From positions 682,001 to 746,000 of the forward strand of contig NZ_BKCG01000001.1 of NCBI RefSeq assembly GCF_008974325.1: a stretch of DNA of 64,000 nucleotides, in the 5' to 3' direction. The notes below the pieces were generated by a model, which was given only the letters and a program-made list of their open reading frames with translations, was not told the origin of the DNA and did not search any database. The DNA comes from Patiriisocius marinus. GTDB taxonomy: Bacteria > Bacteroidota > Bacteroidia > Flavobacteriales > Flavobacteriaceae. The stretch's first letter is position 1. Each line of letters begins with the position of its first letter. Both the position numbers and the translations under genes were made by a program. Below, one piece after another: positions 1-64,000 of this stretch.

Positions 1-740
1 ATTCTCTTTGGAATAATTGTTATGCTAATTGTGATATAGCTTACGTTAGCAGTAATAATGGTTTTGTCTCACTCAACTATAATAATAGTATTTTATCGTC
101 CAATGAAACAAGAATTGCGACAATGAACTTTCAAAATTCAGTTCCAGAAACAGAAACTTATTATTTCAATTATTCATGGTTTGACAGTTGTGGATATTCG
201 GGAAATAGCGTCTATTCTGTAACAATTATTTATGAAGATAATTGCATTTCAGATTTAGATATTACCGCTAACGTAACTTCAAATCAAACAGATATTCAAG
301 ATGCATCTGTTACTATTACTGCAACAAATAAAATATTCAACACTGCACATGCAGAATATGATGCTGGTACTGCTGTAATATTAAATCCAGGTTTCGAAGC
401 TTTAGAAAACTCTACTTTTGAAGCTTATATTGAAGGTTGTTCTAATACGCTTGCTCCATCGACAAATAATACAAGCACCAATAAAAGTGAGTTTGGTAAT
501 TCCTTTAATGTATCACTAGCACCTAACCCTTCTCAAGGAGCGTTTAAGGTGAAAATTGATAAGGATTTAAAAACCATTAATTATAGTCTTTATGATTTTA
601 GTGGAAATACTATTGTAAGTGATTCTTTAGAAAACACAAACTCATTTACAATTAATAAAAATGGTTTACCAAAAGGGATCTATCTATTAAAAATAGAATC
701 TAATGAGGGAGTTATGACTAAAAAAGTTATAATTAATTAG
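1..740 (+). CDS. Secreted protein with T9SS type A sorting domain (3' part only)
   Basis: The reading frame is open from position 3 to the TAG at 738-740 with no stop, so the window begins inside the gene; the Met at 123 is internal. The visible part is Asn/Ser/Thr-rich beta-type sequence, typical of large adhesin-like exported proteins. The last ~75 residues form a type A T9SS sorting domain: an APNPSQGAF motif, then a GLPKGIYLLKI segment, ending in KKVIIN. This domain directs passage through the outer membrane by the type IX system and is removed on secretion. No enzymatic motif is visible. A strong terminator follows at 778-804. Function of the mature protein is unknown. Confidence 0.85.
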   Translation, partial: SLWNNCYANCDIAYVSSNNGFVSLNYNNSILSSNETRIATMNFQNSVPETETYYFNYSWFDSCGYSGNSVYSVTIIYEDNCISDLDITANVTSNQTDIQDASVTITATNKIFNTAHAEYDAGTAVILNPGFEALENSTFEAYIEGCSNTLAPSTNNTSTNKSEFGNSFNVSLAPNPSQGAFKVKIDKDLKTINYSLYDFSGNTIVSDSLENTNSFTINKNGLPKGIYLLKIESNEGVMTKKVIIN

Positions 741-777
741 TAAAATATCTAAAAAAAAAGAAAAAGGGAGATTATAT

Positions 778-804
778 AGCCGTGGTGAAAACCACGGCTT
801 TTTT
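778..804 (+). terminator. Rho-independent terminator
   Basis: A 9-bp perfect stem AGCCGTGGT / ACCACGGCT with a GAAA tetraloop is followed by a T-run. It ends the transcript of the upstream sorting-domain gene. Confidence 0.9.
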
Positions 805-939
805 GTGAATTAAATAAATATTCAAAATCAAATTAGTTGCCCACACTTATACAAAACATAAACACATCCACACAGTTGCTATTTTGTGTTATCTATTATT
901 ACTCTAGATTTAAAGAACTAATCTTTAAAATTTAATGAT

Positions 940-3900
940 ATGAAACAAAAACTCACTCTCCTATTAATGCTACTTTTTTGTGCTATTTTTTATAGCCAAG
1001 CACAAATAGATAATAGTGCGCAACAATATAACACGTTACTCAATGAATATATTGATAATAATTTGAAAGATTATGATTTAGAAAAATTGACCGATAGAGA
1101 AATATCAGGTATAAAATCATCCTTAAGAAATACATATAAATCACAAAATAATATTAGTATAAAAAACAACACTAGTAAAATTGTTAATGGCTTTAATACT
1201 TTTCCTTTAGAAAATTCACTAATTGCCGCTCCTATTTTAGTTGGTGAATTATTTGAAAACAGCTGCGGTATTACGTTTGATTACGATACGTATTCGTCTA
1301 GTGTAACAAATGGTCTAACACAACAAAGTCTAGGTAGTTTCACAAATTCCAATAATCAATATATACCTTTTAACTCTGGTATGATTTTATCAACAGGTTT
1401 TATTGAAAATGCAGATGGATCAAACTTAAATCCAATTGGAAACGAATTCTCTGATGGAGGACCTGCATCTGGTGCTTGGGACAATTATTTCGATCCATTT
1501 ATTACTGAATTTGGAGAATTTAACTCTGGTTATCATAATGGTACTACAATTAAGTTTGATATAACTCCTGAGACTAATCATATTTCATTTGATTATATAT
1601 TTTTATCAGAAGAATATAACCAATATTATGAATGTAACATTGCAGATGTATTCGTATTTATTTTAGAAGATAATGAGGACTCAAATGTAGAACCAGTTAA
1701 TATGGCTGTATTACCAGGTACTAATACTCCTGTGCAAGTAACAACAGTCCACCCAAATATTTTTCAAGTAAATAATGCCAATAGTCCTGGCAACTGTAAT
1801 GCTGTTAATGCGCAATTTTTTTCTCATTATAACTGGAATCCTCCTTTTAATCCAGGTCCAAATCCATTTAATACAGTTTCTCCTGGTTTATCTCCTACAA
1901 TTTTTGATGGTCAGACCATAGAATTAACAGCTGAAGCTATGGTAATACCTAATAGAAGTTATACTATAACTCTTGCAATTGCAGATTATCTTGATCAGAG
2001 TTATGATGCAGCAGTTTTAATTGAAAATGGTTCTTTTAATAGTGATATTGATTTAAATGATGACGTAACAATTTGTAATGGTCAAAATACTCAATTAGGT
2101 ATTTCAGCAATAAGTGGAGCTAGTTATCAATGGGCTTTGCAAAACAATGCAGGAAATTTCAATAATATAAGTGGTGCAACAAATAATACATATTCAACAA
2201 GTGTAGCTGGTACTTATCAATTAACAGTTACCATAAATGGTTGCACTTATACAGATACCGTAGTAGTAACAACAGCAAGTACTCCTGTAGCACAAACTCC
2301 AGATGATATTACCGTTTGTGACGCAGCTCCTAATGATGGTTTTGCACTATTTGATTTGACATCAGTTGAAACAGCTATTTTAAACGGTCAAGCCGGAACA
2401 ATTACCTATTATGTAAGTCAAGCAGATGCTGATAACGGTGTAAATGAAATTTCAAATCCAGGAAACTATGAAAATAGTGATCAAGACCAGCAAACCATTT
2501 ATGTAAGGTTAAATAATGCCGGCTGTTATGATACTGTAAGTTTTGATATAATTGTAGAGATTTGTTGCGAAGAAGCGGCATGTCCAGATATTGAGATTAA
2601 TAAAAATGTAGTAAGTCCTACTATTGGAATAGGAAACAATGTATATGAACCAGGAGATACGATTATTTATTCCATTATGGTAACCAATAATGAGCCAGAA
2701 ACAACCTGTCCTTTTACATTTGATGTAAGCGATCATATAGATACAACAATCTTAGATGAGAACACTTTCAACTCTAATAGTTTTAATGTATTGTATAATG
2801 TTAATACAGATATTGTGTCAATAAACAATATTTCACTGGTCTCTGGAGCATCTCAAACATATTATTTCAATTTTGAAATTTTAGATGACACGCTTGCCGA
2901 AAGTATTGAAAATTGTGCTAGTGTAGCTTTAAATTGTATCGACACTGGAAATAATATGTATGAAAGTTGCGTAACAACACAAATTGAACAGCCAGTATCT
3001 ATTTGGCCAAGAACGTATGGAGGGGATAGTTTTGTTAACACGGGGAGATATTCTGAGGATGTTGCCACTGATGAAGAAGGAAATGTATATACATTAGGTA
3101 ATATTGCAGTTGGGGATAGATCTTACGAAGACAGTAATTTTGTTTCCGGAGAACAAGGTTACATTATGAAACATGATTATTTTGGCAATCTTGTTTGGAT
3201 AACACCTATTAGTAGCCAATTTCATCATCTTAAAGATGGTGGCCTAATTAAATACTATAACAATAAGTTACATGTGATTACCAGTAAAGGATTCTATTTG
3301 CAATACAATGATGATGGCACATTTATAAATGGATCTGCCTATGAAACACGTTTGGAAAAACCTGCAATATCATTGAATACAAATAATGGGAATATTGTTA
3401 TTGCGGGAACGTATTATTCAAATTTTTATAATTCCGATTTCTCTGTGAACGCTAATAGCGATAGGCCGACGGGCGTAGTCATAAAATTTGGTGCTACTGG
3501 CATTGGCGCCAATACGTTACACGATTATATTACACACCAAACATTCACACATAATGGTAATTCGGGTAAATCATCAATAAATTTTTATGACGCAGTTTAT
3601 GCAGAAGATACCGATAGGATATTCTTGACAGGCTACTCTAAGGGCAATAGAGTTTTTCCAAATGGGCAATTGGCAAACTATACGTATGGGAAATCGATTA
3701 TAGTAACCTTAAAGGATAATGGAAATTCATTAGACATGACTCATAATGCATATATTCAATACAATACTAAATATCCATATAATGAATATAGAAATAGCTC
3801 TGATAAAATCTATATTACTACTGCCACTGGTAGATTATGCGAAATCCCTTTTTCCGAATCTAATATAAGTGGTTTTGGACAAAGAACACTTATAGATAAC

Positions 3901-4533
3901 ATTTTTGAAAACGATTCTTATGTAAAAGACATGGTTATAAATCAAGAAACAGGAGACCTCTTCTCAATTGGGGTAAAGTCCGGATATTCGGAAATTTCTA
4001 AGGTTTCACCGCAAGGAAGAGTATGGAATAAAAAAGTTGAACACTTACAACCTAAAGCTATAGCATTAGGTCCACTTAACCATTATTTTATAACTGGTAA
4101 TTATAGTGATAACACAATATTAAACCCAGGGAATCCATCAAACCCATCACCGATTTATGAGTATGGATCACCCGCAAATTATGACAATATATTTACCGCT
4201 CGTTTTAAAGATTATGGTAATATTGGTTATTTTAGAAATCAAGAGGAAGATAAAACTGATTTTGTAAATGATGTGCCTAATAGTTTCTTGATATTTCCTA
4301 ATCCATCTGCAGGAAACATCTCAGTTAAAAAAGCCAAGATTAATGAAACCTACAATACGGTAACTATTAGTATCAAAGATTTCTCTGGAAAGGTTGTTTT
4401 CAGGAAGGCAAACGTAGATGCTAGTCTAGTCAACACTTATAGATTAGAGTACTTAAAAACAGGGCTTTATTTTATGGAAATTATCAATAATGGAAAAAGT
4501 ATTGAGGTCCATAAGATTATGATTAATAAATAG
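940..4533 (+). CDS. Large secreted choice-of-anchor L / T9SS type A sorting protein
   Basis: 1197 residues. A signal peptide (about 1-21, ending SQAQ) is followed by a choice-of-anchor L domain (about 105-365, with GMILSTGF and FDYIFLSEEYNQYYECNIAD signatures). Next come an Ig-like module (about 370-445), a Cys-containing module (about 450-545), a DUF11-like adhesion module (about 550-685, EINKNVVSPT...YEPGDTI), a repeat region resembling SBBP/propeller blades (about 690-1090, YGGDSF and DEEGNVYTLG), and a type A T9SS sorting domain (last ~85 residues, FPNPSAGNI). The family pattern is a cell-surface or released adhesin; no catalytic residues are recognised. It stands alone, bounded by terminators at 778 and 4689. 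Confidence 0.88.
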   Translation: MKQKLTLLLMLLFCAIFYSQAQIDNSAQQYNTLLNEYIDNNLKDYDLEKLTDREISGIKSSLRNTYKSQNNISIKNNTSKIVNGFNTFPLENSLIAAPILVGELFENSCGITFDYDTYSSSVTNGLTQQSLGSFTNSNNQYIPFNSGMILSTGFIENADGSNLNPIGNEFSDGGPASGAWDNYFDPFITEFGEFNSGYHNGTTIKFDITPETNHISFDYIFLSEEYNQYYECNIADVFVFILEDNEDSNVEPVNMAVLPGTNTPVQVTTVHPNIFQVNNANSPGNCNAVNAQFFSHYNWNPPFNPGPNPFNTVSPGLSPTIFDGQTIELTAEAMVIPNRSYTITLAIADYLDQSYDAAVLIENGSFNSDIDLNDDVTICNGQNTQLGISAISGASYQWALQNNAGNFNNISGATNNTYSTSVAGTYQLTVTINGCTYTDTVVVTTASTPVAQTPDDITVCDAAPNDGFALFDLTSVETAILNGQAGTITYYVSQADADNGVNEISNPGNYENSDQDQQTIYVRLNNAGCYDTVSFDIIVEICCEEAACPDIEINKNVVSPTIGIGNNVYEPGDTIIYSIMVTNNEPETTCPFTFDVSDHIDTTILDENTFNSNSFNVLYNVNTDIVSINNISLVSGASQTYYFNFEILDDTLAESIENCASVALNCIDTGNNMYESCVTTQIEQPVSIWPRTYGGDSFVNTGRYSEDVATDEEGNVYTLGNIAVGDRSYEDSNFVSGEQGYIMKHDYFGNLVWITPISSQFHHLKDGGLIKYYNNKLHVITSKGFYLQYNDDGTFINGSAYETRLEKPAISLNTNNGNIVIAGTYYSNFYNSDFSVNANSDRPTGVVIKFGATGIGANTLHDYITHQTFTHNGNSGKSSINFYDAVYAEDTDRIFLTGYSKGNRVFPNGQLANYTYGKSIIVTLKDNGNSLDMTHNAYIQYNTKYPYNEYRNSSDKIYITTATGRLCEIPFSESNISGFGQRTLIDNIFENDSYVKDMVINQETGDLFSIGVKSGYSEISKVSPQGRVWNKKVEHLQPKAIALGPLNHYFITGNYSDNTILNPGNPSNPSPIYEYGSPANYDNIFTARFKDYGNIGYFRNQEEDKTDFVNDVPNSFLIFPNPSAGNISVKKAKINETYNTVTISIKDFSGKVVFRKANVDASLVNTYRLEYLKTGLYFMEIINNGKSIEVHKIMINK

Positions 4534-4688
4534 AATACACAAATCTAAAAGTTTGAAAAACAAGAAATGAAAGGTGTTGCCGAAATCATCACTGAAGATT
4601 TGAGATTGATAGAACGTTTTTTCTATCAACTTACAAACATAATTAAGCGATAAATAATTTTAGTTAGTTAATGGAGAGTAATAAAAAA

Positions 4689-4713
4689 GCCACTAGAAAT
4701 AGTGGCTTTTTTT
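4689..4713. terminator. Bidirectional terminator between convergent genes
   Basis: GCCACTA / TAGTGGC stem with a GAAA loop, A-run on the left and T-run on the right. It can terminate both the rightward surface-protein gene and the leftward ssb gene. Confidence 0.88.
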
Positions 4714-4741
4714 ATTTATAATCTAGATTTATATACTCAAT

Positions 4742-5077
4742 CTAACTCTTCCCCAACATCAATAACTCTGTGCAATACACTTCAGTTACATAATGCTTAT
4801 TGCCGTCTTTATCATCCCAAGAGCGATTGGTTAATTTACCTTCAATGGCTATCTCCTGCCCTTTCTTTACATAGTTTTCAACTACGTTAACAAGACCACC
4901 TCGCACTAGGATATTGTGCCAGTAAGCACGCTCTACTTTTTGACCGTTTTTGTCTTTATAACTATCATCTGTAGCCATACTGAAATTTGCAATTTTGTTG
5001 CCATCTGCAAACGTTTTAATTTCTGGTTCTTGTCCTAATCTTCCAATTAACTGTACTTTGTTTCTAAGTGCGTTCAT
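4742..5077 (-). CDS. ssb: Short single-stranded DNA-binding protein (OB fold only)
   Basis: 111 residues. Typical SSB start (MNALRNKVQLIGRLGQEPEI), conserved AYWHNILVRGG and KKGQEIAIEGKLTNRSW segments, so the whole OB-fold DNA-binding domain is present. Bacterial SSBs are usually 150-180 residues with a Gly/Pro-rich linker and an acidic DDDIPF-like tip that recruits partner proteins. This one stops directly after the OB fold (TELLMLGKS), so tail and tip are missing. It is therefore likely a secondary, short SSB, common in flavobacteria, rather than the essential housekeeping copy. A probable -7 box lies ~135 bp upstream, giving a long leader with a small hairpin at 5098-5118. Confidence 0.93.
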   Translation of the reverse strand: MNALRNKVQLIGRLGQEPEIKTFADGNKIANFSMATDDSYKDKNGQKVERAYWHNILVRGGLVNVVENYVKKGQEIAIEGKLTNRSWDDKDGNKHYVTEVYCTELLMLGKS

Positions 5078-5471
5078 AATAAATAATTTTAATGTCTATC
5101 TCAAGTTTCTTATGAGATCTAATAACAGTTTGATAAATGTCCTTGGGCTCATCCCGCAGATCGTATTGTCTAATAAAATAGCTTATTGTAATCTTATTTC
5201 GTTTCGACACTGCAAACATATAGAGAGATAAAAGCTACATTCGGTTGTTAACTACTTACTTTCGTTTGCAATTATTTGTAAGTATTTGTTGTCTTATTAA
5301 CAGTTAATTTTCAAATACTTAACTAAGTAGTCTAATATTTAAAATTATCCAATTACTTAAGCGTTAATTAGAAATCATAATAGCTTATGAGATTTTTCAC
5401 GTTTCAGAATAACAAGAAAAGCTAATTATTTTTAAAAAATCACTACCTTTAACTAGATAAAAAAAAAGCTC
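5078..5471. other. Intergenic region between divergent ssb and the 5472 gene
   Basis: 394 bp without a gene. It holds the ssb -7 box (5213-5220) and leader hairpin (5098-5118), and near 5443 a TACCTTTA element (one mismatch to TAnnTTTG) about 25 bp before the rightward gene. No small reading frame, tRNA or repeat was found in the rest, which is very AT-rich. Confidence 0.6.
5213..5220 (-). promoter_or_regulatory. Probable -7 promoter box for ssb
   Basis: On the minus strand the sequence is TATGTTTG, an exact match to the Bacteroidota -7 consensus TAnnTTTG. No convincing -33 TTG is seen at the usual 19-20 bp spacing. It predicts a leader of ~130 nt for ssb, containing the inverted repeat ATCTCA-N9-TGAGAT at 5098-5118. 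Confidence 0.5.
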
Positions 5472-5804
5472 ATGAATACATCAAATGAATGGACAAGAGA
5501 AGTCCTTGAAGGTTACATCTTTATTTACGTTGCAAATGCAGATTTTCAAGAATCGTATGAGGAACGAGAAATAATTAGTGAGAAAATTGATGCAGCAACC
5601 TCTGCTAAATTACACCGCGAATTTGAAAAGGATAATGACAATCAAAGCATCACTAAAATTCAAGATGCAATAGCCCGTTTAGGCTATACCGCAGATGAGA
5701 AAAAACAACTTATTGAAGAAGTAAAAAACTTACTTACTGCAGATGGTCAATTTGACGCTGCAGAAAAAGGAATCTACGCTGCACTAAAAAGAGTTATTGT
5801 TTAA
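5472..5804 (+). CDS. Small helical protein, possibly TerB-like
   Basis: 110 residues, no signal peptide or membrane segment, charged and predicted all-helical. The C-terminal half (KKQLIEEVKNLLTADGQFDAAEKGIYAALKRVI, residues ~75-108, written here as adjacent motifs) has the acidic-helix pattern seen in TerB/TerB-like domains, but the match is from memory and weak. The start has a purine-rich A tract in front, as usual in this phylum. It is monocistronic, closed by the terminator at 5824-5865. Function not assigned. Confidence 0.7.
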   Translation: MNTSNEWTREVLEGYIFIYVANADFQESYEEREIISEKIDAATSAKLHREFEKDNDNQSITKIQDAIARLGYTADEKKQLIEEVKNLLTADGQFDAAEKGIYAALKRVIV

Positions 5805-5823
5805 ACACACACCAAGTATATAT

Positions 5824-5865
5824 AAAATGAGGCTTTCTTACTTTGGTAAAACAGCCTCATTTTTA
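5824..5865 (+). terminator. Rho-independent terminator
   Basis: AAAATGAGGCT / AGCCTCATTTT stem with an 18-nt loop, followed by T residues, directly after the 5472-5804 gene. Confidence 0.8.
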
Positions 5866-5916
5866 GTTAAAAATAGTAGAAACGCTATAAAAAAGCCTTC
5901 GTAAACACCATTAGAG

Positions 5917-5950
5917 AACGAATAATAAACCATCAACTACGAATACTAAA
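5917..5950 (+). promoter_or_regulatory. Tandem-repeat activator site, copy A (LytTR-type)
   Basis: Two 13-mers, AACGAATAATAAA (5917-5929) and TACGAATACTAAA (5938-5950), repeat in the same orientation with a 21-bp period and an 8-bp spacer CCATCAAC. The 34-bp block matches copy B at 8315-8348 in 31 of 34 positions. It lies 29 bp before a perfect -7 box. Direct repeats two helical turns apart are how LytTR-domain regulators such as AgrA bind DNA, and a LytTR regulator gene is at 13,258. That the regulator binds here is inference. Confidence 0.7.
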
Positions 5951-5979
5951 GTAGCATAAATTTAACGCCACTACCCTCA

Positions 5980-5987
5980 TACTTTTG
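5980..5987 (+). promoter_or_regulatory. -7 promoter box for the VIT/vWA gene
   Basis: TACTTTTG, an exact fit to TAnnTTTG, about 37 bp before the start codon at 6025. No TTG element is found at the -33 position; that region reads AAATTTAA, as also in copy B, consistent with a promoter needing an activator. Confidence 0.65.
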
Positions 5988-6024
5988 GTTCAAGAAATAA
6001 ACAATAACTCTTAAACCAAATAGT

Positions 6025-8223
6025 ATGAAATCACTTTTTTTCACTTTCGCGCTTCTAATATCCGTGCTCTCTTTCGGACAGCAAGTTTCAGAAACAACAC
6101 AAAAAACTGCTAGTCCGTATTTAGAAATTTCAGCAGAAAACGCAAATGTTCCACTGCTAGAAACTAAAACCGATGTTCACATTACAGGAACCATCGCCCA
6201 TGTTAAACTAACGCAAGTGTACCATAACGAAGGGACAACAGCCATCGAAGCAAAATACGTCTTCCCAATGTCGCTTGAAGCTGCAGTGCACGATATGAAA
6301 ATGAAAATTGGAGAACGCGTTGTAAATGCACAAATATTTGAAAAACAAAAAGCAGAGCAAGTATATCAAAAAGCAGTAAAAGAAGGAAAACGTGCTGCTA
6401 AATTAGACCAGTCTCGTCCTAACGTTTTCCAGATGAAATTAGGAAATGTAATGCCTGGCGATCAAATTACCATCGATATGTATTATACCGAAATGCTCAC
6501 ACCTACAAATGGCTCATATCAATTTGTTGCCCCTGGAGTTGTAGGCCCTCGGTTTACAGGCGAATCTTCTAAAACGGAAACCACTTTCGCACAACCTTAT
6601 ACAGGAAAAGGAATTGCAGATACTTTTAAATATGACGTTCAAGTACGCATAAATGCCGGAATAACAATTCAGAATGTTTCAAGTAAAAGTCACAAAGTAA
6701 ATGTGACGTATCCTGCTAAAAATTCTGCTGAAATTTTCTTATCAAAAAGTAATGTCAACCCAGCAAATCGCGATTTTATTCTTGATTATAACTTGCGAGG
6801 TGATGCTATTTCTAGCGGACTTTTACTGTACGAACACGATAACGAAAAGTTTTTCGCTTATATGATGGAGCCGCCTAAAAAAATAACTCACGACCAGATC
6901 ACACCTAGAGAATACTTATTTATCGTCGATGTATCTGGCTCCATGAACGGCTACCCTCTTGAGGTAAGCAAAGATTTAATGCGTAATTTATTATGTAACC
7001 TTAATTATGAAGACACCTTTAACGTGCAACTTTTCGCATCAAGCTCAACAGTATATAGCGAAATTCCTGTACAAGCAACTGAACAAAACATTGAAAATGC
7101 CATTAGTTTTTTAAGCAATGGTCAAGGTGGCGGCGGAACTGAATTATTAAGTGCATTAAACGTAGCGTATAAATTGCCTAGAGCTAACGAAGGTAGTGCA
7201 CGATCTATGGTAGTTATTACTGATGGGTATGTAAACGTAGAAAAAGAAGCTTTCAAAAAAATTGAACAAAATCTAGATCAAGCAAATGTATTCACCTTTG
7301 GGATTGGAAGTTCTGTAAATAGATTTTTAATCAAAGGGATGGCAAAAGTTTCAAACTCTCAATCCTTTATTGCAACCACAAAAGAAGAAGCGTTCAATGT
7401 AGCGGCAGATTTCAAGGACTATATCGCAACACCATTAATGACGCAAGTTTCGTTTAAAACAAAAGGATTTGAAACCTACGATGTGGAACCTAAATCAATC
7501 CCAGATGTATTTGCAGCACGCCCTGTGGTTATCTTCGGAAAGTATAAAGGCGAAGCAAAAGGTGACATCATCATAACAGGATATCAAGGCCGAAAAAAAG
7601 TAAAACAAAAATTTGATGTTTCCGAAGGAACACTTAGTGCAGATAATAGTGCGCTTCGATATTTATGGGCTCGTAAAAAAATAGCCCGATTAGATGATTA
7701 TAATACCAACTTTAGAGAGGATGTAAAAGATGAAGTAACGTACCTAGGTTTAGCGTATAATCTTGCCACAAAATATACGTCATTTGTAGCCGTTGATGAG
7801 AAAATAGTAAACCCAGACGGTACAATGAAAACCGTAAAACAACCTTTACCAATGCCAGCAAATGTGAACAATAGTGCCGTAGGTGCTGCAGCAGAGGTAA
7901 AAGGAAAATCAATCGCTAAAAAAACGTATACACTTACATTTAATGCAGGTGAACTACCTAAAGCCGAAGCTAGAAAATTGAATATGTGGTTTAAAGCAAA
8001 CTACGGTAAATTAGCTGAAAAGTATATGAGCCAGTTTATGGAACTCCGCGTAAAATTTGGTGAAAATGGAGCAGTACTCAATGTCCAAACGTTTGATGGA
8101 ACAAACTGGATTCACAATGCTGAAATTTTAAAAGAGTTTCAAAAGTTAGTAGTAAAAAAAGCCCCTACTTCTAACCAATTCACTGCCTATGCAGTTGATG
8201 AAAGCATAGGGTGTAGTTGTTAA
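6025..8223 (+). CDS. Exported VIT and von Willebrand factor A domain protein
   Basis: 732 residues with a signal peptide (1-19, ending SFGQ). A VIT domain (vault/inter-alpha-trypsin type, about 28-160, with AKYVFPMSLEAAVHDM and the KRAAKLDQSRPNVFQ region) is followed by a vWA domain (about 295-465). The metal-ion adhesion site is intact: DVSGS at 302-306, Thr372, and Asp400 in VVITDGY. The last residues are SIGCSC, an unusual Cys-X-Cys terminus. Such proteins are Sec-exported in Gram-negatives and are thought to bind protein ligands through divalent metal. The gene is alone in its transcript (terminator 8246-8283) and sits under the tandem-repeat element at 5917-5950. Role unknown. Confidence 0.9.
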   Translation: MKSLFFTFALLISVLSFGQQVSETTQKTASPYLEISAENANVPLLETKTDVHITGTIAHVKLTQVYHNEGTTAIEAKYVFPMSLEAAVHDMKMKIGERVVNAQIFEKQKAEQVYQKAVKEGKRAAKLDQSRPNVFQMKLGNVMPGDQITIDMYYTEMLTPTNGSYQFVAPGVVGPRFTGESSKTETTFAQPYTGKGIADTFKYDVQVRINAGITIQNVSSKSHKVNVTYPAKNSAEIFLSKSNVNPANRDFILDYNLRGDAISSGLLLYEHDNEKFFAYMMEPPKKITHDQITPREYLFIVDVSGSMNGYPLEVSKDLMRNLLCNLNYEDTFNVQLFASSSTVYSEIPVQATEQNIENAISFLSNGQGGGGTELLSALNVAYKLPRANEGSARSMVVITDGYVNVEKEAFKKIEQNLDQANVFTFGIGSSVNRFLIKGMAKVSNSQSFIATTKEEAFNVAADFKDYIATPLMTQVSFKTKGFETYDVEPKSIPDVFAARPVVIFGKYKGEAKGDIIITGYQGRKKVKQKFDVSEGTLSADNSALRYLWARKKIARLDDYNTNFREDVKDEVTYLGLAYNLATKYTSFVAVDEKIVNPDGTMKTVKQPLPMPANVNNSAVGAAAEVKGKSIAKKTYTLTFNAGELPKAEARKLNMWFKANYGKLAEKYMSQFMELRVKFGENGAVLNVQTFDGTNWIHNAEILKEFQKLVVKKAPTSNQFTAYAVDESIGCSC

Positions 8224-8245
8224 ATTCCTGAAGAGTTATTATTGT

Positions 8246-8283
8246 AAACCTTCTAGGTCTTTATGATCTGGAAGGTTTTTTTA
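8246..8283 (+). terminator. Rho-independent terminator
   Basis: AAACCTTC / GAAGGTTT stem with a partly paired inner segment, followed by seven T residues, after the VIT/vWA gene. Confidence 0.8.
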
Positions 8284-8314
8284 TTTGTTTGAAATGAAGA
8301 AACCCTTATTCAAT

Positions 8315-8348
8315 AACGAATACTAAACCATCTACAACGAATACTAAA
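8315..8348 (+). promoter_or_regulatory. Tandem-repeat activator site, copy B (LytTR-type)
   Basis: Two identical 13-mers AACGAATACTAAA at 8315-8327 and 8336-8348, 21-bp period, spacer CCATCTAC. It shares 31 of 34 positions with copy A and has exactly the same 29-bp distance to the -7 box at 8378. Two independent promoters keeping sequence, period and distance argues for a real protein-binding site. Confidence 0.72.
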
Positions 8349-8377
8349 GCGATCAAAATTTAAACGAAGTGCTCCCG

Positions 8378-8385
8378 TAACTTTG
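8378..8385 (+). promoter_or_regulatory. -7 promoter box for the 8416-10070 gene pair
   Basis: TAACTTTG, an exact match to TAnnTTTG, 30 bp before the start codon at 8416. The -33 region again lacks TTG and contains AAATTTAA. Confidence 0.65.
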
Positions 8386-8415
8386 AGGTATCAATAACCT
8401 TAAACACCCTTAGTT

Positions 8416-8976
8416 ATGAAAAATATACTTTTAATTATCGCAGTAATCTTCACAGCTCAATTAAGCTTTTCTCAAGATTTTGAACCTAGCAATAAATACA
8501 TTCTTGCTCTTGAGAACGCTCTTAGTGAAAACGAAGATGTTAGTATAAAAGCACTACTAAAAACTACAAATGATGCAGAAGAAAATCTTTCTTTCTTTCC
8601 ATTAGTAAGTGGAGAAAACATCAATGAAGTAGTAATAAGTACGCTTGAAAACCCTGTTTTAAATGGCGTACAACGTGTTATTAAAGTAGACGTAAAATAT
8701 ATTGAATACTGTACCTACACCATTTCTAATTACATTTTAGAAACTACGAAAGGAGATTTCATCTCATTACCAATGCTCACAAATGAGGATTGCAATGACG
8801 AACCTTCTCAGCTTGTTTACTTATTCCCATCACAAGCATTTGGAAAAGAAAATCAAATAATCACTTCGCAAATTATGGTTGAAGCTAATACTGTAAAAGC
8901 AGCAACACAAGAGGATAGTTTTATATGGAATGACGACAGCTATGGCGCGTCTGGCCAACTTTATGAAGAACTATAA
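8416..8976 (+). CDS. Small secreted protein of unknown function
   Basis: 186 residues with a clear signal peptide (MKNILLIIAVIFTAQLSFSQ). The mature part is acidic and has three cysteines (YCTY near 95 and EDCND near 120). The C-terminal tail (EEDSFIWNDDSYGASGQ-like, residues ~168-183) is rich in Asp, Ser and Tyr. No family is recognised. The next gene begins 35 bp later in the same direction with no terminator between, so the two are probably co-transcribed from the tandem-repeat promoter. Its partner in the operon is a lipoprotein. Confidence 0.8.
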   Translation: MKNILLIIAVIFTAQLSFSQDFEPSNKYILALENALSENEDVSIKALLKTTNDAEENLSFFPLVSGENINEVVISTLENPVLNGVQRVIKVDVKYIEYCTYTISNYILETTKGDFISLPMLTNEDCNDEPSQLVYLFPSQAFGKENQIITSQIMVEANTVKAATQEDSFIWNDDSYGASGQLYEEL

Positions 8977-9011
8977 GAACAATTTATCACAACTTTTAAA
9001 ACCGATATACT

Positions 9012-10070
9012 ATGAAATTTTTCACCGTACTCCTTATTGTTTTCACCACATTTTTAGCCTGTGAAAAAGCTTCTTTATACGAGGTTCCACACGGTGAAGA
9101 AGTAGCATATAACTCAAATGATACTATGCTAGAATCCAATGTAAAAACAAATAGTATTGCCTTTATCGCAGGTTTCGATGAAGATGAAAATACATATTAT
9201 ACAAATGCAACTAGATATTTTAAAAACCAACAAATTCCTGTTGTAGAAGAGCTTTATTCATTAGATGAAATTATCGCCTATTTAAATATGTCAACCAAAA
9301 CTTACAAGAATATTCACATTATTAGCCACAGTAATCCATGGGCCGGAATCTCTTTAAAAGTAAGTAAAGACGGAAACCGGATTACTGTGCACAATTTAGA
9401 TACTGCGCTAAATTCAAAAAGCATTCCTATAGTAACACATGGAGTTGACGAACACACGAATATCATTTTTCACTCTTGTGGATTGGGCGAAAATACCGAA
9501 CTCGCTCAACTGTTAAAGCAAGCATTTACAAACACCGTTTCACCTCAACTAATTGCATCGCCATATTTTAATGTTTTTGGCGGAAACTATGTGCCGCATT
9601 ACCTTGCGAAACCTTATTATGTTTCATACCCAACAGGGCATTCTCCCGGACCTCTTGCGTTATCTGAAGAAATGAAAACAATATACCCTAAGGTTACTAT
9701 TGATTGGAATACAGCCTTAACAACTAGAAAAGAAACTACAGCTACCGAAATATATTCTTATCGATTTAATGTTCCTGTTGAATGGGAATTTACATTTGAA
9801 GATGTTTCTGAAATACCATCTCTTGAAACCCGTGACGACATAATGGACTTCGTTAGTGAGCAAGATGAGATGGCTATGGCCTTATACGAATTAGATATTC
9901 CGCTTGAAAAATACCGATGGATCATTAAAATTTCCGAAGAAAAAAAGACCTTACTTATTAAAGGCAAAACTACTATTCTATGTGTTTTAGACCCCATTGA
10001 AAATAGTAATGATGCAGGTAATTATGCCGTTCCAGAAATTACAAACGAAAATCTATATACGGTATTCTAA
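9012..10070 (+). CDS. Lipoprotein with caspase-like (clan CD) His/Cys arrangement
   Basis: 352 residues. Signal peptide with lipobox ending at Cys17 (FLAC). The segment 48-175 has alternating hydrophobic strands: SIAFIAGFD, then KNIHIISHSNPWAG with His106, then NIIFHSCGLGEN with Cys156. A His at the end of one strand and a Cys at the end of the next, each followed by small residues, is the active-site layout of clan CD proteins (caspases, gingipains, and the DUF4347-type domains HxxSHG...LYGC). The 50-residue separation fits. The C-terminal 140 residues are not recognised. No family was assigned by search, so peptidase activity is only a hypothesis. Confidence 0.75.
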   Translation: MKFFTVLLIVFTTFLACEKASLYEVPHGEEVAYNSNDTMLESNVKTNSIAFIAGFDEDENTYYTNATRYFKNQQIPVVEELYSLDEIIAYLNMSTKTYKNIHIISHSNPWAGISLKVSKDGNRITVHNLDTALNSKSIPIVTHGVDEHTNIIFHSCGLGENTELAQLLKQAFTNTVSPQLIASPYFNVFGGNYVPHYLAKPYYVSYPTGHSPGPLALSEEMKTIYPKVTIDWNTALTTRKETTATEIYSYRFNVPVEWEFTFEDVSEIPSLETRDDIMDFVSEQDEMAMALYELDIPLEKYRWIIKISEEKKTLLIKGKTTILCVLDPIENSNDAGNYAVPEITNENLYTVF

Positions 10071-10131
10071 ACCCCTTGTTTACAATCGTTATATTTGTTA
10101 ACCAACTTAAAACAGCGCTAAATTCGCTTTC

Positions 10132-13100
10132 GTGATAAAGAACTTAAATCCATTTTACAGCAAAACTCTACAAGCTTTAAAGCTGCATTTTGAACGCACA
10201 ATTTTAGCCCTAGTTGTACTGTTTTTTTGCAATAATGCAACTTCACAAACGAACGAACTAAAAGCCTATACCGTTGAGGATGGTTTGCCGCAATCTCAAG
10301 TATATGCAATTGCACAGGATACGATAGGTTATTTGTGGCTTGGAACACAAGGGGGTGGATTAGCTCGTTTTGACGGAGAACACTTTGAAGTTTTTAACGA
10401 AAAAAGTGGGTTGGGATCTAGTTATGTAAATACCCTCGTCTCAATCAATAACGACGTTCTAATAGGAACTAGAAAAGGAGTTTCTATTTTTAATGGCCGA
10501 AATTTTAAAAACTTCAACACTCCTGCTGTTCGTCAAATAAGAGTGATAAACAAGGAAATCTACTTTGCAACGATTCAAGGAATTTTCACATTAACAAACA
10601 CTGGTAAGGTTCAACAATGCGTACTTTCTGAAGCGATCAACAACGCGAGTGTTAATGATATTGTTTTTAAAAACAATAACTACTGGATTGCTACTAAAGA
10701 GGGATTCTATAAAACGCAATCTCTTCTAAAAAGAAAACCTGTATCTCAAATTGCCAATGGTAATTTCACCTCAATTACAACTACAATTGATCAAATTTTT
10801 GCTGCTACTTTTAATGATGGTATTAGGCAATACAACGTTGACGGAACTCCTCTAAACACTTCTAATATCCCAAGAAGAATTAACAGCATTAAAATACTGG
10901 ACAATAAATTATGGATTGCTACAGATACTAAAGGATTATTTGTGTTAAACCCAAATACCTTTGAAATTGAAGCAACTATTAGCGATAGACAAGGACTTTC
11001 GGTTAGACATGTACGTTCCGTTTTTAAAGATACGAGTGGACAGCTTTGGATTGCTACAAGTGGTGGCGGTTTAATTAAATACTTCCCAAATCAATTTACG
11101 CATTATGACAAGGACACAGGGCTAATTGGAAATAGAATCTATGCCGTTGAAAGTACGAAGGACCGTGTTTGGTTTTCGGTTGAAGAACAAGGATTGAGTT
11201 ATATAGATTCTTTAGGGATTAAAAGAGCTCCTCCAGTTTCAGACTTTGATAACGTAAAAATTAAAACTCTTGCTAGTGATGCTTCGGGAAACATTTGGGC
11301 TGGTTCTGAAGGAAAAGGGTTGCTTTACAAACACATTAGAAAATACGATAGTATTGTAGTTTCAGGATCAAGTATCGCAACCATCAAACTGGACACAATC
11401 AAAATTGAAAAAGTAACAGATTACGTTCTCAATGAGAAAGTAGGTTTTCCTTCCAACTGGATTAGATCAATATATGTTGATGGTAATGACGTTTGGGCAG
11501 CAACCTATGGTGACGGAATTGTAAAGTTCAATTATGATACAAAAAGAGAACGTATAAATATTATCAAGCATTTTGGGAAAGAGCAAGGTATTGATGATAT
11601 GCTTATTCGCGATTTAAAACCAGATGAACAAGGTAGAATTTGGTATGGAACTCAAGCAGGAGCAATAGGGTTTATTGACAACAATAACGTTACTCATTTA
11701 GGAAATATGTTAGGTGTAAACACTTCTATAAACACCCTAGTTTTTAAAAATAACACGTTATACATTGGCACTGCAGATAGTGGTATTTTCTACTCAACTG
11801 ATAATGATTATAAAAACTTCAAACCATTAACTGGCGATAAAACACCTACCTCTAAAAACAGCTATTTATTGATTTTTGATTCTGAAAACAATCTATGGAC
11901 TGGTAGTGAACGAGGTATTGACAAACTTGTATTAAATAATGAAAATGAAATTATCGATCTTTTTCACTATGGAAGAACCGATGGCTTTTTAGGAATTGAA
12001 ACCTGTTTAAATGCTGTTGCAGAAGATGAGAATAACACATTATGGTTTGGAGCGATTTATGGATTAACTGCATTCGAAAACAATGTAGAAAATAAAGATC
12101 TTCAAACAAAACCTACCATTCACTTTGAGTCTATTGATATTGGTTATAAGTCATTAGACTCTTTATTAAAACTAAATACCAAAAACAAAGTCTTAAATCT
12201 TGAACCAAATGAAAATCAACTTTCATTTACTTATAGAACTGTTGACCTTAATCACCCTAAAGGAGTTCAATATCGCTATAAAATTGACAATACTAAATGG
12301 AGTCCTTGGAGCACAACAGCACAACAAAATTTTGCTGGTTTAGCCTATGGAAAGCACACCTTTAGTGCTCAATCACGCAATTATAGGTGGATTGAAAGCG
12401 AGCCTATTAAATTTAAATTTAACATAGGGACTCCCTTATTTCAGCAAGCTTGGTTTCAATGGTTACTTATTGCTTGTTCACTCTTAATATTGTTCACTAT
12501 TGTGTTTGCCTATGTTAGAAATCTGAAAAAGAAAAACAGAACAAAGCAAGCACAATTAGAACTAGAAAATCACTTACTTGGTTTAGAGCAAAAAGCATTG
12601 CGATTACAAATGAATCCTCATTTTATCTTCAATGTGCTAAACGGAATTAAAGCTATGGGAGTGACAGACACTAAAAAAATGAACACGACCATTAATAGCT
12701 TTGCAACACTTTTAAGGGGTATTTTAAACAACTCCCGTAAAGAACAAATTACACTTGCTGAAGAAATAAATGTACTTAAAAATTATATAGAAGTTGAGCA
12801 GTTAATGGCGCAAAAGCCTTTTAAATATTCATTACAAATAGAATCTGATCTTGATCTAGAAGAAGTATTAATTCCGCCAATGCTTGTGCAGCCATTTGTT
12901 GAAAATGCAATTAAACACGGGATTTCTTCTTCAAATCAAATTAACGGAAACCTAGAAATTCTGTTTAAAACTACACAAACCTATTTAACTTGTAGCATTA
13001 CAGATAATGGAAAAGGAATTTTTGAAACCCAGAAAAATAAAGCTACAACAAGCCATCAATCTGTTGCACTTGGAGTAACAAAAGAACGAATAGAATCTCT

Positions 13101-13200
13101 TAGCGGAAAAGGAGCTTTGAGTATTTCAGAAATAAAAGAAAACAATATAATTAAGGGTACAAGAATTCATTTTAAAATACCTTTAGAAACAGAGTTTTAA
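10132..13200 (+). CDS. Two-component sensor: beta-propeller / Y_Y_Y / LytS-type histidine kinase
   Basis: 1022 residues. Start is GTG; an in-frame stop at 10108-10110 and absence of any nearby ATG leave no better choice. After an N-terminal hydrophobic segment (about 22-38) come Reg_prop propeller blades (about 40-650, repeated motifs such as DTIGYLWLGTQGGGLARF), a Y_Y_Y domain (about 690-765), one membrane helix (774-799) and a LytS-class His_kinase domain. Phospho-acceptor His830 lies in QMNPHFIFN, N-box Asn925 in FVENAIKHG, and D958-NGKG in the ATP lid. So periplasmic sensing is coupled to cytoplasmic phosphorylation of a LytTR regulator, encoded 57 bp downstream. Confidence 0.92.
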   Translation: MIKNLNPFYSKTLQALKLHFERTILALVVLFFCNNATSQTNELKAYTVEDGLPQSQVYAIAQDTIGYLWLGTQGGGLARFDGEHFEVFNEKSGLGSSYVNTLVSINNDVLIGTRKGVSIFNGRNFKNFNTPAVRQIRVINKEIYFATIQGIFTLTNTGKVQQCVLSEAINNASVNDIVFKNNNYWIATKEGFYKTQSLLKRKPVSQIANGNFTSITTTIDQIFAATFNDGIRQYNVDGTPLNTSNIPRRINSIKILDNKLWIATDTKGLFVLNPNTFEIEATISDRQGLSVRHVRSVFKDTSGQLWIATSGGGLIKYFPNQFTHYDKDTGLIGNRIYAVESTKDRVWFSVEEQGLSYIDSLGIKRAPPVSDFDNVKIKTLASDASGNIWAGSEGKGLLYKHIRKYDSIVVSGSSIATIKLDTIKIEKVTDYVLNEKVGFPSNWIRSIYVDGNDVWAATYGDGIVKFNYDTKRERINIIKHFGKEQGIDDMLIRDLKPDEQGRIWYGTQAGAIGFIDNNNVTHLGNMLGVNTSINTLVFKNNTLYIGTADSGIFYSTDNDYKNFKPLTGDKTPTSKNSYLLIFDSENNLWTGSERGIDKLVLNNENEIIDLFHYGRTDGFLGIETCLNAVAEDENNTLWFGAIYGLTAFENNVENKDLQTKPTIHFESIDIGYKSLDSLLKLNTKNKVLNLEPNENQLSFTYRTVDLNHPKGVQYRYKIDNTKWSPWSTTAQQNFAGLAYGKHTFSAQSRNYRWIESEPIKFKFNIGTPLFQQAWFQWLLIACSLLILFTIVFAYVRNLKKKNRTKQAQLELENHLLGLEQKALRLQMNPHFIFNVLNGIKAMGVTDTKKMNTTINSFATLLRGILNNSRKEQITLAEEINVLKNYIEVEQLMAQKPFKYSLQIESDLDLEEVLIPPMLVQPFVENAIKHGISSSNQINGNLEILFKTTQTYLTCSITDNGKGIFETQKNKATTSHQSVALGVTKERIESLSGKGALSISEIKENNIIKGTRIHFKIPLETEF

Positions 13201-13257
13201 AAAATTTTAATTTTTGAAATTTTATAGATTCAACTAATAAATTATAAATTAGATTAT

Positions 13258-14007
13258 ATGTTATCAGCCATTATTATTGAGGATATGCCAGATGCTTTAA
13301 TGCTTCTTGAACAAGAATTAAAACAGAATCATAAAGATATTGATGTTGTTGCAACTGCAAAAAGTGTTGTAGAAGCAGCGAAGGTACTGCGTAAACAAAC
13401 TCCAGACATTTTATTTTTAGATATCATGCTTGGTGACGGAACTGGATTTGATGTGCTTGAAATATTTCCAGATTTACCAAGCAAGATCATATTTGTAACA
13501 GCTAGTGATGAGTATGCGATTAGAGCCTTTAAGTTTGCCGCTATTGATTATGTTTTAAAACCATATGCACCAGAAGATTTAGCAAAAGCGATAGGTAGAG
13601 CTAAAGAACAATTACACCCAGGAAGTGAACGCTTAAGTATATTAAAGGAAACTATTGCTACACCAGATGCACGTCCAGATAAAATATCATTACACACTTT
13701 AGATAAAATTATTATTGTTGGACTTGATGAAATTATACGTTGCGAAGCAGATAGCAATAACACCATGTTTCACCTTACTAACGGGAAAAAAGTATTTGTA
13801 ACTAAAACCCTAAAGTACTTTAGCGATATGCTAAGCGGGTATAATTTTCTTCGCGTACACCAAAGTCATTTAGTAAACTTACAGTGCATAAGTGCCTTTA
13901 TTAAAACGGATGGAGGTTATTTGCTGCTAAAAGACAAACAAACGGTTCCTGTTTCAGTTAGAAAAAAGAGTGAAGTAATTGAGATGCTTGATAGGATGCA
14001 CCGTTAA
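13258..14007 (+). CDS. LytTR-family response regulator
   Basis: 249 residues. Receiver domain 1-120 with acidic pocket (IIEDM), phospho-acceptor Asp55 (LFLDIMLGDG) and conserved Lys101 (YVLKPY). LytTR DNA-binding domain about 142-245 (DEIIRCEADSNNTMFHLTNG, then FLRVHQSHLVNL). It forms a cognate pair with the LytS-type kinase just upstream. LytTR proteins bind direct repeats about 21 bp apart, and two such elements precede the genes at 6025 and 8416; these are the best candidate targets in the window. Regulation of those genes by this protein is inference from motif geometry and proximity. Confidence 0.93.
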   Translation: MLSAIIIEDMPDALMLLEQELKQNHKDIDVVATAKSVVEAAKVLRKQTPDILFLDIMLGDGTGFDVLEIFPDLPSKIIFVTASDEYAIRAFKFAAIDYVLKPYAPEDLAKAIGRAKEQLHPGSERLSILKETIATPDARPDKISLHTLDKIIIVGLDEIIRCEADSNNTMFHLTNGKKVFVTKTLKYFSDMLSGYNFLRVHQSHLVNLQCISAFIKTDGGYLLLKDKQTVPVSVRKKSEVIEMLDRMHR

Positions 14008-14025
14008 ATTTAATTGAAAAGTTGA

Positions 14026-14178
14026 TTAGAAAGCTTTAGCTGTATTATTTGTAGCGTTTCTTTTCTTTCGTTTAATAGGGTATACTGGTCCTTTTGTATC
14101 AGTTTTTTTCATCATAGCGTTTCTGTTAAATGTTAAATCTAGCATTTCAGCTAAAGTATCGTGATTGAAAATTTTCAT
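14026..14178 (-). CDS. Small basic protein, 50 residues
   Basis: A 51-codon frame on the minus strand, too short for usual size cut-offs: ATG at 14178, TAA at 14026-14028. The product begins MKIFNHDTLAEMLDLTFNR, has Asn/Met-rich middle, and a strongly basic segment PIKRKKRN near 36-43. Codon use (AAA, ACA, GCT, TTA) is like neighbouring genes. It lies between the LytTR gene (convergent, 18 bp away) and a pair of hairpins at 14201-14260. Function unknown; the charge could suit nucleic-acid or ribosome contact, but that is speculation. Confidence 0.55.
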   Translation of the reverse strand: MKIFNHDTLAEMLDLTFNRNAMMKKTDTKGPVYPIKRKKRNATNNTAKAF

Positions 14179-14200
14179 ACTATAATTATTAAACCTAATT

Positions 14201-14260
14201 AAAAAAACAAAAGGAGTCTCCTCAAACTCCTTTTGCGAAAAAGCAAACTCATGTTTGCTT
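14201..14260. terminator. Tandem hairpins downstream of the TonB receptor gene
   Basis: Hairpin 1: CAAAAGGAGT / ACTCCTTTTG (14208-14217 with 14226-14235), followed leftward by seven A (seven U in the leftward transcript), so it terminates the receptor gene. Hairpin 2: AAGCAAAC-TCAT-GTTTGCTT (14241-14260) followed rightward by seven T. A third stem, AAAGGGG-N6-CCCCTTT, is at 14322-14341. The pair may also serve as leader or attenuator for the 50-residue gene that starts 23 bp past hairpin 1. Confidence 0.75.
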
Positions 14261-14382
14261 CATTTTTTTAAACATTATCTGTCTAGTTTAACACAAAAGT
14301 AGCATTAGCATCAAAATTACTAAAGGGGTTTTCACCCCTTTTTGTAGCGGTAAAAAGCCCTTTGTTATAATTAATTTGTTTT

Positions 14383-16791
14383 TTAAAATTTGTAGCTAGC
14401 AGCCAAGATTAAATTTCTTCCCGGAGCTGCTATACCTGAAGAATACGTTTGGTAACGTTGATCTGTAATATTTTCTAAAGTTGCATTTAAATGTAGTGCT
14501 TCTGTAAGTTGATACTGTGCACCAAAGTTAAGTGTGTACCATCGTGGAGAATAAGGATTTCCATCTTCGTCTTTGGCATATAAATAGTCATTACTTACTT
14601 GACTAGGTGCTAAGTCTTGGAAATCAAATTGACCATTGAAAATTGCAAAAGCATCAAACTTGAACTTCCCTTTACCATAAATTAAGTGACCATTACCAAA
14701 TTGTGGCGCAGCATGACGAATAGGTGTTTGCTCACCATTTTCTTCTTCCGTAAATCCATCTGTAATATTATATTGAGCGGTAAGTTGTAATGCTTTTGAA
14801 AAGTTCACTTCAAGACCTGCTTCAAAACCATAAACTTCAGATCTAGCCGCATTTTGTATTGCTTGCACATTACTAAGTTCACCTTGGAATTCAATTTCGG
14901 TTTCGCCATCTAGTTCAAAATCTCTTCTTACTAAAGCATCTTTCAATACTGTATAGAAAAGTGCTAAATCCACCTTAACGATATTATCAAAATTTAAAGT
15001 AGTCCCAACCTCTCCGTTATATGCATATTCTGGTTCTAAATCTGGATTAGGAACAACAACGCTTCCTGGCTCACTGTCAAAAACTTTACCTACATCATCA
15101 ATATTTGGTGCTCTAAAAGCTGTTCCGAAATTTAGCCTCCATCCTAGTAAATCATTTGGATTATACGCTATTCCTGCTGAACCTGTTAAGGCGCCTGCAT
15201 CAATATTTGCATCGGTAAAAGGTAGATCATACAAAGTTTCATCAAAAGTTGCATCTACTAAAATGTGGTTGTACCGTGCTCCAGCTTGAAATGATAACTT
15301 ATCTGTAAACTTGAAATTTGTGCTTACGTATGCTGCTATCGATTGCCAAGTTGCGCCATCTGGATACCGAGAAACATCTCTTGTAGAAACTCCATTTGTA
15401 ATATCGGTTTGTTCTCCTGTTGAATTAACTTTATTAAATACATACTCAACTCCATAGTTGAATTTTGAGCTTCTCCAGTCTTTTTCAAAATCCCAGGCTG
15501 CTGTGTAAGCATTTACAATCTCTTCGGTTTGAAATAAAATAGTATCTCCAAAATCTCTATCATTTCTACTTTCTTTAAATCGTTGATACGAAATTGTTGC
15601 TACACTCTCGTCATAAAAACTGTTATTATATGCCGTATTTCTAGCTTGTAAATTTCCAGAAATCCACTCCTGTGGTCCGTAATACCATTCAGAAGATCTA
15701 AGTTCACCATTTTTACGTCTAATTAATCTGTCGTATCGTGAGTAATCACTAGTAGTTGTATAAAATAATCCAAGGTCAAAATTCCATTTTTCACTTGGCA
15801 TGTATCTTATTTTCTGCATCGTATTTATTTGATGATAACCTGTAGTTACCTGAACTCTTGGGTCATCATTTTGAACAACAGTATCAACACCATTTATCGT
15901 CTCCACATATTCGTTTCTTAAATAATCGTCTGGGCCATTACTACCCATTCTCAAATCGTCAAAATCACTAAACGTTACACTTGTTAAAAAAGCCCATTCC
16001 TTAGCACCTATATTAAAATCGAAATGTCCTGTTTTTTCATTATTTGCAGTTGCATAACGTGCTGTTGCATTTCCAGAAACCGAAAGACCCTCTTCAAAAG
16101 AAAACTTAGGCTTCTTTGTATAGAAATTCATCACACCACCTATAGCGTCACTACCATATACAACGGAACCTGGCCCTAAAATCACTTCTGTATTTTCAAC
16201 TGCAAAAGGATCTATTGATATAACATTTTGAACATTTCCGGCTCTAAAAATAGCGTTATTAAATCGTACACCATCTACAGCGATAAGCAATCTATTTGTT
16301 GAAAAACCACGAATTAAAGGACTTCCACCTCCAAGCTGACTTTTTTGAACATATACTGATCCACTTGATTGAAGTAAATCTGCAGCAGTTTGAGGATTAC
16401 TAAAAAGTACATCTTCACTTGTTACTGAAACTATTTGTTGTGGAATATCTTTCTTTTTTTGACCAAATTTAGAAACTGAAAGTACAATTTCATCTAACCC
16501 ATTGGCATCAATAGTCATAAACACTTTATTATCTGCCTTGCTAATTTCAGCTTTTGTTAGTTTTAAAACTTGGTGTGCAATATGCTGAAATGTTAAGATT
16601 TCATTAGTAGCAAATTCTGAAATATCAACAAATCCATCGAAATCAGTAACACCGCTTTTAGATTTATCATTATTAAAAATGGCCACTCCAGGAATTGCAG
16701 ATTGATGTTCCTGATCGAAAACTTGAATTTTTTGGGCGTAAAGTTGGGCTGAGATAGTAATTAAGAGTAGGCAGAGAAATAGTTTTTTCAT
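14383..16791 (-). CDS. TonB-dependent outer-membrane receptor, heme-receptor-like
   Basis: 802 residues. Signal peptide (1-19, ending YAQ), a carboxypeptidase-regulatory-like N-terminal domain (about 20-95), plug domain (about 110-225; PLIRGFSTNRLLIAVDGVR, then GSDAIGGVMNF) and 22-strand type barrel ending in the canonical aromatic terminus (ASYKF). Barrel motifs FRAP (559-562) and NPDL (582-585) correspond to the FRAP/NPNL boxes of bacterial heme receptors, but the His found between those boxes in classical heme receptors is absent here. Substrate is therefore uncertain. Its ATG overlaps the recO stop (TAATG), so it is translated from the porZ-recO transcript. Confidence 0.88.
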   Translation of the reverse strand: MKKLFLCLLLITISAQLYAQKIQVFDQEHQSAIPGVAIFNNDKSKSGVTDFDGFVDISEFATNEILTFQHIAHQVLKLTKAEISKADNKVFMTIDANGLDEIVLSVSKFGQKKKDIPQQIVSVTSEDVLFSNPQTAADLLQSSGSVYVQKSQLGGGSPLIRGFSTNRLLIAVDGVRFNNAIFRAGNVQNVISIDPFAVENTEVILGPGSVVYGSDAIGGVMNFYTKKPKFSFEEGLSVSGNATARYATANNEKTGHFDFNIGAKEWAFLTSVTFSDFDDLRMGSNGPDDYLRNEYVETINGVDTVVQNDDPRVQVTTGYHQINTMQKIRYMPSEKWNFDLGLFYTTTSDYSRYDRLIRRKNGELRSSEWYYGPQEWISGNLQARNTAYNNSFYDESVATISYQRFKESRNDRDFGDTILFQTEEIVNAYTAAWDFEKDWRSSKFNYGVEYVFNKVNSTGEQTDITNGVSTRDVSRYPDGATWQSIAAYVSTNFKFTDKLSFQAGARYNHILVDATFDETLYDLPFTDANIDAGALTGSAGIAYNPNDLLGWRLNFGTAFRAPNIDDVGKVFDSEPGSVVVPNPDLEPEYAYNGEVGTTLNFDNIVKVDLALFYTVLKDALVRRDFELDGETEIEFQGELSNVQAIQNAARSEVYGFEAGLEVNFSKALQLTAQYNITDGFTEEENGEQTPIRHAAPQFGNGHLIYGKGKFKFDAFAIFNGQFDFQDLAPSQVSNDYLYAKDEDGNPYSPRWYTLNFGAQYQLTEALHLNATLENITDQRYQTYSSGIAAPGRNLILAASYKF

Positions 16792-17510
16792 TAGTTAAAA
16801 AGTTGGTTTAGCACAACTAGAGATTTTGGTTTTGTGAAATTCTGCAGGTGTAAATTGTAATAATCTAGCACTAAATTTAAAACATCTAGTCGTTCTTTTT
16901 TAGTTAGTTTGATTCCGGACATTGCCTCAAAATTTATGCCGAAAAACTGCCTTAAATTACCAACAACAGCTCCTGAATAGGAGTAAATAGAGACATCTTG
17001 ATCTTCAAACAAACCTTCTGCTAAATTAAAGTACTGTAAATGAGCGTTTGATGTATCTGGATAGAAGCCTAAATATTCTGTCAACTTCAATAAAAATAAA
17101 ATATGAAAATTTGCAATTGATTCATGATTGTCTAGCCATTGCAACGAAGCTTCAATGTATTGAAACAAGATTTCGTTTTCTTCTTCTTCCTGCACTACGT
17201 TTTTTAACATTTCGGCTAAAAACATTACGAGGGAAGATTTTACAATTTCAGTATGGAGGGTGTTATAAGGATAGGCAACTTTCACCTCACTTATTCGCTC
17301 AAGGGTTCCCTTATTTTTATGGTGAGCAACAATTTCTAATTGCGTCAATGGCTGAAAATACGAAGCCTTTAACTTTCCTTTCTTAGATTTCAAAACTCCA
17401 CGTAATAAATATGTTTTGAGTCCGCTATTTTTAGTATAAGCTGTTACAATTAAATCTGCTTCAGCATATTTTATGGATGAAAATACAATAGCTCGCGTTG
17501 TCTCTACCAT
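16791..17510 (-). CDS. recO: DNA repair protein RecO
   Basis: 239 residues. N-terminal OB-fold features of RecO (TTRAIVFSSIKYAEADLIVTAYT, written in part) with the typical LRGVLKSKKGKLKASYFQPL stretch, then a helical C-terminal domain. RecO helps RecR load RecA on SSB-coated single strands in the RecFOR gap-repair pathway. The flavobacterial type lacks the four-Cys zinc motif of some RecO proteins. Start and stop codons overlap both neighbours as TAATG, pointing to coupled translation in an order porZ-recO-receptor. Confidence 0.93.
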   Translation of the reverse strand: MVETTRAIVFSSIKYAEADLIVTAYTKNSGLKTYLLRGVLKSKKGKLKASYFQPLTQLEIVAHHKNKGTLERISEVKVAYPYNTLHTEIVKSSLVMFLAEMLKNVVQEEEENEILFQYIEASLQWLDNHESIANFHILFLLKLTEYLGFYPDTSNAHLQYFNLAEGLFEDQDVSIYSYSGAVVGNLRQFFGINFEAMSGIKLTKKERLDVLNLVLDYYNLHLQNFTKPKSLVVLNQLFN

Positions 17511-19831
17511 TAGCGAACAATCATTATTTTCTTGATTGTTGTTTCAAGTGCATCTTCACTTGTAATTAAAACCATATAAACTCCAGATGCCACTTTATAC
17601 CTCCCAAAGGCTCTTGTATCCCATTGAACACTTCCCCCTTCGCTTGTTTTCTGAAAAACTAGATTTCCTTCTAGATCGGTAATTTTCACATTCGCATTCT
17701 CCGTTAGTCCATCAATGGTTACATTTCCCTCAAAGCCAGGTCGTACTGGATTTGGGAAAGCAAAAACCTCTTCTAAATTATCCCTTGGCGCAGTTGCGCT
17801 TCCTTTATAAGCAACAAGACCATTTAATGTTGCAAAATACACTACCCCTGTAAATGGATCTATTGCTATATCCTGAATATTATTTGAAGGTAAAGGTGAA
17901 TTTTCATCTGTAAATCGAAGTAATGTTTCTTGTCCATTTGAACTTAGAAGAAACACTCCAGATGTTGAAGTACCTATCCATTTATTATTTGATCCGTCTA
18001 CAACAATAGAGGTAACAATTTGTTCAAAAAGTAATTCTTGCCCTACACCCTCATCGTCTTCAAAAATAATTGATTGGGCTTCTGGCTCAGTCCCATCGTT
18101 AAAAAAACTACCTGGATTAAACAAAACTCTCAATCCTCTTAAAGTCCCTATCCATAATCTGTTTTGAGCATCAAAAGCTAAAGCTCTAATGTCTGAAGAA
18201 GGCAATCCAGCACCTGGACCTTCTCCTTCTCCAATAGACTTAAGTTGTCCATTACTAGGGTTATAACCAATAAGTCCTGTGGGAGTTCCTCCAAAAAACA
18301 CGTAGTTTTCTCGGCTAATTGCTAGTTGACTATAGGCCAACTCCTCTCGACCACCAGATATGTTAGAGACATCAATACGCTGAAATTGACTTGTAGGCGA
18401 AAGTTTTACTAAAGCATCATCTACTAAGGTTTGTAAAAACCAAAGATTCCCATCTCTATCAAAGTCAGAACCATATAAACGGACTCCTGCCGGTCCTCCA
18501 AAAATTGGATTTTCAAGCGGACTATTATTTTCATTATATAATACACTTGGTTCTTGATTTTCAAAACGAAGCAATCCACTTAAAAATGATGAAAAGTAAA
18601 CCTGATCAGGTTCCTCTGGATTTATTGTAACCTCAACAATATTATTAATTCTATCTGCACCAAGTGATGCCGCGATATCATCATGCTTAAAATTTGTCCA
18701 TTGCTCTTCATTTAATCTACTAACCCCTTTTCTAGTTGTTGGGTTAGGATTAAAATCTACCGTAACTGCACCAAAACTTACCCATAATTGTCCAGCTGTT
18801 GCATCTACTGCAAAAGGTTGATTAAATAATGGTCCATCTGGTAATATTTGTTCTGCTAGAGTTGAACTAAAAGGCACTCTTAGTAAACCTTGCTCTGTAG
18901 TTCCTAAATAGAAGTAGTTGCCAAAACTGTATCCTGTTTGTAAATTATAATCGAAATCTGGCAAACTAGTTACTGAAGCCTCTTGTATGAAACCTTGAGA
19001 GTAAGCGAAAATTTGTTCGGTTGTAGTTACTGTAAGCAAGGCATTGTTTACTTCAAAATCTTGGATGTTATTAGCATAAGCTGCAACTTGCTCAGGGGTT
19101 GTACCTCCCAACAATCTAAAAACACGATTATTACTATTAGCAGCTAAAACTCTAGTGCCTAGAGTCTGTATTCCTATAAAATTTCCTGAAACTACTGTTT
19201 CCCAATTTGCAAAATCAATAATATTATCGTCTTCTAATATTGCGCGTCTAATTCCATTTTCGGTCGTTGCTGCATATATATAAGGCAAGGCAATAGTTGT
19301 TTGACTAATATCAATTTGCATTCCTCCATCACCTATAAAGTAAGTGTCTCCAAACTCTAAGCGTTCTAAATCGTATACCGAAATACCAAACTGCGTAGAA
19401 ACATATAACTTCCCTTCATTTTCTGTAAAATGGTTAATGCGTTTTGTATTAGGTGGAATATTCAACTTGTCAAGAATATCAACAACTTTAAGAACATCAT
19501 AATCCTCTGCAGTATTGACAACTTCTATAAGTCCGTTTTCATAGCCTATGGTTAGTAAATCAGTTTCCTGACTATAATGCATAGCAGAAATAGCTTCTCC
19601 TGAAAGACCTTGAACACTTGAAATAGTTGTTATCTCCTCAGTAGATAGATCATAAATAAACACTGCATTTTCTGCTGCAACAAATATTTGGTCATCTCCT
19701 TGCGAAATATCCTTAATAGATACATACGAAAAATAGTCTGTCCACAGATCTTCAAAGTTTTGAGCCTGCATCAATGAAGAAACAAATAAAAATACTCCTA
19801 AAATTGATCTTTTAATGTGCACTAATTCCAT
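17510..19831 (-). CDS. porZ: PorZ-like T9SS protein, two beta-propellers with sorting domain
   Basis: 773 residues from the ATG at 19831, which opens a good signal peptide (MELVHIKRSILGVFLF...MQAQ); an upstream TTG at 19852 is less likely. The N-terminus (NFEDLWTDYFSYVSIKDISQ) followed by FGISVYDLERLEFGDTYFIG matches what I recall of the PorZ N-terminal propeller. Two-component-regulator-like blades continue to about 690, then a type A T9SS sorting domain (FPNPVRPGFEG ... VYMVLITSED). PorZ is part of the attachment complex that anchors T9SS cargo to A-LPS; its length in Porphyromonas (776) is nearly equal. Overlaps recO by TAATG. An alternative is a generic propeller protein. Confidence 0.82.
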   Translation of the reverse strand: MELVHIKRSILGVFLFVSSLMQAQNFEDLWTDYFSYVSIKDISQGDDQIFVAAENAVFIYDLSTEEITTISSVQGLSGEAISAMHYSQETDLLTIGYENGLIEVVNTAEDYDVLKVVDILDKLNIPPNTKRINHFTENEGKLYVSTQFGISVYDLERLEFGDTYFIGDGGMQIDISQTTIALPYIYAATTENGIRRAILEDDNIIDFANWETVVSGNFIGIQTLGTRVLAANSNNRVFRLLGGTTPEQVAAYANNIQDFEVNNALLTVTTTEQIFAYSQGFIQEASVTSLPDFDYNLQTGYSFGNYFYLGTTEQGLLRVPFSSTLAEQILPDGPLFNQPFAVDATAGQLWVSFGAVTVDFNPNPTTRKGVSRLNEEQWTNFKHDDIAASLGADRINNIVEVTINPEEPDQVYFSSFLSGLLRFENQEPSVLYNENNSPLENPIFGGPAGVRLYGSDFDRDGNLWFLQTLVDDALVKLSPTSQFQRIDVSNISGGREELAYSQLAISRENYVFFGGTPTGLIGYNPSNGQLKSIGEGEGPGAGLPSSDIRALAFDAQNRLWIGTLRGLRVLFNPGSFFNDGTEPEAQSIIFEDDEGVGQELLFEQIVTSIVVDGSNNKWIGTSTSGVFLLSSNGQETLLRFTDENSPLPSNNIQDIAIDPFTGVVYFATLNGLVAYKGSATAPRDNLEEVFAFPNPVRPGFEGNVTIDGLTENANVKITDLEGNLVFQKTSEGGSVQWDTRAFGRYKVASGVYMVLITSEDALETTIKKIMIVR

Positions 19832-19879
19832 AGATAATATAACAGTTACCAAGATTTATTATTGTAATTGTCGCAATTT

Positions 19880-19909
19880 AAAAAGGTTGCCAACAATGGC
19901 AACCTTTTT
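19880..19909 (-). terminator. Terminator after gdhA
   Basis: 12-bp stem AAAAAGGTTGCC / GGCAACCTTTTT with a 6-nt loop, A-run on the left side. It ends gdhA transcription (leftward) before porZ. Confidence 0.85.
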
Positions 19910-19941
19910 ATTTTATAAAATACTATATTTTATTTCAAATA

Positions 19942-21297
<1,356 letters not shown>

Positions 21298-21403
21298 TTA
21301 TTCAGAGTACCGTTAAGTAACTCTAATTGAAAGTTTCGGACTTTTTTGTTATAGCCGAAATTTTAATGTTGATAAAGTTTCAGCAAAAATAAACAACTAA
21401 ACA

Positions 21404-21438
21404 TATTGATATCATAAAATTACATCAAAATATCAATA
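21404..21438. repeat. Inverted repeat upstream of gdhA
   Basis: TATTGATAT (21404-21412) and ATATCAATA (21430-21438), 9-bp perfect arms with a 17-bp spacer, 12-20 bp beyond the possible gdhA -7 box. Could be an operator for the divergent gdhA / 21612 region. In DNA this AT-rich it may be chance. Confidence 0.35.
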
Positions 21439-21573
21439 CATTACAATCATATAGTAAATTGACCGTTTCAATTATGTAGTCACATATTGTTAATTATTAA
21501 GCTTGATAATTGATGATTTATCGTTAAACCGCTTTAATAAAGGGTTTAAATTTCAGTGTTTGCCCAAATTTTA

Positions 21574-21581
21574 TATATTTG
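21574..21581 (+). promoter_or_regulatory. -7 promoter box for the 21612 gene
   Basis: TATATTTG, exact match to TAnnTTTG, 30 bp before the ATG. The -33 element at standard spacing is only TTT-like. Confidence 0.55.
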
Positions 21582-21611
21582 TTGCGTCCTAAACCTAAAC
21601 TTTAACTTCTA

Positions 21612-22421
21612 ATGAATACCAGAATTTTCCTATTGGTATTATGTCTAATAGCTTTATGTAAGCAAGACATTAACGCTCAAGCCGGTTTTTCTCATGAAAT
21701 TGGTGTTATTACTGGTCCCGTCGCCTTATACTCAGATTATGGTATTAGAGGTAATTCTGAAACAAATGTAGGGAACACTACTATTGGTTTTGGAATTGTC
21801 CACTACCTTAACTTTTCATACCGTGCAGATTGTAACTGTTACACAAGAGATACTTACTTTAATGATCACTTTAAATTAAGAAACGAACTTAATTATCATA
21901 AAACACAACTACAACATTATGGTCCTCTTGTAGAGCCTGATGAAACTAGTTTGTTTTCAGATCAATTAAGAGCCGTTAGTGGAAGCACACGTATTATAGA
22001 AATAGGCTCACAAATTGAATACTTTCCTTTGAGTATTAGAGATTTTGCAGCACACTCCTATTCATTTGCACCTTTTGTAAGTTTTGGGGTTCACTATGTT
22101 AATTTTGATCCAGAAATTTCTTCAAGTTTAGCACCTGATGGAAATTTAAATACCCCTTTTGCATCACCACCTAAATATATTAACGCATACCAACAAGAAG
22201 GAGATTCTACTTGGGGTGTTTTATGGAGTATAGGTGTTCGTTACAAGTTAAATGACTATGCCGATTTAATGCTAGATAGTCGCTGGACATACTATTTTAG
22301 TGACTGGGTTGATGGTTTAAACCCATCATTTGAAAACAATGGAACAACTCCAGTACCTGAAAACAAAGCTAATGACTGGATGTATTGGTTAAACTTAGGG
22401 TATATCTATTACTTAGATTAA
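21612..22421 (+). CDS. Conserved envelope protein, THC0290_0291-like
   Basis: 269 residues with signal peptide (cleavage near INAQ). Central conserved stretch NFSYRADCNCYTRDTYFNDH has a C-X-C pair. Alternating short aromatic/hydrophobic strands and the final YIYYLD suggest an outer-membrane beta-barrel. From memory it resembles the uncharacterised Bacteroidota family named THC0290_0291. No catalytic motif is seen. Single gene with its own -7 box and a strong terminator at 22461-22504. Confidence 0.78.
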   Translation: MNTRIFLLVLCLIALCKQDINAQAGFSHEIGVITGPVALYSDYGIRGNSETNVGNTTIGFGIVHYLNFSYRADCNCYTRDTYFNDHFKLRNELNYHKTQLQHYGPLVEPDETSLFSDQLRAVSGSTRIIEIGSQIEYFPLSIRDFAAHSYSFAPFVSFGVHYVNFDPEISSSLAPDGNLNTPFASPPKYINAYQQEGDSTWGVLWSIGVRYKLNDYADLMLDSRWTYYFSDWVDGLNPSFENNGTTPVPENKANDWMYWLNLGYIYYLD

Positions 22422-22460
22422 TTTTCTAAACAATACTCAACAGTTATGTAGTAGTATATA

Positions 22461-22504
22461 AAAACTGCGGAAATTTTCAACATTGAAAGTTTCCGCAGTT
22501 TTTA
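22461..22504. terminator. Bidirectional terminator between convergent genes
   Basis: AAAACTGCGGAAA / TTTCCGCAGTTTT, 13-bp stem, inner part also pairing (TTTTCA / TGAAAG). Serves the 21612 gene and the leftward 22537 gene. Confidence 0.88.
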
Positions 22505-22536
22505 TATTAAAGAGTTTTTTTAAAATATTTCTTTAA

Positions 22537-23679
22537 TTAGCCAATAGCTTGTTTTAAATCTTCAATTAAATCGAAAGCATCTTCAATACCTACACTTAAT
22601 CTAATCAATGAATCTACAACGCCTGTTTTTTCTCTTTCTTCCTTGGGGATGCTGGCGTGAGTCATGCTTGCTGGATGACCTGCTAAAGACTCTACTCCAC
22701 CTAAACTTTCGGCTAAAGTAAAAACTTTTAGCTTTTCAACTATTTTAATTGCATCGTTATAATTATTACCTTTTGTAACAAAGGAAATCATACCTCCAAA
22801 ATCTTTCATTTGCTCTTTAGCAATATCGTGATTAGGGTGATCTTCAAACCCTGGCCAATACACTTTTTCAATCTTTGGATTACTTGCTAGATACTTCGCA
22901 ATTACTTTCCCATTTTCGCAATGGCGTTGCATACGTATGTGCAATGTTTTAATCCCTCTCAACACTAAAAAACTATCTTGAGGACCACAAATAGCACCAC
23001 TAGCATTCTGAATAAAATAGAGTTTCTTTGCTAGCTCTTGATCTTTTACAATGAGTGCACCCATAACTACATCGCTATGTCCTCCTAGGTATTTAGTTGC
23101 CGAATGCATAACAATATCAGCCCCTAAATCTAGTGGCGTTTGTAAATATGGCGTTGCAAAAGTGTTATCTACTGCCAAGAGTACATTATGCTTTTTAGCG
23201 ATACTTGCAGCGGCTTTAATATCAATAATATTCATCATTGGGTTTGTAGGAGTCTCTACCCAAATAAGTTTAGTTTTATCGTTTATAAAGTTTTCAATAT
23301 TTGCAGCATTACTCATACCAACAAAATGAAATTTGATTCCAAAACCTTCAAATATTTTAGTAAATAAACGGTAGCTACCTCCGTACAAATCGTTCGTAGA
23401 GATTACTTCGTCGCCAGGGTTTAATAATTTAATTACAGCATCTATAGCTGCTAATCCACTCCCAAAAGCAAGACCATATTCGCCATTTTCAATACTAGCT
23501 AGATTACTTTCTAAAGCTGCTCTAGTTGGGTTTCCGCTTCGAGAGTATTCAAAACCTTTATGTCCTCCTGGAGTTGTCTGCGAATAGGTGCTTGTTTGAT
23601 AAATAGGAGGCATTACACTACCATAAGCTGGATCTACATTATGTTGACCTCCGTGTATTGTTTTTGTATTAAATTTCAT
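22537..23679 (-). CDS. Cystathionine gamma-synthase/lyase family PLP enzyme
   Basis: 380 residues from the ATG at 23679; a TTG at 23691 would add MGLG but is unlikely. Cys/Met metabolism PLP-dependent family: FEYSRSGNPTRAALE, AFGSGLAAI, VDNTFATPYLQTPL, HSATKYLGGHSD with the Schiff-base lysine, and the C-terminal SLGGVESLAGHPASMTH. Reactions in this family are gamma-replacement of an activated homoserine (metB) or cleavage of cystathionine to cysteine (mccB/CTH). The sequence alone does not separate these. Cytoplasmic, single gene. Confidence 0.93.
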   Translation of the reverse strand: MKFNTKTIHGGQHNVDPAYGSVMPPIYQTSTYSQTTPGGHKGFEYSRSGNPTRAALESNLASIENGEYGLAFGSGLAAIDAVIKLLNPGDEVISTNDLYGGSYRLFTKIFEGFGIKFHFVGMSNAANIENFINDKTKLIWVETPTNPMMNIIDIKAAASIAKKHNVLLAVDNTFATPYLQTPLDLGADIVMHSATKYLGGHSDVVMGALIVKDQELAKKLYFIQNASGAICGPQDSFLVLRGIKTLHIRMQRHCENGKVIAKYLASNPKIEKVYWPGFEDHPNHDIAKEQMKDFGGMISFVTKGNNYNDAIKIVEKLKVFTLAESLGGVESLAGHPASMTHASIPKEEREKTGVVDSLIRLSVGIEDAFDLIEDLKQAIG

Positions 23680-23841
23680 ACCTAAGCCCAAAGCGGGAGT
23701 TTATTATTAATTACTATATCTGTTTGAAAATTGAAAATAAGGCATAATAATATTTAGATAAGTTATCTATTATTAGTTTTTAAGTGTTCAAAATTCTTAA
23801 TTCAAAACTACTAGTTTCCTTTCTCTTCTAAAAAACTGTCG

Positions 23842-23849
23842 TAATTTTG
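23842..23849 (+). promoter_or_regulatory. -7 box immediately before the 23854 start codon
   Basis: TAATTTTG, exact TAnnTTTG, ending only 4 bp before the ATG at 23854. If used, transcription would start at or next to the initiation codon, giving a leaderless mRNA. Confidence 0.5.
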
Positions 23850-23853
23850 TGCT

Positions 23854-24618
23854 ATGATTGACAAATTTGCTTCTGTTTTAATTTTATCGTTACTTTTTAT
23901 TAGTTGTAATTCTTCTTTGAAAGAACCAATTGAGATAACTATTGATCAATCTACTTTAACCGAATGTGCAACTGCAGCTTGCCCAGAGGTTTTAGTAGAA
24001 TATATACAATATGAAATTGACGCAAAAAAAACAAGAGCACTTAATGACAGTATCAACAATTTTATTATTAATTCATTAAATTTGGGCGACCCTGCAGCTG
24101 CGGCAATTGCTACAAACCCAAACGAAGCTATACAATATTTCATCAAAGATTACTGGAGAGACACGAGCGAATTTCCTGAAATCAATGAATATGAAGCAGA
24201 GGTTATCGTTATTGAAAATTTCCGAAGTGATGATTTAATTTCAATTGAAATGTCTCAGTATAGCTATACAGGCGGCGCACACGGATACAACTCAGTTTCC
24301 TTCTTAAATGTAGATTCTAAAACGGGCGAAGTCATTACAAATAACCAATTTATAAAAGATAAAAATGCGTTAACAGTACTTGCTGAAAATAAGCTTCGAG
24401 AAAATTATAATTTATCTAAAACCGATAATATTAACGCAGGTGTTTTTTGGTTTGAGAATGACACATTTTACTTATCAAATGCCATAGGAATTAGCAATGG
24501 AAATTTAGTTATCCACTACAACTCGTATGAAATTGCTAGTTATGCGGACGGATCAATTGATATTGAATTACCTCTTGAAGAGGCTGCACCTTTTTTAAAT
24601 TATTCTGTCAAAAATTAG
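23854..24618 (+). CDS. Lipoprotein with DUF4163/DUF3298 domains
   Basis: 254 residues. Lipobox LLFISC (Cys18) after a short hydrophobic stretch. The part 27-130 has the DUF4163 pattern (VEYIQYEID...LNDSINNFI), and 150-250 the DUF3298 pattern (YTGGAHGYNSVSFLNVDSKTG ... ALTVLAENKL). This domain pair occurs in secreted PdaC/RsiV-like proteins of unknown or polysaccharide-related function. The Gly-Gly-Ala-His motif is conserved. Ends 3 bp before the stop of the convergent DinB-like gene. Confidence 0.85.
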   Translation: MIDKFASVLILSLLFISCNSSLKEPIEITIDQSTLTECATAACPEVLVEYIQYEIDAKKTRALNDSINNFIINSLNLGDPAAAAIATNPNEAIQYFIKDYWRDTSEFPEINEYEAEVIVIENFRSDDLISIEMSQYSYTGGAHGYNSVSFLNVDSKTGEVITNNQFIKDKNALTVLAENKLRENYNLSKTDNINAGVFWFENDTFYLSNAIGISNGNLVIHYNSYEIASYADGSIDIELPLEEAAPFLNYSVKN

Positions 24619-24621
24619 CTT

Positions 24622-25083
24622 CTAAATACCTAAAGCTCGCTTTAATGCAAGGATACATCCAAGATGAATTCCTTCATGGAAATTATTGAAAATTAGAGCG
24701 TCTTGAGCAGAAGTCAATGTTGTTTTAGTTGTAACGGTGTATTCTTTGTAATTTATAAAAAGTCCTTTTTCCCAATCTTCCTCTGTCTTATTTATAAGTG
24801 TGTGAAGTTGGCTTTTACACAAATCTATTTCCTCTTGTGTTACGTCACCTTGGGGTGCTGTTCCTTTTCTAAATTTAGTTATTTCTTCTTCTGAAACATT
24901 CATAGGCAATCCACTGAGTCCATATACTAATAATTGCTGCGTTATCACGGTATGTTTAATGTTCCAAAATATATTGTTATTGAAACCTTCTGGAATTTTG
25001 TTCAGTAATTTCAAAGGGGTTTTTTCTAAGAACTGTAAAAATAGGTCCCTGTTTTTTAAAGTGATATCAATTGTGTATTTCAT
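24622..25083 (-). CDS. DinB-family protein (DinB_2)
   Basis: 153 residues, four-helix-bundle pattern. Putative metal-binding histidines: NIKHTV (near 45) and NNFHEGIHLG (near 135-140), the His-triad arrangement of DinB/YfiT proteins. Members include bacillithiol- or mycothiol-dependent transferases and others without known substrate. Convergent with the 23854 gene and divergent from the 25178 gene. Substrate unknown. Confidence 0.85.
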   Translation of the reverse strand: MKYTIDITLKNRDLFLQFLEKTPLKLLNKIPEGFNNNIFWNIKHTVITQQLLVYGLSGLPMNVSEEEITKFRKGTAPQGDVTQEEIDLCKSQLHTLINKTEEDWEKGLFINYKEYTVTTKTTLTSAQDALIFNNFHEGIHLGCILALKRALGI

Positions 25084-25177
25084 CTATGGTTCTTTTAGCA
25101 TAAAAATAAGCGAAAAAAAAATGAAATGCCCGTACCTTTATCGCGACGTAAAATTTCGAAATTAAAGCTATTATATT

Positions 25178-25534
25178 ATGCAGAAAATATTTTATTTAAG
25201 CACGTGCGATACCTGTAAACGAATTATGAAAGAGATTAAAATTCCTCAATCGTTTATTAAGCAAGACATTAAAACAGAGGCATTGACCGAAGAAGACATT
25301 GAACACATGTTCAATATTTCTGGAAGTTATGAAGCTCTTTTTAGCAAACGAGCCAGGCTTTATAAAGAACGTAATTTGAAGGATGCTGGATTGCTTGAAG
25401 AAGATTATAAACATTTACTTTTAGAACATTATACTTTTTTAAAACGTCCTGTTATCATTAATAACGACGAAATTTTTATTGGTAACAGTAAAAAAGTAGT
25501 GGAAGCTGCAAACAAATCTATACACTCAAGTTAG
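25178..25534 (+). CDS. ArsC/Spx-family thioredoxin-fold protein
   Basis: 118 residues. FYLSTCDTCKRIMKE contains a Cys-X-X-Cys at residues 10-13, as in ArsC/Spx/YffB proteins; the segment LFSKRARLYKERNLKD and YTFLKRPVIINNDEIFIG complete the family pattern. Arsenate reductases of this class need an Arg triad; only part of it is evident, so an Spx-like or YffB-like role is as likely. A TACCTTTA element (25133-25140) 38 bp upstream is a probable -7 box. The EamA transporter gene follows after 13 bp and is likely co-transcribed. Confidence 0.88.
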   Translation: MQKIFYLSTCDTCKRIMKEIKIPQSFIKQDIKTEALTEEDIEHMFNISGSYEALFSKRARLYKERNLKDAGLLEEDYKHLLLEHYTFLKRPVIINNDEIFIGNSKKVVEAANKSIHSS

Positions 25535-25547
25535 CTGTTTTAATATT

Positions 25548-26447
25548 ATGAATTCTAGACTTCTAGCCTTAATTGCAGCTTTTAGCGCAAGTTTTATCTA
25601 CGGAATAAACCATACCATAGCAAAAGGATTAATGCCTAAAGTAATTGAACCTTTTGGTTTTATATTACTTAGAGTTACGGGCGCTGCAATTTTGTTTTGG
25701 ATAATCAGTCTTTTTTACCAACGTGAAAAAATTGACCGAAAAGATTGGGGTCGTTTTATTATATGTGCTCTCTTTGGGATGGTGATAAATATGAACTTTT
25801 TTTTTAAAGGCTTAGAACTTTCAACACCCATAAATAGTAGTGTTGTTATTACACTATCTCCTGTTTTATTACTCATATTATCTGCACTAATTTTAAGTGA
25901 AAAAATAACGTTGATTAGAGGTGTGGGTATTGCTCTTGGATTAGGCGGGGCTTTACTTTTAATATTATTTGGCGCTAAAATTCAAACCAATGCACCCAAT
26001 ATACCATTAGGTAATTTCTTCTTTTTTGTGAATGCGGCATCGTATGCATTTTATCTCATTTTCGTGAAAAAATTAGTTGGTAAGTATAGTTCAATCACGC
26101 TCATGAAATTTATGTTTTTGATTGCATTTTTAATCAACTTACCTATTGGCTGGAGTCAATTGTCTGCAGTAGAATGGACAGGATTAAATTTTAGTGAGTT
26201 ATGGCAGTTAGGTTTTGTTGTGGTTTGCACTACGGTACTAACCTACCTTTTTAATATTTATGCTCTTAAACAATTGAGCCCTTCAGTAATTGGTGTATTT
26301 ATATATTTACAACCTCTTATCGCTGCAATTTTTGCTGTTGCGACTGGAGCAGATAGTTTATCTCCTTTAAGGATAGGTGCTGCTTTTTTAATCTTTTTTG
26401 GTGTGTACTTAACTACCCGAAAAAAGAAAATTCCTGCTTCCGCTTAG
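25548..26447 (+). CDS. EamA/DMT-family transporter
   Basis: 299 residues with ten hydrophobic segments in two homologous halves, as usual for drug/metabolite transporters (AFSASFIYGINHTIAKG in half one; GNFFFFVNAASYAFYLIFVKK in half two; ends with basic RKKK). Inner-membrane exporter or permease, substrate not predictable. Downstream of the ArsC/Spx-like gene by 13 bp. Confidence 0.92.
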   Translation: MNSRLLALIAAFSASFIYGINHTIAKGLMPKVIEPFGFILLRVTGAAILFWIISLFYQREKIDRKDWGRFIICALFGMVINMNFFFKGLELSTPINSSVVITLSPVLLLILSALILSEKITLIRGVGIALGLGGALLLILFGAKIQTNAPNIPLGNFFFFVNAASYAFYLIFVKKLVGKYSSITLMKFMFLIAFLINLPIGWSQLSAVEWTGLNFSELWQLGFVVVCTTVLTYLFNIYALKQLSPSVIGVFIYLQPLIAAIFAVATGADSLSPLRIGAAFLIFFGVYLTTRKKKIPASA

Positions 26448-26536
26448 ATTTACAATTTACATTTTGATAAATTAGACTTAACTGCTTAGTTTTAATTTAT
26501 TTGTATATTTAAAGTCCTAATTTTAAACCTATAAAA

Positions 26537-26902
26537 ATGAAAACTCAAGAAATAGCAGATAATTTAGTTAAATGGTGTAATGCTGGTGAAGAAAGTAAAT
26601 GTTACGAGCAATTATACAGTCCAGATATTGTAAGTGTAGAGATGGAAGGTAGCGATAATCAAGTTGCCAGAGGAATGGAAGAAGTTGCAAAAAAAGGAGA
26701 ATGGTGGCGTGAAAACTTTGAAGTTCACAGCGCTAAAACTAGTGAGCCAATGGTTGCAGACAATTGGTTTAGTGTTCGTCATGAAATGGACATAACTCAC
26801 AAACCAAGTGGTCAACGTAGTACGATGCAAGAGCTAGGAATCTACGAGGTTAAAAATGGTAAAATTGTAAAAGAACAGTTTTTCTATAACAACGAACAAT
26901 AA
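26537..26902 (+). CDS. SnoaL-like / NTF2-fold protein
   Basis: 121 residues, no signal peptide. Pattern of SnoaL-like domains: N-terminal helix (EIADNLVKWCNAGEESKCYEQLYSPD), a strand GMEEVAKKGEWWRENFEV, and TMQELGIYEVKNGKIVKEQFF at the end. NTF2-fold proteins include isomerases, hydrolases and binding proteins; which applies is unclear. Monocistronic, strong terminator at 26928. Confidence 0.87.
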   Translation: MKTQEIADNLVKWCNAGEESKCYEQLYSPDIVSVEMEGSDNQVARGMEEVAKKGEWWRENFEVHSAKTSEPMVADNWFSVRHEMDITHKPSGQRSTMQELGIYEVKNGKIVKEQFFYNNEQ

Positions 26903-26927
26903 TCCTTACTGTTAAGTTTATAATACT

Positions 26928-26962
26928 AAAAAGCCAAACGTTATTAACGTTTGGCTTTTTTT
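26928..26962. terminator. Bidirectional terminator
   Basis: 15-bp stem AAAAAGCCAAACGTT / AACGTTTGGCTTTTT with a 3-nt loop and T-run, between the SnoaL-like gene and the convergent thioesterase gene. Confidence 0.92.
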
Positions 26963-26982
26963 AATATTTGCAGACGAGTACA

Positions 26983-27468
26983 TTACTCCGCAGAATCTAA
27001 GTGCTGAGGTACTTGTCCATGTTGTCTTGTATGCTCTTTTGTAATTGTATAAAAATCGTCAGTTCTATCAAGTTTATTAAGGTTATCGTATAACTCTTGT
27101 GGAAGAGGTCGTAATTTTCTTGTGTTTAGATCTATCCATCCACCCATCATTTCGCAACGAGCTATATTTCTTCCTTTGTAGTCATAGAAATTGTGCTGAA
27201 AAGAGAAATACATTCCGTCGTCACTAATTCCTTTTAATTGTAGACTTACTTTTATTGGTTTACCAGGGAAAACCTCTTTAAAGTAAAACATATGCTCATA
27301 AAAAACTACTGGACCAATTGCAAATTCTACCATTTTTGCTTGACCAAAACCATTTTCAAGCATAAAACTTAAACGAGTGTGACTCATATAATTAATATAA
27401 GCACTATTAGCTAAGTGGCGATTTGCATCTATATCGTTCCATCGCACTTCAAATTCTTTTAAATACAT
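26983..27468 (-). CDS. Acyl-CoA thioesterase (4HBT hotdog fold)
   Basis: 161 residues. EVRWNDIDANRHLANSAYINYMS is the hotdog-fold active-site helix of 4-hydroxybenzoyl-CoA thioesterase/FadM-like proteins, with the Asp (ND-ID) in place. Hydrolyses acyl-CoA thioesters; substrate not predictable. Lies 27 bp downstream of the alpha/beta hydrolase gene, so probably co-transcribed and under the same TetR operator. Confidence 0.9.
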   Translation of the reverse strand: MYLKEFEVRWNDIDANRHLANSAYINYMSHTRLSFMLENGFGQAKMVEFAIGPVVFYEHMFYFKEVFPGKPIKVSLQLKGISDDGMYFSFQHNFYDYKGRNIARCEMMGGWIDLNTRKLRPLPQELYDNLNKLDRTDDFYTITKEHTRQHGQVPQHLDSAE

Positions 27469-27495
27469 AATTAATTTTTTTTCAAAATTATAATT

Positions 27496-28326
27496 TTACT
27501 TTTCAATAAACTGGATAACTCTATTGTAAACTTCTTCACTTTTCAAATCGTGTTTCAGTCCTGTGGTAATCATTTTTTCAATCTTTGGATTGCTACCCAT
27601 AGCTGTTTCAATAGGTGCATATGGCGTTATTTTATCATCAAAGTCGTGAACTACAAATATGGGTTGAGAAGTGCCATTTAATAAGCTATTAATTTTTATC
27701 TGTTGATGTGAGATTTTTAAAATATTATTTATTCTGTCATCTAAAATTTTAATTGCTTTTGCAGATAACCCTAACATTTCCTTGAAATAAACAAATATTG
27801 CATCCATACCTGACGGTGCTCCCATAACGATAATCTTGTCTATTTTAGATTTTGGATTTACAAGATAGCTATACGTAAGTGCCGTATTGCTAAATGAGTG
27901 ACAAACTACTGTATTAACATCCCCAATTATTTGCAATGTCATTTCTATTGATAAACGGTACATCTCTAAATTAAGATGATTTGTTTTAGATTTACCGTGA
28001 CCTGGAGCATCTAAAGCATACATAGTATACTTATCTAAATCTAGCTTTTTATAATAGGGTAACCAGCGCTGGCTATTACTCATCCATCCGTGTAAAAACA
28101 AAACTTTTTTTGGTCCATTTCCCCACTTATATAAAACTGAAGATTGATCATCAACCTCAAAATAAGTTTGCTCAGCTTTAGATAAAAACTCTTCTCCTGC
28201 CTCAGAAATACCTGCACGTTTAACTTTACTTAATATTTTAAATGAATTTTTTGAATTCCACTTGGGAAATAGAAAGGCCGTAAAATTGATAAAAACTCCA
28301 AAAGACTTTAATACTAGATTATACAT
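27496..28326 (-). CDS. Alpha/beta hydrolase with atypical nucleophile elbow
   Basis: 276 residues. Oxyanion motif FLHGWMSNSQRW, acid DDFDDKITPY and His in GLKHDL are in the expected order. The nucleophile elbow reads VCHSFSN, Cys-His-Ser-Phe-Ser, where the family normally has Gly-X-Ser-X-Gly. The Ser is kept but both glycines are replaced, which would tighten or distort the elbow. Could be a weak hydrolase or a different fold function. The start is 15 bp after a GATACCAATTGGTATC palindrome. Confidence 0.86.
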   Translation of the reverse strand: MYNLVLKSFGVFINFTAFLFPKWNSKNSFKILSKVKRAGISEAGEEFLSKAEQTYFEVDDQSSVLYKWGNGPKKVLFLHGWMSNSQRWLPYYKKLDLDKYTMYALDAPGHGKSKTNHLNLEMYRLSIEMTLQIIGDVNTVVCHSFSNTALTYSYLVNPKSKIDKIIVMGAPSGMDAIFVYFKEMLGLSAKAIKILDDRINNILKISHQQIKINSLLNGTSQPIFVVHDFDDKITPYAPIETAMGSNPKIEKMITTGLKHDLKSEEVYNRVIQFIEK

Positions 28327-28340
28327 AACATGTTAGTGTT

Positions 28341-28356
28341 GATACCAATTGGTATC
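28341..28356 (-). promoter_or_regulatory. TetR operator 1, in front of the hydrolase-thioesterase pair
   Basis: Perfect 16-bp palindrome GATACCAATTGGTATC in the 47-bp gap between tetR and the hydrolase. On the minus strand it lies between TTG and a TATC sequence 20 bp later, the same geometry as in the tetR promoter, though the -7 box here is degenerate (TATCAACA). An identical palindrome occurs at 28972-28987. Confidence 0.8.
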
Positions 28357-28373
28357 TAATTAGACAATTTTTT

Positions 28374-28964
28374 TTAGATGGAAATTTGATCAGTAAGTGA
28401 TCTTAAATGTTGAATTGCTAATAAAATAGATTCTGGGTTTCCTTCTAATTTACTCATCATGATACCACCTTCTAAGGTAGCGATAATGATGGTTGCATAG
28501 AACGCAGCATCTGTATTTGGTTTTACTTGATTGTTCTTAATTCCGTTTTCAATAATTTTTTTAGCTGAAGCTTTAAATTGACCTAACATATTAAATGCTT
28601 GTTGACGCAACACGCTATTAGTATCATCGGCTTCTGTTGCAGCATTTAATATGGGACAGCCACCTTCATATAATGGAGTGTGCATATATTCTTCAAAAAA
28701 AGAAAATGTCGCCTCCATTTTTAGCTGAAATGTGCCTGCCTTACTAATAGAACTTCCTAATTCATTAAACATAAGTTTTGCTAGACTTCGAAGTGCTTGC
28801 TGTTCAAGATCACTTTTACTTTCAAAATGACGGTAAATAGCCCCCTTTGTTAAACCAGTAGCTTTCGTAATATCACTTATAGACGTAGCTTTATACCCCT
28901 GAGTATTAAATAGGTTACCGCTCTCTCTTAGTATTAAATCCTTTGTTACTTCTGCATTTCGCAT
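28374..28964 (-). CDS. TetR/AcrR-family transcriptional regulator 1
   Basis: 196 residues from the ATG at 28964; a TTG at 28979 lies inside the promoter and is rejected. HTH at residues ~25-50 (ISDITKATGLTKGAIYRHFES). The ligand domain (60-195) resembles TetR_C regulators of fatty-acid or quinone-type responses (FSFFEEYMHTPLYEGGCPIL). The same 16-bp palindrome sits in its own promoter and before the downstream hydrolase gene, so autoregulation and control of the hydrolase-thioesterase pair are likely. The ligand could be an acyl-CoA or similar ester, which is inference. Confidence 0.92.
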   Translation of the reverse strand: MRNAEVTKDLILRESGNLFNTQGYKATSISDITKATGLTKGAIYRHFESKSDLEQQALRSLAKLMFNELGSSISKAGTFQLKMEATFSFFEEYMHTPLYEGGCPILNAATEADDTNSVLRQQAFNMLGQFKASAKKIIENGIKNNQVKPNTDAAFYATIIIATLEGGIMMSKLEGNPESILLAIQHLRSLTDQISI

Positions 28965-28967
28965 ATA

Positions 28968-28999
28968 CAAAGATACCAATTGGTATCTTAATAAGCAAA
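28968..28999 (-). promoter_or_regulatory. tetR promoter with operator 2 inside the spacer
   Basis: Minus strand: TTTG (28999-28996), 20-bp spacer, TATCTTTG (28975-28968), a textbook Bacteroidota promoter. The palindrome GATACCAATTGGTATC (28972-28987) covers the spacer and the first half of the -7 box, ideal for repression. The box ends 3 bp before the ATG, so the transcript should be leaderless. Confidence 0.85.
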
Positions 29000-29093
29000 T
29001 ACATTAAATTTCCTATCTTTTAATAATTTAGAATACTAAAAATAGTTAGAAATAAATTTATTTATTTTGAAATGTTCATTCCATAATAAAAAT

Positions 29094-29675
29094 TTAGTCT
29101 AAAACTTTAAGTATTGTTCTAGTTATATGCTTTAAAGTTAGTGGATTATTTATAAGCAACGCTGAAACTTGTAATCCTTTTAAAGAAGTATATAAATAAT
29201 AGGCATAATTAGGCGCAGTGTCTTCTAAGTTAATTGTTCCATATTTTTGTGCATCTAAAATTAATGTTGTCAAAAAATGAAGTAAATTCTCCTGAGTGTT
29301 TTCTAATACTTCTTTTATTATAAGGTTATTTAGAGACATCTCAACAGTACTATTAATAATGTAACAACCTTTTACATGACTATTATTTATAGCACTTTCA
29401 ACTGCTTTATCAAAAAACAAATATAATGCAGATTTACTATTATCAGATTCTAAAAGTACTTTTTGAAAGTCAGATTCGGTTGTTTTTTGATATCTTTTTA
29501 AAGCTATTTTATACAAATTGATTTTACTCCCAAACGAATTATAAATACTACTTCGGTTGAGACCCGAAACTGAAGACAAATCTTGCATTGATGTGCCATT
29601 ATAACCTTTCTGCCAAAATAAGTCGACAACTTTTTTTAAAACTTCGTCTTCATTAAAGAGTATTTCCCTTGGCAT
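29094..29675 (-). CDS. TetR/AcrR-family transcriptional regulator 2
   Basis: 193 residues. HTH at ~24-50 (MQDLSSVSGLNRSSIYNSFGS), helical C-terminal ligand domain with TetR_C-like pattern. Divergent from the YheT-like gene at 29871, so the intergenic region could serve both. Its promoter has a palindrome TGAAAC-N4-GTTTCA (29702-29717) beside a -7 box. Not part of the first TetR set by operator sequence. Confidence 0.9.
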   Translation of the reverse strand: MPREILFNEDEVLKKVVDLFWQKGYNGTSMQDLSSVSGLNRSSIYNSFGSKINLYKIALKRYQKTTESDFQKVLLESDNSKSALYLFFDKAVESAINNSHVKGCYIINSTVEMSLNNLIIKEVLENTQENLLHFLTTLILDAQKYGTINLEDTAPNYAYYLYTSLKGLQVSALLINNPLTLKHITRTILKVLD

Positions 29676-29692
29676 AATTTAATATTTAAATA

Positions 29693-29719
29693 CAAATATA
29701 ATGAAACAATCGTTTCAAA
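29693..29719 (-). promoter_or_regulatory. Promoter and palindrome of TetR regulator 2
   Basis: Minus-strand -7 box TATATTTG (29700-29693) 17 bp before the start codon, with TTTG (29719-29716) 15 bp upstream. The inverted repeat TGAAAC-AATC-GTTTCA (29702-29717) lies in the spacer. Arrangement parallels TetR 1, so autoregulation is likely. Confidence 0.6.
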
Positions 29720-29787
29720 TATGTCATTTTAAAACATTTAGTAATTTTCATAAAGTACTCTCGAGATGATTTTCATTACTATATATT

Positions 29788-29795
29788 TATCTTTG
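29788..29795 (+). promoter_or_regulatory. -7 promoter box for the YheT-like gene
   Basis: TATCTTTG, exact TAnnTTTG, ~75 bp before the chosen ATG at 29871. This supports the shorter start, since the upstream ATG at 29766 would lie before the promoter. Confidence 0.5.
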
Positions 29796-29870
29796 ACACT
29801 AACAACTAAAATCAAGTACCTTAGTTTTAAAATACTAAAGTATAATCTCAAAAGTATCTCACTATCAATA

Positions 29871-30842
29871 ATGCCCATAATTCCATCAACATACCAAGCA
29901 AAAGGACTTTTTAAAAACGGCCATTTTTCAACGATATATTCGGCCAAGTTAAGACCTTCACCTTCTTTAAAACAATCACGAAAACGCTTAGAACTTAGCG
30001 ATGGTGATTTTATAGATATAGACTGGAGTTATAATATTTCAGAAGAAAATAAAAGCAATAAACTTGTTATTCTACTTCACGGATTAGAAGGTAACGCACA
30101 ACGGAGTTATATAAAAGGACAAGGAAAATTATTGGTTAAAAATGGTTGGGACGTTGCTGCAATAAACCATCGTGGTTGCAGTGGCGAAGATAATCGACTC
30201 TACCTTTCGTATAATAGTGGACGTACAGATGATCTTTCCGAATTTATTAATCGCGTTATTGACAAATATAATTACACTGAAATTAACCTAGTGGGGTATA
30301 GTCTTGGAGGCAATGTATTGCTTAAATACCTTGGAGAAAGAGAAACTGTTCCATCCCAAATTAAAAATAGTGTTGCTATTTCAACTCCTATTCATCTTAG
30401 AGGAGCCCTCGAGCAATTAATTAAATGGGAAAACTTTGTATATAGTAAAACATTTATCAATGATTTGCGAAGTAAATACAAAAGGAAAATGGTGAATTTC
30501 CCTAAAGCTATGAATGCTGACGAACTTAAAAAAATTGGAACGCTTTTAGATTTTGATAATCTCTATACTGCAAAAGCCCACGGCTTCAAAGATGCCTACG
30601 ATTATTACGAAAAAAGCAGCTCTATTAATGTTTTAAGTAATATTAAGACTCCAGTGCTATTAATAAATGCTGAAAATGACAGCTTTCTATGTCATGAAAG
30701 TTATCCTTTTGAATTGGTTAAAAAATTAGAATTTGTATATTTAGAAGTCCCAAGACATGGAGGTCACGTTGGTTTTTATGAGACTAACGGAATCTATTAT
30801 AGTGAGCGAAGAGTTTTAGAATTTTTAAACAACCAAATATAA
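29871..30842 (+). CDS. YheT-family alpha/beta hydrolase
   Basis: 323 residues starting MPIIPSTYQAKGLFKNGHFST, the usual YheT beginning; a frame-open extension to 29766 has no matching sequence and includes the probable promoter, so it is rejected. LLHGLEGNAQRSYI carries the oxyanion site, GYSLGGN the Ser nucleophile, and the late HGGHVGF the His. YheT-like esterases act on unknown small esters. TAATG overlap with the following SdpI-like gene. Confidence 0.9.
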   Translation: MPIIPSTYQAKGLFKNGHFSTIYSAKLRPSPSLKQSRKRLELSDGDFIDIDWSYNISEENKSNKLVILLHGLEGNAQRSYIKGQGKLLVKNGWDVAAINHRGCSGEDNRLYLSYNSGRTDDLSEFINRVIDKYNYTEINLVGYSLGGNVLLKYLGERETVPSQIKNSVAISTPIHLRGALEQLIKWENFVYSKTFINDLRSKYKRKMVNFPKAMNADELKKIGTLLDFDNLYTAKAHGFKDAYDYYEKSSSINVLSNIKTPVLLINAENDSFLCHESYPFELVKKLEFVYLEVPRHGGHVGFYETNGIYYSERRVLEFLNNQI

Positions 30843-31207
30843 TGAGCCCTCAACTTATAGATAGCGAAACAGTTCTTTTTAGCTTTGGCTATTGTGCTTT
30901 AATGCTAGTCCTAGCGTTAATATTTTTAAAATTTCCGCCTAAAAAAATCAATTCACTCTATGGATATCGCACAGAGCGCTCTATGAGAAATGAACTAGTT
31001 TGGGAAGCTGCAAATAGCTATTGGACTAAACTATTTGTAAAATTGAACCTTGCTGCTTTTACAATTCCAGCCATTGCGTACGTTATATATCCTTCCCAGA
31101 TTGTACTAATTACTGTTATTGCGAGTACAACATTGTTGTTAGCGACAATTCCTATAACAGAAAGATACCTCAATAAAAACTTTGATAAAGACGGTAATCG
31201 CATTTAA
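30842..31207 (+). CDS. SdpI-family small membrane protein
   Basis: 121 residues, three hydrophobic segments (about 10-30, 68-88, 90-108). The YGYRTERSMRNELVWEAANSYW motif is the SdpI/YhfL family signature. SdpI in Bacillus gives immunity to the SDP toxin, but in Bacteroidota the role is unknown. Start codon shares the A of the upstream stop (TAATG), so it is coupled to the YheT-like gene. Confidence 0.85.
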   Translation: MSPQLIDSETVLFSFGYCALMLVLALIFLKFPPKKINSLYGYRTERSMRNELVWEAANSYWTKLFVKLNLAAFTIPAIAYVIYPSQIVLITVIASTTLLLATIPITERYLNKNFDKDGNRI

Positions 31208-31255
31208 CTTCAACACATAGATTTCCGTACCTTTACACCTTAATTAAAGGAATTT

Positions 31256-32113
31256 ATGATCCAATCAATGACAGGGTACGGTAAAAACGTTATCCAACTA
31301 CCAACTAAAAAAATAACTGTTGAAATTAAATCACTCAACAGTAAAAACCTTGACCTCAACTCAAGAGTACCATCATCATACCGCGAAAAGGAACTTGCTA
31401 TACGTACTATGCTAGCTAAATCACTTACTCGTGGTAAAGTAGATTTCAATCTATTTGTTGAAAGTACTGGTGAACAAACTACAACGCAGCTTAATGATGT
31501 GGTGGTAAAACAATATATGGATCAACTTTCTAAAGTTGTTGATGCAGATAAAATAGAGTTATTGAAAATGGCAATTAAAATGCCCGATGCTTTAAAAACA
31601 GCGAGAGAAGAAATTGATGAAGATGAATTTTCTGAAATTTTAAAGGCTGTAAAACAAGCGCTAGTAGAAATCAATACCTATAGAACTGATGAAGGTGAAG
31701 TACTTAAAAATGATTTTCTAAAACGAGTTGACATTATTGAAGAACATTTAGAAAAAGTACTTGAGATTGATTCGCAACGTATTGCAAATGTAAAAGAACG
31801 ACTACATACAGCTGTTTCTGATTTAAAAGAGAAGGTAGATGAAAATAGGTTTGAACAAGAACTTATCTACTACCTAGAAAAATATGACATTACAGAGGAA
31901 AAAGTTAGACTACAAAATCATCTAAATTACTTTAGAGAAGCAATTAATAGTGACGACAGTAATGGAAAAAAACTAGGTTTTATTACTCAAGAAATAGGAA
32001 GAGAAATTAACACTATTGGTAGTAAAAGTAACTTTGCCCAAATGCAACAACTCGTAGTACAAATGAAGGACGAGTTAGAAAAAATAAAGGAACAAGCTTT
32101 AAATGTATTGTAA
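31256..32113 (+). CDS. yicC: YicC-family endoribonuclease
   Basis: 285 residues. Starts MIQSMTGYGKNVIQLPTKKI, with the N-terminal YicC motif EIKSLNSKNLDLNSRVPSSY and C-terminal DUF1732 part GFITQEIGREINTIGSKSNF. YicC proteins act on RNA (reported as an endoribonuclease in E. coli). Located directly before gmk with TAATG overlap, the conserved arrangement of yicC-gmk in many bacteria. A TACCTTTA element at 31228-31235 is the likely -7 box. Confidence 0.93.
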   Translation: MIQSMTGYGKNVIQLPTKKITVEIKSLNSKNLDLNSRVPSSYREKELAIRTMLAKSLTRGKVDFNLFVESTGEQTTTQLNDVVVKQYMDQLSKVVDADKIELLKMAIKMPDALKTAREEIDEDEFSEILKAVKQALVEINTYRTDEGEVLKNDFLKRVDIIEEHLEKVLEIDSQRIANVKERLHTAVSDLKEKVDENRFEQELIYYLEKYDITEEKVRLQNHLNYFREAINSDDSNGKKLGFITQEIGREINTIGSKSNFAQMQQLVVQMKDELEKIKEQALNVL

Positions 32114-32742
32114 TGGATAAAGGAGGAAAATTAATTGTGTTCTCTGCACCATCTGGAAGCGGAAAAACCACCATAGTAAAACATTTGTTAAAGCAAAAAG
32201 ACCTCAACTTAGAGTTTTCAGTTTCCGCTACTTCAAGAGAACCTCGCGGCGAAGAAAAGCACGGGAAAGATTATTACTTTTTAAGCTTGAAGGATTTTAA
32301 GCAGCATATGAAAAATGATGATTTTCTTGAATGGGAAGAGGTTTATAGAGATAATTTTTATGGTACATTAAATAGCGAAATTGAACGAATTTGGGCTATG
32401 GGTAAAAATGTAATTTTTGACATTGATGTTGTTGGCGGTCTTCGTATTAAAAGAAAATTTCCAGAGAGAACATTAGCTGTTTTTGTAAAGCCACCTAGCG
32501 TTGAGGAGTTAAAAATAAGACTCAAGAATAGAAAAACAGAAAGCGAAGAAAAAATAAACATGCGCATAGCAAAGGCATCTGTAGAGATGGCTACTGCACC
32601 TAGATTTGACTATACAATTCTAAACGATACACTTGAACATGCTTTAGACGAAGCAGAGCGTTTAGTACAAGCACATATTTCAAAACCTATCTTTGAAGAT
32701 ATTGCACAATCTAAAAAAAACACATTACAAGAAGAAGAGTAA
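32113..32742 (+). CDS. gmk: Guanylate kinase
   Basis: 209 residues. P-loop SAPSGSGKTT, GMP-binding SVSATSREPRGEEKHGKDYYF, and lid region typical of GMP kinase. Converts GMP to GDP with ATP. Translation overlaps yicC by one base (TAATG) and nadD begins 17 bp after its stop; probably one transcript. Confidence 0.96.
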   Translation: MDKGGKLIVFSAPSGSGKTTIVKHLLKQKDLNLEFSVSATSREPRGEEKHGKDYYFLSLKDFKQHMKNDDFLEWEEVYRDNFYGTLNSEIERIWAMGKNVIFDIDVVGGLRIKRKFPERTLAVFVKPPSVEELKIRLKNRKTESEEKINMRIAKASVEMATAPRFDYTILNDTLEHALDEAERLVQAHISKPIFEDIAQSKKNTLQEEE

Positions 32743-32759
32743 ATTAAAAGGAACATTTT

Positions 32760-33338
32760 ATGAAAATAGGTCTGTATTTTGGAACGTTTAACCCTATTCA
32801 TATTGGGCATTTAACGATTGCAAATTATATGGTAGAATTTAGTGATCTCGATCAAATATGGATGGTTGTAACACCTCATAATCCTCATAAAAAGAAAAGC
32901 AGCCTTTTAGACAATCATCATCGAATTGCCATGGTAGATTTAGCGTTGCAGGATTATCCAAAAATCAAATCTAGTAAAGTTGAATTCGATCTTCCACAAC
33001 CTAATTATACCGTAAATACTTTAGCTGTTTTAGAAGAAAAACATCCTGATTTAGACTTTTGTTTAATTATGGGTGAAGACAATTTAAAAAGCCTTCACAA
33101 GTGGAAAAATTACGAGGTTATATTAGAAAGGTATTCTATTTACGTCTATCCTCGGGTTAGCGAAGGTAAAATAGAAACACAGTTTGAAGGTCACGAAAAA
33201 ATTATAAAAGTGCCTGCTCCTATAATGGAAATATCTTCAACATTTATTAGAAAGAGCATTAAAGATGATAAAAACATTAAGCCAATGCTACCACAAAATG
33301 TATGGGAGTATCTTGACGAAATGAATTTCTATAAGTAG
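32760..33338 (+). CDS. nadD: Nicotinate-nucleotide adenylyltransferase
   Basis: 192 residues. FGTFNPIHIGHLTIA has the HXGH nucleotidyltransferase motif, VTPHNPHKKK follows, and ISSTFIRKSI is the ISSTXXR motif. Makes deamido-NAD from NaMN and ATP in NAD synthesis. It follows gmk by 17 bp. Confidence 0.96.
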   Translation: MKIGLYFGTFNPIHIGHLTIANYMVEFSDLDQIWMVVTPHNPHKKKSSLLDNHHRIAMVDLALQDYPKIKSSKVEFDLPQPNYTVNTLAVLEEKHPDLDFCLIMGEDNLKSLHKWKNYEVILERYSIYVYPRVSEGKIETQFEGHEKIIKVPAPIMEISSTFIRKSIKDDKNIKPMLPQNVWEYLDEMNFYK

Positions 33339-33363
33339 TAAACAACTTTATACATAGCATATA

Positions 33364-34260
33364 ATGAGTATTATTGATAACAAAACTTTCTTCAATATAA
33401 AGCAAGTAAATCTTCAAATACTTATCTGCTTAATGTGTTTATTTTCTACTAACTTATTTGCACAACGTGCAATAATAGCTCCAGCAACATTAGGTCCTAA
33501 TGCACTACCAATTCCAGAAATTAAGACGGGAAAATTAGCTAAAGATTTTAATCTTAAAATTGCTTACGAAAATCACACTAGTAAAGGAGATGACACTCAA
33601 AATGCCTTTATAGAGCTTTCTATTCCAGTTGTTTCAAACAAAGTTGCCTTAGTATTAAGTGTGGTTCCTGCAGAATATTATACCCTTGATAGTGAAACTT
33701 TAGAAATACGAAACATTACCAATGGAACAGCTTCCGGTAATGCTGGTGGAGATATCTATGTAGGTACGCATATTCAGATCTTAAAAGACAAAAACAGTCT
33801 GCCAGATATCTTATTATCAATCGACTTAAAAACCGCTTCTGGAACAAATACGGAAAGTGCTAGATATACTGATGCACCAGGGTATATTTTCGATCTTTCA
33901 CTAGGGAAAGACATTACTACAAATACTAGTGTACTAGAATCTATTAGACCTTTTGCTATGGCAGGTTTTTATGTGTATCAAACAAACCGTACAGATTTTA
34001 GACAAAATGACGCCATCTTATATGGTGCTGGTGTTGATTTAAACTTTAAAAAATTCAGTTTCACAACTTCTTACGGAGGGTATAAAGGGTATATTGATGA
34101 TGGAGACAAGCCCAAAGTTTTGAGGTCTACACTTAGAACAAGATTTAATTCAATAATAAATTATGAGATTCGCTTAGGAAGAGGTTTTGGTAGTAACTTT
34201 TATGATGCGGTAAGACTTGGATTAAATATAAATCTAAATTTTATTAATACGTTGTTTTAA
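33364..34260 (+). CDS. Predicted outer-membrane beta-barrel protein
   Basis: 298 residues. Signal-like hydrophobic stretch at 18-34 (ILICLMCLFSTNLFAQ). The rest consists of short amphipathic strands with aromatic girdle residues and ends in INLNFINTLF, as in outer-membrane barrels. No family recognised. It starts 25 bp after nadD and may be part of that transcript. Followed by a hairpin without T-run at 34265-34302. Confidence 0.75.
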   Translation: MSIIDNKTFFNIKQVNLQILICLMCLFSTNLFAQRAIIAPATLGPNALPIPEIKTGKLAKDFNLKIAYENHTSKGDDTQNAFIELSIPVVSNKVALVLSVVPAEYYTLDSETLEIRNITNGTASGNAGGDIYVGTHIQILKDKNSLPDILLSIDLKTASGTNTESARYTDAPGYIFDLSLGKDITTNTSVLESIRPFAMAGFYVYQTNRTDFRQNDAILYGAGVDLNFKKFSFTTSYGGYKGYIDDGDKPKVLRSTLRTRFNSIINYEIRLGRGFGSNFYDAVRLGLNINLNFINTLF

Positions 34261-34264
34261 CAAA

Positions 34265-34302
34265 GAAACCGTCTACATCACAAGAAGCGAAGAGACGGTT
34301 TC
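34265..34302 (+). terminator. Hairpin after the 33364 gene, no T-run
   Basis: 10-bp stem GAAACCGTCT / AGACGGTTTC with an 18-nt loop. No U-tract follows, so termination by this hairpin is uncertain; it may protect the 3' end. Confidence 0.4.
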
Positions 34303-34366
34303 AAACTAACCAACCAAAAAAACTTAAAGTCTTTCTATATTATATATTTCATATATCGTGCCAAAT

Positions 34367-35287
34367 TTAAAATTTACTAATCTTTGTCATAGTCTTAGCA
34401 ATCTCTTTATTAGACTTACGTAATTTACCTTCTCCTGGTTTTTTATACTGGATATATCCTCTGCCTAAAAACTCATACGTTGTTCCAGAACTTGGGTGGT
34501 AAAATGAAATAGTATTATCATCAATAACGCTCAGTTCAAAATATTCATTGCCTAAAAAATCATAATCTAAAGTTAAATATTTTAGATACTGTGTTCCCGG
34601 AACATCATCAACATTGTATATCCCTGTATAATCCCAATAAATATTATTAATATTTGAACCATTTTGATCCTGAGAGCTTCTAAAATTACCATCTCCTCCA
34701 CCGGGTAAAAAAGCAACAAAATTTTCATTGTCAAATTCATTAATCGCTCCTTCTTGACTTGTAAACACCTTTTCCCAAGTAGTATATTCTTGTAGAAAAT
34801 AATGAATGTTATCATAAAATAATGCATTATAATCAAAGGTATTACGCTGGTAACCAACTAGAATATATGATACATCGTTCGCATAATTGTATAATTCAAT
34901 TTCATTAGCGCTACGCTGGGTAACTTCAAAACGGCTAAATCCATCTATGTCGTGAGTAACATCAAGAACAAAATTCCCAGTATTATAAACACCTACGTCA
35001 ATTCCATAACCATAACCTTGATCACCTATGCCAACAAGATTATTGTTTGCGTGAAACGTACCATTATTAAACGAAACTGTAAAAGCTATTTGCATAAAAG
35101 GAATATACCCACTCCCTTGAGAACGGTTTATATCAACATACCATAAATCATACGTATTTAATACTTGATTTAATGTTATTGCTGGTGGCGTTATGTTAGA
35201 TTCCTCAACAATTACTGTTTCAGTATAACAACTAGTAAAAAGTATTGCTATAAAGCTCAGTGCTAAAAATAGTTTTGTCGTTTTCAT
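34367..35287 (-). CDS. Conserved flavobacterial lipoprotein
   Basis: 306 residues, lipobox FTSC at ~20. Conserved stretches YDLWYVDINRSQGSGYIPF, HDIDGFSRFEVTQ, YFLQEYTTWEKVF, NEFDNENFVAFLPGGGDGN and GRGYIQY. From memory, close homologues near nadD are commonly labelled nicotinic acid mononucleotide adenylyltransferase; I see no HXGH or ISSTXXR motif and the protein is exported, so that name looks like a neighbour-transfer error. Basic C-terminal tail (KLRKSNKEIAK). Function unknown; antisense in direction to nadD. Confidence 0.82.
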   Translation of the reverse strand: MKTTKLFLALSFIAILFTSCYTETVIVEESNITPPAITLNQVLNTYDLWYVDINRSQGSGYIPFMQIAFTVSFNNGTFHANNNLVGIGDQGYGYGIDVGVYNTGNFVLDVTHDIDGFSRFEVTQRSANEIELYNYANDVSYILVGYQRNTFDYNALFYDNIHYFLQEYTTWEKVFTSQEGAINEFDNENFVAFLPGGGDGNFRSSQDQNGSNINNIYWDYTGIYNVDDVPGTQYLKYLTLDYDFLGNEYFELSVIDDNTISFYHPSSGTTYEFLGRGYIQYKKPGEGKLRKSNKEIAKTMTKISKF

Positions 35288-35481
35288 AAGTCATCCTTTT
35301 AAAATTATACTTCTGAATTTTCACAAACTATGCCAAAATCATAAAAAGCTAGTATTCAGTGTTTTATTCCGAAATATTACGTTGTTTTTAATAGCTAAAA
35401 TTAATTTTAAAGGCACATTTCGGAACTAAAATCTATTTAAATCGTCCTATTTTAAGACTACCAAAATCTTTGTTTTTTAAG

Positions 35482-35489
35482 TACATTTG
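35482..35489 (+). promoter_or_regulatory. -7 promoter box for gpsA
   Basis: TACATTTG, exact TAnnTTTG, 22 bp before the ATG at 35512. Confidence 0.55.
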
Positions 35490-35511
35490 ACATACGATAA
35501 TTTAATATAAT

Positions 35512-36516
35512 ATGAGTGATAAACCTAAGTTTGCAGTTTTTGGTGGAGGAAGTTGGGCAACAGCTATCGTAAAGATGTTATGCGAAAATCAAACTGAAGT
35601 AGGATGGTACATGCGCAATACTAGCGCTATTGATCATATAAAAAAAGAACAACACAATCCCAATTATTTAAGTGCTGTAGAGTTTAAACCTGAACAATTA
35701 AAACTTAGTAATGACATCAATGAAATGGTGGAATATGCTGATTATCTAATTTTTGTTATCCCTTCAGCTTTTATATTTAGTGCATTAAAAAACTTAACTG
35801 CCTCATTAGAAAACAAGATTATATTTTCAGCAATTAAAGGTATTGTTCCAGAAACTAGCTTAATTGTTGGTGATCACTTTAATACGCATTTAAATGTTCC
35901 TTTTGCAGATATTGGTGTAATCTCAGGCCCTTGTCACGCTGAAGAAGTTGCTTTAGAGCGCTTGTCCTACCTTACTATTGCTTGTGCAGACGAGGCAAAG
36001 GCACAAGTAGTTTGCGACAACTTAAGCTGCGATTATATTAAATGCAATATAAGTGATGATGTAATTGGAACTGAATATGCAGCAATGTTGAAAAATATTT
36101 ATGCAATTGCTGCAGGTATTGCACACGGCTTAGGCTATGGTGATAATTTTCAAAGTGTATTGATGAGCAATGCAATACGAGAAATGAAACGGTATGTAAA
36201 GAAAGTCCACAAAATGAAACGCGATATAAATGACTCAGCTTATTTGGGTGATTTATTGGTGACAGGGTATTCCGTTTTTAGCCGAAATAGGCTCTTCGGA
36301 AATATGATAGGGAAAGGATACACCGTTAAGAGCGCGCAAATGGAAATGAACATGGTTGCAGAAGGATATTACGCCACTAAAAGTGCTTATGAACTCAACC
36401 AAGCTAAAGGCAAGAAAAAAGCTAAAACACCTATTGTAAACGCTATATATGCAATACTTTACGAAGGAAAAGACCCAAAAAAGATTATTGCTAAACTTAC
36501 TGACAAATTAGACTAA
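35512..36516 (+). CDS. gpsA: NAD(P)-dependent glycerol-3-phosphate dehydrogenase
   Basis: 334 residues. FAVFGGGSWATAIVKML is the dinucleotide-binding loop (usual GAGSWGTA), with VIPSAF, SAIKGIVPET, the GPCHAEEVA motif and the catalytic Lys region EYAAMLKNIYAIAAGIAHGL. Reduces dihydroxyacetone phosphate to glycerol-3-phosphate for phospholipid synthesis. Its own promoter and a convergent neighbour 14 bp away make it a single-gene unit. Confidence 0.95.
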   Translation: MSDKPKFAVFGGGSWATAIVKMLCENQTEVGWYMRNTSAIDHIKKEQHNPNYLSAVEFKPEQLKLSNDINEMVEYADYLIFVIPSAFIFSALKNLTASLENKIIFSAIKGIVPETSLIVGDHFNTHLNVPFADIGVISGPCHAEEVALERLSYLTIACADEAKAQVVCDNLSCDYIKCNISDDVIGTEYAAMLKNIYAIAAGIAHGLGYGDNFQSVLMSNAIREMKRYVKKVHKMKRDINDSAYLGDLLVTGYSVFSRNRLFGNMIGKGYTVKSAQMEMNMVAEGYYATKSAYELNQAKGKKKAKTPIVNAIYAILYEGKDPKKIIAKLTDKLD

Positions 36517-36530
36517 ATCTATAGGCCAAA

Positions 36531-38198
36531 TTAGTCTTTTGTTTTCTCAAGTTTCTTTAAATAGTAACTAGGATAAATTTTATAGATTTTGTAGAATGCC
36601 TTAGAAAATGACTCACCACTTTTAAAACCGCTTTCTTCTGCAATAGCTTTAATGGTATACTTTCTAAATCGAGGATTGTTGTTGATTTCATTCATTGCAA
36701 AATCGACACGTAAATCGTTTAAATACTGTGAAAAATTCTTATCCTTTTCAAGGTTAATCACTTTAGACAAATACGTAGAATTTGTACCAAACGATTTTGC
36801 AGCTTTATTTAATGTAATACTTTTATCTCTATATTTTTTCTCACTCTCAAACACTTCTAATTGAGATAAAATGGACTCAATTATTGCTGCTGATATATCA
36901 CTTTTTTTAGCAGTAACCTCAGCCTTTTTAGGATCTGCCTTTTGATTTTTAACTAATTGTTCAAAACGCTTTCTATATACTAGTTGACGTGAATAAATTA
37001 ATGCCAATATAAACACAATTAAACATAACGACGCAATAGCCCACCACATTCGGGTTTTATCTATTTCATTTTTCTCCTTAAGAGTATCTAATTCAACCTC
37101 TTTATCTTCCACTAACTTTGGGATAATAAAGCCTTCATTAGTTTCTGATTTTATTTTTTGCTTTTTAGAATTAATTAAATCATTAACTTCAATCAACTTG
37201 TTTAAATAACCTATCTGCTTTTTTGTATTGGTATCCTCACGATAATGATCAATTAAAATTTCATATACCTCAGAGAGCTCTGGCTGCACTAATTTAGTTT
37301 GAGTATACTCTTCATCTAGTTTTTTCAAAAATCTAATACCACGAGCTTTATCACCAATACGAATATAGTATTTACCAAGATTGAGATTGTAATAATACAT
37401 ATACCCAGGGCTAAAATAATCGCGATAATTATCTCCTTTAATCAAACTATCTTTTGCAGAACGTACTCTATTTTTTAAAAGTAATGGTGCTGTAGTTTGA
37501 GAAACAAATTCATAATATGAAACACTATCATTTACTTTTAAAGCCGCATCAATCCCTATCTTATAATAATGTAACGCTTTATCTGGTTCCTTTAAACGAA
37601 CATAACCAAGCCCTATATTTTTAAGCGCTACGAGATAATACTTAACATCTAGCGATGGTGAGTTTTTCAACAGATCTAACGTTAAAAAATCAGTCTCAAT
37701 ACTTTTCTCATAATTCCCCCATAGTTTGTTGACTGCAGATATACTGTTAAGAGCTGCTATTTGCTGTTCTACATTCTCTTTTTGCTTTGCAGAATTATAT
37801 CCAAGAATTGCATTGCGCAAACTCGACACATACTGCTCATTAAAAAACTCTATGTAGGATTTATACAAATACCCTTTTGCTGGTAAATCTGGATGACTAC
37901 TATTAATAGCGTAATGTATTGTACTATCTAGCATTATAAGAGCCACTTCTTTTTTAGAAACCCTAGCTAATTGCTCATAGCCCATTCCTATTTGCGTAAA
38001 ATCTTGTTCTCGTCTAGCTTTAGAAATTTTAGCTCGTGCTATTTGAGTAGCTGTTGCTGTATCACGTATTTTTTGATCAAATAGTAGGGATAAATAGTCG
38101 TAAGATTTCGACTCTAAATAGGCACCACTATATTCTTGCGCGTGTAGTATTGACGAACAAAAAACTATAACAAAAATAAAAAGTAACTTAAATTTCAA
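36531..38198 (-). CDS. TPR-containing membrane regulator with AraC-type HTH
   Basis: 555 residues. Signal peptide (ending LHAQ), TPR-like helical repeats 40-345, a coiled-coil/membrane helix (about 373-396, MWWAIASLCLIVFILALIY) and a C-terminal AraC-type DNA-binding domain (about 450-550; AAKSFGTNSTYLSKVIN, then IKAIAEESGFKSGESFSKAFYKIYKIYPS). It senses outside the cytoplasm with TPRs and acts as a membrane-tied transcription factor, a design known in Flavobacteriia. Target genes unknown; no operator could be inferred. Confidence 0.9.
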   Translation of the reverse strand: MKFKLLFIFVIVFCSSILHAQEYSGAYLESKSYDYLSLLFDQKIRDTATATQIARAKISKARREQDFTQIGMGYEQLARVSKKEVALIMLDSTIHYAINSSHPDLPAKGYLYKSYIEFFNEQYVSSLRNAILGYNSAKQKENVEQQIAALNSISAVNKLWGNYEKSIETDFLTLDLLKNSPSLDVKYYLVALKNIGLGYVRLKEPDKALHYYKIGIDAALKVNDSVSYYEFVSQTTAPLLLKNRVRSAKDSLIKGDNYRDYFSPGYMYYYNLNLGKYYIRIGDKARGIRFLKKLDEEYTQTKLVQPELSEVYEILIDHYREDTNTKKQIGYLNKLIEVNDLINSKKQKIKSETNEGFIIPKLVEDKEVELDTLKEKNEIDKTRMWWAIASLCLIVFILALIYSRQLVYRKRFEQLVKNQKADPKKAEVTAKKSDISAAIIESILSQLEVFESEKKYRDKSITLNKAAKSFGTNSTYLSKVINLEKDKNFSQYLNDLRVDFAMNEINNNPRFRKYTIKAIAEESGFKSGESFSKAFYKIYKIYPSYYLKKLEKTKD

Positions 38199-38372
38199 TG
38201 GCCTTATGGTTTGTTAGAAATCCTACAAACTAAAAGTACCATTTAAATTTTGCCTTGAAAAATAGCATATGAAGCACAAGACAACCCTAAAAATGCAACT
38301 AATTGATAGTTAGGTTATTAAGTAAAATATTTGCGGGTCTTAATTTATAAATAACGATGGAAACAAAACTAA

Positions 38373-38768
38373 CTATCTAGCTAAAACCCCTTTGTTTGGC
38401 ATTGTAGGTAAGTCTACAACGTTATCTTCAACAATTGAATGGCGAGGTAATTCAAAACGCTTATCGTACATTTTATTACCTCTAAAGAAAGTAACAGTGA
38501 AAAAATTATCTAGCTTAAAAACACTTTCGTCGATATATTCAATTTTAGCAAATCCCTTAGCAGGAATTATAGTTATTGTTTTTCGCATTGGCGACGTCAT
38601 TTGTTTTTCGTCATAACCTTGTGCAACAATTAATACCGTTTCAATAATGGTTTTTCCATCATTAATAATGTACACATTCCAGTCGTGGGTATTGTAATCT
38701 TCGTTAAACTCATATACCGCTGCAATGTAAACGTCTTTTACTTCTGGAATGTCTATATCTTTTCTCAT
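38373..38768 (-). CDS. Conserved hypothetical protein, 131 residues
   Basis: No signal peptide or membrane segment. Reads as a small beta-rich protein: DWNVYIINDGKTIIETVLIVAQGYD followed by TITIIPAKGFAKIEYIDESVFKLDNFF. Lies 56 bp downstream of pheS in the same direction and may be co-transcribed. No family name can be given with confidence. Confidence 0.78.
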   Translation of the reverse strand: MRKDIDIPEVKDVYIAAVYEFNEDYNTHDWNVYIINDGKTIIETVLIVAQGYDEKQMTSPMRKTITIIPAKGFAKIEYIDESVFKLDNFFTVTFFRGNKMYDKRFELPRHSIVEDNVVDLPTMPNKGVLAR

Positions 38769-38824
38769 TTTTAAGCTGAAATATTAATAAACGAAACTTG
38801 TCTGAAAATTAAAAGCTGAAAGAA

Positions 38825-39844
38825 TTAAAATGAAGATTTGAATTGCTCTAAAAAGCGAATATCATTTTCACTTAACATTCTAATATCTGGTACTTGGTGT
38901 AAAAGCATTGCTATTCTGTCAATCCCCATTCCAAAGGCGAAACCACTATAAATTTCAGGATCAATTCCACAGTTTTTTAGAACATTAGGGTCAACCATAC
39001 CACAGCCCATTATTTCTAACCAACCTGTACCTTTAGTAATTTTGTGATCAATTTCAGTTTCTAGACCCCAGTAAACATCTACCTCAGCACTTGGTTCAGT
39101 AAATGGAAAGTATGATGGGCGTAGTCTAATTTTAGATTTCCCGAACATTTCAGTAGTAAAATACTGCAACGTTTGTTTTAAGTCTGCAAAACTTACGTCC
39201 TTATCAACGTAAAGTCCTTCAACCTGGTGAAAGAAACAGTGTGCACGAGCAGAGATTGCTTCATTTCTGAAAACACGTCCTGGCGAGATTGTACGTATAG
39301 GTGGTTGATTATCTTCCATATAACGTACCTGCACAGAACTTGTATGTGTGCGTAAAAGTACATCTGGATCTGTTTGAATAAAAAAGGTGTCTTGCATATC
39401 ACGTGCTGGGTGATATTCTGGTAAGTTTAAGGCCGTAAAATTATGCCAATCGTCTTCGATTTCTGGACCTTCACTTACGTTAAAACCAATTCTAGAGAAT
39501 ATTTGAGTAATCTTATTTTTTACTAGCGATATTGGGTGACGAGAACCAATTTCAATAGGTGCTCCAGGCCTACTCAAATCACCATAAACTCCTGCAGTTT
39601 CAGCACTAGACTCCATTGCTTCTTTCAAAGCATTTACTTTGTCTTGTGCTGTATTTTTAAGTGTATTTACAACCTGTCCAAATTCCTTTTTATCTTCGTT
39701 AGGCACTTCTTTAAAGGCAGCGAAAAACTCTTTCAACAATCCTTTTTGCCCCAAATATTTAATTCGGAAATTTTCTATTTCTGTTGTATCTGTGCTTGTA
39801 AATGAAGCTACTTCTGCAATATGTTCTTTTATCTTATCGATCAT
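38825..39844 (-). CDS. pheS: Phenylalanine--tRNA ligase alpha subunit
   Basis: 339 residues. N-terminal coiled coil (1-85), then class II core: GSRHPISLVKNKI, FNVSEGPEIEDDWHNF, ARDMQDTFFI, motif 2 (RTISPGRVFRNEAISARAH) and motif 3 (GFAFGMGIDRIAML). Forms the alpha2beta2 enzyme with PheT, which is not in the window. A -7 box lies at 39879-39886. Confidence 0.96.
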   Translation of the reverse strand: MIDKIKEHIAEVASFTSTDTTEIENFRIKYLGQKGLLKEFFAAFKEVPNEDKKEFGQVVNTLKNTAQDKVNALKEAMESSAETAGVYGDLSRPGAPIEIGSRHPISLVKNKITQIFSRIGFNVSEGPEIEDDWHNFTALNLPEYHPARDMQDTFFIQTDPDVLLRTHTSSVQVRYMEDNQPPIRTISPGRVFRNEAISARAHCFFHQVEGLYVDKDVSFADLKQTLQYFTTEMFGKSKIRLRPSYFPFTEPSAEVDVYWGLETEIDHKITKGTGWLEIMGCGMVDPNVLKNCGIDPEIYSGFAFGMGIDRIAMLLHQVPDIRMLSENDIRFLEQFKSSF

Positions 39845-39878
39845 AATATATCCTCTAAAGGGAACTTAATTCAATCTG

Positions 39879-39886
39879 CAAAATTA
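39879..39886 (-). promoter_or_regulatory. -7 promoter box for pheS
   Basis: Minus strand TAATTTTG, exact TAnnTTTG, about 35 bp before the pheS start codon. Confidence 0.5.
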
Positions 39887-39979
39887 ATCAAACTGTAGGA
39901 AAATGTGGTTTGAATAATTAGTTAATGCGGTTTACTTCTGTAATAATGGTCAATTTAGTTTGAAGGTTTTAGCGTTAGC

Positions 39980-40336
39980 TTATGAGATTACTTCTTTTTC
40001 AAGAAAATATTGAACAATTGCATCTTTCATTAACACACTTTGCTCACCTGCTTTTAAAGGTGGAAGTTGTTCTAATATTTTATAGTGTGGCCAACCTTCT
40101 TCATCAAAAAACTCGAATTCGTAATAGCCAAAAGGCTCTAACAATCTACATATAGCAATGTGCATTAGGTTTAATTTTTCGTCTTTTTTAAACTTTCGGT
40201 TTAGTTGCCCTAATTCCTGTAGCCCTATTAAATAAATTATTGCATCCAAATCTAGAGTGTCGCCATCAGCAAATTTATTGCTTAGCATCTTTACTAATTC
40301 TTCCCAACGCTGTTTTAATTGTTCGTCTCTTGCCAT
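39980..40336 (-). CDS. Conserved hypothetical protein, about 118 residues
   Basis: From ATG at 40336, preceded by an A-rich tract (CAAAACAACAAA); an upstream ATG at 40363 adds nine residues (MFSVSQNNK) and cannot be excluded. The stretch KMLSNKFADGDTLDLDAIIYLIGLQELG followed by FGYYEFEFFDEEGWPHYK (given as separate motifs) is characteristic and seems conserved in flavobacteria from memory. Probably cytoplasmic. Function unknown. Confidence 0.8.
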   Translation of the reverse strand: MARDEQLKQRWEELVKMLSNKFADGDTLDLDAIIYLIGLQELGQLNRKFKKDEKLNLMHIAICRLLEPFGYYEFEFFDEEGWPHYKILEQLPPLKAGEQSVLMKDAIVQYFLEKEVIS

Positions 40337-40571
40337 TTTGTTGTTTTGAGAAACCGAAAACATTCGGCATCTCTTATATTTTGAATTTGATTGTAAGAAA
40401 ATCTCACATCAAATAGTGTGTTATTATTTCATTACAAAGATATTGAAATCAAACACGTAATAATAAGAATACCTTGACATAGAGATTGAATGATTCATTA
40501 TTTATTAAATTGCGCTTTATAATGAAAAGAGCCCCCAACGTTCTTTTTTTAATTTCTGAAATTTTCAAAAA

Positions 40572-41147
40572 ATGAATCTAATTGATATTGTATTAGGAAT
40601 AATTCTAATTTTCGCTTTTTATAAAGGACTAACTAAAGGACTTTTTGCAACACTCGCCTCTTTAATTGGGCTCATCGCAGGAGTTTTTGGCGCTATTCAT
40701 TTTTCACATTTTGCTGCAAACTATTTGGTTGCAAAAACCGACTGGGCAGAGGCGACAATCAATCTAGCTGCATTTGCAATTACATTTCTAATAATTTTAT
40801 TAGTTGTCTCACTTGTGGGGAAAGCACTTACTAAAATAGCCGATTTTGCTGCATTAGGCTTAATTAACAAACTTTTAGGCGGCGTATTTAGCGCCTTGAA
40901 AATGGCCTTCATTATTAGCGTAATTTTTATGTTTGTGAATGCTTCTAAAAATTTTAGTGGCTTGATAATTTCCGAAGAGAAAAAGGAAAATTCTATTCTA
41001 TATGAGCCTGTTGCTATGCTTGCTCCTTTATTGTTGCCAAATATTCTCGAACAAGTTGATACTTTTAGAAGTAGTGATAAAGATGAGGGCACTGTAGAAG
41101 ATGAGGAAGAAACTCCTGTTGAAAATGATACTATTATAGAGGAATAA
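40572..41147 (+). CDS. cvpA: CvpA-family membrane protein
   Basis: 191 residues, four membrane segments (about 3-20, 25-45, 62-85, 100-120), starts MNLIDIVLGIILIFAFYKG, the CvpA signature with FIIRSVLGK-like VVSLVGKALTKIADFAALGL. The C-terminal tail is strongly acidic (EDEEETPVENDTIIEE). CvpA is needed for colicin V production and bile/envelope stress in E. coli. Alone, with terminator at 41167. Confidence 0.9.
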   Translation: MNLIDIVLGIILIFAFYKGLTKGLFATLASLIGLIAGVFGAIHFSHFAANYLVAKTDWAEATINLAAFAITFLIILLVVSLVGKALTKIADFAALGLINKLLGGVFSALKMAFIISVIFMFVNASKNFSGLIISEEKKENSILYEPVAMLAPLLLPNILEQVDTFRSSDKDEGTVEDEEETPVENDTIIEE

Positions 41148-41166
41148 AATTAAAATATACAATAAT

Positions 41167-41195
41167 AAAAAGACCCGCAAATTGCAGGTCTTTTT
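41167..41195. terminator. Bidirectional terminator
   Basis: AAAAAGACC / GGTCTTTTT stem between cvpA and the convergent SulP gene; inner GCA / TGC also pair. Confidence 0.82.
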
Positions 41196-41215
41196 ATTTA
41201 CTTAAAGAATAAAGT

Positions 41216-43078
41216 TTAAATTACGTCTTCTACATTTTTATCAATATAAAGCATTGACTCTTTAAAGGTTTTAAATATTTTATGTGCTGGTATTAAATCT
41301 GGAATAATATCAATACTCTCCATCATTACTTTAGGTTGTTCCATCAATCCTACAAGCAATACTTTAACGCCATTTTGTTTTAAACGCAAGACTAAATCTT
41401 CCATTACATAAAGCCCAGATTGATCCATATAAGGCACTTTACCCATTCTAATAATCAAATGTGTTGCAGTATCTGGAATTTGCATTGACAAGGCTTGGAA
41501 GTCGCTTGTATTTCCAAAAAACAATGGCCCAGCCATACGTTTAATAAACACTTCTTCTTTTAGCTTTTTAGGAAATAAATTTTCATCGTTCCAAGGTAAT
41601 TCTAACTCGTCCGCTTTTACTAGAGGGACTACTTTAGATCTACTTGCTGTAGAATCACCTATTTTCTTCATAAAGATTAATGAAGCTAAAACTAATCCAA
41701 TACCTACGGCATAAACTAAATTCCAAAATACAGAAAGCAATAATACAACCACCATAATTATCACCTCACTACGAGGCATTTTAGGGATAGCTTTTAAGCC
41801 CTTATAATCCATCACCCCAATACCAACGGTAATTAATATACCTGCTAAAACTGCTGCTGGAATTTGTGATGCAACTGGAGCTAATAATAACGTGATTATT
41901 AAAAGTACTATTGAAGCTACCATTCCTGATAACTTAGTAGTACCACCACTATTGATATTTACAACGGTTCTAATAGTTGCACCAGCTCCAGGTAAACCTC
42001 CAAATAAAGAAGCAACAGTATTACCAATACCTTGACCAACTAATTCTTGATTAGGGTTGTGCTTAGTTTTAGTCATATTGTCTGCAACAACTGAAGTCAA
42101 TAATGAATCGATAGCTCCTAAAAAAGCCAAAGTTAATGCTGTAAATATATAAGGAGATATCACACTAAGGTCAAAATTGCTAAATATTCCAACGTTGAAT
42201 TCTGGGAAACCGAAAGGTATTTCTTGTATAGGTTTATATGAAATATATCCTTGCATTTGAAGTAAATAAGCAGTAACCGAAACTAAGAGCAACGCGACTA
42301 AAGTACTTGGGATTTTAGTAGTGATTTTCTTAAATCCAAATATGATAATTATGGTTGAAAGTGCTAATACAAGCTCTAACCAATTAATATTATTTAATGC
42401 TCTTGGTAACGACTTAATAGCTCCCAAAACTCCTGAACCAGCAGTTTTAGCTAAAATTGTTGCTTCTGCATCAATCTCGTCTGTAGTAATTTGTTCAGCT
42501 CGTGCAACGGTTTCTTTGAAATCTTCAAGAACCAATATCCCTTCACCGGCTTCATCTTTTAATATTTTATCCAATAAAACTTCCTCCGCTTGAGGTTTAA
42601 ATTCTGATATAAATTCCTTATCATCAGCAGTATAATACCCAAGCATTGGTAGAATTTGAGTTACCAAAATAATAACACCAATTGCAGTCATAAAACCTGA
42701 AACAACAGGATACGGTATATACTTAATATATTTACCGAGACCAAGAAGTCCTAAACATATTTGGAACAAGCCTGCTAATAGAAATACTAATAGTATAAAT
42801 GGTAATGCTTGCTCAACATTCCCATCATTAGCTGCTACAATTCCTGCAATTACCACCATAGAAACGGCAGTCATAGGAGCAGTTGGCCCAGAAATTTGTG
42901 TGCTCGTACCACCAAAAAGTGATGCGAAAAAACCTATCATTATTGCTCCGTAAAGACCCGCACTTGGCCCTAATCCAGATTGAACACCAAATGCAAGTGC
43001 AAGGGGTAAAGCAACAATTCCCGCTGTTATTCCACCAAAAAGGTTACCACGTAAATTTGTAAAAATATTTTTAAACAT
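41216..43078 (-). CDS. SulP-family anion transporter with STAS domain
   Basis: 620 residues. Starts LRGNLFGGITAGIVALPLALAFGV; the sulfate transporter signature GLYGAIMIGFFASLFGGTSTQISGPTAP is clear, about 12 membrane segments follow, then a STAS domain (about 515-610, LIIRMGKVPYMDQSGLYVMEDL). Between transmembrane segments about residues 150-225 carry an unusual acidic, charged insertion (EFISEFKPQAEEVLLDKIL...EDFKETVARAEQITTDEID). Likely an inner-membrane sulfate, bicarbonate or other anion carrier. Confidence 0.92.
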   Translation of the reverse strand: MFKNIFTNLRGNLFGGITAGIVALPLALAFGVQSGLGPSAGLYGAIMIGFFASLFGGTSTQISGPTAPMTAVSMVVIAGIVAANDGNVEQALPFILLVFLLAGLFQICLGLLGLGKYIKYIPYPVVSGFMTAIGVIILVTQILPMLGYYTADDKEFISEFKPQAEEVLLDKILKDEAGEGILVLEDFKETVARAEQITTDEIDAEATILAKTAGSGVLGAIKSLPRALNNINWLELVLALSTIIIIFGFKKITTKIPSTLVALLLVSVTAYLLQMQGYISYKPIQEIPFGFPEFNVGIFSNFDLSVISPYIFTALTLAFLGAIDSLLTSVVADNMTKTKHNPNQELVGQGIGNTVASLFGGLPGAGATIRTVVNINSGGTTKLSGMVASIVLLIITLLLAPVASQIPAAVLAGILITVGIGVMDYKGLKAIPKMPRSEVIIMVVVLLLSVFWNLVYAVGIGLVLASLIFMKKIGDSTASRSKVVPLVKADELELPWNDENLFPKKLKEEVFIKRMAGPLFFGNTSDFQALSMQIPDTATHLIIRMGKVPYMDQSGLYVMEDLVLRLKQNGVKVLLVGLMEQPKVMMESIDIIPDLIPAHKIFKTFKESMLYIDKNVEDVI

Positions 43079-43170
43079 AGACTTATATTAAATTTTGAAA
43101 ACACGTTATATTGAAGCGAATTGCTTCAAATTACTATATAACAGTACACATTAAAATGGGGAAAATAGAA

Positions 43171-43467
43171 CTAAATAAGCTCTGGAGGAGGATAGAACGT
43201 TTCAGAATAAATAGAATTCCAAAACAAATGCTTTTCAGAAAAATTCCAAGATTCCTCTATAAGTGCTAACTTAAAATTACTCGTGTATTCGGAATTATTA
43301 GTTGGTGTGTTTTTATCTGAAATATAAACTTCACAATCTTCCGATTGATCCTCTTCGTTAATTAGTATAGCGAAAAAATCGCTGTTTTCAACTAAAAGGC
43401 TCGCGCCAACTGGACCAATAATGGACAGTAGAAAAAGGGATAAAAAGAAAATGCTTTTAAACTGCAA
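43171..43467 (-). CDS. Small exported protein, 98 residues
   Basis: N-terminal hydrophobic segment (about 5-22, IFFLSLFLLSIIGPVGASLL) suggests export or membrane insertion. The rest is acidic with a single Cys (EDCEVYISD) and ends YPPPELI. No family recognised. Lies between the SulP gene and batE, in the same direction as both, with no terminator seen. Low functional information. Confidence 0.65.
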   Translation of the reverse strand: MQFKSIFFLSLFLLSIIGPVGASLLVENSDFFAILINEEDQSEDCEVYISDKNTPTNNSEYTSNFKLALIEESWNFSEKHLFWNSIYSETFYPPPELI

Positions 43468-43539
43468 TGGCTTTAGTTGTTAGTTAATTGTAAAAATACT
43501 TTTTATCAACACAAAGTGTGTTAACGAAGTATTAATATA

Positions 43540-44286
43540 CTACAACTTTTTTAAATCTGTTGCAGGAATCCAACCATCTTTTCCATCAGCGATTACAATT
43601 TTCAACCAATCACCGTCTAATGCCTCAACTTGAACTTTAGTTCCTTCGTGTAGGATAAAGGCTGTAGCACTATTCATTTTAGGAGCTGATTTAATTTCTA
43701 CACTTTCAGTAAAAATAATAGCTGGTACGTCTTTTTCAACATCTGCACTTGTTAAGTAAGCAAGTGTTAATGCACCACAAAATAAGAAAACAGACATCAT
43801 CGAAGCTATAAAGAAACTTCTCTTTCTTCGTTCAATAGTTCCAAAATAATAAAGCAGAAATGATATAACAAAAAGAAATATAAATAAAATTGCAAGCTTA
43901 GCCCACCCGTCAAAAGTAAATAGATTTGCTATTGATGCGTACCACTTAGAAAAAATTGTCTTTGGAAGAGGCTCAATAGCATCAATTCGTGCATTTTCAG
44001 CAAATGCAAGGTTTGTTAATACATCTTTATCATCAGGGTCTAATTGTAGTGCTTTTTCGTAATAATAGATACTTGGACCAATTTTATTTAACTTATAATA
44101 AGCATTACCTAAATTAAAATAAACTGCTTCGCTGTGCTCACCAGCATCTAATATTTTTTTCCAGCTTACAATTGCATCTGCATATTGTTCTGTTTTGTAT
44201 TGTTCTTTCCCTTTCTCAAATAAGGCGTCATTCTGCCCAAAAATTGACATCGAAAAAAACAAAATTAAATAGCATATCTGTCTCAT
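43540..44286 (-). CDS. batE: Aerotolerance protein BatE (TPR, membrane, SH3)
   Basis: 248 residues from the ATG at 44286, 8 bp after the batD stop; a longer frame from 44343 would overlap batD by 50 bp and has no signal peptide at its start. Signal peptide (MRQICYLILFFSMSIFGQ), TPR region 25-105, two membrane helices (about 120-165), and an SH3-like domain 185-245 (DGDWLKIVIADGKDGWIPATDL). BatE completes the Bat set in an operon with moxR. Last gene of the operon. Confidence 0.9.
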   Translation of the reverse strand: MRQICYLILFFSMSIFGQNDALFEKGKEQYKTEQYADAIVSWKKILDAGEHSEAVYFNLGNAYYKLNKIGPSIYYYEKALQLDPDDKDVLTNLAFAENARIDAIEPLPKTIFSKWYASIANLFTFDGWAKLAILFIFLFVISFLLYYFGTIERRKRSFFIASMMSVFLFCGALTLAYLTSADVEKDVPAIIFTESVEIKSAPKMNSATAFILHEGTKVQVEALDGDWLKIVIADGKDGWIPATDLKKL

Positions 44287-44293
44287 CTGCTCC

Positions 44294-46075
44294 TTATTTA
44301 AGTTGTTTGTCAATAGTTGATATAGTCGAAACCGCTTTATCATAATCTTGTTGTATTGTCACATTAGAGCTAGGAGTATATCGTGCAAATTCACAACTCT
44401 TTAAAAGAGAAACAAAATTAGACACCGCAGTATTTTCAACTCCTTTATTTACAAGTAATAGTTCTATGTGCTCTTTACTCATTTCGCTTGTTTCGATTTG
44501 TAAGGAAGCTTTCAAATAATTATGTAATGATCGTTCTAAAGATTCGTAAAACAAGGTTTGGTTACCCATTTGCTTCTTAGCAGCAGCAAGATATTTACGA
44601 GCCATTTTATTCGCTTTACGCAATTTGGTTCCTTGAACATCTGCTTTACGTGAATCGCGCTTTTTACCAACAAGAATCAATAATGGAATTAATAAAAGTG
44701 GTCCTCCCACTAATGCCCAAAAAGTTGTTGATTTAAAAAATGATGTTGTTTCTATTGCACTTAAATCTCCATCTAATTTCAAATATTTAAAGTCATCCTG
44801 TGATAACACTATAGCTTTACCAATATTTCCGTTTTCATCCACTGTTGAATCTGCAGCTTCAGTTATAGGTCCGTTTTCCACATTTATAACTAACTCCTGA
44901 GAAGTGATACTTTCGTATGTTTCGGTTTTAGGATTAAAGTAAGAAAACTCAATAGGTCTAATTGGGTATTGTCCTTTGTACTGTGGTACTATAGCATATG
45001 TTTCAGAAATAGAACCACTAATTCCTGAAGCTCTTGTTCTAATATTTTCAGTTCGCTCTGGTTCGTACATTTCTAAGGTACTAGGCGTTGTTACAGTAGG
45101 CAAAGTTAAAGTCATTAAATTACCATTACCTGTAACTGTAGTTGTTAAATCTAACGATTCATTAGCATCTAATGTGGTTTTTGAAGCTGTTACATTAAAT
45201 TGAAACTCCCCAACAGCACCACCAAAATTATCTGGCTTCCCTTCAAAAGGCAATGGCTTTACATTTATAGTACGACTACCTGCTGATATAGTTTTATTTA
45301 TTCGTGTTGATAATCTACCACCAAAAATAGTACGCTTAGTGCTAGGTACATCAATAGGAATATCTAAGGTTAATGGTTCAATATCTAGTTCACCTGTTTT
45401 TTGAGGATATAGTACTGTAGTTCTCAAAATTACATAGCGGTAATCCTCTCCTTTGTATTTTCCTTCTAGCGTTTTAAATTGATCTGTAGCATCTATATTT
45501 TTACTCCAAAAATCAGCATAACGTGGTGTCGCTAACTCTCTCCATCTACTCGTGATACTTACATCTTTAGAAACATAAAGCTTATAAGTAACTGTTATTC
45601 GTTCATTTAAATAGGGGTTTGAATTTGAAACCTCAGCAACTAAATGCACATTGTCCTCTGCCACAAACTCCGCATTATTTCCTTCTGTGGGAGTTTTCAC
45701 CGCATTTACAACCTCTACTGAAGTAGGTATTGTTTTGTACGTCTGTCCATCAACAATAATTTCGGCTTGTCCTATTTTTAATGTTCCTTTTCGAAGTGGT
45801 GCAATAAAATAAGAGTACGTTTTAGAATAGCTCCTTTTACCATTTATATACGAATTGCTAATAGCCTGATTAGGACCACCTACAACCCTAAAGTCTTCAA
45901 AAGCTGGAGGATTAAAATTATCGCCGTCTGCGTTCATTTCAAAATCAACACGCAAACGCTCATTAATTCCAAGTTTCGTTTTACTAACTTTAGCAGTGAA
46001 TGTTACTTGGGCCTGCGCTGTTAATGCTCCCAATACAAAAACCACTAAAAATACTATGTGTTTTATTTGTAACAT
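44294..46075 (-). CDS. batD: BatD protein (oxygen-tolerance)
   Basis: 593 residues from the ATG at 46075, 1 bp after the batC stop; a GTG at 46093 inside batC is an alternative. Signal peptide (ending AQAQ), then beta domains (VTFTAKVSKTKLGINERLRV; YRYVILRTTVLYPQKTGEL), a membrane helix (about 450-470) and a cytoplasmic basic helical tail. BatD family, periplasmic/IM component of the Bat complex with BatA, BatB. Confidence 0.92.
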   Translation of the reverse strand: MLQIKHIVFLVVFVLGALTAQAQVTFTAKVSKTKLGINERLRVDFEMNADGDNFNPPAFEDFRVVGGPNQAISNSYINGKRSYSKTYSYFIAPLRKGTLKIGQAEIIVDGQTYKTIPTSVEVVNAVKTPTEGNNAEFVAEDNVHLVAEVSNSNPYLNERITVTYKLYVSKDVSITSRWRELATPRYADFWSKNIDATDQFKTLEGKYKGEDYRYVILRTTVLYPQKTGELDIEPLTLDIPIDVPSTKRTIFGGRLSTRINKTISAGSRTINVKPLPFEGKPDNFGGAVGEFQFNVTASKTTLDANESLDLTTTVTGNGNLMTLTLPTVTTPSTLEMYEPERTENIRTRASGISGSISETYAIVPQYKGQYPIRPIEFSYFNPKTETYESITSQELVINVENGPITEAADSTVDENGNIGKAIVLSQDDFKYLKLDGDLSAIETTSFFKSTTFWALVGGPLLLIPLLILVGKKRDSRKADVQGTKLRKANKMARKYLAAAKKQMGNQTLFYESLERSLHNYLKASLQIETSEMSKEHIELLLVNKGVENTAVSNFVSLLKSCEFARYTPSSNVTIQQDYDKAVSTISTIDKQLK

Positions 46076-46076
46076 G

Positions 46077-47006
46077 TTACCAATCTTTTTCACTCTTTAC
46101 CTTAGCTCCTTTTTGTTTTTGAGCATTGATTTTATCTTGTACTTTCTTCTCTTCGTTGTTCATAGATTCAAGCAAGTTTTTCACTTCTTGAGGTGACAGT
46201 TTTCCAGGAACAGGCTGTTGCTGCTGTGGCTCATCTCCCTGTTTTTCTTGATTATCATCCTTAGGTTCCTCCGGCTTTCCTTTATCTTCATTGTCACCTT
46301 CTTTATCCTTATCCTTTTCGTCTCCCTTGTCTTGCTCATCTTTATCTTTTCCGTCCTCGCCGTCCTTTTTATCTTCTTTATCCTTTTGGTCTTGTTGCTC
46401 TTTTTTATCCTGATCATCATTATTTTCATCTTCATTTTCATCATCGCCTCCTCCGCCTTCTGGTGGATTTTTCTCTAACAAATCTTTCGCTACCGCAAGG
46501 TTGTATCTAGTTTCATCATCTGTTGGGTTATTACGCAATGCATTTTTATACGCATCAACGGCTCCTGCGTAATCCTTTTTATCCATCAACGCGTTTCCTA
46601 AATTATGGAATGCTCTATGCCTTTCTGGTTTCTCTGTTGCTGTTAATGCTGCTTTTTTAAACCTATCGAGGGATTCAGCTTTTAGGTTGTTTTTGTAGTA
46701 CGCAGTTCCTAAATTATAGTTTCCTGTTGATTCTTTTTCATTGATAGAAATCGCTTTACGGTAGTCCGCTTCTCCTTCAACAAATTTATCATTAGTAATA
46801 GCTTCGGAAGCTTCACTTAAATACGTTTGCACTTCTAAAAGTTCTTTCTTTGCCTCTTCAGATACTTTAACTTCTTTAGTTGTTTGCGCGTTTGTATGCT
46901 TCGGAAATAGCACACATAGAACAATTACCAAACAAAATAATATTTGTGAAGCTGTCAAATTTCCGAAGAAATACGCCGAAATATATTGCTGTTGCGACTT
47001 ATTCAT
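46077..47006 (-). CDS. batC: BatC protein, TPR with charged linker
   Basis: 309 residues. Membrane/signal segment (about 22-40), TPRs (about 60-180: SEASEAITNDKFVEGEADYRKA ... KKDYAGAVDAYKNALRNNPTDDETRYNLA), then a very acidic/basic low-complexity region (about 185-265, runs of DED/DKD/EDK/QDQ) and a C-terminal helix (LSPQEVKNLLESMNNEEKKVQ). BatC TPR proteins bind partner Bat proteins. Overlaps batB by 8 bp and is one base from batD. Confidence 0.93.
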   Translation of the reverse strand: MNKSQQQYISAYFFGNLTASQILFCLVIVLCVLFPKHTNAQTTKEVKVSEEAKKELLEVQTYLSEASEAITNDKFVEGEADYRKAISINEKESTGNYNLGTAYYKNNLKAESLDRFKKAALTATEKPERHRAFHNLGNALMDKKDYAGAVDAYKNALRNNPTDDETRYNLAVAKDLLEKNPPEGGGGDDENEDENNDDQDKKEQQDQKDKEDKKDGEDGKDKDEQDKGDEKDKDKEGDNEDKGKPEEPKDDNQEKQGDEPQQQQPVPGKLSPQEVKNLLESMNNEEKKVQDKINAQKQKGAKVKSEKDW

Positions 47007-48045
47007 GTGCTTGTTTTTGATTAAATAAATTCAACTTTGTAAGCCAAGCGGTTTTACGCTCAAGTAAAAAGATATCTATTAACAGCAAAAATAATGCCCC
47101 AGCTAAAAACCACTGAAACTGATCTTTAAAGTCTGAAAACTGTTTCGCATCAAATTCTTTTTTATCCATTCCGCCAAGGATTCTTTTCACTGCCTCAACA
47201 ACTTCTTTAGTGTTTGAACCATTGATATACTCGCCATCTGCAGCTTCGGCAATATCCTTTAAAGACGCTTCGTTTAATCGTGTAATTACAGTCTGTCCGT
47301 TTTGATCTTTTTTAAACGAAAGTGTTCTACCGTTTCTTTTAATTGGGATATTACTACCTTTTTCAGTCCCAACGCCAATAGTATAAATTTTAATGCCTTT
47401 TTCAAGCGCTTGCGCTGCTATGCTTTGATAATCTCCTTCGTGATCTTCACCGTCGCTTATTATAAAAAGCACGCGGTTTTTTTGGTCGATATCGTTATAA
47501 TAGGTTTCGGCCATTTGTATTGCTTCGTTCATCGCTGTACCTTGAGATGAAACCATATCAGTATTCATTCCGCTTAAAAATAAACGAGCTGATGAAAAAT
47601 CGGTTGTAATTGGTACTTGTGGAAATGCGCTACCTGCATACCCAATAATCCCTATTCGATCTCCGGCTAAGCCATTGATAATTTGAGAAACTAATTGTTT
47701 AGACTTTTCTAATCTATTAGGCGCGATATCCTCTGCAAGCATACTTTTAGAAACATCAAGTGCAAAAACAACATCTACTCCTTCACGCTTTACCGTTTCT
47801 AATTTAGTGCCTACTTTAGGGTTTACGAGCGCAAAACTCATACAAGTAAGCGCTAATGCAATGACAATAAATTTCAATACATTTTTAAATGTAGACTGAT
47901 TTGGCGCCAAAACTTGTAGCATTTTAGCCTCTGCAAATTTACGTTGTGTACGCTTTTTCCAAAGCATCAACATTACAAATAACAGAAACAACACCGGTAT
48001 GGCGAGCAGTACATAAAAGTAAATGGGTTGTTCAAATTGGTACAT
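46999..48045 (-). CDS. batB: BatB protein, von Willebrand factor A
   Basis: 348 residues. N-terminal membrane helix (about 8-28), vWA domain about 85-290 with MIDAS DVSKS (LDVSKSMLAED), second helix near 60-75 and a C-terminal helix (about 305-325, FQWFLAGALFLLLIDIFLLE). Overlaps batC by 8 bp. BatA and BatB pair is kept in Bacteroidota. Confidence 0.94.
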   Translation of the reverse strand: MYQFEQPIYFYVLLAIPVLFLLFVMLMLWKKRTQRKFAEAKMLQVLAPNQSTFKNVLKFIVIALALTCMSFALVNPKVGTKLETVKREGVDVVFALDVSKSMLAEDIAPNRLEKSKQLVSQIINGLAGDRIGIIGYAGSAFPQVPITTDFSSARLFLSGMNTDMVSSQGTAMNEAIQMAETYYNDIDQKNRVLFIISDGEDHEGDYQSIAAQALEKGIKIYTIGVGTEKGSNIPIKRNGRTLSFKKDQNGQTVITRLNEASLKDIAEAADGEYINGSNTKEVVEAVKRILGGMDKKEFDAKQFSDFKDQFQWFLAGALFLLLIDIFLLERKTAWLTKLNLFNQKQAHE

Positions 48046-48108
48046 TATTCAGTATTCTAAAAGTGTGAAAAGAGGGTTTAAAAAACCACTTTACTTATCA
48101 ATTTCTAA

Positions 48109-49113
48109 TTAAACGAAACTTCTAAAAAGCGTGTATCGCAATAAAAGTTCGATTCCTAAAAGTCCTAATGCTAAAAGCACCCACGGACGAAAAAGCTCAT
48201 TATAGTTAGTATATTTAAATTCTTCAATATCTGTTTTTTCAAGGTCGTTTATTTCTTTATAAATTGCTTCAAGTTTAGTGTTACTTGTTGCTCTAAAGTA
48301 CTTTCCGTTAGTGGTTTTGGCAATTTCTTTTAATAAAGATTCGTCTATTTCTACTTTTTGCATTCCGTATTGAAATCCACCGTCTGGTCTAATCCCAATA
48401 GGGCTCTGCGCCATTCCATTTGTTCCCAACCCAATGGTATATACTTTTATACCAAACTCTACGGCTAACTCACTTGCTATTTTAGGGTCTATAAAACCCG
48501 TGTTGTTTACACCATCAGTCAATAGTATAATCACTTTGCTTTTAGCTCTACTTTCTTTTAATCTATTTACAGCTGTAGCAAGACCAGAACCTATTGCAGT
48601 ACCACCTTCAATAATGGTATTGTACGTGATACTTTTTAAAGACGAAAGGACAATGTTTTTGTCACTCGTTAATGGTGTTTTTGTAAAACTTTCACCAGCA
48701 TATTCTACAAGTCCTATTCTGTCAGTCACACGATCACGAATAAAACGAGCGGCTACTTCTTTTAAGGCTTCAAGCCTATTAGGTTTTAAATCTCGTGCTA
48801 GCATACTTGCTGAAACATCAATAGCCATTACAATATCAATACCTTTATTGCTTACTGTTCTTGTAGTTTCGTCAACAGTTCTAGGTCTTGAAAGCGCCAC
48901 AATTATTGCTGAAAGGGCTAATAATCGTAATATAAACATCAATGGTCGCAATTTAGCTAGCCAATTGCCTCTTGCTTTAAAACCTTTTGTGCTTGATATT
49001 TTAAGCGAAGCTGTTTGCTTGTTTCGCTTGAAAAAATACCATACCGCGAGTAATGGCACTAACAAAAATAGCCAGAACCACTGTGGATGTACAAATTCGA
49101 AATTACTGAGCAT
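48109..49113 (-). CDS. batA: BatA protein, von Willebrand factor A
   Basis: 334 residues. N-terminal helix (about 10-25), vWA domain (about 90-290) with MIDAS DVSAS in VMAIDVSASMLARD and Thr/Asp positions in LLTDGVNNTG, C-terminal helix (about 310-330). Its start overlaps the 571-residue gene upstream by 11 bp. Membrane vWA protein acting with BatB and MoxR. Confidence 0.95.
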   Translation of the reverse strand: MLSNFEFVHPQWFWLFLLVPLLAVWYFFKRNKQTASLKISSTKGFKARGNWLAKLRPLMFILRLLALSAIIVALSRPRTVDETTRTVSNKGIDIVMAIDVSASMLARDLKPNRLEALKEVAARFIRDRVTDRIGLVEYAGESFTKTPLTSDKNIVLSSLKSITYNTIIEGGTAIGSGLATAVNRLKESRAKSKVIILLTDGVNNTGFIDPKIASELAVEFGIKVYTIGLGTNGMAQSPIGIRPDGGFQYGMQKVEIDESLLKEIAKTTNGKYFRATSNTKLEAIYKEINDLEKTDIEEFKYTNYNELFRPWVLLALGLLGIELLLRYTLFRSFV

Positions 49114-50818
49114 TTTGTGGTTTTTGTTTGTTTTCGGCTATTTCAACTGCAATCGAGTTTATTATTCGATCTTTAATTTGATTAGCATATTCTTTGTCTT
49201 GATTGTACACAAGTGTCACCATCTGTAATGCTGATCCTTGAGCAAATAATATTACTTGATAGCCAACTTTACTTTCTTTAATTTTTCCGTTAGGTAATTT
49301 GTAATTGAAATCGCCGTAAGCTTTGAGACCTTTTACTCCTTTTTCTGAAGTAAATTCTTCTTTCTTAACAATCATATTCATTCCTCCTCGTGCCTCAATT
49401 GCTCTTAAAGCACCTTCTAAAGAAACCTCAAGATCGTGTTCCTGACCTTGCATCGCTTCTTCATTATAGTTTGTAACTGTTACAGCAACATAAAAATCGT
49501 CGCCTATTTCTCCTGACTCAAAATAACTAATGTTATCAATGATCTGCTTTGTTTCATCGGAAATAGGGAGTGCTGTTCTCACTAAAACATCAGGTGTTTC
49601 AATGATGATACTTGGTGCCCCATAATCACTTTTAAACCAGCGACCTTCAAGTTTTTGCTTCATTGTTTCGCTTCCTCCAAAGAAACTAACAATACTATCT
49701 GTGGTAGCTTGTAAACCATTGAGCGCAATATTTGCAGCTAATACCATAACACCTACAGATAATCCAGTGACAACTCCTATAATAATTTTTTTACGTTTTT
49801 GTTTCTTAAGTTGTTCCTCGCGGTACAACTCATCTTGTAGCAACTCTTCTTCGGTTGGTTCTGGAATAGCTTCGTGTGTGTGATTTATTATTTCTTCAAC
49901 GGCTGTTCTATCTGCTTCAGCTTGTCCTGAAGATTGCTGCATTCTAGCAAATTTTATTAAATCGGCACGTTTCAGAATTGCATCTAATCGTTTAATATCT
50001 TCATTTTCAAAATCGAAATGACCAGCCTTTTTATGCATCTGAAGTCGCTCAATTAACTCATCGGTAGTGCTTTCCTGAGCAGCATCATCCACTTCCCTAT
50101 CTAAGTATCTTTTTACAATTTCAGTAAGTAATGAATAATATTCTTTAGAGTCATTTTTAAGTAAATATTCTGAATTGTCTAACTCCTTTAACGCCACGAT
50201 AGCTTCTTCATATGGAGGTAAAATAATCTCCATTTGCGCCCTTTTTTTCTTACGCTGAAATGCTAAAAACCCGATAACTGCTAATAGAATTAACATAGGA
50301 ATTAACCAATACAACAATTTTGTAATATTGAATGGTGGTTTCTCAATCCCAACTGAAGATTTTATATCAAAGAGCTTTTGTTTTGTAGTATCAACAACAA
50401 CATCTCTAACCTCAACATTAATAGAATCTGACAGATAAAACTTGTTATTGAATATTATTTTTTGTCTCGGAATAGTATAACTCCCAGAATCAAATTGCGT
50501 TAACCCGTATTGTTTGCGGTATCTAATTTTGTTTGCGGCATAACTTGTGTCAGTAGCATAACTTTCAATTACCTCAAGTGGAGAAAATGTTTGTTGGTCA
50601 GGAAAAACCACTAAATCTAAAGAATCTGCTTCAACTTCAAACTGAATTTTGAGTTCCTCACCTATTTTAATTGACGTAGTATCAATAGATGTTTTTACTT
50701 GAGCAAAAAGAACCTGAGATGTAAAAACAAGAACAAAGGCTACGAGTGATTTTTTTAGTAAAACCTTAGCCCCATTAGCATTTCTATGGGTAATTGTATG
50801 TTGTATATCGAACATCAT
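49103..50818 (-). CDS. Membrane protein of the Bat operon, BatD-like/DUF4381-like
   Basis: 571 residues. Signal or anchor (about 22-38), a beta domain (about 40-165), a membrane helix (about 172-190, LLYWLIPMLILLAVIGFLAF), a helical segment with DAAQESTTDELIERLQMH, a second membrane helix (about 343-365) and an unrelated C-terminal domain (about 380-560; WFKSDYGAPSIIIETPDVLVR). The part 200-300 looks like the DUF4381 domain often beside Bat genes; the C-terminal domain is unrecognised. Starts 8 bp after the DUF58 gene. Confidence 0.85.
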   Translation of the reverse strand: MMFDIQHTITHRNANGAKVLLKKSLVAFVLVFTSQVLFAQVKTSIDTTSIKIGEELKIQFEVEADSLDLVVFPDQQTFSPLEVIESYATDTSYAANKIRYRKQYGLTQFDSGSYTIPRQKIIFNNKFYLSDSINVEVRDVVVDTTKQKLFDIKSSVGIEKPPFNITKLLYWLIPMLILLAVIGFLAFQRKKKRAQMEIILPPYEEAIVALKELDNSEYLLKNDSKEYYSLLTEIVKRYLDREVDDAAQESTTDELIERLQMHKKAGHFDFENEDIKRLDAILKRADLIKFARMQQSSGQAEADRTAVEEIINHTHEAIPEPTEEELLQDELYREEQLKKQKRKKIIIGVVTGLSVGVMVLAANIALNGLQATTDSIVSFFGGSETMKQKLEGRWFKSDYGAPSIIIETPDVLVRTALPISDETKQIIDNISYFESGEIGDDFYVAVTVTNYNEEAMQGQEHDLEVSLEGALRAIEARGGMNMIVKKEEFTSEKGVKGLKAYGDFNYKLPNGKIKESKVGYQVILFAQGSALQMVTLVYNQDKEYANQIKDRIINSIAVEIAENKQKPQNAQ

Positions 50819-50826
50819 AACTCCTT

Positions 50827-51693
50827 CTATCTTCTTTTAAAATATCCTAATAACTTTTTTACATAGCTTTCATCAACACGACAATCTATGCTTCCTGCTC
50901 CAGATTTTCTAAAAGCTTCGTGGTAATATGCAGTGCGCTCTTTATGGTAAATTTCATAGTTGCGACGTACAGCTTTAGATCCCGTATTAACAAGCATGTG
51001 CTCTCCGGTTTCTTCATCTTGCATTTGTACCATTCCTAAATTTGGTATTGTTTCTTCTTTTGCATCATAGACTCTAATACCAGTAACATCATGTTTTCCT
51101 GAAACAATCTTTAATGTATCACGATAATTGTCATCCATAAAATCTGACATCACAAACACGATTGCTTTTTTCTTAACAACACTAGCCATAAACTTTAATG
51201 CTTGGGCTATATCTGTCTTTTTACTTTGAGGTGTAAACTCTAGTAATTCGCGAATTATTCTTAAAATATGTGACTTTCCTTTTTTAGGAGGCACAAACAG
51301 TTCAATTTGATCTGTAAATAAAATGATCCCAACTTTATCGTTGTTTTGCAAAGCCGAAAATGCTAACGTTGCAGCTATTTCGGTAATAATCTCATTTTTG
51401 AATTGGTTATCAGTACCAAACATTTCCGAACCAGAAATATCTGCCATTAACATTAAAGTAAGTTCACGTTCTTCTTCAAATACTTTTATGTGAGGCTCAT
51501 TGTATCGTGCCGTAACATTCCAGTCAATGTTTCGAACATCATCACCTATTTGATAAGGGCGAACTTCGCTAAAGGTCATTCCACGCCCTTTAAAGGTACT
51601 ATGGTATTCTCCACCAAAAACGTGGTCGCTTAAACGGCGCGTTTTGATTTCGATTTTACGTACTTTTTTTAAGAGTTCTTTTGTGGTGCTCAT
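50827..51693 (-). CDS. DUF58 domain protein of the MoxR/Bat operon
   Basis: 288 residues. Starts KKVRKIEIKTRRLSDHVFGGEYHSTFKGRGMTF, with the DUF58 core YQIGDDVRNIDWNVTARYN and a vWA-like part (LMLMADISGSEMFG, incomplete MIDAS). DUF58 proteins come after moxR in the Bat operon and are thought to be substrates or partners of the MoxR ATPase. Confidence 0.94.
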   Translation of the reverse strand: MSTTKELLKKVRKIEIKTRRLSDHVFGGEYHSTFKGRGMTFSEVRPYQIGDDVRNIDWNVTARYNEPHIKVFEEERELTLMLMADISGSEMFGTDNQFKNEIITEIAATLAFSALQNNDKVGIILFTDQIELFVPPKKGKSHILRIIRELLEFTPQSKKTDIAQALKFMASVVKKKAIVFVMSDFMDDNYRDTLKIVSGKHDVTGIRVYDAKEETIPNLGMVQMQDEETGEHMLVNTGSKAVRRNYEIYHKERTAYYHEAFRKSGAGSIDCRVDESYVKKLLGYFKRR

Positions 51694-51782
51694 TCCTCAT
51701 CCTCAGCCTAACTCCATTATAGAAAATAGGCTCTTGTTTTTTTATTAAAATCTATTGATTGTTATTGATTACTTACCATTAA

Positions 51783-52787
51783 TTATGGCACTTCAATTAC
51801 ATTAACAATTTTATTAATAATATCCTCACTAGTAATGTTTTCGGCTTCTGCTTCGTAAGTGATTCCTATTCTATGTCTTAGAATATCGTGTACTACCGCA
51901 CGAACATCTTCTGGCACTACGTATCCTCTTCGCTTAATAAATGCATAACATTTTGCGGCCATTGCTAAGTTAATTGATCCCCTTGGAGATGCTCCAAAAC
52001 TTATCAAACCGTTTAATTCTGGAAGTTTATAGTTTTCAGGATTTCTTGTAGCAAAAATTATATCAAGAATATATCGCTCAATCTTTTCGTCCATATATAC
52101 TTCTCTAACAGCAGACTGTGCACGGAGTATTTGATCTACTGTAACTACTGGGTTAATTTGCGCGAAACTACCCTTTAAATTTTGACGAATAATGTGCTGT
52201 TCATCTTCAATTGTAGGATATTTAATAACCACTTTTAACATAAATCTATCCACTTGTGCTTCAGGTAATGGATATGTTCCCTCTTGTTCTATAGGGTTTT
52301 GTGTTGCCATTACTAAAAATGGTTTGTCAAGTTGAAATGTAGTATCACCAATAGTAACTTGACGTTCTTGCATTGCCTCTAACAAAGCCGATTGCACCTT
52401 AGCTGGAGCACGGTTAATCTCATCTGCTAAAACAAAGTTTGCGAATATGGGACCTTTTTTAATACTAAAGTCATTGTCTTTCATATTATAGATTAGTGTT
52501 CCCACAACATCTGCAGGAAGTAAATCTGGCGTAAACTGCACACGACTAAATGATCCGTGTACTGCTTTAGACAATGTATTAATCGCTAAGGTTTTTGCAA
52601 GACCCGGAACACCTTCTAATAAAATATGTCCTCTTCCCAATAAACCTATAAGTAATCGCTCGATCATATGTTTTTGACCTACAATTACTTTATTCATTTC
52701 CATTGTAAGGATGTCTATAAAAGCACTTTCCTTTTCAATCTTTTCATTTAAAGCGCCTATATCCATTGGCGTTGTTGTTTGTTCCAT
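51783..52787 (-). CDS. MoxR-family AAA+ ATPase
   Basis: 334 residues from the ATG at 52787; the TTG at 52793 is a weak alternative. Walker A LLEGVPGLAKTLAIN, Walker B LADEINRAP, sensor 1 MATQNPIEQEGTYPLPEAQVDRF, and arginine-finger region. MoxR AAA proteins act as chaperone-like ATPases for the neighbouring vWA proteins. First gene of the operon; a nested inverted repeat (52802-52861) lies just before its start. Confidence 0.95.
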   Translation of the reverse strand: MEQTTTPMDIGALNEKIEKESAFIDILTMEMNKVIVGQKHMIERLLIGLLGRGHILLEGVPGLAKTLAINTLSKAVHGSFSRVQFTPDLLPADVVGTLIYNMKDNDFSIKKGPIFANFVLADEINRAPAKVQSALLEAMQERQVTIGDTTFQLDKPFLVMATQNPIEQEGTYPLPEAQVDRFMLKVVIKYPTIEDEQHIIRQNLKGSFAQINPVVTVDQILRAQSAVREVYMDEKIERYILDIIFATRNPENYKLPELNGLISFGASPRGSINLAMAAKCYAFIKRRGYVVPEDVRAVVHDILRHRIGITYEAEAENITSEDIINKIVNVIEVP

Positions 52788-52801
52788 AGTCAAAATGTTT
52801 T

Positions 52802-52861
52802 CAGCAATTTAGTTGCCATATAAAGAGTCGGCAATATTTACAAATATTGCAAAAATTGCTG
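52802..52861 (-). repeat. Nested inverted repeats before the moxR/bat operon
   Basis: Inner: GCAATATTT-AC-AAATATTGC (52831-52850), 9-bp perfect arms with 2-bp center. Outer: CAGCAATTT (52802-52810) with AAATTGCTG (52853-52861). Both are in the leader or promoter of moxR, 15-75 bp from its start. A minus-strand AATATTTG in the inner arm is one base from the -7 consensus. Likely an operator or leader structure for the operon. Confidence 0.5.
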
Positions 52862-53008
52862 TTAATTTAAGGTTAAATAGCGCGTAAAAGACGAGGCTTC
52901 CACAAAGACGTTTCAGCATTAATCGAATTTTTTAGTTTAAAGCGTAAAATTAAAAAAGTTGAAATAAAAAAGCAAGAATATAAAAGCAACTACCACGCGC
53001 TTTTCATC

Positions 53009-53038
53009 AAAAAAAAAGATACTTCTAAAAAGTATCTT
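53009..53038 (-). terminator. Terminator of the 32-residue membrane peptide gene
   Basis: Leftward hairpin AAGATACTT / AAGTATCTT (53016-53038), followed by nine A on the left (U-tract in the leftward transcript). The stem overlaps the stop codon of the small gene at 53037-53039. Confidence 0.8.
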
Positions 53039-53135
53039 AGCTGGCGATAAACACTATCATCCCTACAATAATAAGGATAATAGTGCTTCTTAAAATGGAT
53101 TCTACTAATCCACTTATAAATAACTTCTTTTTCAT
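53037..53135 (-). CDS. Single-pass membrane peptide, 32 residues
   Basis: A 33-codon frame: ATG at 53135, TAA at 53037-53039. The peptide starts MKKKLFISGLVESIL and continues into a hydrophobic helix (about 17-32) ending IAS, so the N-terminus would be cytoplasmic with positive charges. A strong terminator lies on its stop codon, which supports it as a true transcription unit. Its upstream region lacks an exact -7 box (TAATTTTA nearest). Function unknown; small stress or membrane peptides of this type are common but rarely annotated. Confidence 0.6.
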   Translation of the reverse strand: MKKKLFISGLVESILRSTIILIIVGMIVFIAS

Positions 53136-53363
53136 TGATTAGTAAATTCTGGAATAAAATTAACTGAGCCGTAACCTTAATTGATTTTTCTTAACGATAA
53201 TTAACGGCAGTATTAGGAGAGATTTAACGAATTTTACAAAATAGTATTTCCTAAATTTATAGCTTATTAAAATACTTTTGGCTTAGCGCCAAAATTTTAA
53301 GGATTGACTACATGCCATATATAATAACAATGGTTATAATGTTTAAAATTTCAGAAAGAAACT

Positions 53364-54116
53364 ATGAAAAATACTGCTTTAATAACAGGTGCAACTTCAG
53401 GAATAGGACTAGCTACGGCGCAATTACTAGCTGAAAAAAACATCAACCTTGTGCTTTGCGGGCGAAGAACTGAAAAGTTAAAAGAAATTGCTGCTTCCCT
53501 TTCAAAAATAACAGAAGTACATACCCTTGCTTTCGATGTTAGAGACAAAGAAACGGTTTTTAAATTACTACAAAATTTACCAAAGGCATTTAGCACTATT
53601 GACTATTTAATTAATAATGCAGGCAATGCACACGGTTTAGATGCTATTCAAAATGGAGATGTTGATGACTGGGATGCAATGCTGGATATAAATGTAAAAG
53701 GACTTTTATATGTGAGTAAAGCGGTTATTCCAGGAATGATTAAACGTGAATCTGGCCATATTATTAACATTGGTTCAACGGCAGGTAAAGAGGTCTATCC
53801 TAATGGAAACGTTTACTGCGCAAGTAAACACGCTGTCGATGCTATAAATCAAGGAATGCGACTAGACCTTAATGGAAAAGGAATTAAAGTAGGGGCAATT
53901 AACCCTGGACTTGTAGAAACTGCCTTTAGCGAAGTTCGTTTTAAAGGAGATACGGAACGTGCAGAAAAAGTTTACCAAAACTTCACACCACTTCAACCGG
54001 AAGATATAGCAGAAATTATTCACTTTGCAATCACTAGACCGCCACATGTTAATATTGCAGATTTAACTGTTATGTGTCTTGCTCAAGCATCATCCACTAT
54101 AGTCCACAAAAACTAA
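53364..54116 (+). CDS. Short-chain dehydrogenase/reductase
   Basis: 250 residues. Classical SDR: TGATSGIGLATAQLL coenzyme motif, NNAGNAHGL, catalytic Ser in INIGSTAGKEVYPN and YCASK (Tyr-X-X-X-Lys). The C-terminal GAINPGLVETAFSEVRFKGD resembles the YdfG/L-allo-threonine or serine dehydrogenase branch. Substrate not certain. AlbA_2 gene follows after 3 bp. Confidence 0.92.
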   Translation: MKNTALITGATSGIGLATAQLLAEKNINLVLCGRRTEKLKEIAASLSKITEVHTLAFDVRDKETVFKLLQNLPKAFSTIDYLINNAGNAHGLDAIQNGDVDDWDAMLDINVKGLLYVSKAVIPGMIKRESGHIINIGSTAGKEVYPNGNVYCASKHAVDAINQGMRLDLNGKGIKVGAINPGLVETAFSEVRFKGDTERAEKVYQNFTPLQPEDIAEIIHFAITRPPHVNIADLTVMCLAQASSTIVHKN

Positions 54117-54119
54117 ACT

Positions 54120-55256
54120 ATGATTAATAAACGACTTCTTATCAAAAACTTGCTCGCGCATAATGACGAAAGCAGTTTTTATGATAAAAAGCGTAAAATC
54201 GATTTAGGAAGTAAAGAAGGAAAAGCGAAGTTTTTGAAACACGTTTGCGCACTTAGCAACAGTAATCCCGCAAACAATAGTTTTATTGTTATAGGTGTTG
54301 AGGACGAAACAAATGAGATTAATGGAGTTGATTTTTTTGATGACAGTAAAATTCAAAATTTGATAAACGCCTATCTTACAAATGCCCCTATTGTCACTTA
54401 TGAAAATGTTGCGTTTCCATCACTACCACCAGATAAAGTTGTAGGCTTAGTTACCATTAGACCAAACGGAAAAATCACTTCATTACGGAAAAATATTTGG
54501 AAATATTGGGGAGGTTCTATTTTTCTAAGAGATGGAAGTATCTCTATGCCTAAAAATTTTGATATCGAAATAAAAGATGTCAATAGCGAAATAGTTAAAG
54601 CTATTGAAAATAAAGCTAAAAATAATATTGAACACACGCTCGATGGTGTTATTGATTTCATAAACAACAGGCACAACGATTTACAGTCTCACTATAAAGT
54701 ATTTAAAGAGTTATTTGTTGTTTGTTGGGCTGGAATTGCTAAGAAAGTAAAAACTCAAACGTATTACTCCCGTGTAGACATTGAACTAATAAATGAGCAG
54801 GTACGTTTATTCTATTCTACTTTAGATGAAGTAACTATAAGTTATACTGACGATCAATTTGTCATTACAGAGTATGTTTTATTGGGCTTAAATAATTCTA
54901 ATAAATTTTACCCACTAGAAGAAGTACGTATTACATTTCAAGAAAATGGTTTGTACACCATTAATTCGACATTACTGTTTAAAGCACCTCAATATGATAA
55001 AAAAATATTGCATCACGTTTATAATTCTAATAATGCATTGATTGATAAACTAGAAAAAGGGATTATGCTTAACGAAAGGCAAATGAAAGATTTGAAAAAT
55101 TTGCCAGCCACTTATTTGATATGTTATTTAAATGATTTTAATGAAGCACTGTCTAAATTACTCGCTGCAAAAAACTATTTGAAGCCTTTTAAAACAGTCT
55201 ATATTTCATATAAAGAAAGTGTTAGAATCCTTAGAAAACTTAAATACAACGAATAA
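54120..55256 (+). CDS. AlbA_2 (Schlafen-type) domain protein
   Basis: 378 residues. The first 130 residues have the AlbA_2 pattern (GSKEGKAKFLKHVCALSNSNP, NNSFIVIGVEDE, and PIVTYENVAFPSLPPDKVVGL). The remaining part is unrecognised. AlbA_2 domains occur in nucleic-acid and ATP-related regulators. Begins 3 bp after the SDR stop and is followed by a phosphoesterase gene; a three-gene unit is likely. Confidence 0.84.
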   Translation: MINKRLLIKNLLAHNDESSFYDKKRKIDLGSKEGKAKFLKHVCALSNSNPANNSFIVIGVEDETNEINGVDFFDDSKIQNLINAYLTNAPIVTYENVAFPSLPPDKVVGLVTIRPNGKITSLRKNIWKYWGGSIFLRDGSISMPKNFDIEIKDVNSEIVKAIENKAKNNIEHTLDGVIDFINNRHNDLQSHYKVFKELFVVCWAGIAKKVKTQTYYSRVDIELINEQVRLFYSTLDEVTISYTDDQFVITEYVLLGLNNSNKFYPLEEVRITFQENGLYTINSTLLFKAPQYDKKILHHVYNSNNALIDKLEKGIMLNERQMKDLKNLPATYLICYLNDFNEALSKLLAAKNYLKPFKTVYISYKESVRILRKLKYNE

Positions 55257-55284
55257 ATACAACTATCATAGTAAGAAATTTAAA

Positions 55285-56013
55285 ATGAAAAGAACATTAG
55301 TTATTGGTGATATTCACGGAGGTTTAAAAGGCTTGGAGCAAGTTATTGAAAGGGCGAATATTTCAGAAGAAGACACTCTTATTTTTGTGGGAGATTATGG
55401 TGATGGGTGGAGTGAAAGCGCTGCAGTACTACGCTATTTAATTAATCTCCAAAAAACTATTAAATGTATTTTTATTCGCGGAAACCACGATTACTTAGTA
55501 CATCGTTATTTAAAATATAACGACCTAAATCCTTTATGGCTTAAGCACGGTGGTACAGCTACATTAAATAGTTATGAAACTGTTTCAACTAAAGAAAAAG
55601 AAGAACATCTATTGTTTTTAGAACAACTAGAGGATTATCATATTGATACTGATAACAGGCTTTTTGTACACGCAGGTTTTACTAACCAAGGTGGTCCTGA
55701 AAATGAGTTTTTTTCTAATATGGTTTTTTGGGATAGAACCCTTTGGGAAATGGCTTGCTCGCTAGACACCAGCATTTCTGAAAATGACGAGCGGTATCCT
55801 AAGCGCTTAAAGATATTTAAAGAAATTTTTATTGGGCATACACCAACTACTCGATTAGGAGAAGTAGTTCCTGTAAACTATGCATCTGTGTGGAATGTAG
55901 ATACTGGCGCAGCTTTTAAAGGACCCATTACAATTATGGACACTTGCACTAAAGAATACTGGCAAAGTGATCCATTGTATCAATTATATTCAAATGAGAA
56001 GGGAAGAAACTAG
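55285..56013 (+). CDS. Calcineurin-like metallophosphoesterase
   Basis: 242 residues from the ATG at 55285, where the metal-binding motif starts almost at once (MKRTLVIGDIHGG). A longer frame from 55219 would overlap the AlbA_2 gene and adds no conserved sequence. Metal motifs: GDIHG, GDYGDGW, RGNHDY, and GHTPTTR. Serine/threonine phosphatase branch of the PPP family. Substrate unknown. Confidence 0.93.
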   Translation: MKRTLVIGDIHGGLKGLEQVIERANISEEDTLIFVGDYGDGWSESAAVLRYLINLQKTIKCIFIRGNHDYLVHRYLKYNDLNPLWLKHGGTATLNSYETVSTKEKEEHLLFLEQLEDYHIDTDNRLFVHAGFTNQGGPENEFFSNMVFWDRTLWEMACSLDTSISENDERYPKRLKIFKEIFIGHTPTTRLGEVVPVNYASVWNVDTGAAFKGPITIMDTCTKEYWQSDPLYQLYSNEKGRN

Positions 56014-56378
56014 TTAGGTGTTAGATTAATTTCAACTAAAACAGGGATTACATGGCACTCGTCTTCAGTAACTTCAATAGGTCCAACTGTTTTAGAAATA
56101 TACTCATCTCCCATTGCAGTAATTGTATAGTCTCCTGCTCTTTCACCTGCACCAAAAAAGGTGTCGAAGCTAAAAGCTAATTGTTCTAAATAGGTTCCAT
56201 CTTCAATTGTTACTGAAATACCTTTCGAAATAATTCCACCGGTAGTTATGTCTTTTACTTGCACTTGAACACCTGACACAAAAACTTCAGTGCAATTAAC
56301 TGGATCTTGCTGGTCCTCATTATTACTTGAACAATTAATAAAGAGAAATAAAGCGATAATATATAAGGAAAGTTTCAT
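56010..56378 (-). CDS. Small lipoprotein, 122 residues
   Basis: Lipobox LFINC (Cys ~16), then an acidic beta domain with paired cysteines (VNCTEVF, EDECHVI) and a GDYTITAMGDEYISKTVGPIEV segment like a carboxypeptidase-regulatory or CARDB strand set. Its end overlaps the convergent phosphoesterase gene by 4 bp. Unknown function. Confidence 0.78.
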   Translation of the reverse strand: MKLSLYIIALFLFINCSSNNEDQQDPVNCTEVFVSGVQVQVKDITTGGIISKGISVTIEDGTYLEQLAFSFDTFFGAGERAGDYTITAMGDEYISKTVGPIEVTEDECHVIPVLVEINLTPN

Positions 56379-56425
56379 AGTAAAATAACGTTTTAATCAA
56401 TACTATATTTCGCTATAAACATGAA

Positions 56426-56455
56426 AAAAGCCACGCTAGTAAATACGTGGCTTTT
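56426..56455 (-). terminator. Terminator after the HhH membrane protein gene
   Basis: AAAAGCCACG / CGTGGCTTTT stem with 10-nt loop; the A-run at its left is the U-tract of the leftward transcript. Confidence 0.85.
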
Positions 56456-56473
56456 AAAGTTAATTATTGATTT

Positions 56474-57082
56474 TTAATTTTTTCCGTAATCATGTTCGTC
56501 TTGCCACTTTTTAAGTTCAGCCCATTTTCCCTCGTAAGCCATTTTAGACTGCATAGGCCACGTTGCTGGGTTATGAACTTTGTATCGTTCTCCTTGAGCG
56601 TCTAAGATTCCTTTTAAACGTGAAACAGAAGCTTCACCCAACATTTTCCAAGTTGTTATTCCGTCATTCATAAATAGTTCTGATATTTTTGGACCTATTC
56701 CTTCAACAACTTTTAAGTCGTCTTGTTTAATCTTTTTTCCAAAAGCTAGTTTTGCTGCCGCAGCATCAAAAGGAAGACTTACCTCCTTTGGAGCACTTTC
56801 AGAAACTACTACTGCACTAGCCGCTGCACCTCCTGCAAATGATGACGCCGTCTTTACAGTACTTGAGCCAGTACTTGACGCATCTTTTGTTGCCATGCTT
56901 GCTGAAAGTTTAGATTTACAAGCTGCCAAGTCTGCTTCTAATTGCGCATTTTTATCTCGCCATTTATTTAGTGAAGCCGAATCGCGATTGTCGCTACCAC
57001 CACTTAATAATTTTCCTAATAAATATCCTAATAGTGCGCAAATGAGCCCTACAAGTAATGGAATTAATATACACCAGTTCAT
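56474..57082 (-). CDS. Membrane-anchored helix-hairpin-helix protein
   Basis: 202 residues. N-terminal membrane helix (about 4-28, ILIPLLVGLICALLGYLLGKLL), a coiled stretch to 65, an Ala/Ser-rich linker, and a C-terminal HhH domain (about 120-195) with DLKVVEGIGPKISELF and ITTWKMLGEASVSRLKGIL. HhH domains of this type bind DNA or subunits; members sit close to OmpA proteins in some flavobacteria. Role uncertain. 32 bp before it lies the OmpA gene in the same direction. Confidence 0.85.
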   Translation of the reverse strand: MNWCILIPLLVGLICALLGYLLGKLLSGGSDNRDSASLNKWRDKNAQLEADLAACKSKLSASMATKDASSTGSSTVKTASSFAGGAAASAVVVSESAPKEVSLPFDAAAAKLAFGKKIKQDDLKVVEGIGPKISELFMNDGITTWKMLGEASVSRLKGILDAQGERYKVHNPATWPMQSKMAYEGKWAELKKWQDEHDYGKN

Positions 57083-57114
57083 ATTTTTATATTTTAAGAT
57101 TAATTAGTTTGTAT

Positions 57115-58068
57115 TTAATTTAAAGACACTACTGTTCTTCTGTTTTTTGATCGTCCTATTTCAGTATCATTTGTTGTTACCGGAGTATCTGGTCCTCTTG
57201 AGCTTGTTTCAATTTTAGCTTCTGAAATACCATTATTTATGAAGTATTTTTTAGCAAAATCTGCACGACCTTGCCCTAATTGAATATTTGTAGCTCTACT
57301 TCCTGTATTATCTGTATGACCTACAATAGAAAGCTTACTTGAAGGCACTTTATCTAAGTATTTAGAAAGATCAGCTATTATTTGACGTTGTTCTGTCGTT
57401 AAATCTATACTAGCTTCTCCTGTATTAAAGTACAGTGTTAATGGGCTTGCGTTAAGCCTAACTTTTATAGCAGCTAAATTATCTGCGGCCTTTTGTGCTA
57501 AGTCATCTGTAACTGTAGTAAAGCTATAGGTAACAGGACCTTTGTAAATTGTTCCATCTGGAATTAAGGTGTCATTTAAGTTACTCATAGTATTAATTTG
57601 TCTAGAATTAATACCGTTAGAAACCATATAATTTTTTACAGCATTCGCTCGTGCTAATCCTAAATTAGGATATGCTGAATTGTTTGTTTCTGTAGAAGTG
57701 TAATGTCCTGTAATGTCGATTGTTTTATCAACATTACTATCTAGGAATGATTTCAATTTAACTAGGCCAGTATCAATAGAACTTGCTACTGGGTCTAAAA
57801 TGGCAAAGCCATTAGTGTCAAAATTAAAATTATCATTTGAACTGTATCCAAATCCACTTTCAGCATCGCTAAGTGCGAAAGCATTGCTAGTGGCTTTTTC
57901 TGTAGAAACTTTGGAATTTACTTTTTCATTTAGGGATTTCTCTTTTTTGGATCCAGCCTTAGTGGCATCATCGTTACAACACTCATTGCAACAAAGTTTC
58001 CAATAAAAATAAGTACCTATTAAAATGGTAAGTAATATACCAAGTAAGTACATCGCTTTTTTACTCAT
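57115..58068 (-). CDS. OmpA-family protein with tandem OmpA-like domains
   Basis: 317 residues. N-terminal membrane helix (about 6-24) followed at once by a CCNECCNDD cluster (Cys26, 27, 30, 31). Two OmpA-like peptidoglycan-binding halves follow: DITGHYTSTETNNSAYPNLG (about 120-170) and IVGHTDNTGSRATNIQLGQG (about 255-315, full motif). The N-terminal helix with no cleavage site suggests it is anchored in the inner membrane, facing the periplasm, unlike classical OmpA. Confidence 0.9.
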   Translation of the reverse strand: MSKKAMYLLGILLTILIGTYFYWKLCCNECCNDDATKAGSKKEKSLNEKVNSKVSTEKATSNAFALSDAESGFGYSSNDNFNFDTNGFAILDPVASSIDTGLVKLKSFLDSNVDKTIDITGHYTSTETNNSAYPNLGLARANAVKNYMVSNGINSRQINTMSNLNDTLIPDGTIYKGPVTYSFTTVTDDLAQKAADNLAAIKVRLNASPLTLYFNTGEASIDLTTEQRQIIADLSKYLDKVPSSKLSIVGHTDNTGSRATNIQLGQGRADFAKKYFINNGISEAKIETSSRGPDTPVTTNDTEIGRSKNRRTVVSLN

Positions 58069-58184
58069 TAGGTTGATTTTTAAGGGTTAATGTGCTCCTA
58101 AGATAAATAATATAACGGATGTTTCAATATGTTATTAGTTGAATTTCAAGCAACTAATAAAACTATTCGCTCTAAAACGCAAAA

Positions 58185-58215
58185 AAACCGTTTAAACACT
58201 GTGTCTAAACGGTTT
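58185..58215 (-). terminator. Terminator after the aldehyde dehydrogenase gene
   Basis: 10-bp stem AAACCGTTTA / TAAACGGTTT with inner CAC/GTG pairing, A-run on its left. Confidence 0.85.
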
Positions 58216-58291
58216 ATAAATTATTACAGAAAAGAGCTTGTAGTAAACCCTTGATTCTAAATTATTTAGATATTAAGGCAATTTTACCTAA

Positions 58292-59845
58292 TTATAGGTC
58301 AAATTTAATTCCTTGAGCTAATGGTAACTCATCTGAATAGTTTACGGTATTTGTTTGTCTTCTCATATATACTTTCCAAGCATCAGATCCAGACTCACGT
58401 CCACCACCTGTTTCTTTTTCACCACCAAAAGCACCACCAATTTCAGCACCAGAAGTTCCGATGTTTACGTTTGCAATACCACAATCAGATCCTGCAAAGG
58501 ATAGGAACTTTTCAGCTTCTTTCATTTCGTTGGTCATAATTGCAGAAGATAATCCTTGAGCTACACCATTTTGAACATCAATTGCATTTTCAACTTCACC
58601 ACTATATTTCATTAAGTATAAAATAGGAGCAAAAGTTTCGTGTTGTACAATTTCAAAGCTATTTTCAGCTTCAATGATTGCTGGTTTTACGTAGCATCCA
58701 CTTTCGTAACCTTCACCTTCAAGAACTCCTCCTTCAACTAATACATTTCCACCTTCAGCTTTTGCTTTTTCAATTGCGCTTAAGTATGTATTTACAGCTT
58801 CTTTATCTATTAATGGACCTACATGATTATTTTCATCAAGTGGATTACCAATAACTATTTGCTTATAAGCACCTACAATAGCATCTCTTACTTTATCGTA
58901 AACACTTTCGTGAATAATTAATCTTCTTGTTGAAGTACAACGTTGTCCACAAGTACCTACAGCTCCAAATACTGCTCCTGGAACTACTACTTTTAAATCT
59001 GCTGTTGGCGTAATAATGATTGCATTATTTCCACCTAATTCTAATAATGATTTACCAAAACGCTCAGCAACCGTTGCCCCTACAATACGTCCCATTCTAG
59101 TAGAACCTGTTGCAGAAATCAAAGGAATTCTAGCATCTTTAGTCATCATTTCACCTACTGTATAATCACCGTTGATGATAGAAGAAATACCTTCTGGAAG
59201 GTTATTTTCTTTTAAAACCATTGCAATTATGTTTTGACAAGCTACAGCACACATAGGCGCTTTTTCACTTCCTTTCCATACACATACATCACCACAAACC
59301 CAAGCAAGAGCTGTGTTCCAAGCCCATACTGCTACAGGAAAGTTAAATGCAGAGATAATACCAACAATACCAATTGAATGCCATTGCTCACGCATTACGT
59401 GACCTGGACGTTCAGATGGTATTGTTTGTCCGTTTAATTGTCTTGATAGTCCAACTGCAAAATCACAGATGTCAATCATTTCCTGAACTTCACCATAACC
59501 TTCTTGTAAAGATTTCCCCATCTCGTAAGAAACCAATTTTCCAAGAGGTTCTTTTAACTCACGTAGTTTGTTACCAAACTGGCGTACAATCTCTCCACGT
59601 TGTGGCGCTGGCATTGCTCTAAAAGATAAAAAAGCTTCCTGAGCAGTAGTAATTACTTGCTCATATTCTTCTTTTGAAGTTGTTGTTACTTTACCAATTA
59701 AAGCTCCATCTACTGGAGAATAAGAAGCGATTTCATCACCACCTTTAAACCACTTATTTCCTGTTGAAGTTCCGTAATTTACGTCCTTAAGACCTAGTTG
59801 TTTTAATGCTTCGTCCATTCCGAAGTCTTTAGCTACTGTTGACAT
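58292..59845 (-). CDS. ALDH7-type aldehyde dehydrogenase
   Basis: 517 residues, aldehyde dehydrogenase with catalytic Cys303 in GQRCTSTRRL, Glu in LLELGGNN, and the NAD site SATGSTRMG. The N-terminus (WFKGGDEIASYSPVDGALIGKV) and IISAFNFPVAVWAWNTALAW are characteristic of the ALDH7 (antiquitin, AmaB) branch, which oxidises 2-aminoadipate semialdehyde in lysine breakdown. Palindrome at 59863-59882 lies 18 bp before the start. The HAAO and unknown genes further upstream are in the same direction, but a common transcript is not shown. Confidence 0.93.
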   Translation of the reverse strand: MSTVAKDFGMDEALKQLGLKDVNYGTSTGNKWFKGGDEIASYSPVDGALIGKVTTTSKEEYEQVITTAQEAFLSFRAMPAPQRGEIVRQFGNKLRELKEPLGKLVSYEMGKSLQEGYGEVQEMIDICDFAVGLSRQLNGQTIPSERPGHVMREQWHSIGIVGIISAFNFPVAVWAWNTALAWVCGDVCVWKGSEKAPMCAVACQNIIAMVLKENNLPEGISSIINGDYTVGEMMTKDARIPLISATGSTRMGRIVGATVAERFGKSLLELGGNNAIIITPTADLKVVVPGAVFGAVGTCGQRCTSTRRLIIHESVYDKVRDAIVGAYKQIVIGNPLDENNHVGPLIDKEAVNTYLSAIEKAKAEGGNVLVEGGVLEGEGYESGCYVKPAIIEAENSFEIVQHETFAPILYLMKYSGEVENAIDVQNGVAQGLSSAIMTNEMKEAEKFLSFAGSDCGIANVNIGTSGAEIGGAFGGEKETGGGRESGSDAWKVYMRRQTNTVNYSDELPLAQGIKFDL

Positions 59846-59862
59846 AGAATTTATTTTTTTAT

Positions 59863-59882
59863 CATTTCCGCAAGCGGAAATG
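59863..59882. repeat. Palindrome before the ALDH7 gene
   Basis: CATTTCCGC-AA-GCGGAAATG, 9-bp perfect arms. High GC content in this AT-rich area and its place 18 bp from the start make it a candidate operator or leader hairpin. No T-run follows. Confidence 0.5.
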
Positions 59883-60031
59883 GTCTTTAGATTTAATTTT
59901 TATTGAATTCTTAAAATTTCTGCTGAAACTTTAAGGGTTTCAAACCATTGCGCGAAGATACGATTTTGCTTAACCATTAAAAAGGAATAGGTAAAATGCT
60001 CAAATACTTAACAATAATTTATTGTACGAAG

Positions 60032-60511
60032 TTACTTTTCCCAATCTGCTGTGTCAAATGTAAATAGATATACACCCTTACTATTTTTAGCTATTTGTTG
60101 ATTTCCCCAGTCGTATTCAAAGGGTTTAGTTTTACTAGGATTACCTGTAGTTACTTCACCTAAAAGTATGGTAGAAGTAGTACCACTTACGCCATTTGTA
60201 ACATCCTTTACCGAATTAATAACGATAATATCTCCTTTACTTAGTTTGCAAGCTATTGTTGTTCCTTCAAACAACTGAGATCCTACAGCGTCTAAATATA
60301 ATGGCTCCTCGTGAACAAAATGCTCATAGTTATTAACGAGAATTGCTTCTTGTCCTAGAATAATTTCTTTGCCGATAAAGCTTGCAAAAGGTTCTTGGTT
60401 ACTTATATCGTTAACTCGAGTTCTCAAACTAAAATATAGCAACCCACAAAAGCCAATTGCCAATACTAAAAAGATTAGTAAAATTTTTACAAACAGTTTT
60501 TTTAAGGTCAT
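60032..60511 (-). CDS. Small membrane protein, 159 residues
   Basis: One N-terminal membrane helix (about 6-28, LFVKILLIFLVLAIGFCGLLYF), then an extracytoplasmic beta-rich part (SFIGKEIILGQEAILVNNYE ... KGVYLFTFDTADWEK). No family recognised. Lies 30 bp downstream of the frameshifted secreted gene in the same direction. Confidence 0.7.
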   Translation of the reverse strand: MTLKKLFVKILLIFLVLAIGFCGLLYFSLRTRVNDISNQEPFASFIGKEIILGQEAILVNNYEHFVHEEPLYLDAVGSQLFEGTTIACKLSKGDIIVINSVKDVTNGVSGTTSTILLGEVTTGNPSKTKPFEYDWGNQQIAKNSKGVYLFTFDTADWEK

Positions 60512-60541
60512 CGTGATTTATAATTATTAAATGAATAAATT

Positions 60542-61167
60542 TTATTTATTTAATAACTCATCACTCCCTAAAACGGTAAATAATTGATTATTAGAATAAG
60601 CCCCTTTGTAACTAAAATACGCTCCATTACTTTTAATAATCACAAAACTGCTACAATTGTAGTGAAGCGGAAAAAACAATTTTTCGATAGTTTGATTGTA
60701 ATCTTCGTACCACTTAACAACTTTTTTATAAGGCTCTAATCCTTCGTCATTTTTATAAATAATGAAAGGTACATGGTTGTCTTTTCTTAAAATTTTTCTG
60801 TTGTTTGTTTTGTACTTGCTTTTCACGGAAGAAATACTTCCTGAGCTATTACATCTATCCTTTCCTGGATTATATTGTATAACAAGTGTGCTCTCGTCCA
60901 TTATGTCTTGTACCGTTGTCGTTTCTAAAGAAGTATAAACATTTGCTAATTGAGTGTCTGATAGCCTACCAAAAGTTTCTCTCTTAGTTTTAACAAAAAC
61001 ATTTAGCGAGTCAGTCTCATATGAAAGTAAAAGATGAAGATCTCTTTCCTTTTTTCGTATTCAGCTTTGCTTATTTCATTAAAATCATCACCCAAATATA
61101 GTGACGGTTTTTGGGCATAACTAACTACTCCAAATACTAATGAAATTGCTAACAATAAATACCTCAT
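60542..61167 (-). pseudogene. Frameshifted secreted-protein gene
   Basis: From the ATG at 61167 the frame encodes a signal peptide (MRYLLLAISLVFGVVSYAQ) and continues KPSLYLGDDFNEISKAEYEK, then stops after about 56 codons. A second frame, open through the same place, runs without stop to 60542 and carries the rest (DLHLLLSYETDSLNVF, then YNPGKDRCNSSGSIS and HYNCSSFVII). The two meet at a run of six T on the plus strand (61050-61055, A6 in the gene). Adding one A would join them to a 208-residue secreted protein. The ATG overlaps the HAAO stop (TGATG). The Met at 60901 is internal. True mutation, slippage site or sequencing error are all possible. Confidence 0.8.
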
Positions 61168-61703
61168 CAATCTGCCGTAAACCTCTCGTCCACTTCCATA
61201 ACTGTCCCACAGTTATTGCAAGTTCTTAAATCTTCGCTTCCGTAGAAATCTTTAAAGTGCTGTAAAAAGTCTTTTTCTACATCATTTAGTGGAAAATAAA
61301 CCTCGTGTAGTTTCTCATTACAATTATCGCAAAACCACATTAATCCATCTTTACCTGCAAGATCTTGGCGTTTTCTTTCAATTACTAACCCAATTGATCC
61401 AGCTTCTCTTACTGGTGAATGTGGTACTTTAGCAGGGTGTAAATACATGTCTCCTGGACCTAATTCCATAGTATGCTTTTCGCCGTCTACTTGAATATGT
61501 ACTTGGATATTTCCTTCAAGTTGATAAAATAACTCTTCCGTTTCGTTATAATGATAATCCTTACGAGCGTTAGGTCCCCCTACGATCATAACTATATAAT
61601 CACCGGCATCTTTATACAAGTTTTTATTACCAACTGGTGGTTTTAAGGTGTCTCTATTTTCTTCAACCCACTGGTTAAGATTAAATGGTTTTCTAATAGG
61701 CAT
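61167..61703 (-). CDS. 3-hydroxyanthranilate 3,4-dioxygenase
   Basis: 178 residues from the ATG at 61703; the frame extends to 61754 but adds a non-conserved leader. With this start, residues fall exactly on the known numbers of the Cupriavidus enzyme: metal ligands His51, Glu57, His95, and a rubredoxin-like iron site Cys125, Cys128, Cys162, Cys165. Opens the ring of 3-hydroxyanthranilate in the kynurenine route to quinolinate. The frameshifted secreted gene shares one base (TGATG) with its stop. Confidence 0.95.
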   Translation of the reverse strand: MPIRKPFNLNQWVEENRDTLKPPVGNKNLYKDAGDYIVMIVGGPNARKDYHYNETEELFYQLEGNIQVHIQVDGEKHTMELGPGDMYLHPAKVPHSPVREAGSIGLVIERKRQDLAGKDGLMWFCDNCNEKLHEVYFPLNDVEKDFLQHFKDFYGSEDLRTCNNCGTVMEVDERFTAD

Positions 61704-61882
61704 AGCCAAAATTTTAATGGTTTGTATAAATGTACTGTTTATACTAATTATCACCTAAAATTATAATTGGTAATATTCATCTTTTTAGAAAAGTTTACTA
61801 TTACTTAAAACCCAAATCACATTTAATAACATAGCAGCAGAGGGTTTGAATACTTAAAATTTTGGCCAGCGTGCCACATGAA

Positions 61883-61926
61883 AAAACCCCTAGAACAATC
61901 TTTGGGAGAATTGTACTAGAGGTTTT
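61883..61926 (-). terminator. Terminator after the CAP-domain gene
   Basis: Long imperfect stem AAAACCCCTAGAACAAT with ATTGTACTAGAGGTTTT and a 10-nt loop; an A-run on its left is the leftward U-tract. Confidence 0.8.
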
Positions 61927-61959
61927 AAAAATTGGTAAGTAGGTTACCTATTAAAATTT

Positions 61960-62463
61960 TTATCTTTTGTAAAACAACTGTGTAAAGTAGTATGTTCCAT
62001 TATTCGCAGGAATTATGCCAAAACCAGAATGTGTATAATCTCCTTCAATTGCTCTTTTGTGTGTTGGGCTGTTTAACCAAGCTGTTACTACACGCTCAGC
62101 AGAGTTATAACCGTAAGCTACATTTTCGCCTACTTTTTCAGCACCTTGGCTTTTTAAAGCCTCTGTACGGTAGTGAAAGTTATCGTGATTGATTTCACTT
62201 TTCTCAATCATATATTTTGTGTGATTAACTGCGTGCGCTGATGCATGCTGCTTATCCTTTTTGATAGTGTTTAAACCAATAGAAACACGGTAATCATTTA
62301 CAAGTTGTAAAATTTCATCCGCCATTGCCCAATCAGTTTCAGTTGCTAAGTTTAGGTCAATTTGGTAATCTGTTGTTACATCATTAGAAGACTCTTCTGG
62401 TGAACAAGATGCGATGGAAATTAATAGTCCAAAGGCTAGTAGGGTAGTTTTTAATAATCTCAT
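61960..62463 (-). CDS. CAP-domain (SCP-like) lipoprotein
   Basis: 167 residues, lipobox SIASC (Cys ~20). CAP domain (about 48-165) with NDYRVSIGLNTIKKDKQH, the His/Glu sites in HASAHAVNHTKYM, GENVAYG and THSGFGII. Proteins of this cysteine-rich-secretory family occur on many bacteria; function is usually unknown. Its promoter probably uses the TAGATTTG box at 62501-62508. Confidence 0.9.
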   Translation of the reverse strand: MRLLKTTLLAFGLLISIASCSPEESSNDVTTDYQIDLNLATETDWAMADEILQLVNDYRVSIGLNTIKKDKQHASAHAVNHTKYMIEKSEINHDNFHYRTEALKSQGAEKVGENVAYGYNSAERVVTAWLNSPTHKRAIEGDYTHSGFGIIPANNGTYYFTQLFYKR

Positions 62464-62929
62464 AATTTGGGGGACATCAAATTTGGGGCTGATGTTAATA
62501 CAAATCTAATCTTTTTTCCTACACAAAAAACACTTTAGCGGAGATTGAGTGTCTTTTATCGATGTTTTCGGTATGATTTTAAGTAATTATGACTCTTTAA
62601 AATGTAGGAAAGGCTAGTGTTTATAAGGCGCTAGAGTTTTTCAAAAAAAATCGAAAAAAAATCGAAAAAAAACAAACTTTAACACTTTTAAACGGATATT
62701 TATGTCTTTTAAGCTGTTTTATGGTGTTAAAAATAGCTTTGAAAACGTCAATTCCTACACCAAGTGCAAAAATTATCGACGAAATGCACGTTTTGAATTC
62801 AAAAGTAGAAATGTAATAATCTTTGATTATTTAGCAATAAATCACATTTGATTTAAAGTCTAGACATAAATAACAAGAAATAATAAATCTATTATCTTTA
62901 AGACGCCTAAGTAAACACAATATATATAT
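62464..62929. other. Intergenic region between CAP and ABM genes
   Basis: 466 bp without a gene. Holds the leftward -7 box (62501-62508), an 11-bp tandem A-tract repeat (AAAAAAAATCG twice, then AAAAAAAAC, 62643-62672), and a TATCTTTA element near 62893 before the ABM gene. No small reading frame or structured RNA recognised. Confidence 0.6.
62501..62508 (-). promoter_or_regulatory. -7 promoter box for the CAP lipoprotein gene
   Basis: Minus strand TAGATTTG, exact TAnnTTTG, ~38 bp before the start codon at 62463. A TTTTTTG lies 15 bp upstream of it. Confidence 0.5.
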
Positions 62930-63235
62930 ATGGTATCAAAACACTACTTCGCCGTTATATTTACATCAACTCTTATTGATAATCCTATAGGATATCATGA
63001 GATGGCATTAAAAATGGAAGAGTTAGCAAGACAACAACATGGTTTTATAGACATATCAAGTGCAAGAAACGAAACAGGTATCACCGTTAGTTATTGGGAA
63101 ACCGAACAAGCAATACTAAACTGGAAAGCAAATATAGATCACCAATTAGCACAAAAGTTAGGTAAATCAACTTGGTATGCTAGTTATAAAGTAGAAATAG
63201 CAAGAGTAGAGCGCAGCTATGTATTTTCTAAATAA
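62930..63235 (+). CDS. Antibiotic biosynthesis monooxygenase (ABM) family protein
   Basis: 101 residues. Dimeric ferredoxin-like ABM pattern: YFAVIFTSTLIDNPIGYHEMA, GFIDISSARNETGITVSYWET, then WKANIDHQLAQKLGKSTWYASY. Closest in form to YqjZ-like proteins. Likely heme-related or quinone monooxygenase, or only structural. Its leader holds TATCTTTA at 62893-62900. Confidence 0.88.
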   Translation: MVSKHYFAVIFTSTLIDNPIGYHEMALKMEELARQQHGFIDISSARNETGITVSYWETEQAILNWKANIDHQLAQKLGKSTWYASYKVEIARVERSYVFSK

Positions 63236-63289
63236 CAATTATTGAAAATAAATCTGACAAGAGTATTTTATTCAACTAACTAATAATTT

Positions 63290-63757
63290 TTACCAATCTT
63301 TATAAGGGTTTCTACTTAATTGAGAATTGTAGTATTTGATTTCTCCTGTTACTTCAACACCTACCCAATCTGGTTTCAAAAAATTCTCTTGTTCATCTGT
63401 GAGTTCTACCTCAGCAATAGTTAAACCTTTATTGTTGTCATAAAATTCATCGACTTCAAAAATATGATCCGCCACTTTTACTTCGTAGCGTTTTTTAGCT
63501 ATCACGCCCTCTTCGCATAACTTTAAAAGTGCTTCGGCTTCAGGTAGTGCTATTTCTTTTTCCCATTCAAAACGAGTAGTTCCTGTGCTATTTCCTTTTC
63601 CTTTAATTGTTAAAAACCCTTTCTCACCTTTAATTCTAACACGTACTGTACGTTCTGGATGAGTATTTAAAAAACCCTGTACAATTCGTTTTTCAGAAAA
63701 AGCTAGCTCTTTATAGCTGTCATTTTTGACTAAAAATTTACGCTCTATTTCAATCAC
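63290..63757 (-). CDS. CYTH domain protein (inorganic triphosphatase type)
   Basis: 155 residues. Starts with GTG at 63757, forced because the conserved EIERKFLV motif (ExExK) begins at residue 3. Other CYTH residues: VRVRIKGEKGFLTIKGKG, RFEWEKEIAL, KKRYEVKVADHIFEVDEFY, and EVELTDEQE. CYTH enzymes hydrolyse triphosphates or thiamine triphosphate, or form cAMP. Start overlaps the upstream gene by 8 bp. Confidence 0.93.
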   Translation of the reverse strand: MIEIERKFLVKNDSYKELAFSEKRIVQGFLNTHPERTVRVRIKGEKGFLTIKGKGNSTGTTRFEWEKEIALPEAEALLKLCEEGVIAKKRYEVKVADHIFEVDEFYDNNKGLTIAEVELTDEQENFLKPDWVGVEVTGEIKYYNSQLSRNPYKDW

Positions 63758-64000
63758 AATCTACAATGTTTTTAATTTTATGAGACGGTATTATCATTTC
63801 AGAAAAGCCCTTTTTTGAAACTAAAATCATCGCTTTTGCAATTGTTTTAGGTTCAATCATTTTATATTCTTTCGGTACTAAAAATCCAAATATATTAAAT
63901 GCAACTTGAGCAATACGCTCTCCTAAACGTTTTTCATTTCTGTCACCTCCTATTAATGAAGGTTGAAAAAAATATGTGTTTTTTATTCCTACACTACGCA
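63750..64000 (-). CDS. NAD(P)-binding oxidoreductase, C-terminal part only
   Basis: Open frame on the minus strand from the window edge to TGA at 63750-63752. The product contains FFQPSLIGGDRNEKRLGERIAQ and ends MIIPSHKIKNIVDCD, similar to the ends of atypical SDR proteins such as TIP30/HTATIP2- or YwnB-like. Overlaps the CYTH start by 8 bp, so the two are coupled. The coenzyme motif would be past the window. Confidence 0.8.
   Translation of the reverse strand, partial: RSVGIKNTYFFQPSLIGGDRNEKRLGERIAQVAFNIFGFLVPKEYKMIEPKTIAKAMILVSKKGFSEMIIPSHKIKNIVDCD

What the first reader, a model, noticed from the sequence alone, without database searches (positions are those of the whole stretch)
5917..8385. 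Duplicate 34-bp promoter element with LytTR geometry upstream of two operons
At 5917-5950 and 8315-8348 the sequence has two 13-mers each (ACGAATACTAAA core), repeated in direct orientation with a 21-bp period. The two blocks agree in 31 of 34 positions, and each ends exactly 29 bp before a perfect TAnnTTTG box (5980, 8378). The -33 region of both lacks TTG and reads AAATTTAA. Conserved sequence, period and distance to the promoter indicate an activator site. Direct repeats two turns apart are how LytTR regulators bind, and a LytTR regulator gene is 5 kb away.
Basis: partly seen in the sequence, partly recalled or inferred. Interest (0 to 1): 0.75.

Follow-up and report, generated by a model that had tools for sequence, protein, structure and literature searches.

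The report
Self-activating sensor switch for envelope proteins
Two near-identical DNA elements in a marine flavobacterium look like the landing sites of a sensor-regulator pair that switches on its own operon and a gene for an exported protein, and related bacteria seem to use the same sites for a protease-trap gene.

Summary
In detail: 34-bp blocks at 5917-5950 and 8315-8348, 31 of 34 identical, two half-sites with a 21-bp period, each exactly 29 bp before TAnnTTTG. It is more than chance and is conserved. The LytTR reading is well supported by comparison; nothing was tested at the bench.

The LytTR regulator (13258-14007) is not just "5 kb away": it is the last gene of the run that element 2 heads (186-aa protein, 352-aa lipoprotein, histidine kinase, regulator), so autoregulation is predicted. 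The other target encodes a VIT-vWA protein.

Among 80 loci chosen by the kinase, 16 of 16 of this regulator's clade carry the element, against 0 of 51 others with a regulator hit (six of these hold under 500 bp upstream). Among 149 family genomes, mismatch-free matches occur in 13 of 16 with the regulator, 0 of 133 without. In that draw the element, sometimes as three half-sites, also precedes alpha-2-macroglobulin genes in 5 of 11 regulator-bearing genomes, and in 0 of 65 examined without.

Verdict: a new, well-supported operator and small regulon of a known kind (LytTR two-component system). Signal and role are inferred.

The parts
5918..5929 (+). distal half-site ACGAATAATAAA of element 1
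5939..5950 (+). proximal half-site ACGAATACTAAA of element 1
5980..5987 (+). TACTTTTG, predicted -7 box of promoter 1, 29 bp after the element
   Evidence: 29-bp spacing conserved
6025..8223 (+). target gene 1: VIT + von Willebrand A protein, 732 aa (signal-peptide-like start, by eye)
   Evidence: Pfam VIT 1.4e-33, VWA; NCBIfam TIGR03788 below its cut-off
8246..8278 (+). terminator-like hairpin after target gene 1
   Evidence: pattern only; 7 found in the scan, 5.4 expected
8316..8327 (+). distal half-site ACGAATACTAAA of element 2
8337..8348 (+). proximal half-site ACGAATACTAAA of element 2
8378..8385 (+). TAACTTTG, predicted -7 box of promoter 2, 29 bp after the element
8416..8976 (+). first gene of the run, 186-aa protein without Pfam family (signal-peptide-like start, by eye)
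   Evidence: alignment
9012..10070 (+). 352-aa protein with a lipobox-like start (by eye), weak DUF4347 match below cut-off and weak caspase-like fold; His106 and Cys156 present here
10132..13200 (+). sensor histidine kinase: Reg_prop propeller, His_kinase, HATPase_c
13258..14007 (+). LytTR response regulator, predicted binder of both elements
   Evidence: Pfam Response_reg 2.7e-19, LytTR 9.6e-18; clade

Best explanation
Both elements are operators of the two-component system encoded in the second run of genes. Shown by sequence: two 12-bp half-sites (strongest letters ACGAATWCTA) in direct repeat, 21 bp (two helical turns) apart, the inner one ending 29 bp before the -7 box. Inferred: an unknown envelope signal is read by the propeller domain of the histidine kinase, which phosphorylates Asp55 of the regulator; LytTR domains bind both half-sites next to the -33 region and recruit RNA polymerase to a promoter with a weak -33. 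This switches on the kinase-regulator run itself (positive feedback) and the VIT-vWA gene. In relatives the same regulator is predicted also to drive alpha-2-macroglobulin (often followed by PBP1C), which suggests a response to protease or cell-wall attack.
For: (1) The same two promoters keep the element in four relatives, three of the same genus and one of another; counting the window's two, the box is at 29 bp in 9 of 10 promoters. (2) Set chosen by the kinase, not by the element: 16 of 16 flavobacterial loci of the clade have it; 0 of the 51 other loci with a regulator hit, six of which hold under 500 bp upstream of the kinase match. (3) All 44 rows of one regulator clade (99/98; bootstrap not fully settled) come from loci whose kinase run carries the element. 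(4) 149 family genomes: element at the kinase run in 16 of 16 with the regulator; mismatch-free matches 13 of 16 against 0 of 133 (Fisher p 3e-16; kinship not corrected). (5) Unlinked targets: in G099 the VIT gene and the kinase run lie on different contigs, both with the element; alpha-2-macroglobulin promoters carry it with a box at 29 bp in 12 of 22 regulator-bearing genomes (chosen because they hold the element somewhere) and in 0 of 65 without; in the even draw alone 5 of 11 against 0 of 65. (6) Of 64 distinct promoters, 47 have TAnnTTTG and 12 TAnnTT exactly at 29. (7) Geometry as in published LytTR sites. (8) Of the six window proteins scanned the regulator is the only one with a DNA-binding family. 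(9) 0 of 12 other LytTR places of this genome, one of them a fragment, have such a repeat with a box upstream.
Against: No binding or expression data. 10 of 22 regulator-bearing genomes with alpha-2-macroglobulin lack the element there. G361 has a mismatch-free element before a lipoprotein gene but no regulator of the clade (best 33-37% identity). Two other mismatch-free matches, both in G225, lie before an astacin-type peptidase or no clear gene, without a box at 29. Two distant LytTR regulators (L061, L085) outside the clade lie near an element. The half-site fits the published LRS repeats (ACC..CTTA type) only in part. Loci were picked because they have the element. Related genomes are not independent.
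Confidence: 0.87

Rival explanations
1. The site is bound by another, unlinked transcription factor that is co-inherited with the system; the LytTR protein does not bind here.
For: No binding data. Three of 31 mismatch-free matches lie away from any target of the system, and G361 has one without the regulator.
Against: Presence of the element follows one LytTR clade; repeat length, 21-bp period and promoter position are those published for LytTR; the other factor would have to share this phylogeny.
Confidence: 0.08
2. The LytTR protein binds but represses: the inner half-site ends close to the -33 region, as in CoxC, whose three repeats overlap -35.
For: CoxC is a LytTR-type repressor with three direct repeats over -35 (PMC11347149, passages).
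Against: Here the repeats end 29 bp before the -7 box, upstream of the -33 region, as in activators. No TTTG at -33 and a rigid spacing would suit an activator (general knowledge, not tested).
Confidence: 0.1
3. The two blocks are a recent duplication without regulatory function.
For: 31 of 34 positions agree inside one genome.
Against: Both copies are kept in other genera while surrounding bases diverge; information is concentrated in half-sites and -7 box; the element recurs before unrelated, unlinked genes.
Confidence: 0.01

Closest known systems
LytTR-family response regulators and their operators (AgrA, ComE recalled; NCBIfam's BtsR model matched below its cut-off)
   Same: Response_reg + LytTR domains; pair of about 9-bp direct repeats with about 12-bp spacer just upstream of the promoter
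   Different: Half-site ACGAATWCTA is a sequence of its own; promoter is the Bacteroidota type (TAnnTTTG); sensor has a Reg_prop propeller
LytTR Regulatory Systems (LRS) of Streptococcus mutans, HdrRM/BrsRM (PMC6193735, passages)
   Same: Direct repeats mostly 12 bp apart before their own promoter; positive feedback shown there
   Different: LRS pair a LytTR protein with a membrane inhibitor; here a histidine kinase and a receiver domain
RcoM/CoxC LytTR operators with three direct repeats (PMC11347149, passages)
   Same: Three evenly spaced repeats, as before 7 of the 12 element-bearing alpha-2-macroglobulin genes (each half-site at least 7 of 10)
   Different: Different half-site and sensory domains; CoxC represses
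E. coli yfhM-pbp1C, alpha-2-macroglobulin with PBP1C (PMC4498604, passages)
   Same: PBP1C-like gene within 1.5 kb of alpha-2-macroglobulin in 11 of 23 loci; thioester CxEQ in 3 of 3 proteins examined
   Different: Here predicted to be under a LytTR system together with a VIT-vWA gene; alpha-2-macroglobulin was not found in the window's own genome

Membership tests
LytTR two-component response regulator | Receiver domain plus C-terminal LytTR DNA-binding domain | tested here: met
   Response_reg 2.7e-19, LytTR 9.6e-18, both over cut-off
LytTR two-component response regulator | Partner histidine kinase of the His_kinase (PF06580) type next to it | tested here: met
   His_kinase 2.9e-20 in 10132-13200, directly upstream
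LytTR operator | Pair of about 9-bp direct repeats spaced 10-13 bp | tested here: met
   cores of 9-10 bp, period 21, so 11-12 bp between; definition
LytTR operator | Located just upstream of the promoter -35 (-33) region | tested here: met
   repeats end 29 bp before the predicted -7 box; start sites not mapped
LytTR operator | Sequence agrees with the broad LytTR half-site consensus | tested here: inconclusive
   By eye the leading AC resembles the repeats listed; published sites vary and no scoring was run
LytTR operator | Bound by the LytTR protein | not testable with these tools
   Needs EMSA or footprinting
LytTR operator | Element and regulator occur together across genomes | tested here: met
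   exception G361; G225 has two further matches away from known targets
LRS (LytTR regulator + membrane inhibitor) | Membrane inhibitor protein instead of a kinase | tested here: not met
   partner is a histidine kinase
Caspase-like (clan CD) peptidase, for the 352-aa protein | Caspase fold with His/Cys dyad | tested here: inconclusive

The most novel reading that the evidence does not exclude
A flavobacterial counterpart of an inducible anti-protease response: one self-amplifying LytTR sensor switch co-ordinates bacterial versions of two protein families known from blood plasma, alpha-2-macroglobulin (protease trap, with PBP1C for wall repair) and a VIT-vWA protein (domains of inter-alpha-trypsin inhibitor heavy chains), plus a caspase-like lipoprotein. 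In part of the sister regulator clade the half-site is kept but turned round relative to the promoter, so operator orientation may have switched during evolution.
Probability: 0.3. Interest if true: 0.68.

Novelty: new member of a known kind. Interest (0 to 1): 0.5.

Why it matters
It gives a precise, testable operator (sequence, period, spacing) for a LytTR two-component system in Bacteroidota. I saw no such operator in print, within narrow searches of open-licence papers: LytTR with flavobacteria and regulon gave no paper; LytTR with direct repeats and Bacteroidetes gave two, judged from the listing only; the motif letters gave 34 papers, the 15 listed unrelated by title. It also predicts how some flavobacteria control alpha-2-macroglobulin, a bacterial protease trap, and ties it to an uncharacterised VIT-vWA protein and lipoprotein, which offers a handle on their function.

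Tried and rejected
General LytTR architecture: a de novo search for 12-bp direct repeats (period 18-25) 22-37 bp before TAnnTTTG upstream of the 12 other LytTR places of this genome (one a fragment) found none at 10 of 12 identity, so the element looks specific to this regulator.

Sister clade (group B): TTATTATTCG or a close form, reverse of the window half-site, lies with ATTCG exactly 31 bp before the box in 5 loci (L109-L113) and 4 more (L343-L345, L347), 9 in all. L115 has the sequence but no exact box, L346 gave no hit, L342 and L350 were cut off by contig ends; L117 and L118 of the same clade show none and L121 has no upstream DNA. No relative of 51-64% identity (L348, L349, L351-L361) has ATTCG at 31. 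A search of 395 genomes of the order found 26 places, each with one mismatch, fewer than the control pattern (about 40 by my count). The second half-site of group B is not clear, so this stays a lead.

Saprospiraceae L114 (regulator 56% identity, VIT gene present) has one half-site ACGAATAATA before VIT but no repeat. L101, without a regulator hit, has a weak repeat (18 of 20) before VIT without a box at 29.

The fold of the 352-aa protein was not settled: model pLDDT 73, pTM 0.47, ambiguous matches. Paper searches for alpha-2-macroglobulin with inter-alpha-trypsin inhibitor (12 of 101 listed) and with flavobacteria (12 of 689 listed) showed no relevant paper among the rows.

Dropped before counts: 15 of 79 rows (12 loci plus one L069 place) before the 64-promoter count, and only rows scoring at least 18 of 20 entered it. 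G361 and G272 were set aside; one search then showed that G272 has the regulator and G361 has not; G272's alpha-2-macroglobulin site scores 16 of 20 without a box at 29 and is counted as lacking. 5 of 70 regulator-less genomes with alpha-2-macroglobulin were not fetched. That the 149 genomes are all among the 397 is inferred from their handle numbers, as the answers do not list every genome.

Full report
What is there. At 5917-5950 and 8315-8348 the window holds two blocks that agree in 31 of 34 positions. Each has two half-sites, ACGAATAMTAAA and ACGAATACTAAA, 21 bp apart in direct orientation, and ends 29 bp before a perfect TAnnTTTG box. No match at up to 3 mismatches arose in 100 shuffles of the window, and the whole 3.56-Mb genome has only these two (the backwards control pattern matched once).

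Setting. Element 1 precedes a 732-aa protein with VIT and von Willebrand A domains (6025-8223). Element 2 precedes four genes on the same strand with gaps of 35, 61 and 57 bp: a 186-aa protein, a 352-aa lipoprotein-like protein, a histidine kinase with a Reg_prop propeller, and the LytTR response regulator. The scan shows a terminator-like hairpin after the VIT gene and the next one on this strand after the regulator (such hairpins are near the chance level). The regulator is therefore predicted to control its own transcription. The genome is a flavobacterium; G006, of the same genus, has a contig as long as one of an uncultured Ulvibacter, so the genus is probably Ulvibacter or close to it (inference).

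Conservation. In G005, G006, G008 (same genus) and G046 (another genus) both genes keep the element, period 21; counting the window's two, TAnnTTTG stands at 29 bp in 9 of 10 promoters. A search of 397 family genomes with up to 2 mismatches found matches in 67; I count 31 places with none. After fetching neighbourhoods, 26 of these 31 stand before the VIT gene (12) or the kinase-regulator run (14), 2 before a 190-aa lipoprotein beside a second VIT copy whose C-terminal part resembles that of VIT (29% over 62 aa), and 3 elsewhere. These loci were chosen by the element.

Test without that bias. The kinase alignment was used to draw 80 loci from public genomes, the best 80 of a longer list. All 16 flavobacterial loci of the regulator clade carry the element upstream; of the other 51 loci with a regulator hit none does, but six of them hold under 500 bp upstream of the kinase match; of 13 without a regulator hit one has a weak match without a box at 29. 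Some of the 16 are the same genomes as in the first set (L096, L098, L103 share contig lengths with it). A regulator tree puts 44 rows, all from loci whose kinase run carries the element, in one group (99/98); two distant regulators, L061 and L085, from loci fetched for an element, fall outside. In an even draw of 149 family genomes, 16 have the regulator; all 16 have the element at the kinase-regulator run. Mismatch-free matches occur in 13 of the 16 and in 0 of 133 without it; the 2-mismatch pattern hits 13 of the 133 by my reading, as does its backwards control. Relatives are not independent, so the Fisher values overstate the case.

New targets in relatives. Elements in G346, G243, G400 and G227 stand before genes of large lipoprotein-like proteins; the two given to Pfam are alpha-2-macroglobulins, and the other two match one of them as homologues. 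The thioester motif CxEQ is present in 3 of 3 examined. Across 22 regulator-bearing genomes with this gene, 12 have the element with a TAnnTT box at 29 bp, 7 of the 12 with three half-sites of at least 7 of 10 each; 0 of 65 regulator-less genomes do. The 22 were chosen because they hold the element somewhere, some of them at this very gene. In the even draw alone the numbers are 5 of 11 against 0 of 65 (Fisher p 2.5e-5). A PBP1C-like gene lies within 1.5 kb in 11 of 23 loci; in G272 the element stands before such a gene itself. Alpha-2-macroglobulin was not found in 4 of 4 genomes of the window's genus searched. In G099 the VIT gene and the kinase run are on different contigs and both have the element, which speaks against mere linkage.

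Shape of the site. Over 64 distinct promoters (VIT, kinase run, and two of the 190-aa lipoprotein) the information is concentrated in ACGAATWCTA at both half-sites and in the -7 box; the spacer is less conserved. The box is TAnnTTTG at 29 in 47, TAnnTT in 12, GATATTTG in 4, other in 1. The rigid distance suggests that the bound protein touches polymerase from a fixed face (inference).

Mechanism. Published LytTR sites are pairs of 9-bp direct repeats 10-13 bp apart (PMC11347149, passages); in S. mutans they sit just upstream of -35 and cause positive feedback (PMC6193735, passages). The element fits. Steps inferred: signal, phosphorylation of Asp55, binding, activation. The lack of TTTG at -33 agrees with activator dependence but is not proof, since that motif was not identified in F. 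johnsoniae (PMC7366714, passages). E. coli alpha-2-macroglobulin with PBP1C is proposed to defend and repair the wall against proteases (PMC4498604, passages); by extension the switch may answer protease or wall damage. This last step is a guess.

Against. Ten of 22 regulator-bearing genomes lack the element at alpha-2-macroglobulin; G361 has a mismatch-free element without the clade regulator; two G225 matches have no box at 29. No experiment was seen. Paper searches showed no description of this site in their listings (only open-licence papers are held).

Verdict. It is a new member of a known kind, with an unexpected regulon in relatives.

Noticed in passing
L109-L113, L343-L345, L347, before the kinase gene: In part of the sister regulator clade the half-site occurs in reverse orientation (TTATTATTCG or close) with ATTCG exactly 31 bp before TAnnTTTG in 9 loci: the operator seems turned round relative to the promoter.
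   Followed up: partly
window 9012-10070 and alignment A3: The 352-aa protein has a His/Cys pair placed as in caspase-like enzymes; Polaribacter and Tenacibaculum copies, at loci without a detected VIT gene, lack it.
   Followed up: partly
L074 and L076: Second VIT + lipoprotein locus without the kinase nearby, followed by a 190-aa lipoprotein-like protein that shares the C-terminal part of VIT; both units have the element with GATATTTG at 29 bp.
   Followed up: partly
L061 (G361): Mismatch-free element before a 188-aa lipoprotein-like gene in a genome without the clade regulator; a distant LytTR pair (35% identity) lies about 1-2.6 kb away.
   Followed up: no
L059 (G225): Mismatch-free element 163 bp before an astacin-type peptidase gene, without a -7 box at 29 bp.
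   Followed up: no
window 940-4533: 1197-aa protein with a type IX secretion sorting domain (Por_Secre_tail).
   Followed up: no
window 14383-16791 (-): TonB-dependent receptor resembling heme/hemoglobin receptors, below the curated cut-off; it lies next to the regulator in G006 and G008 as well.
   Followed up: no
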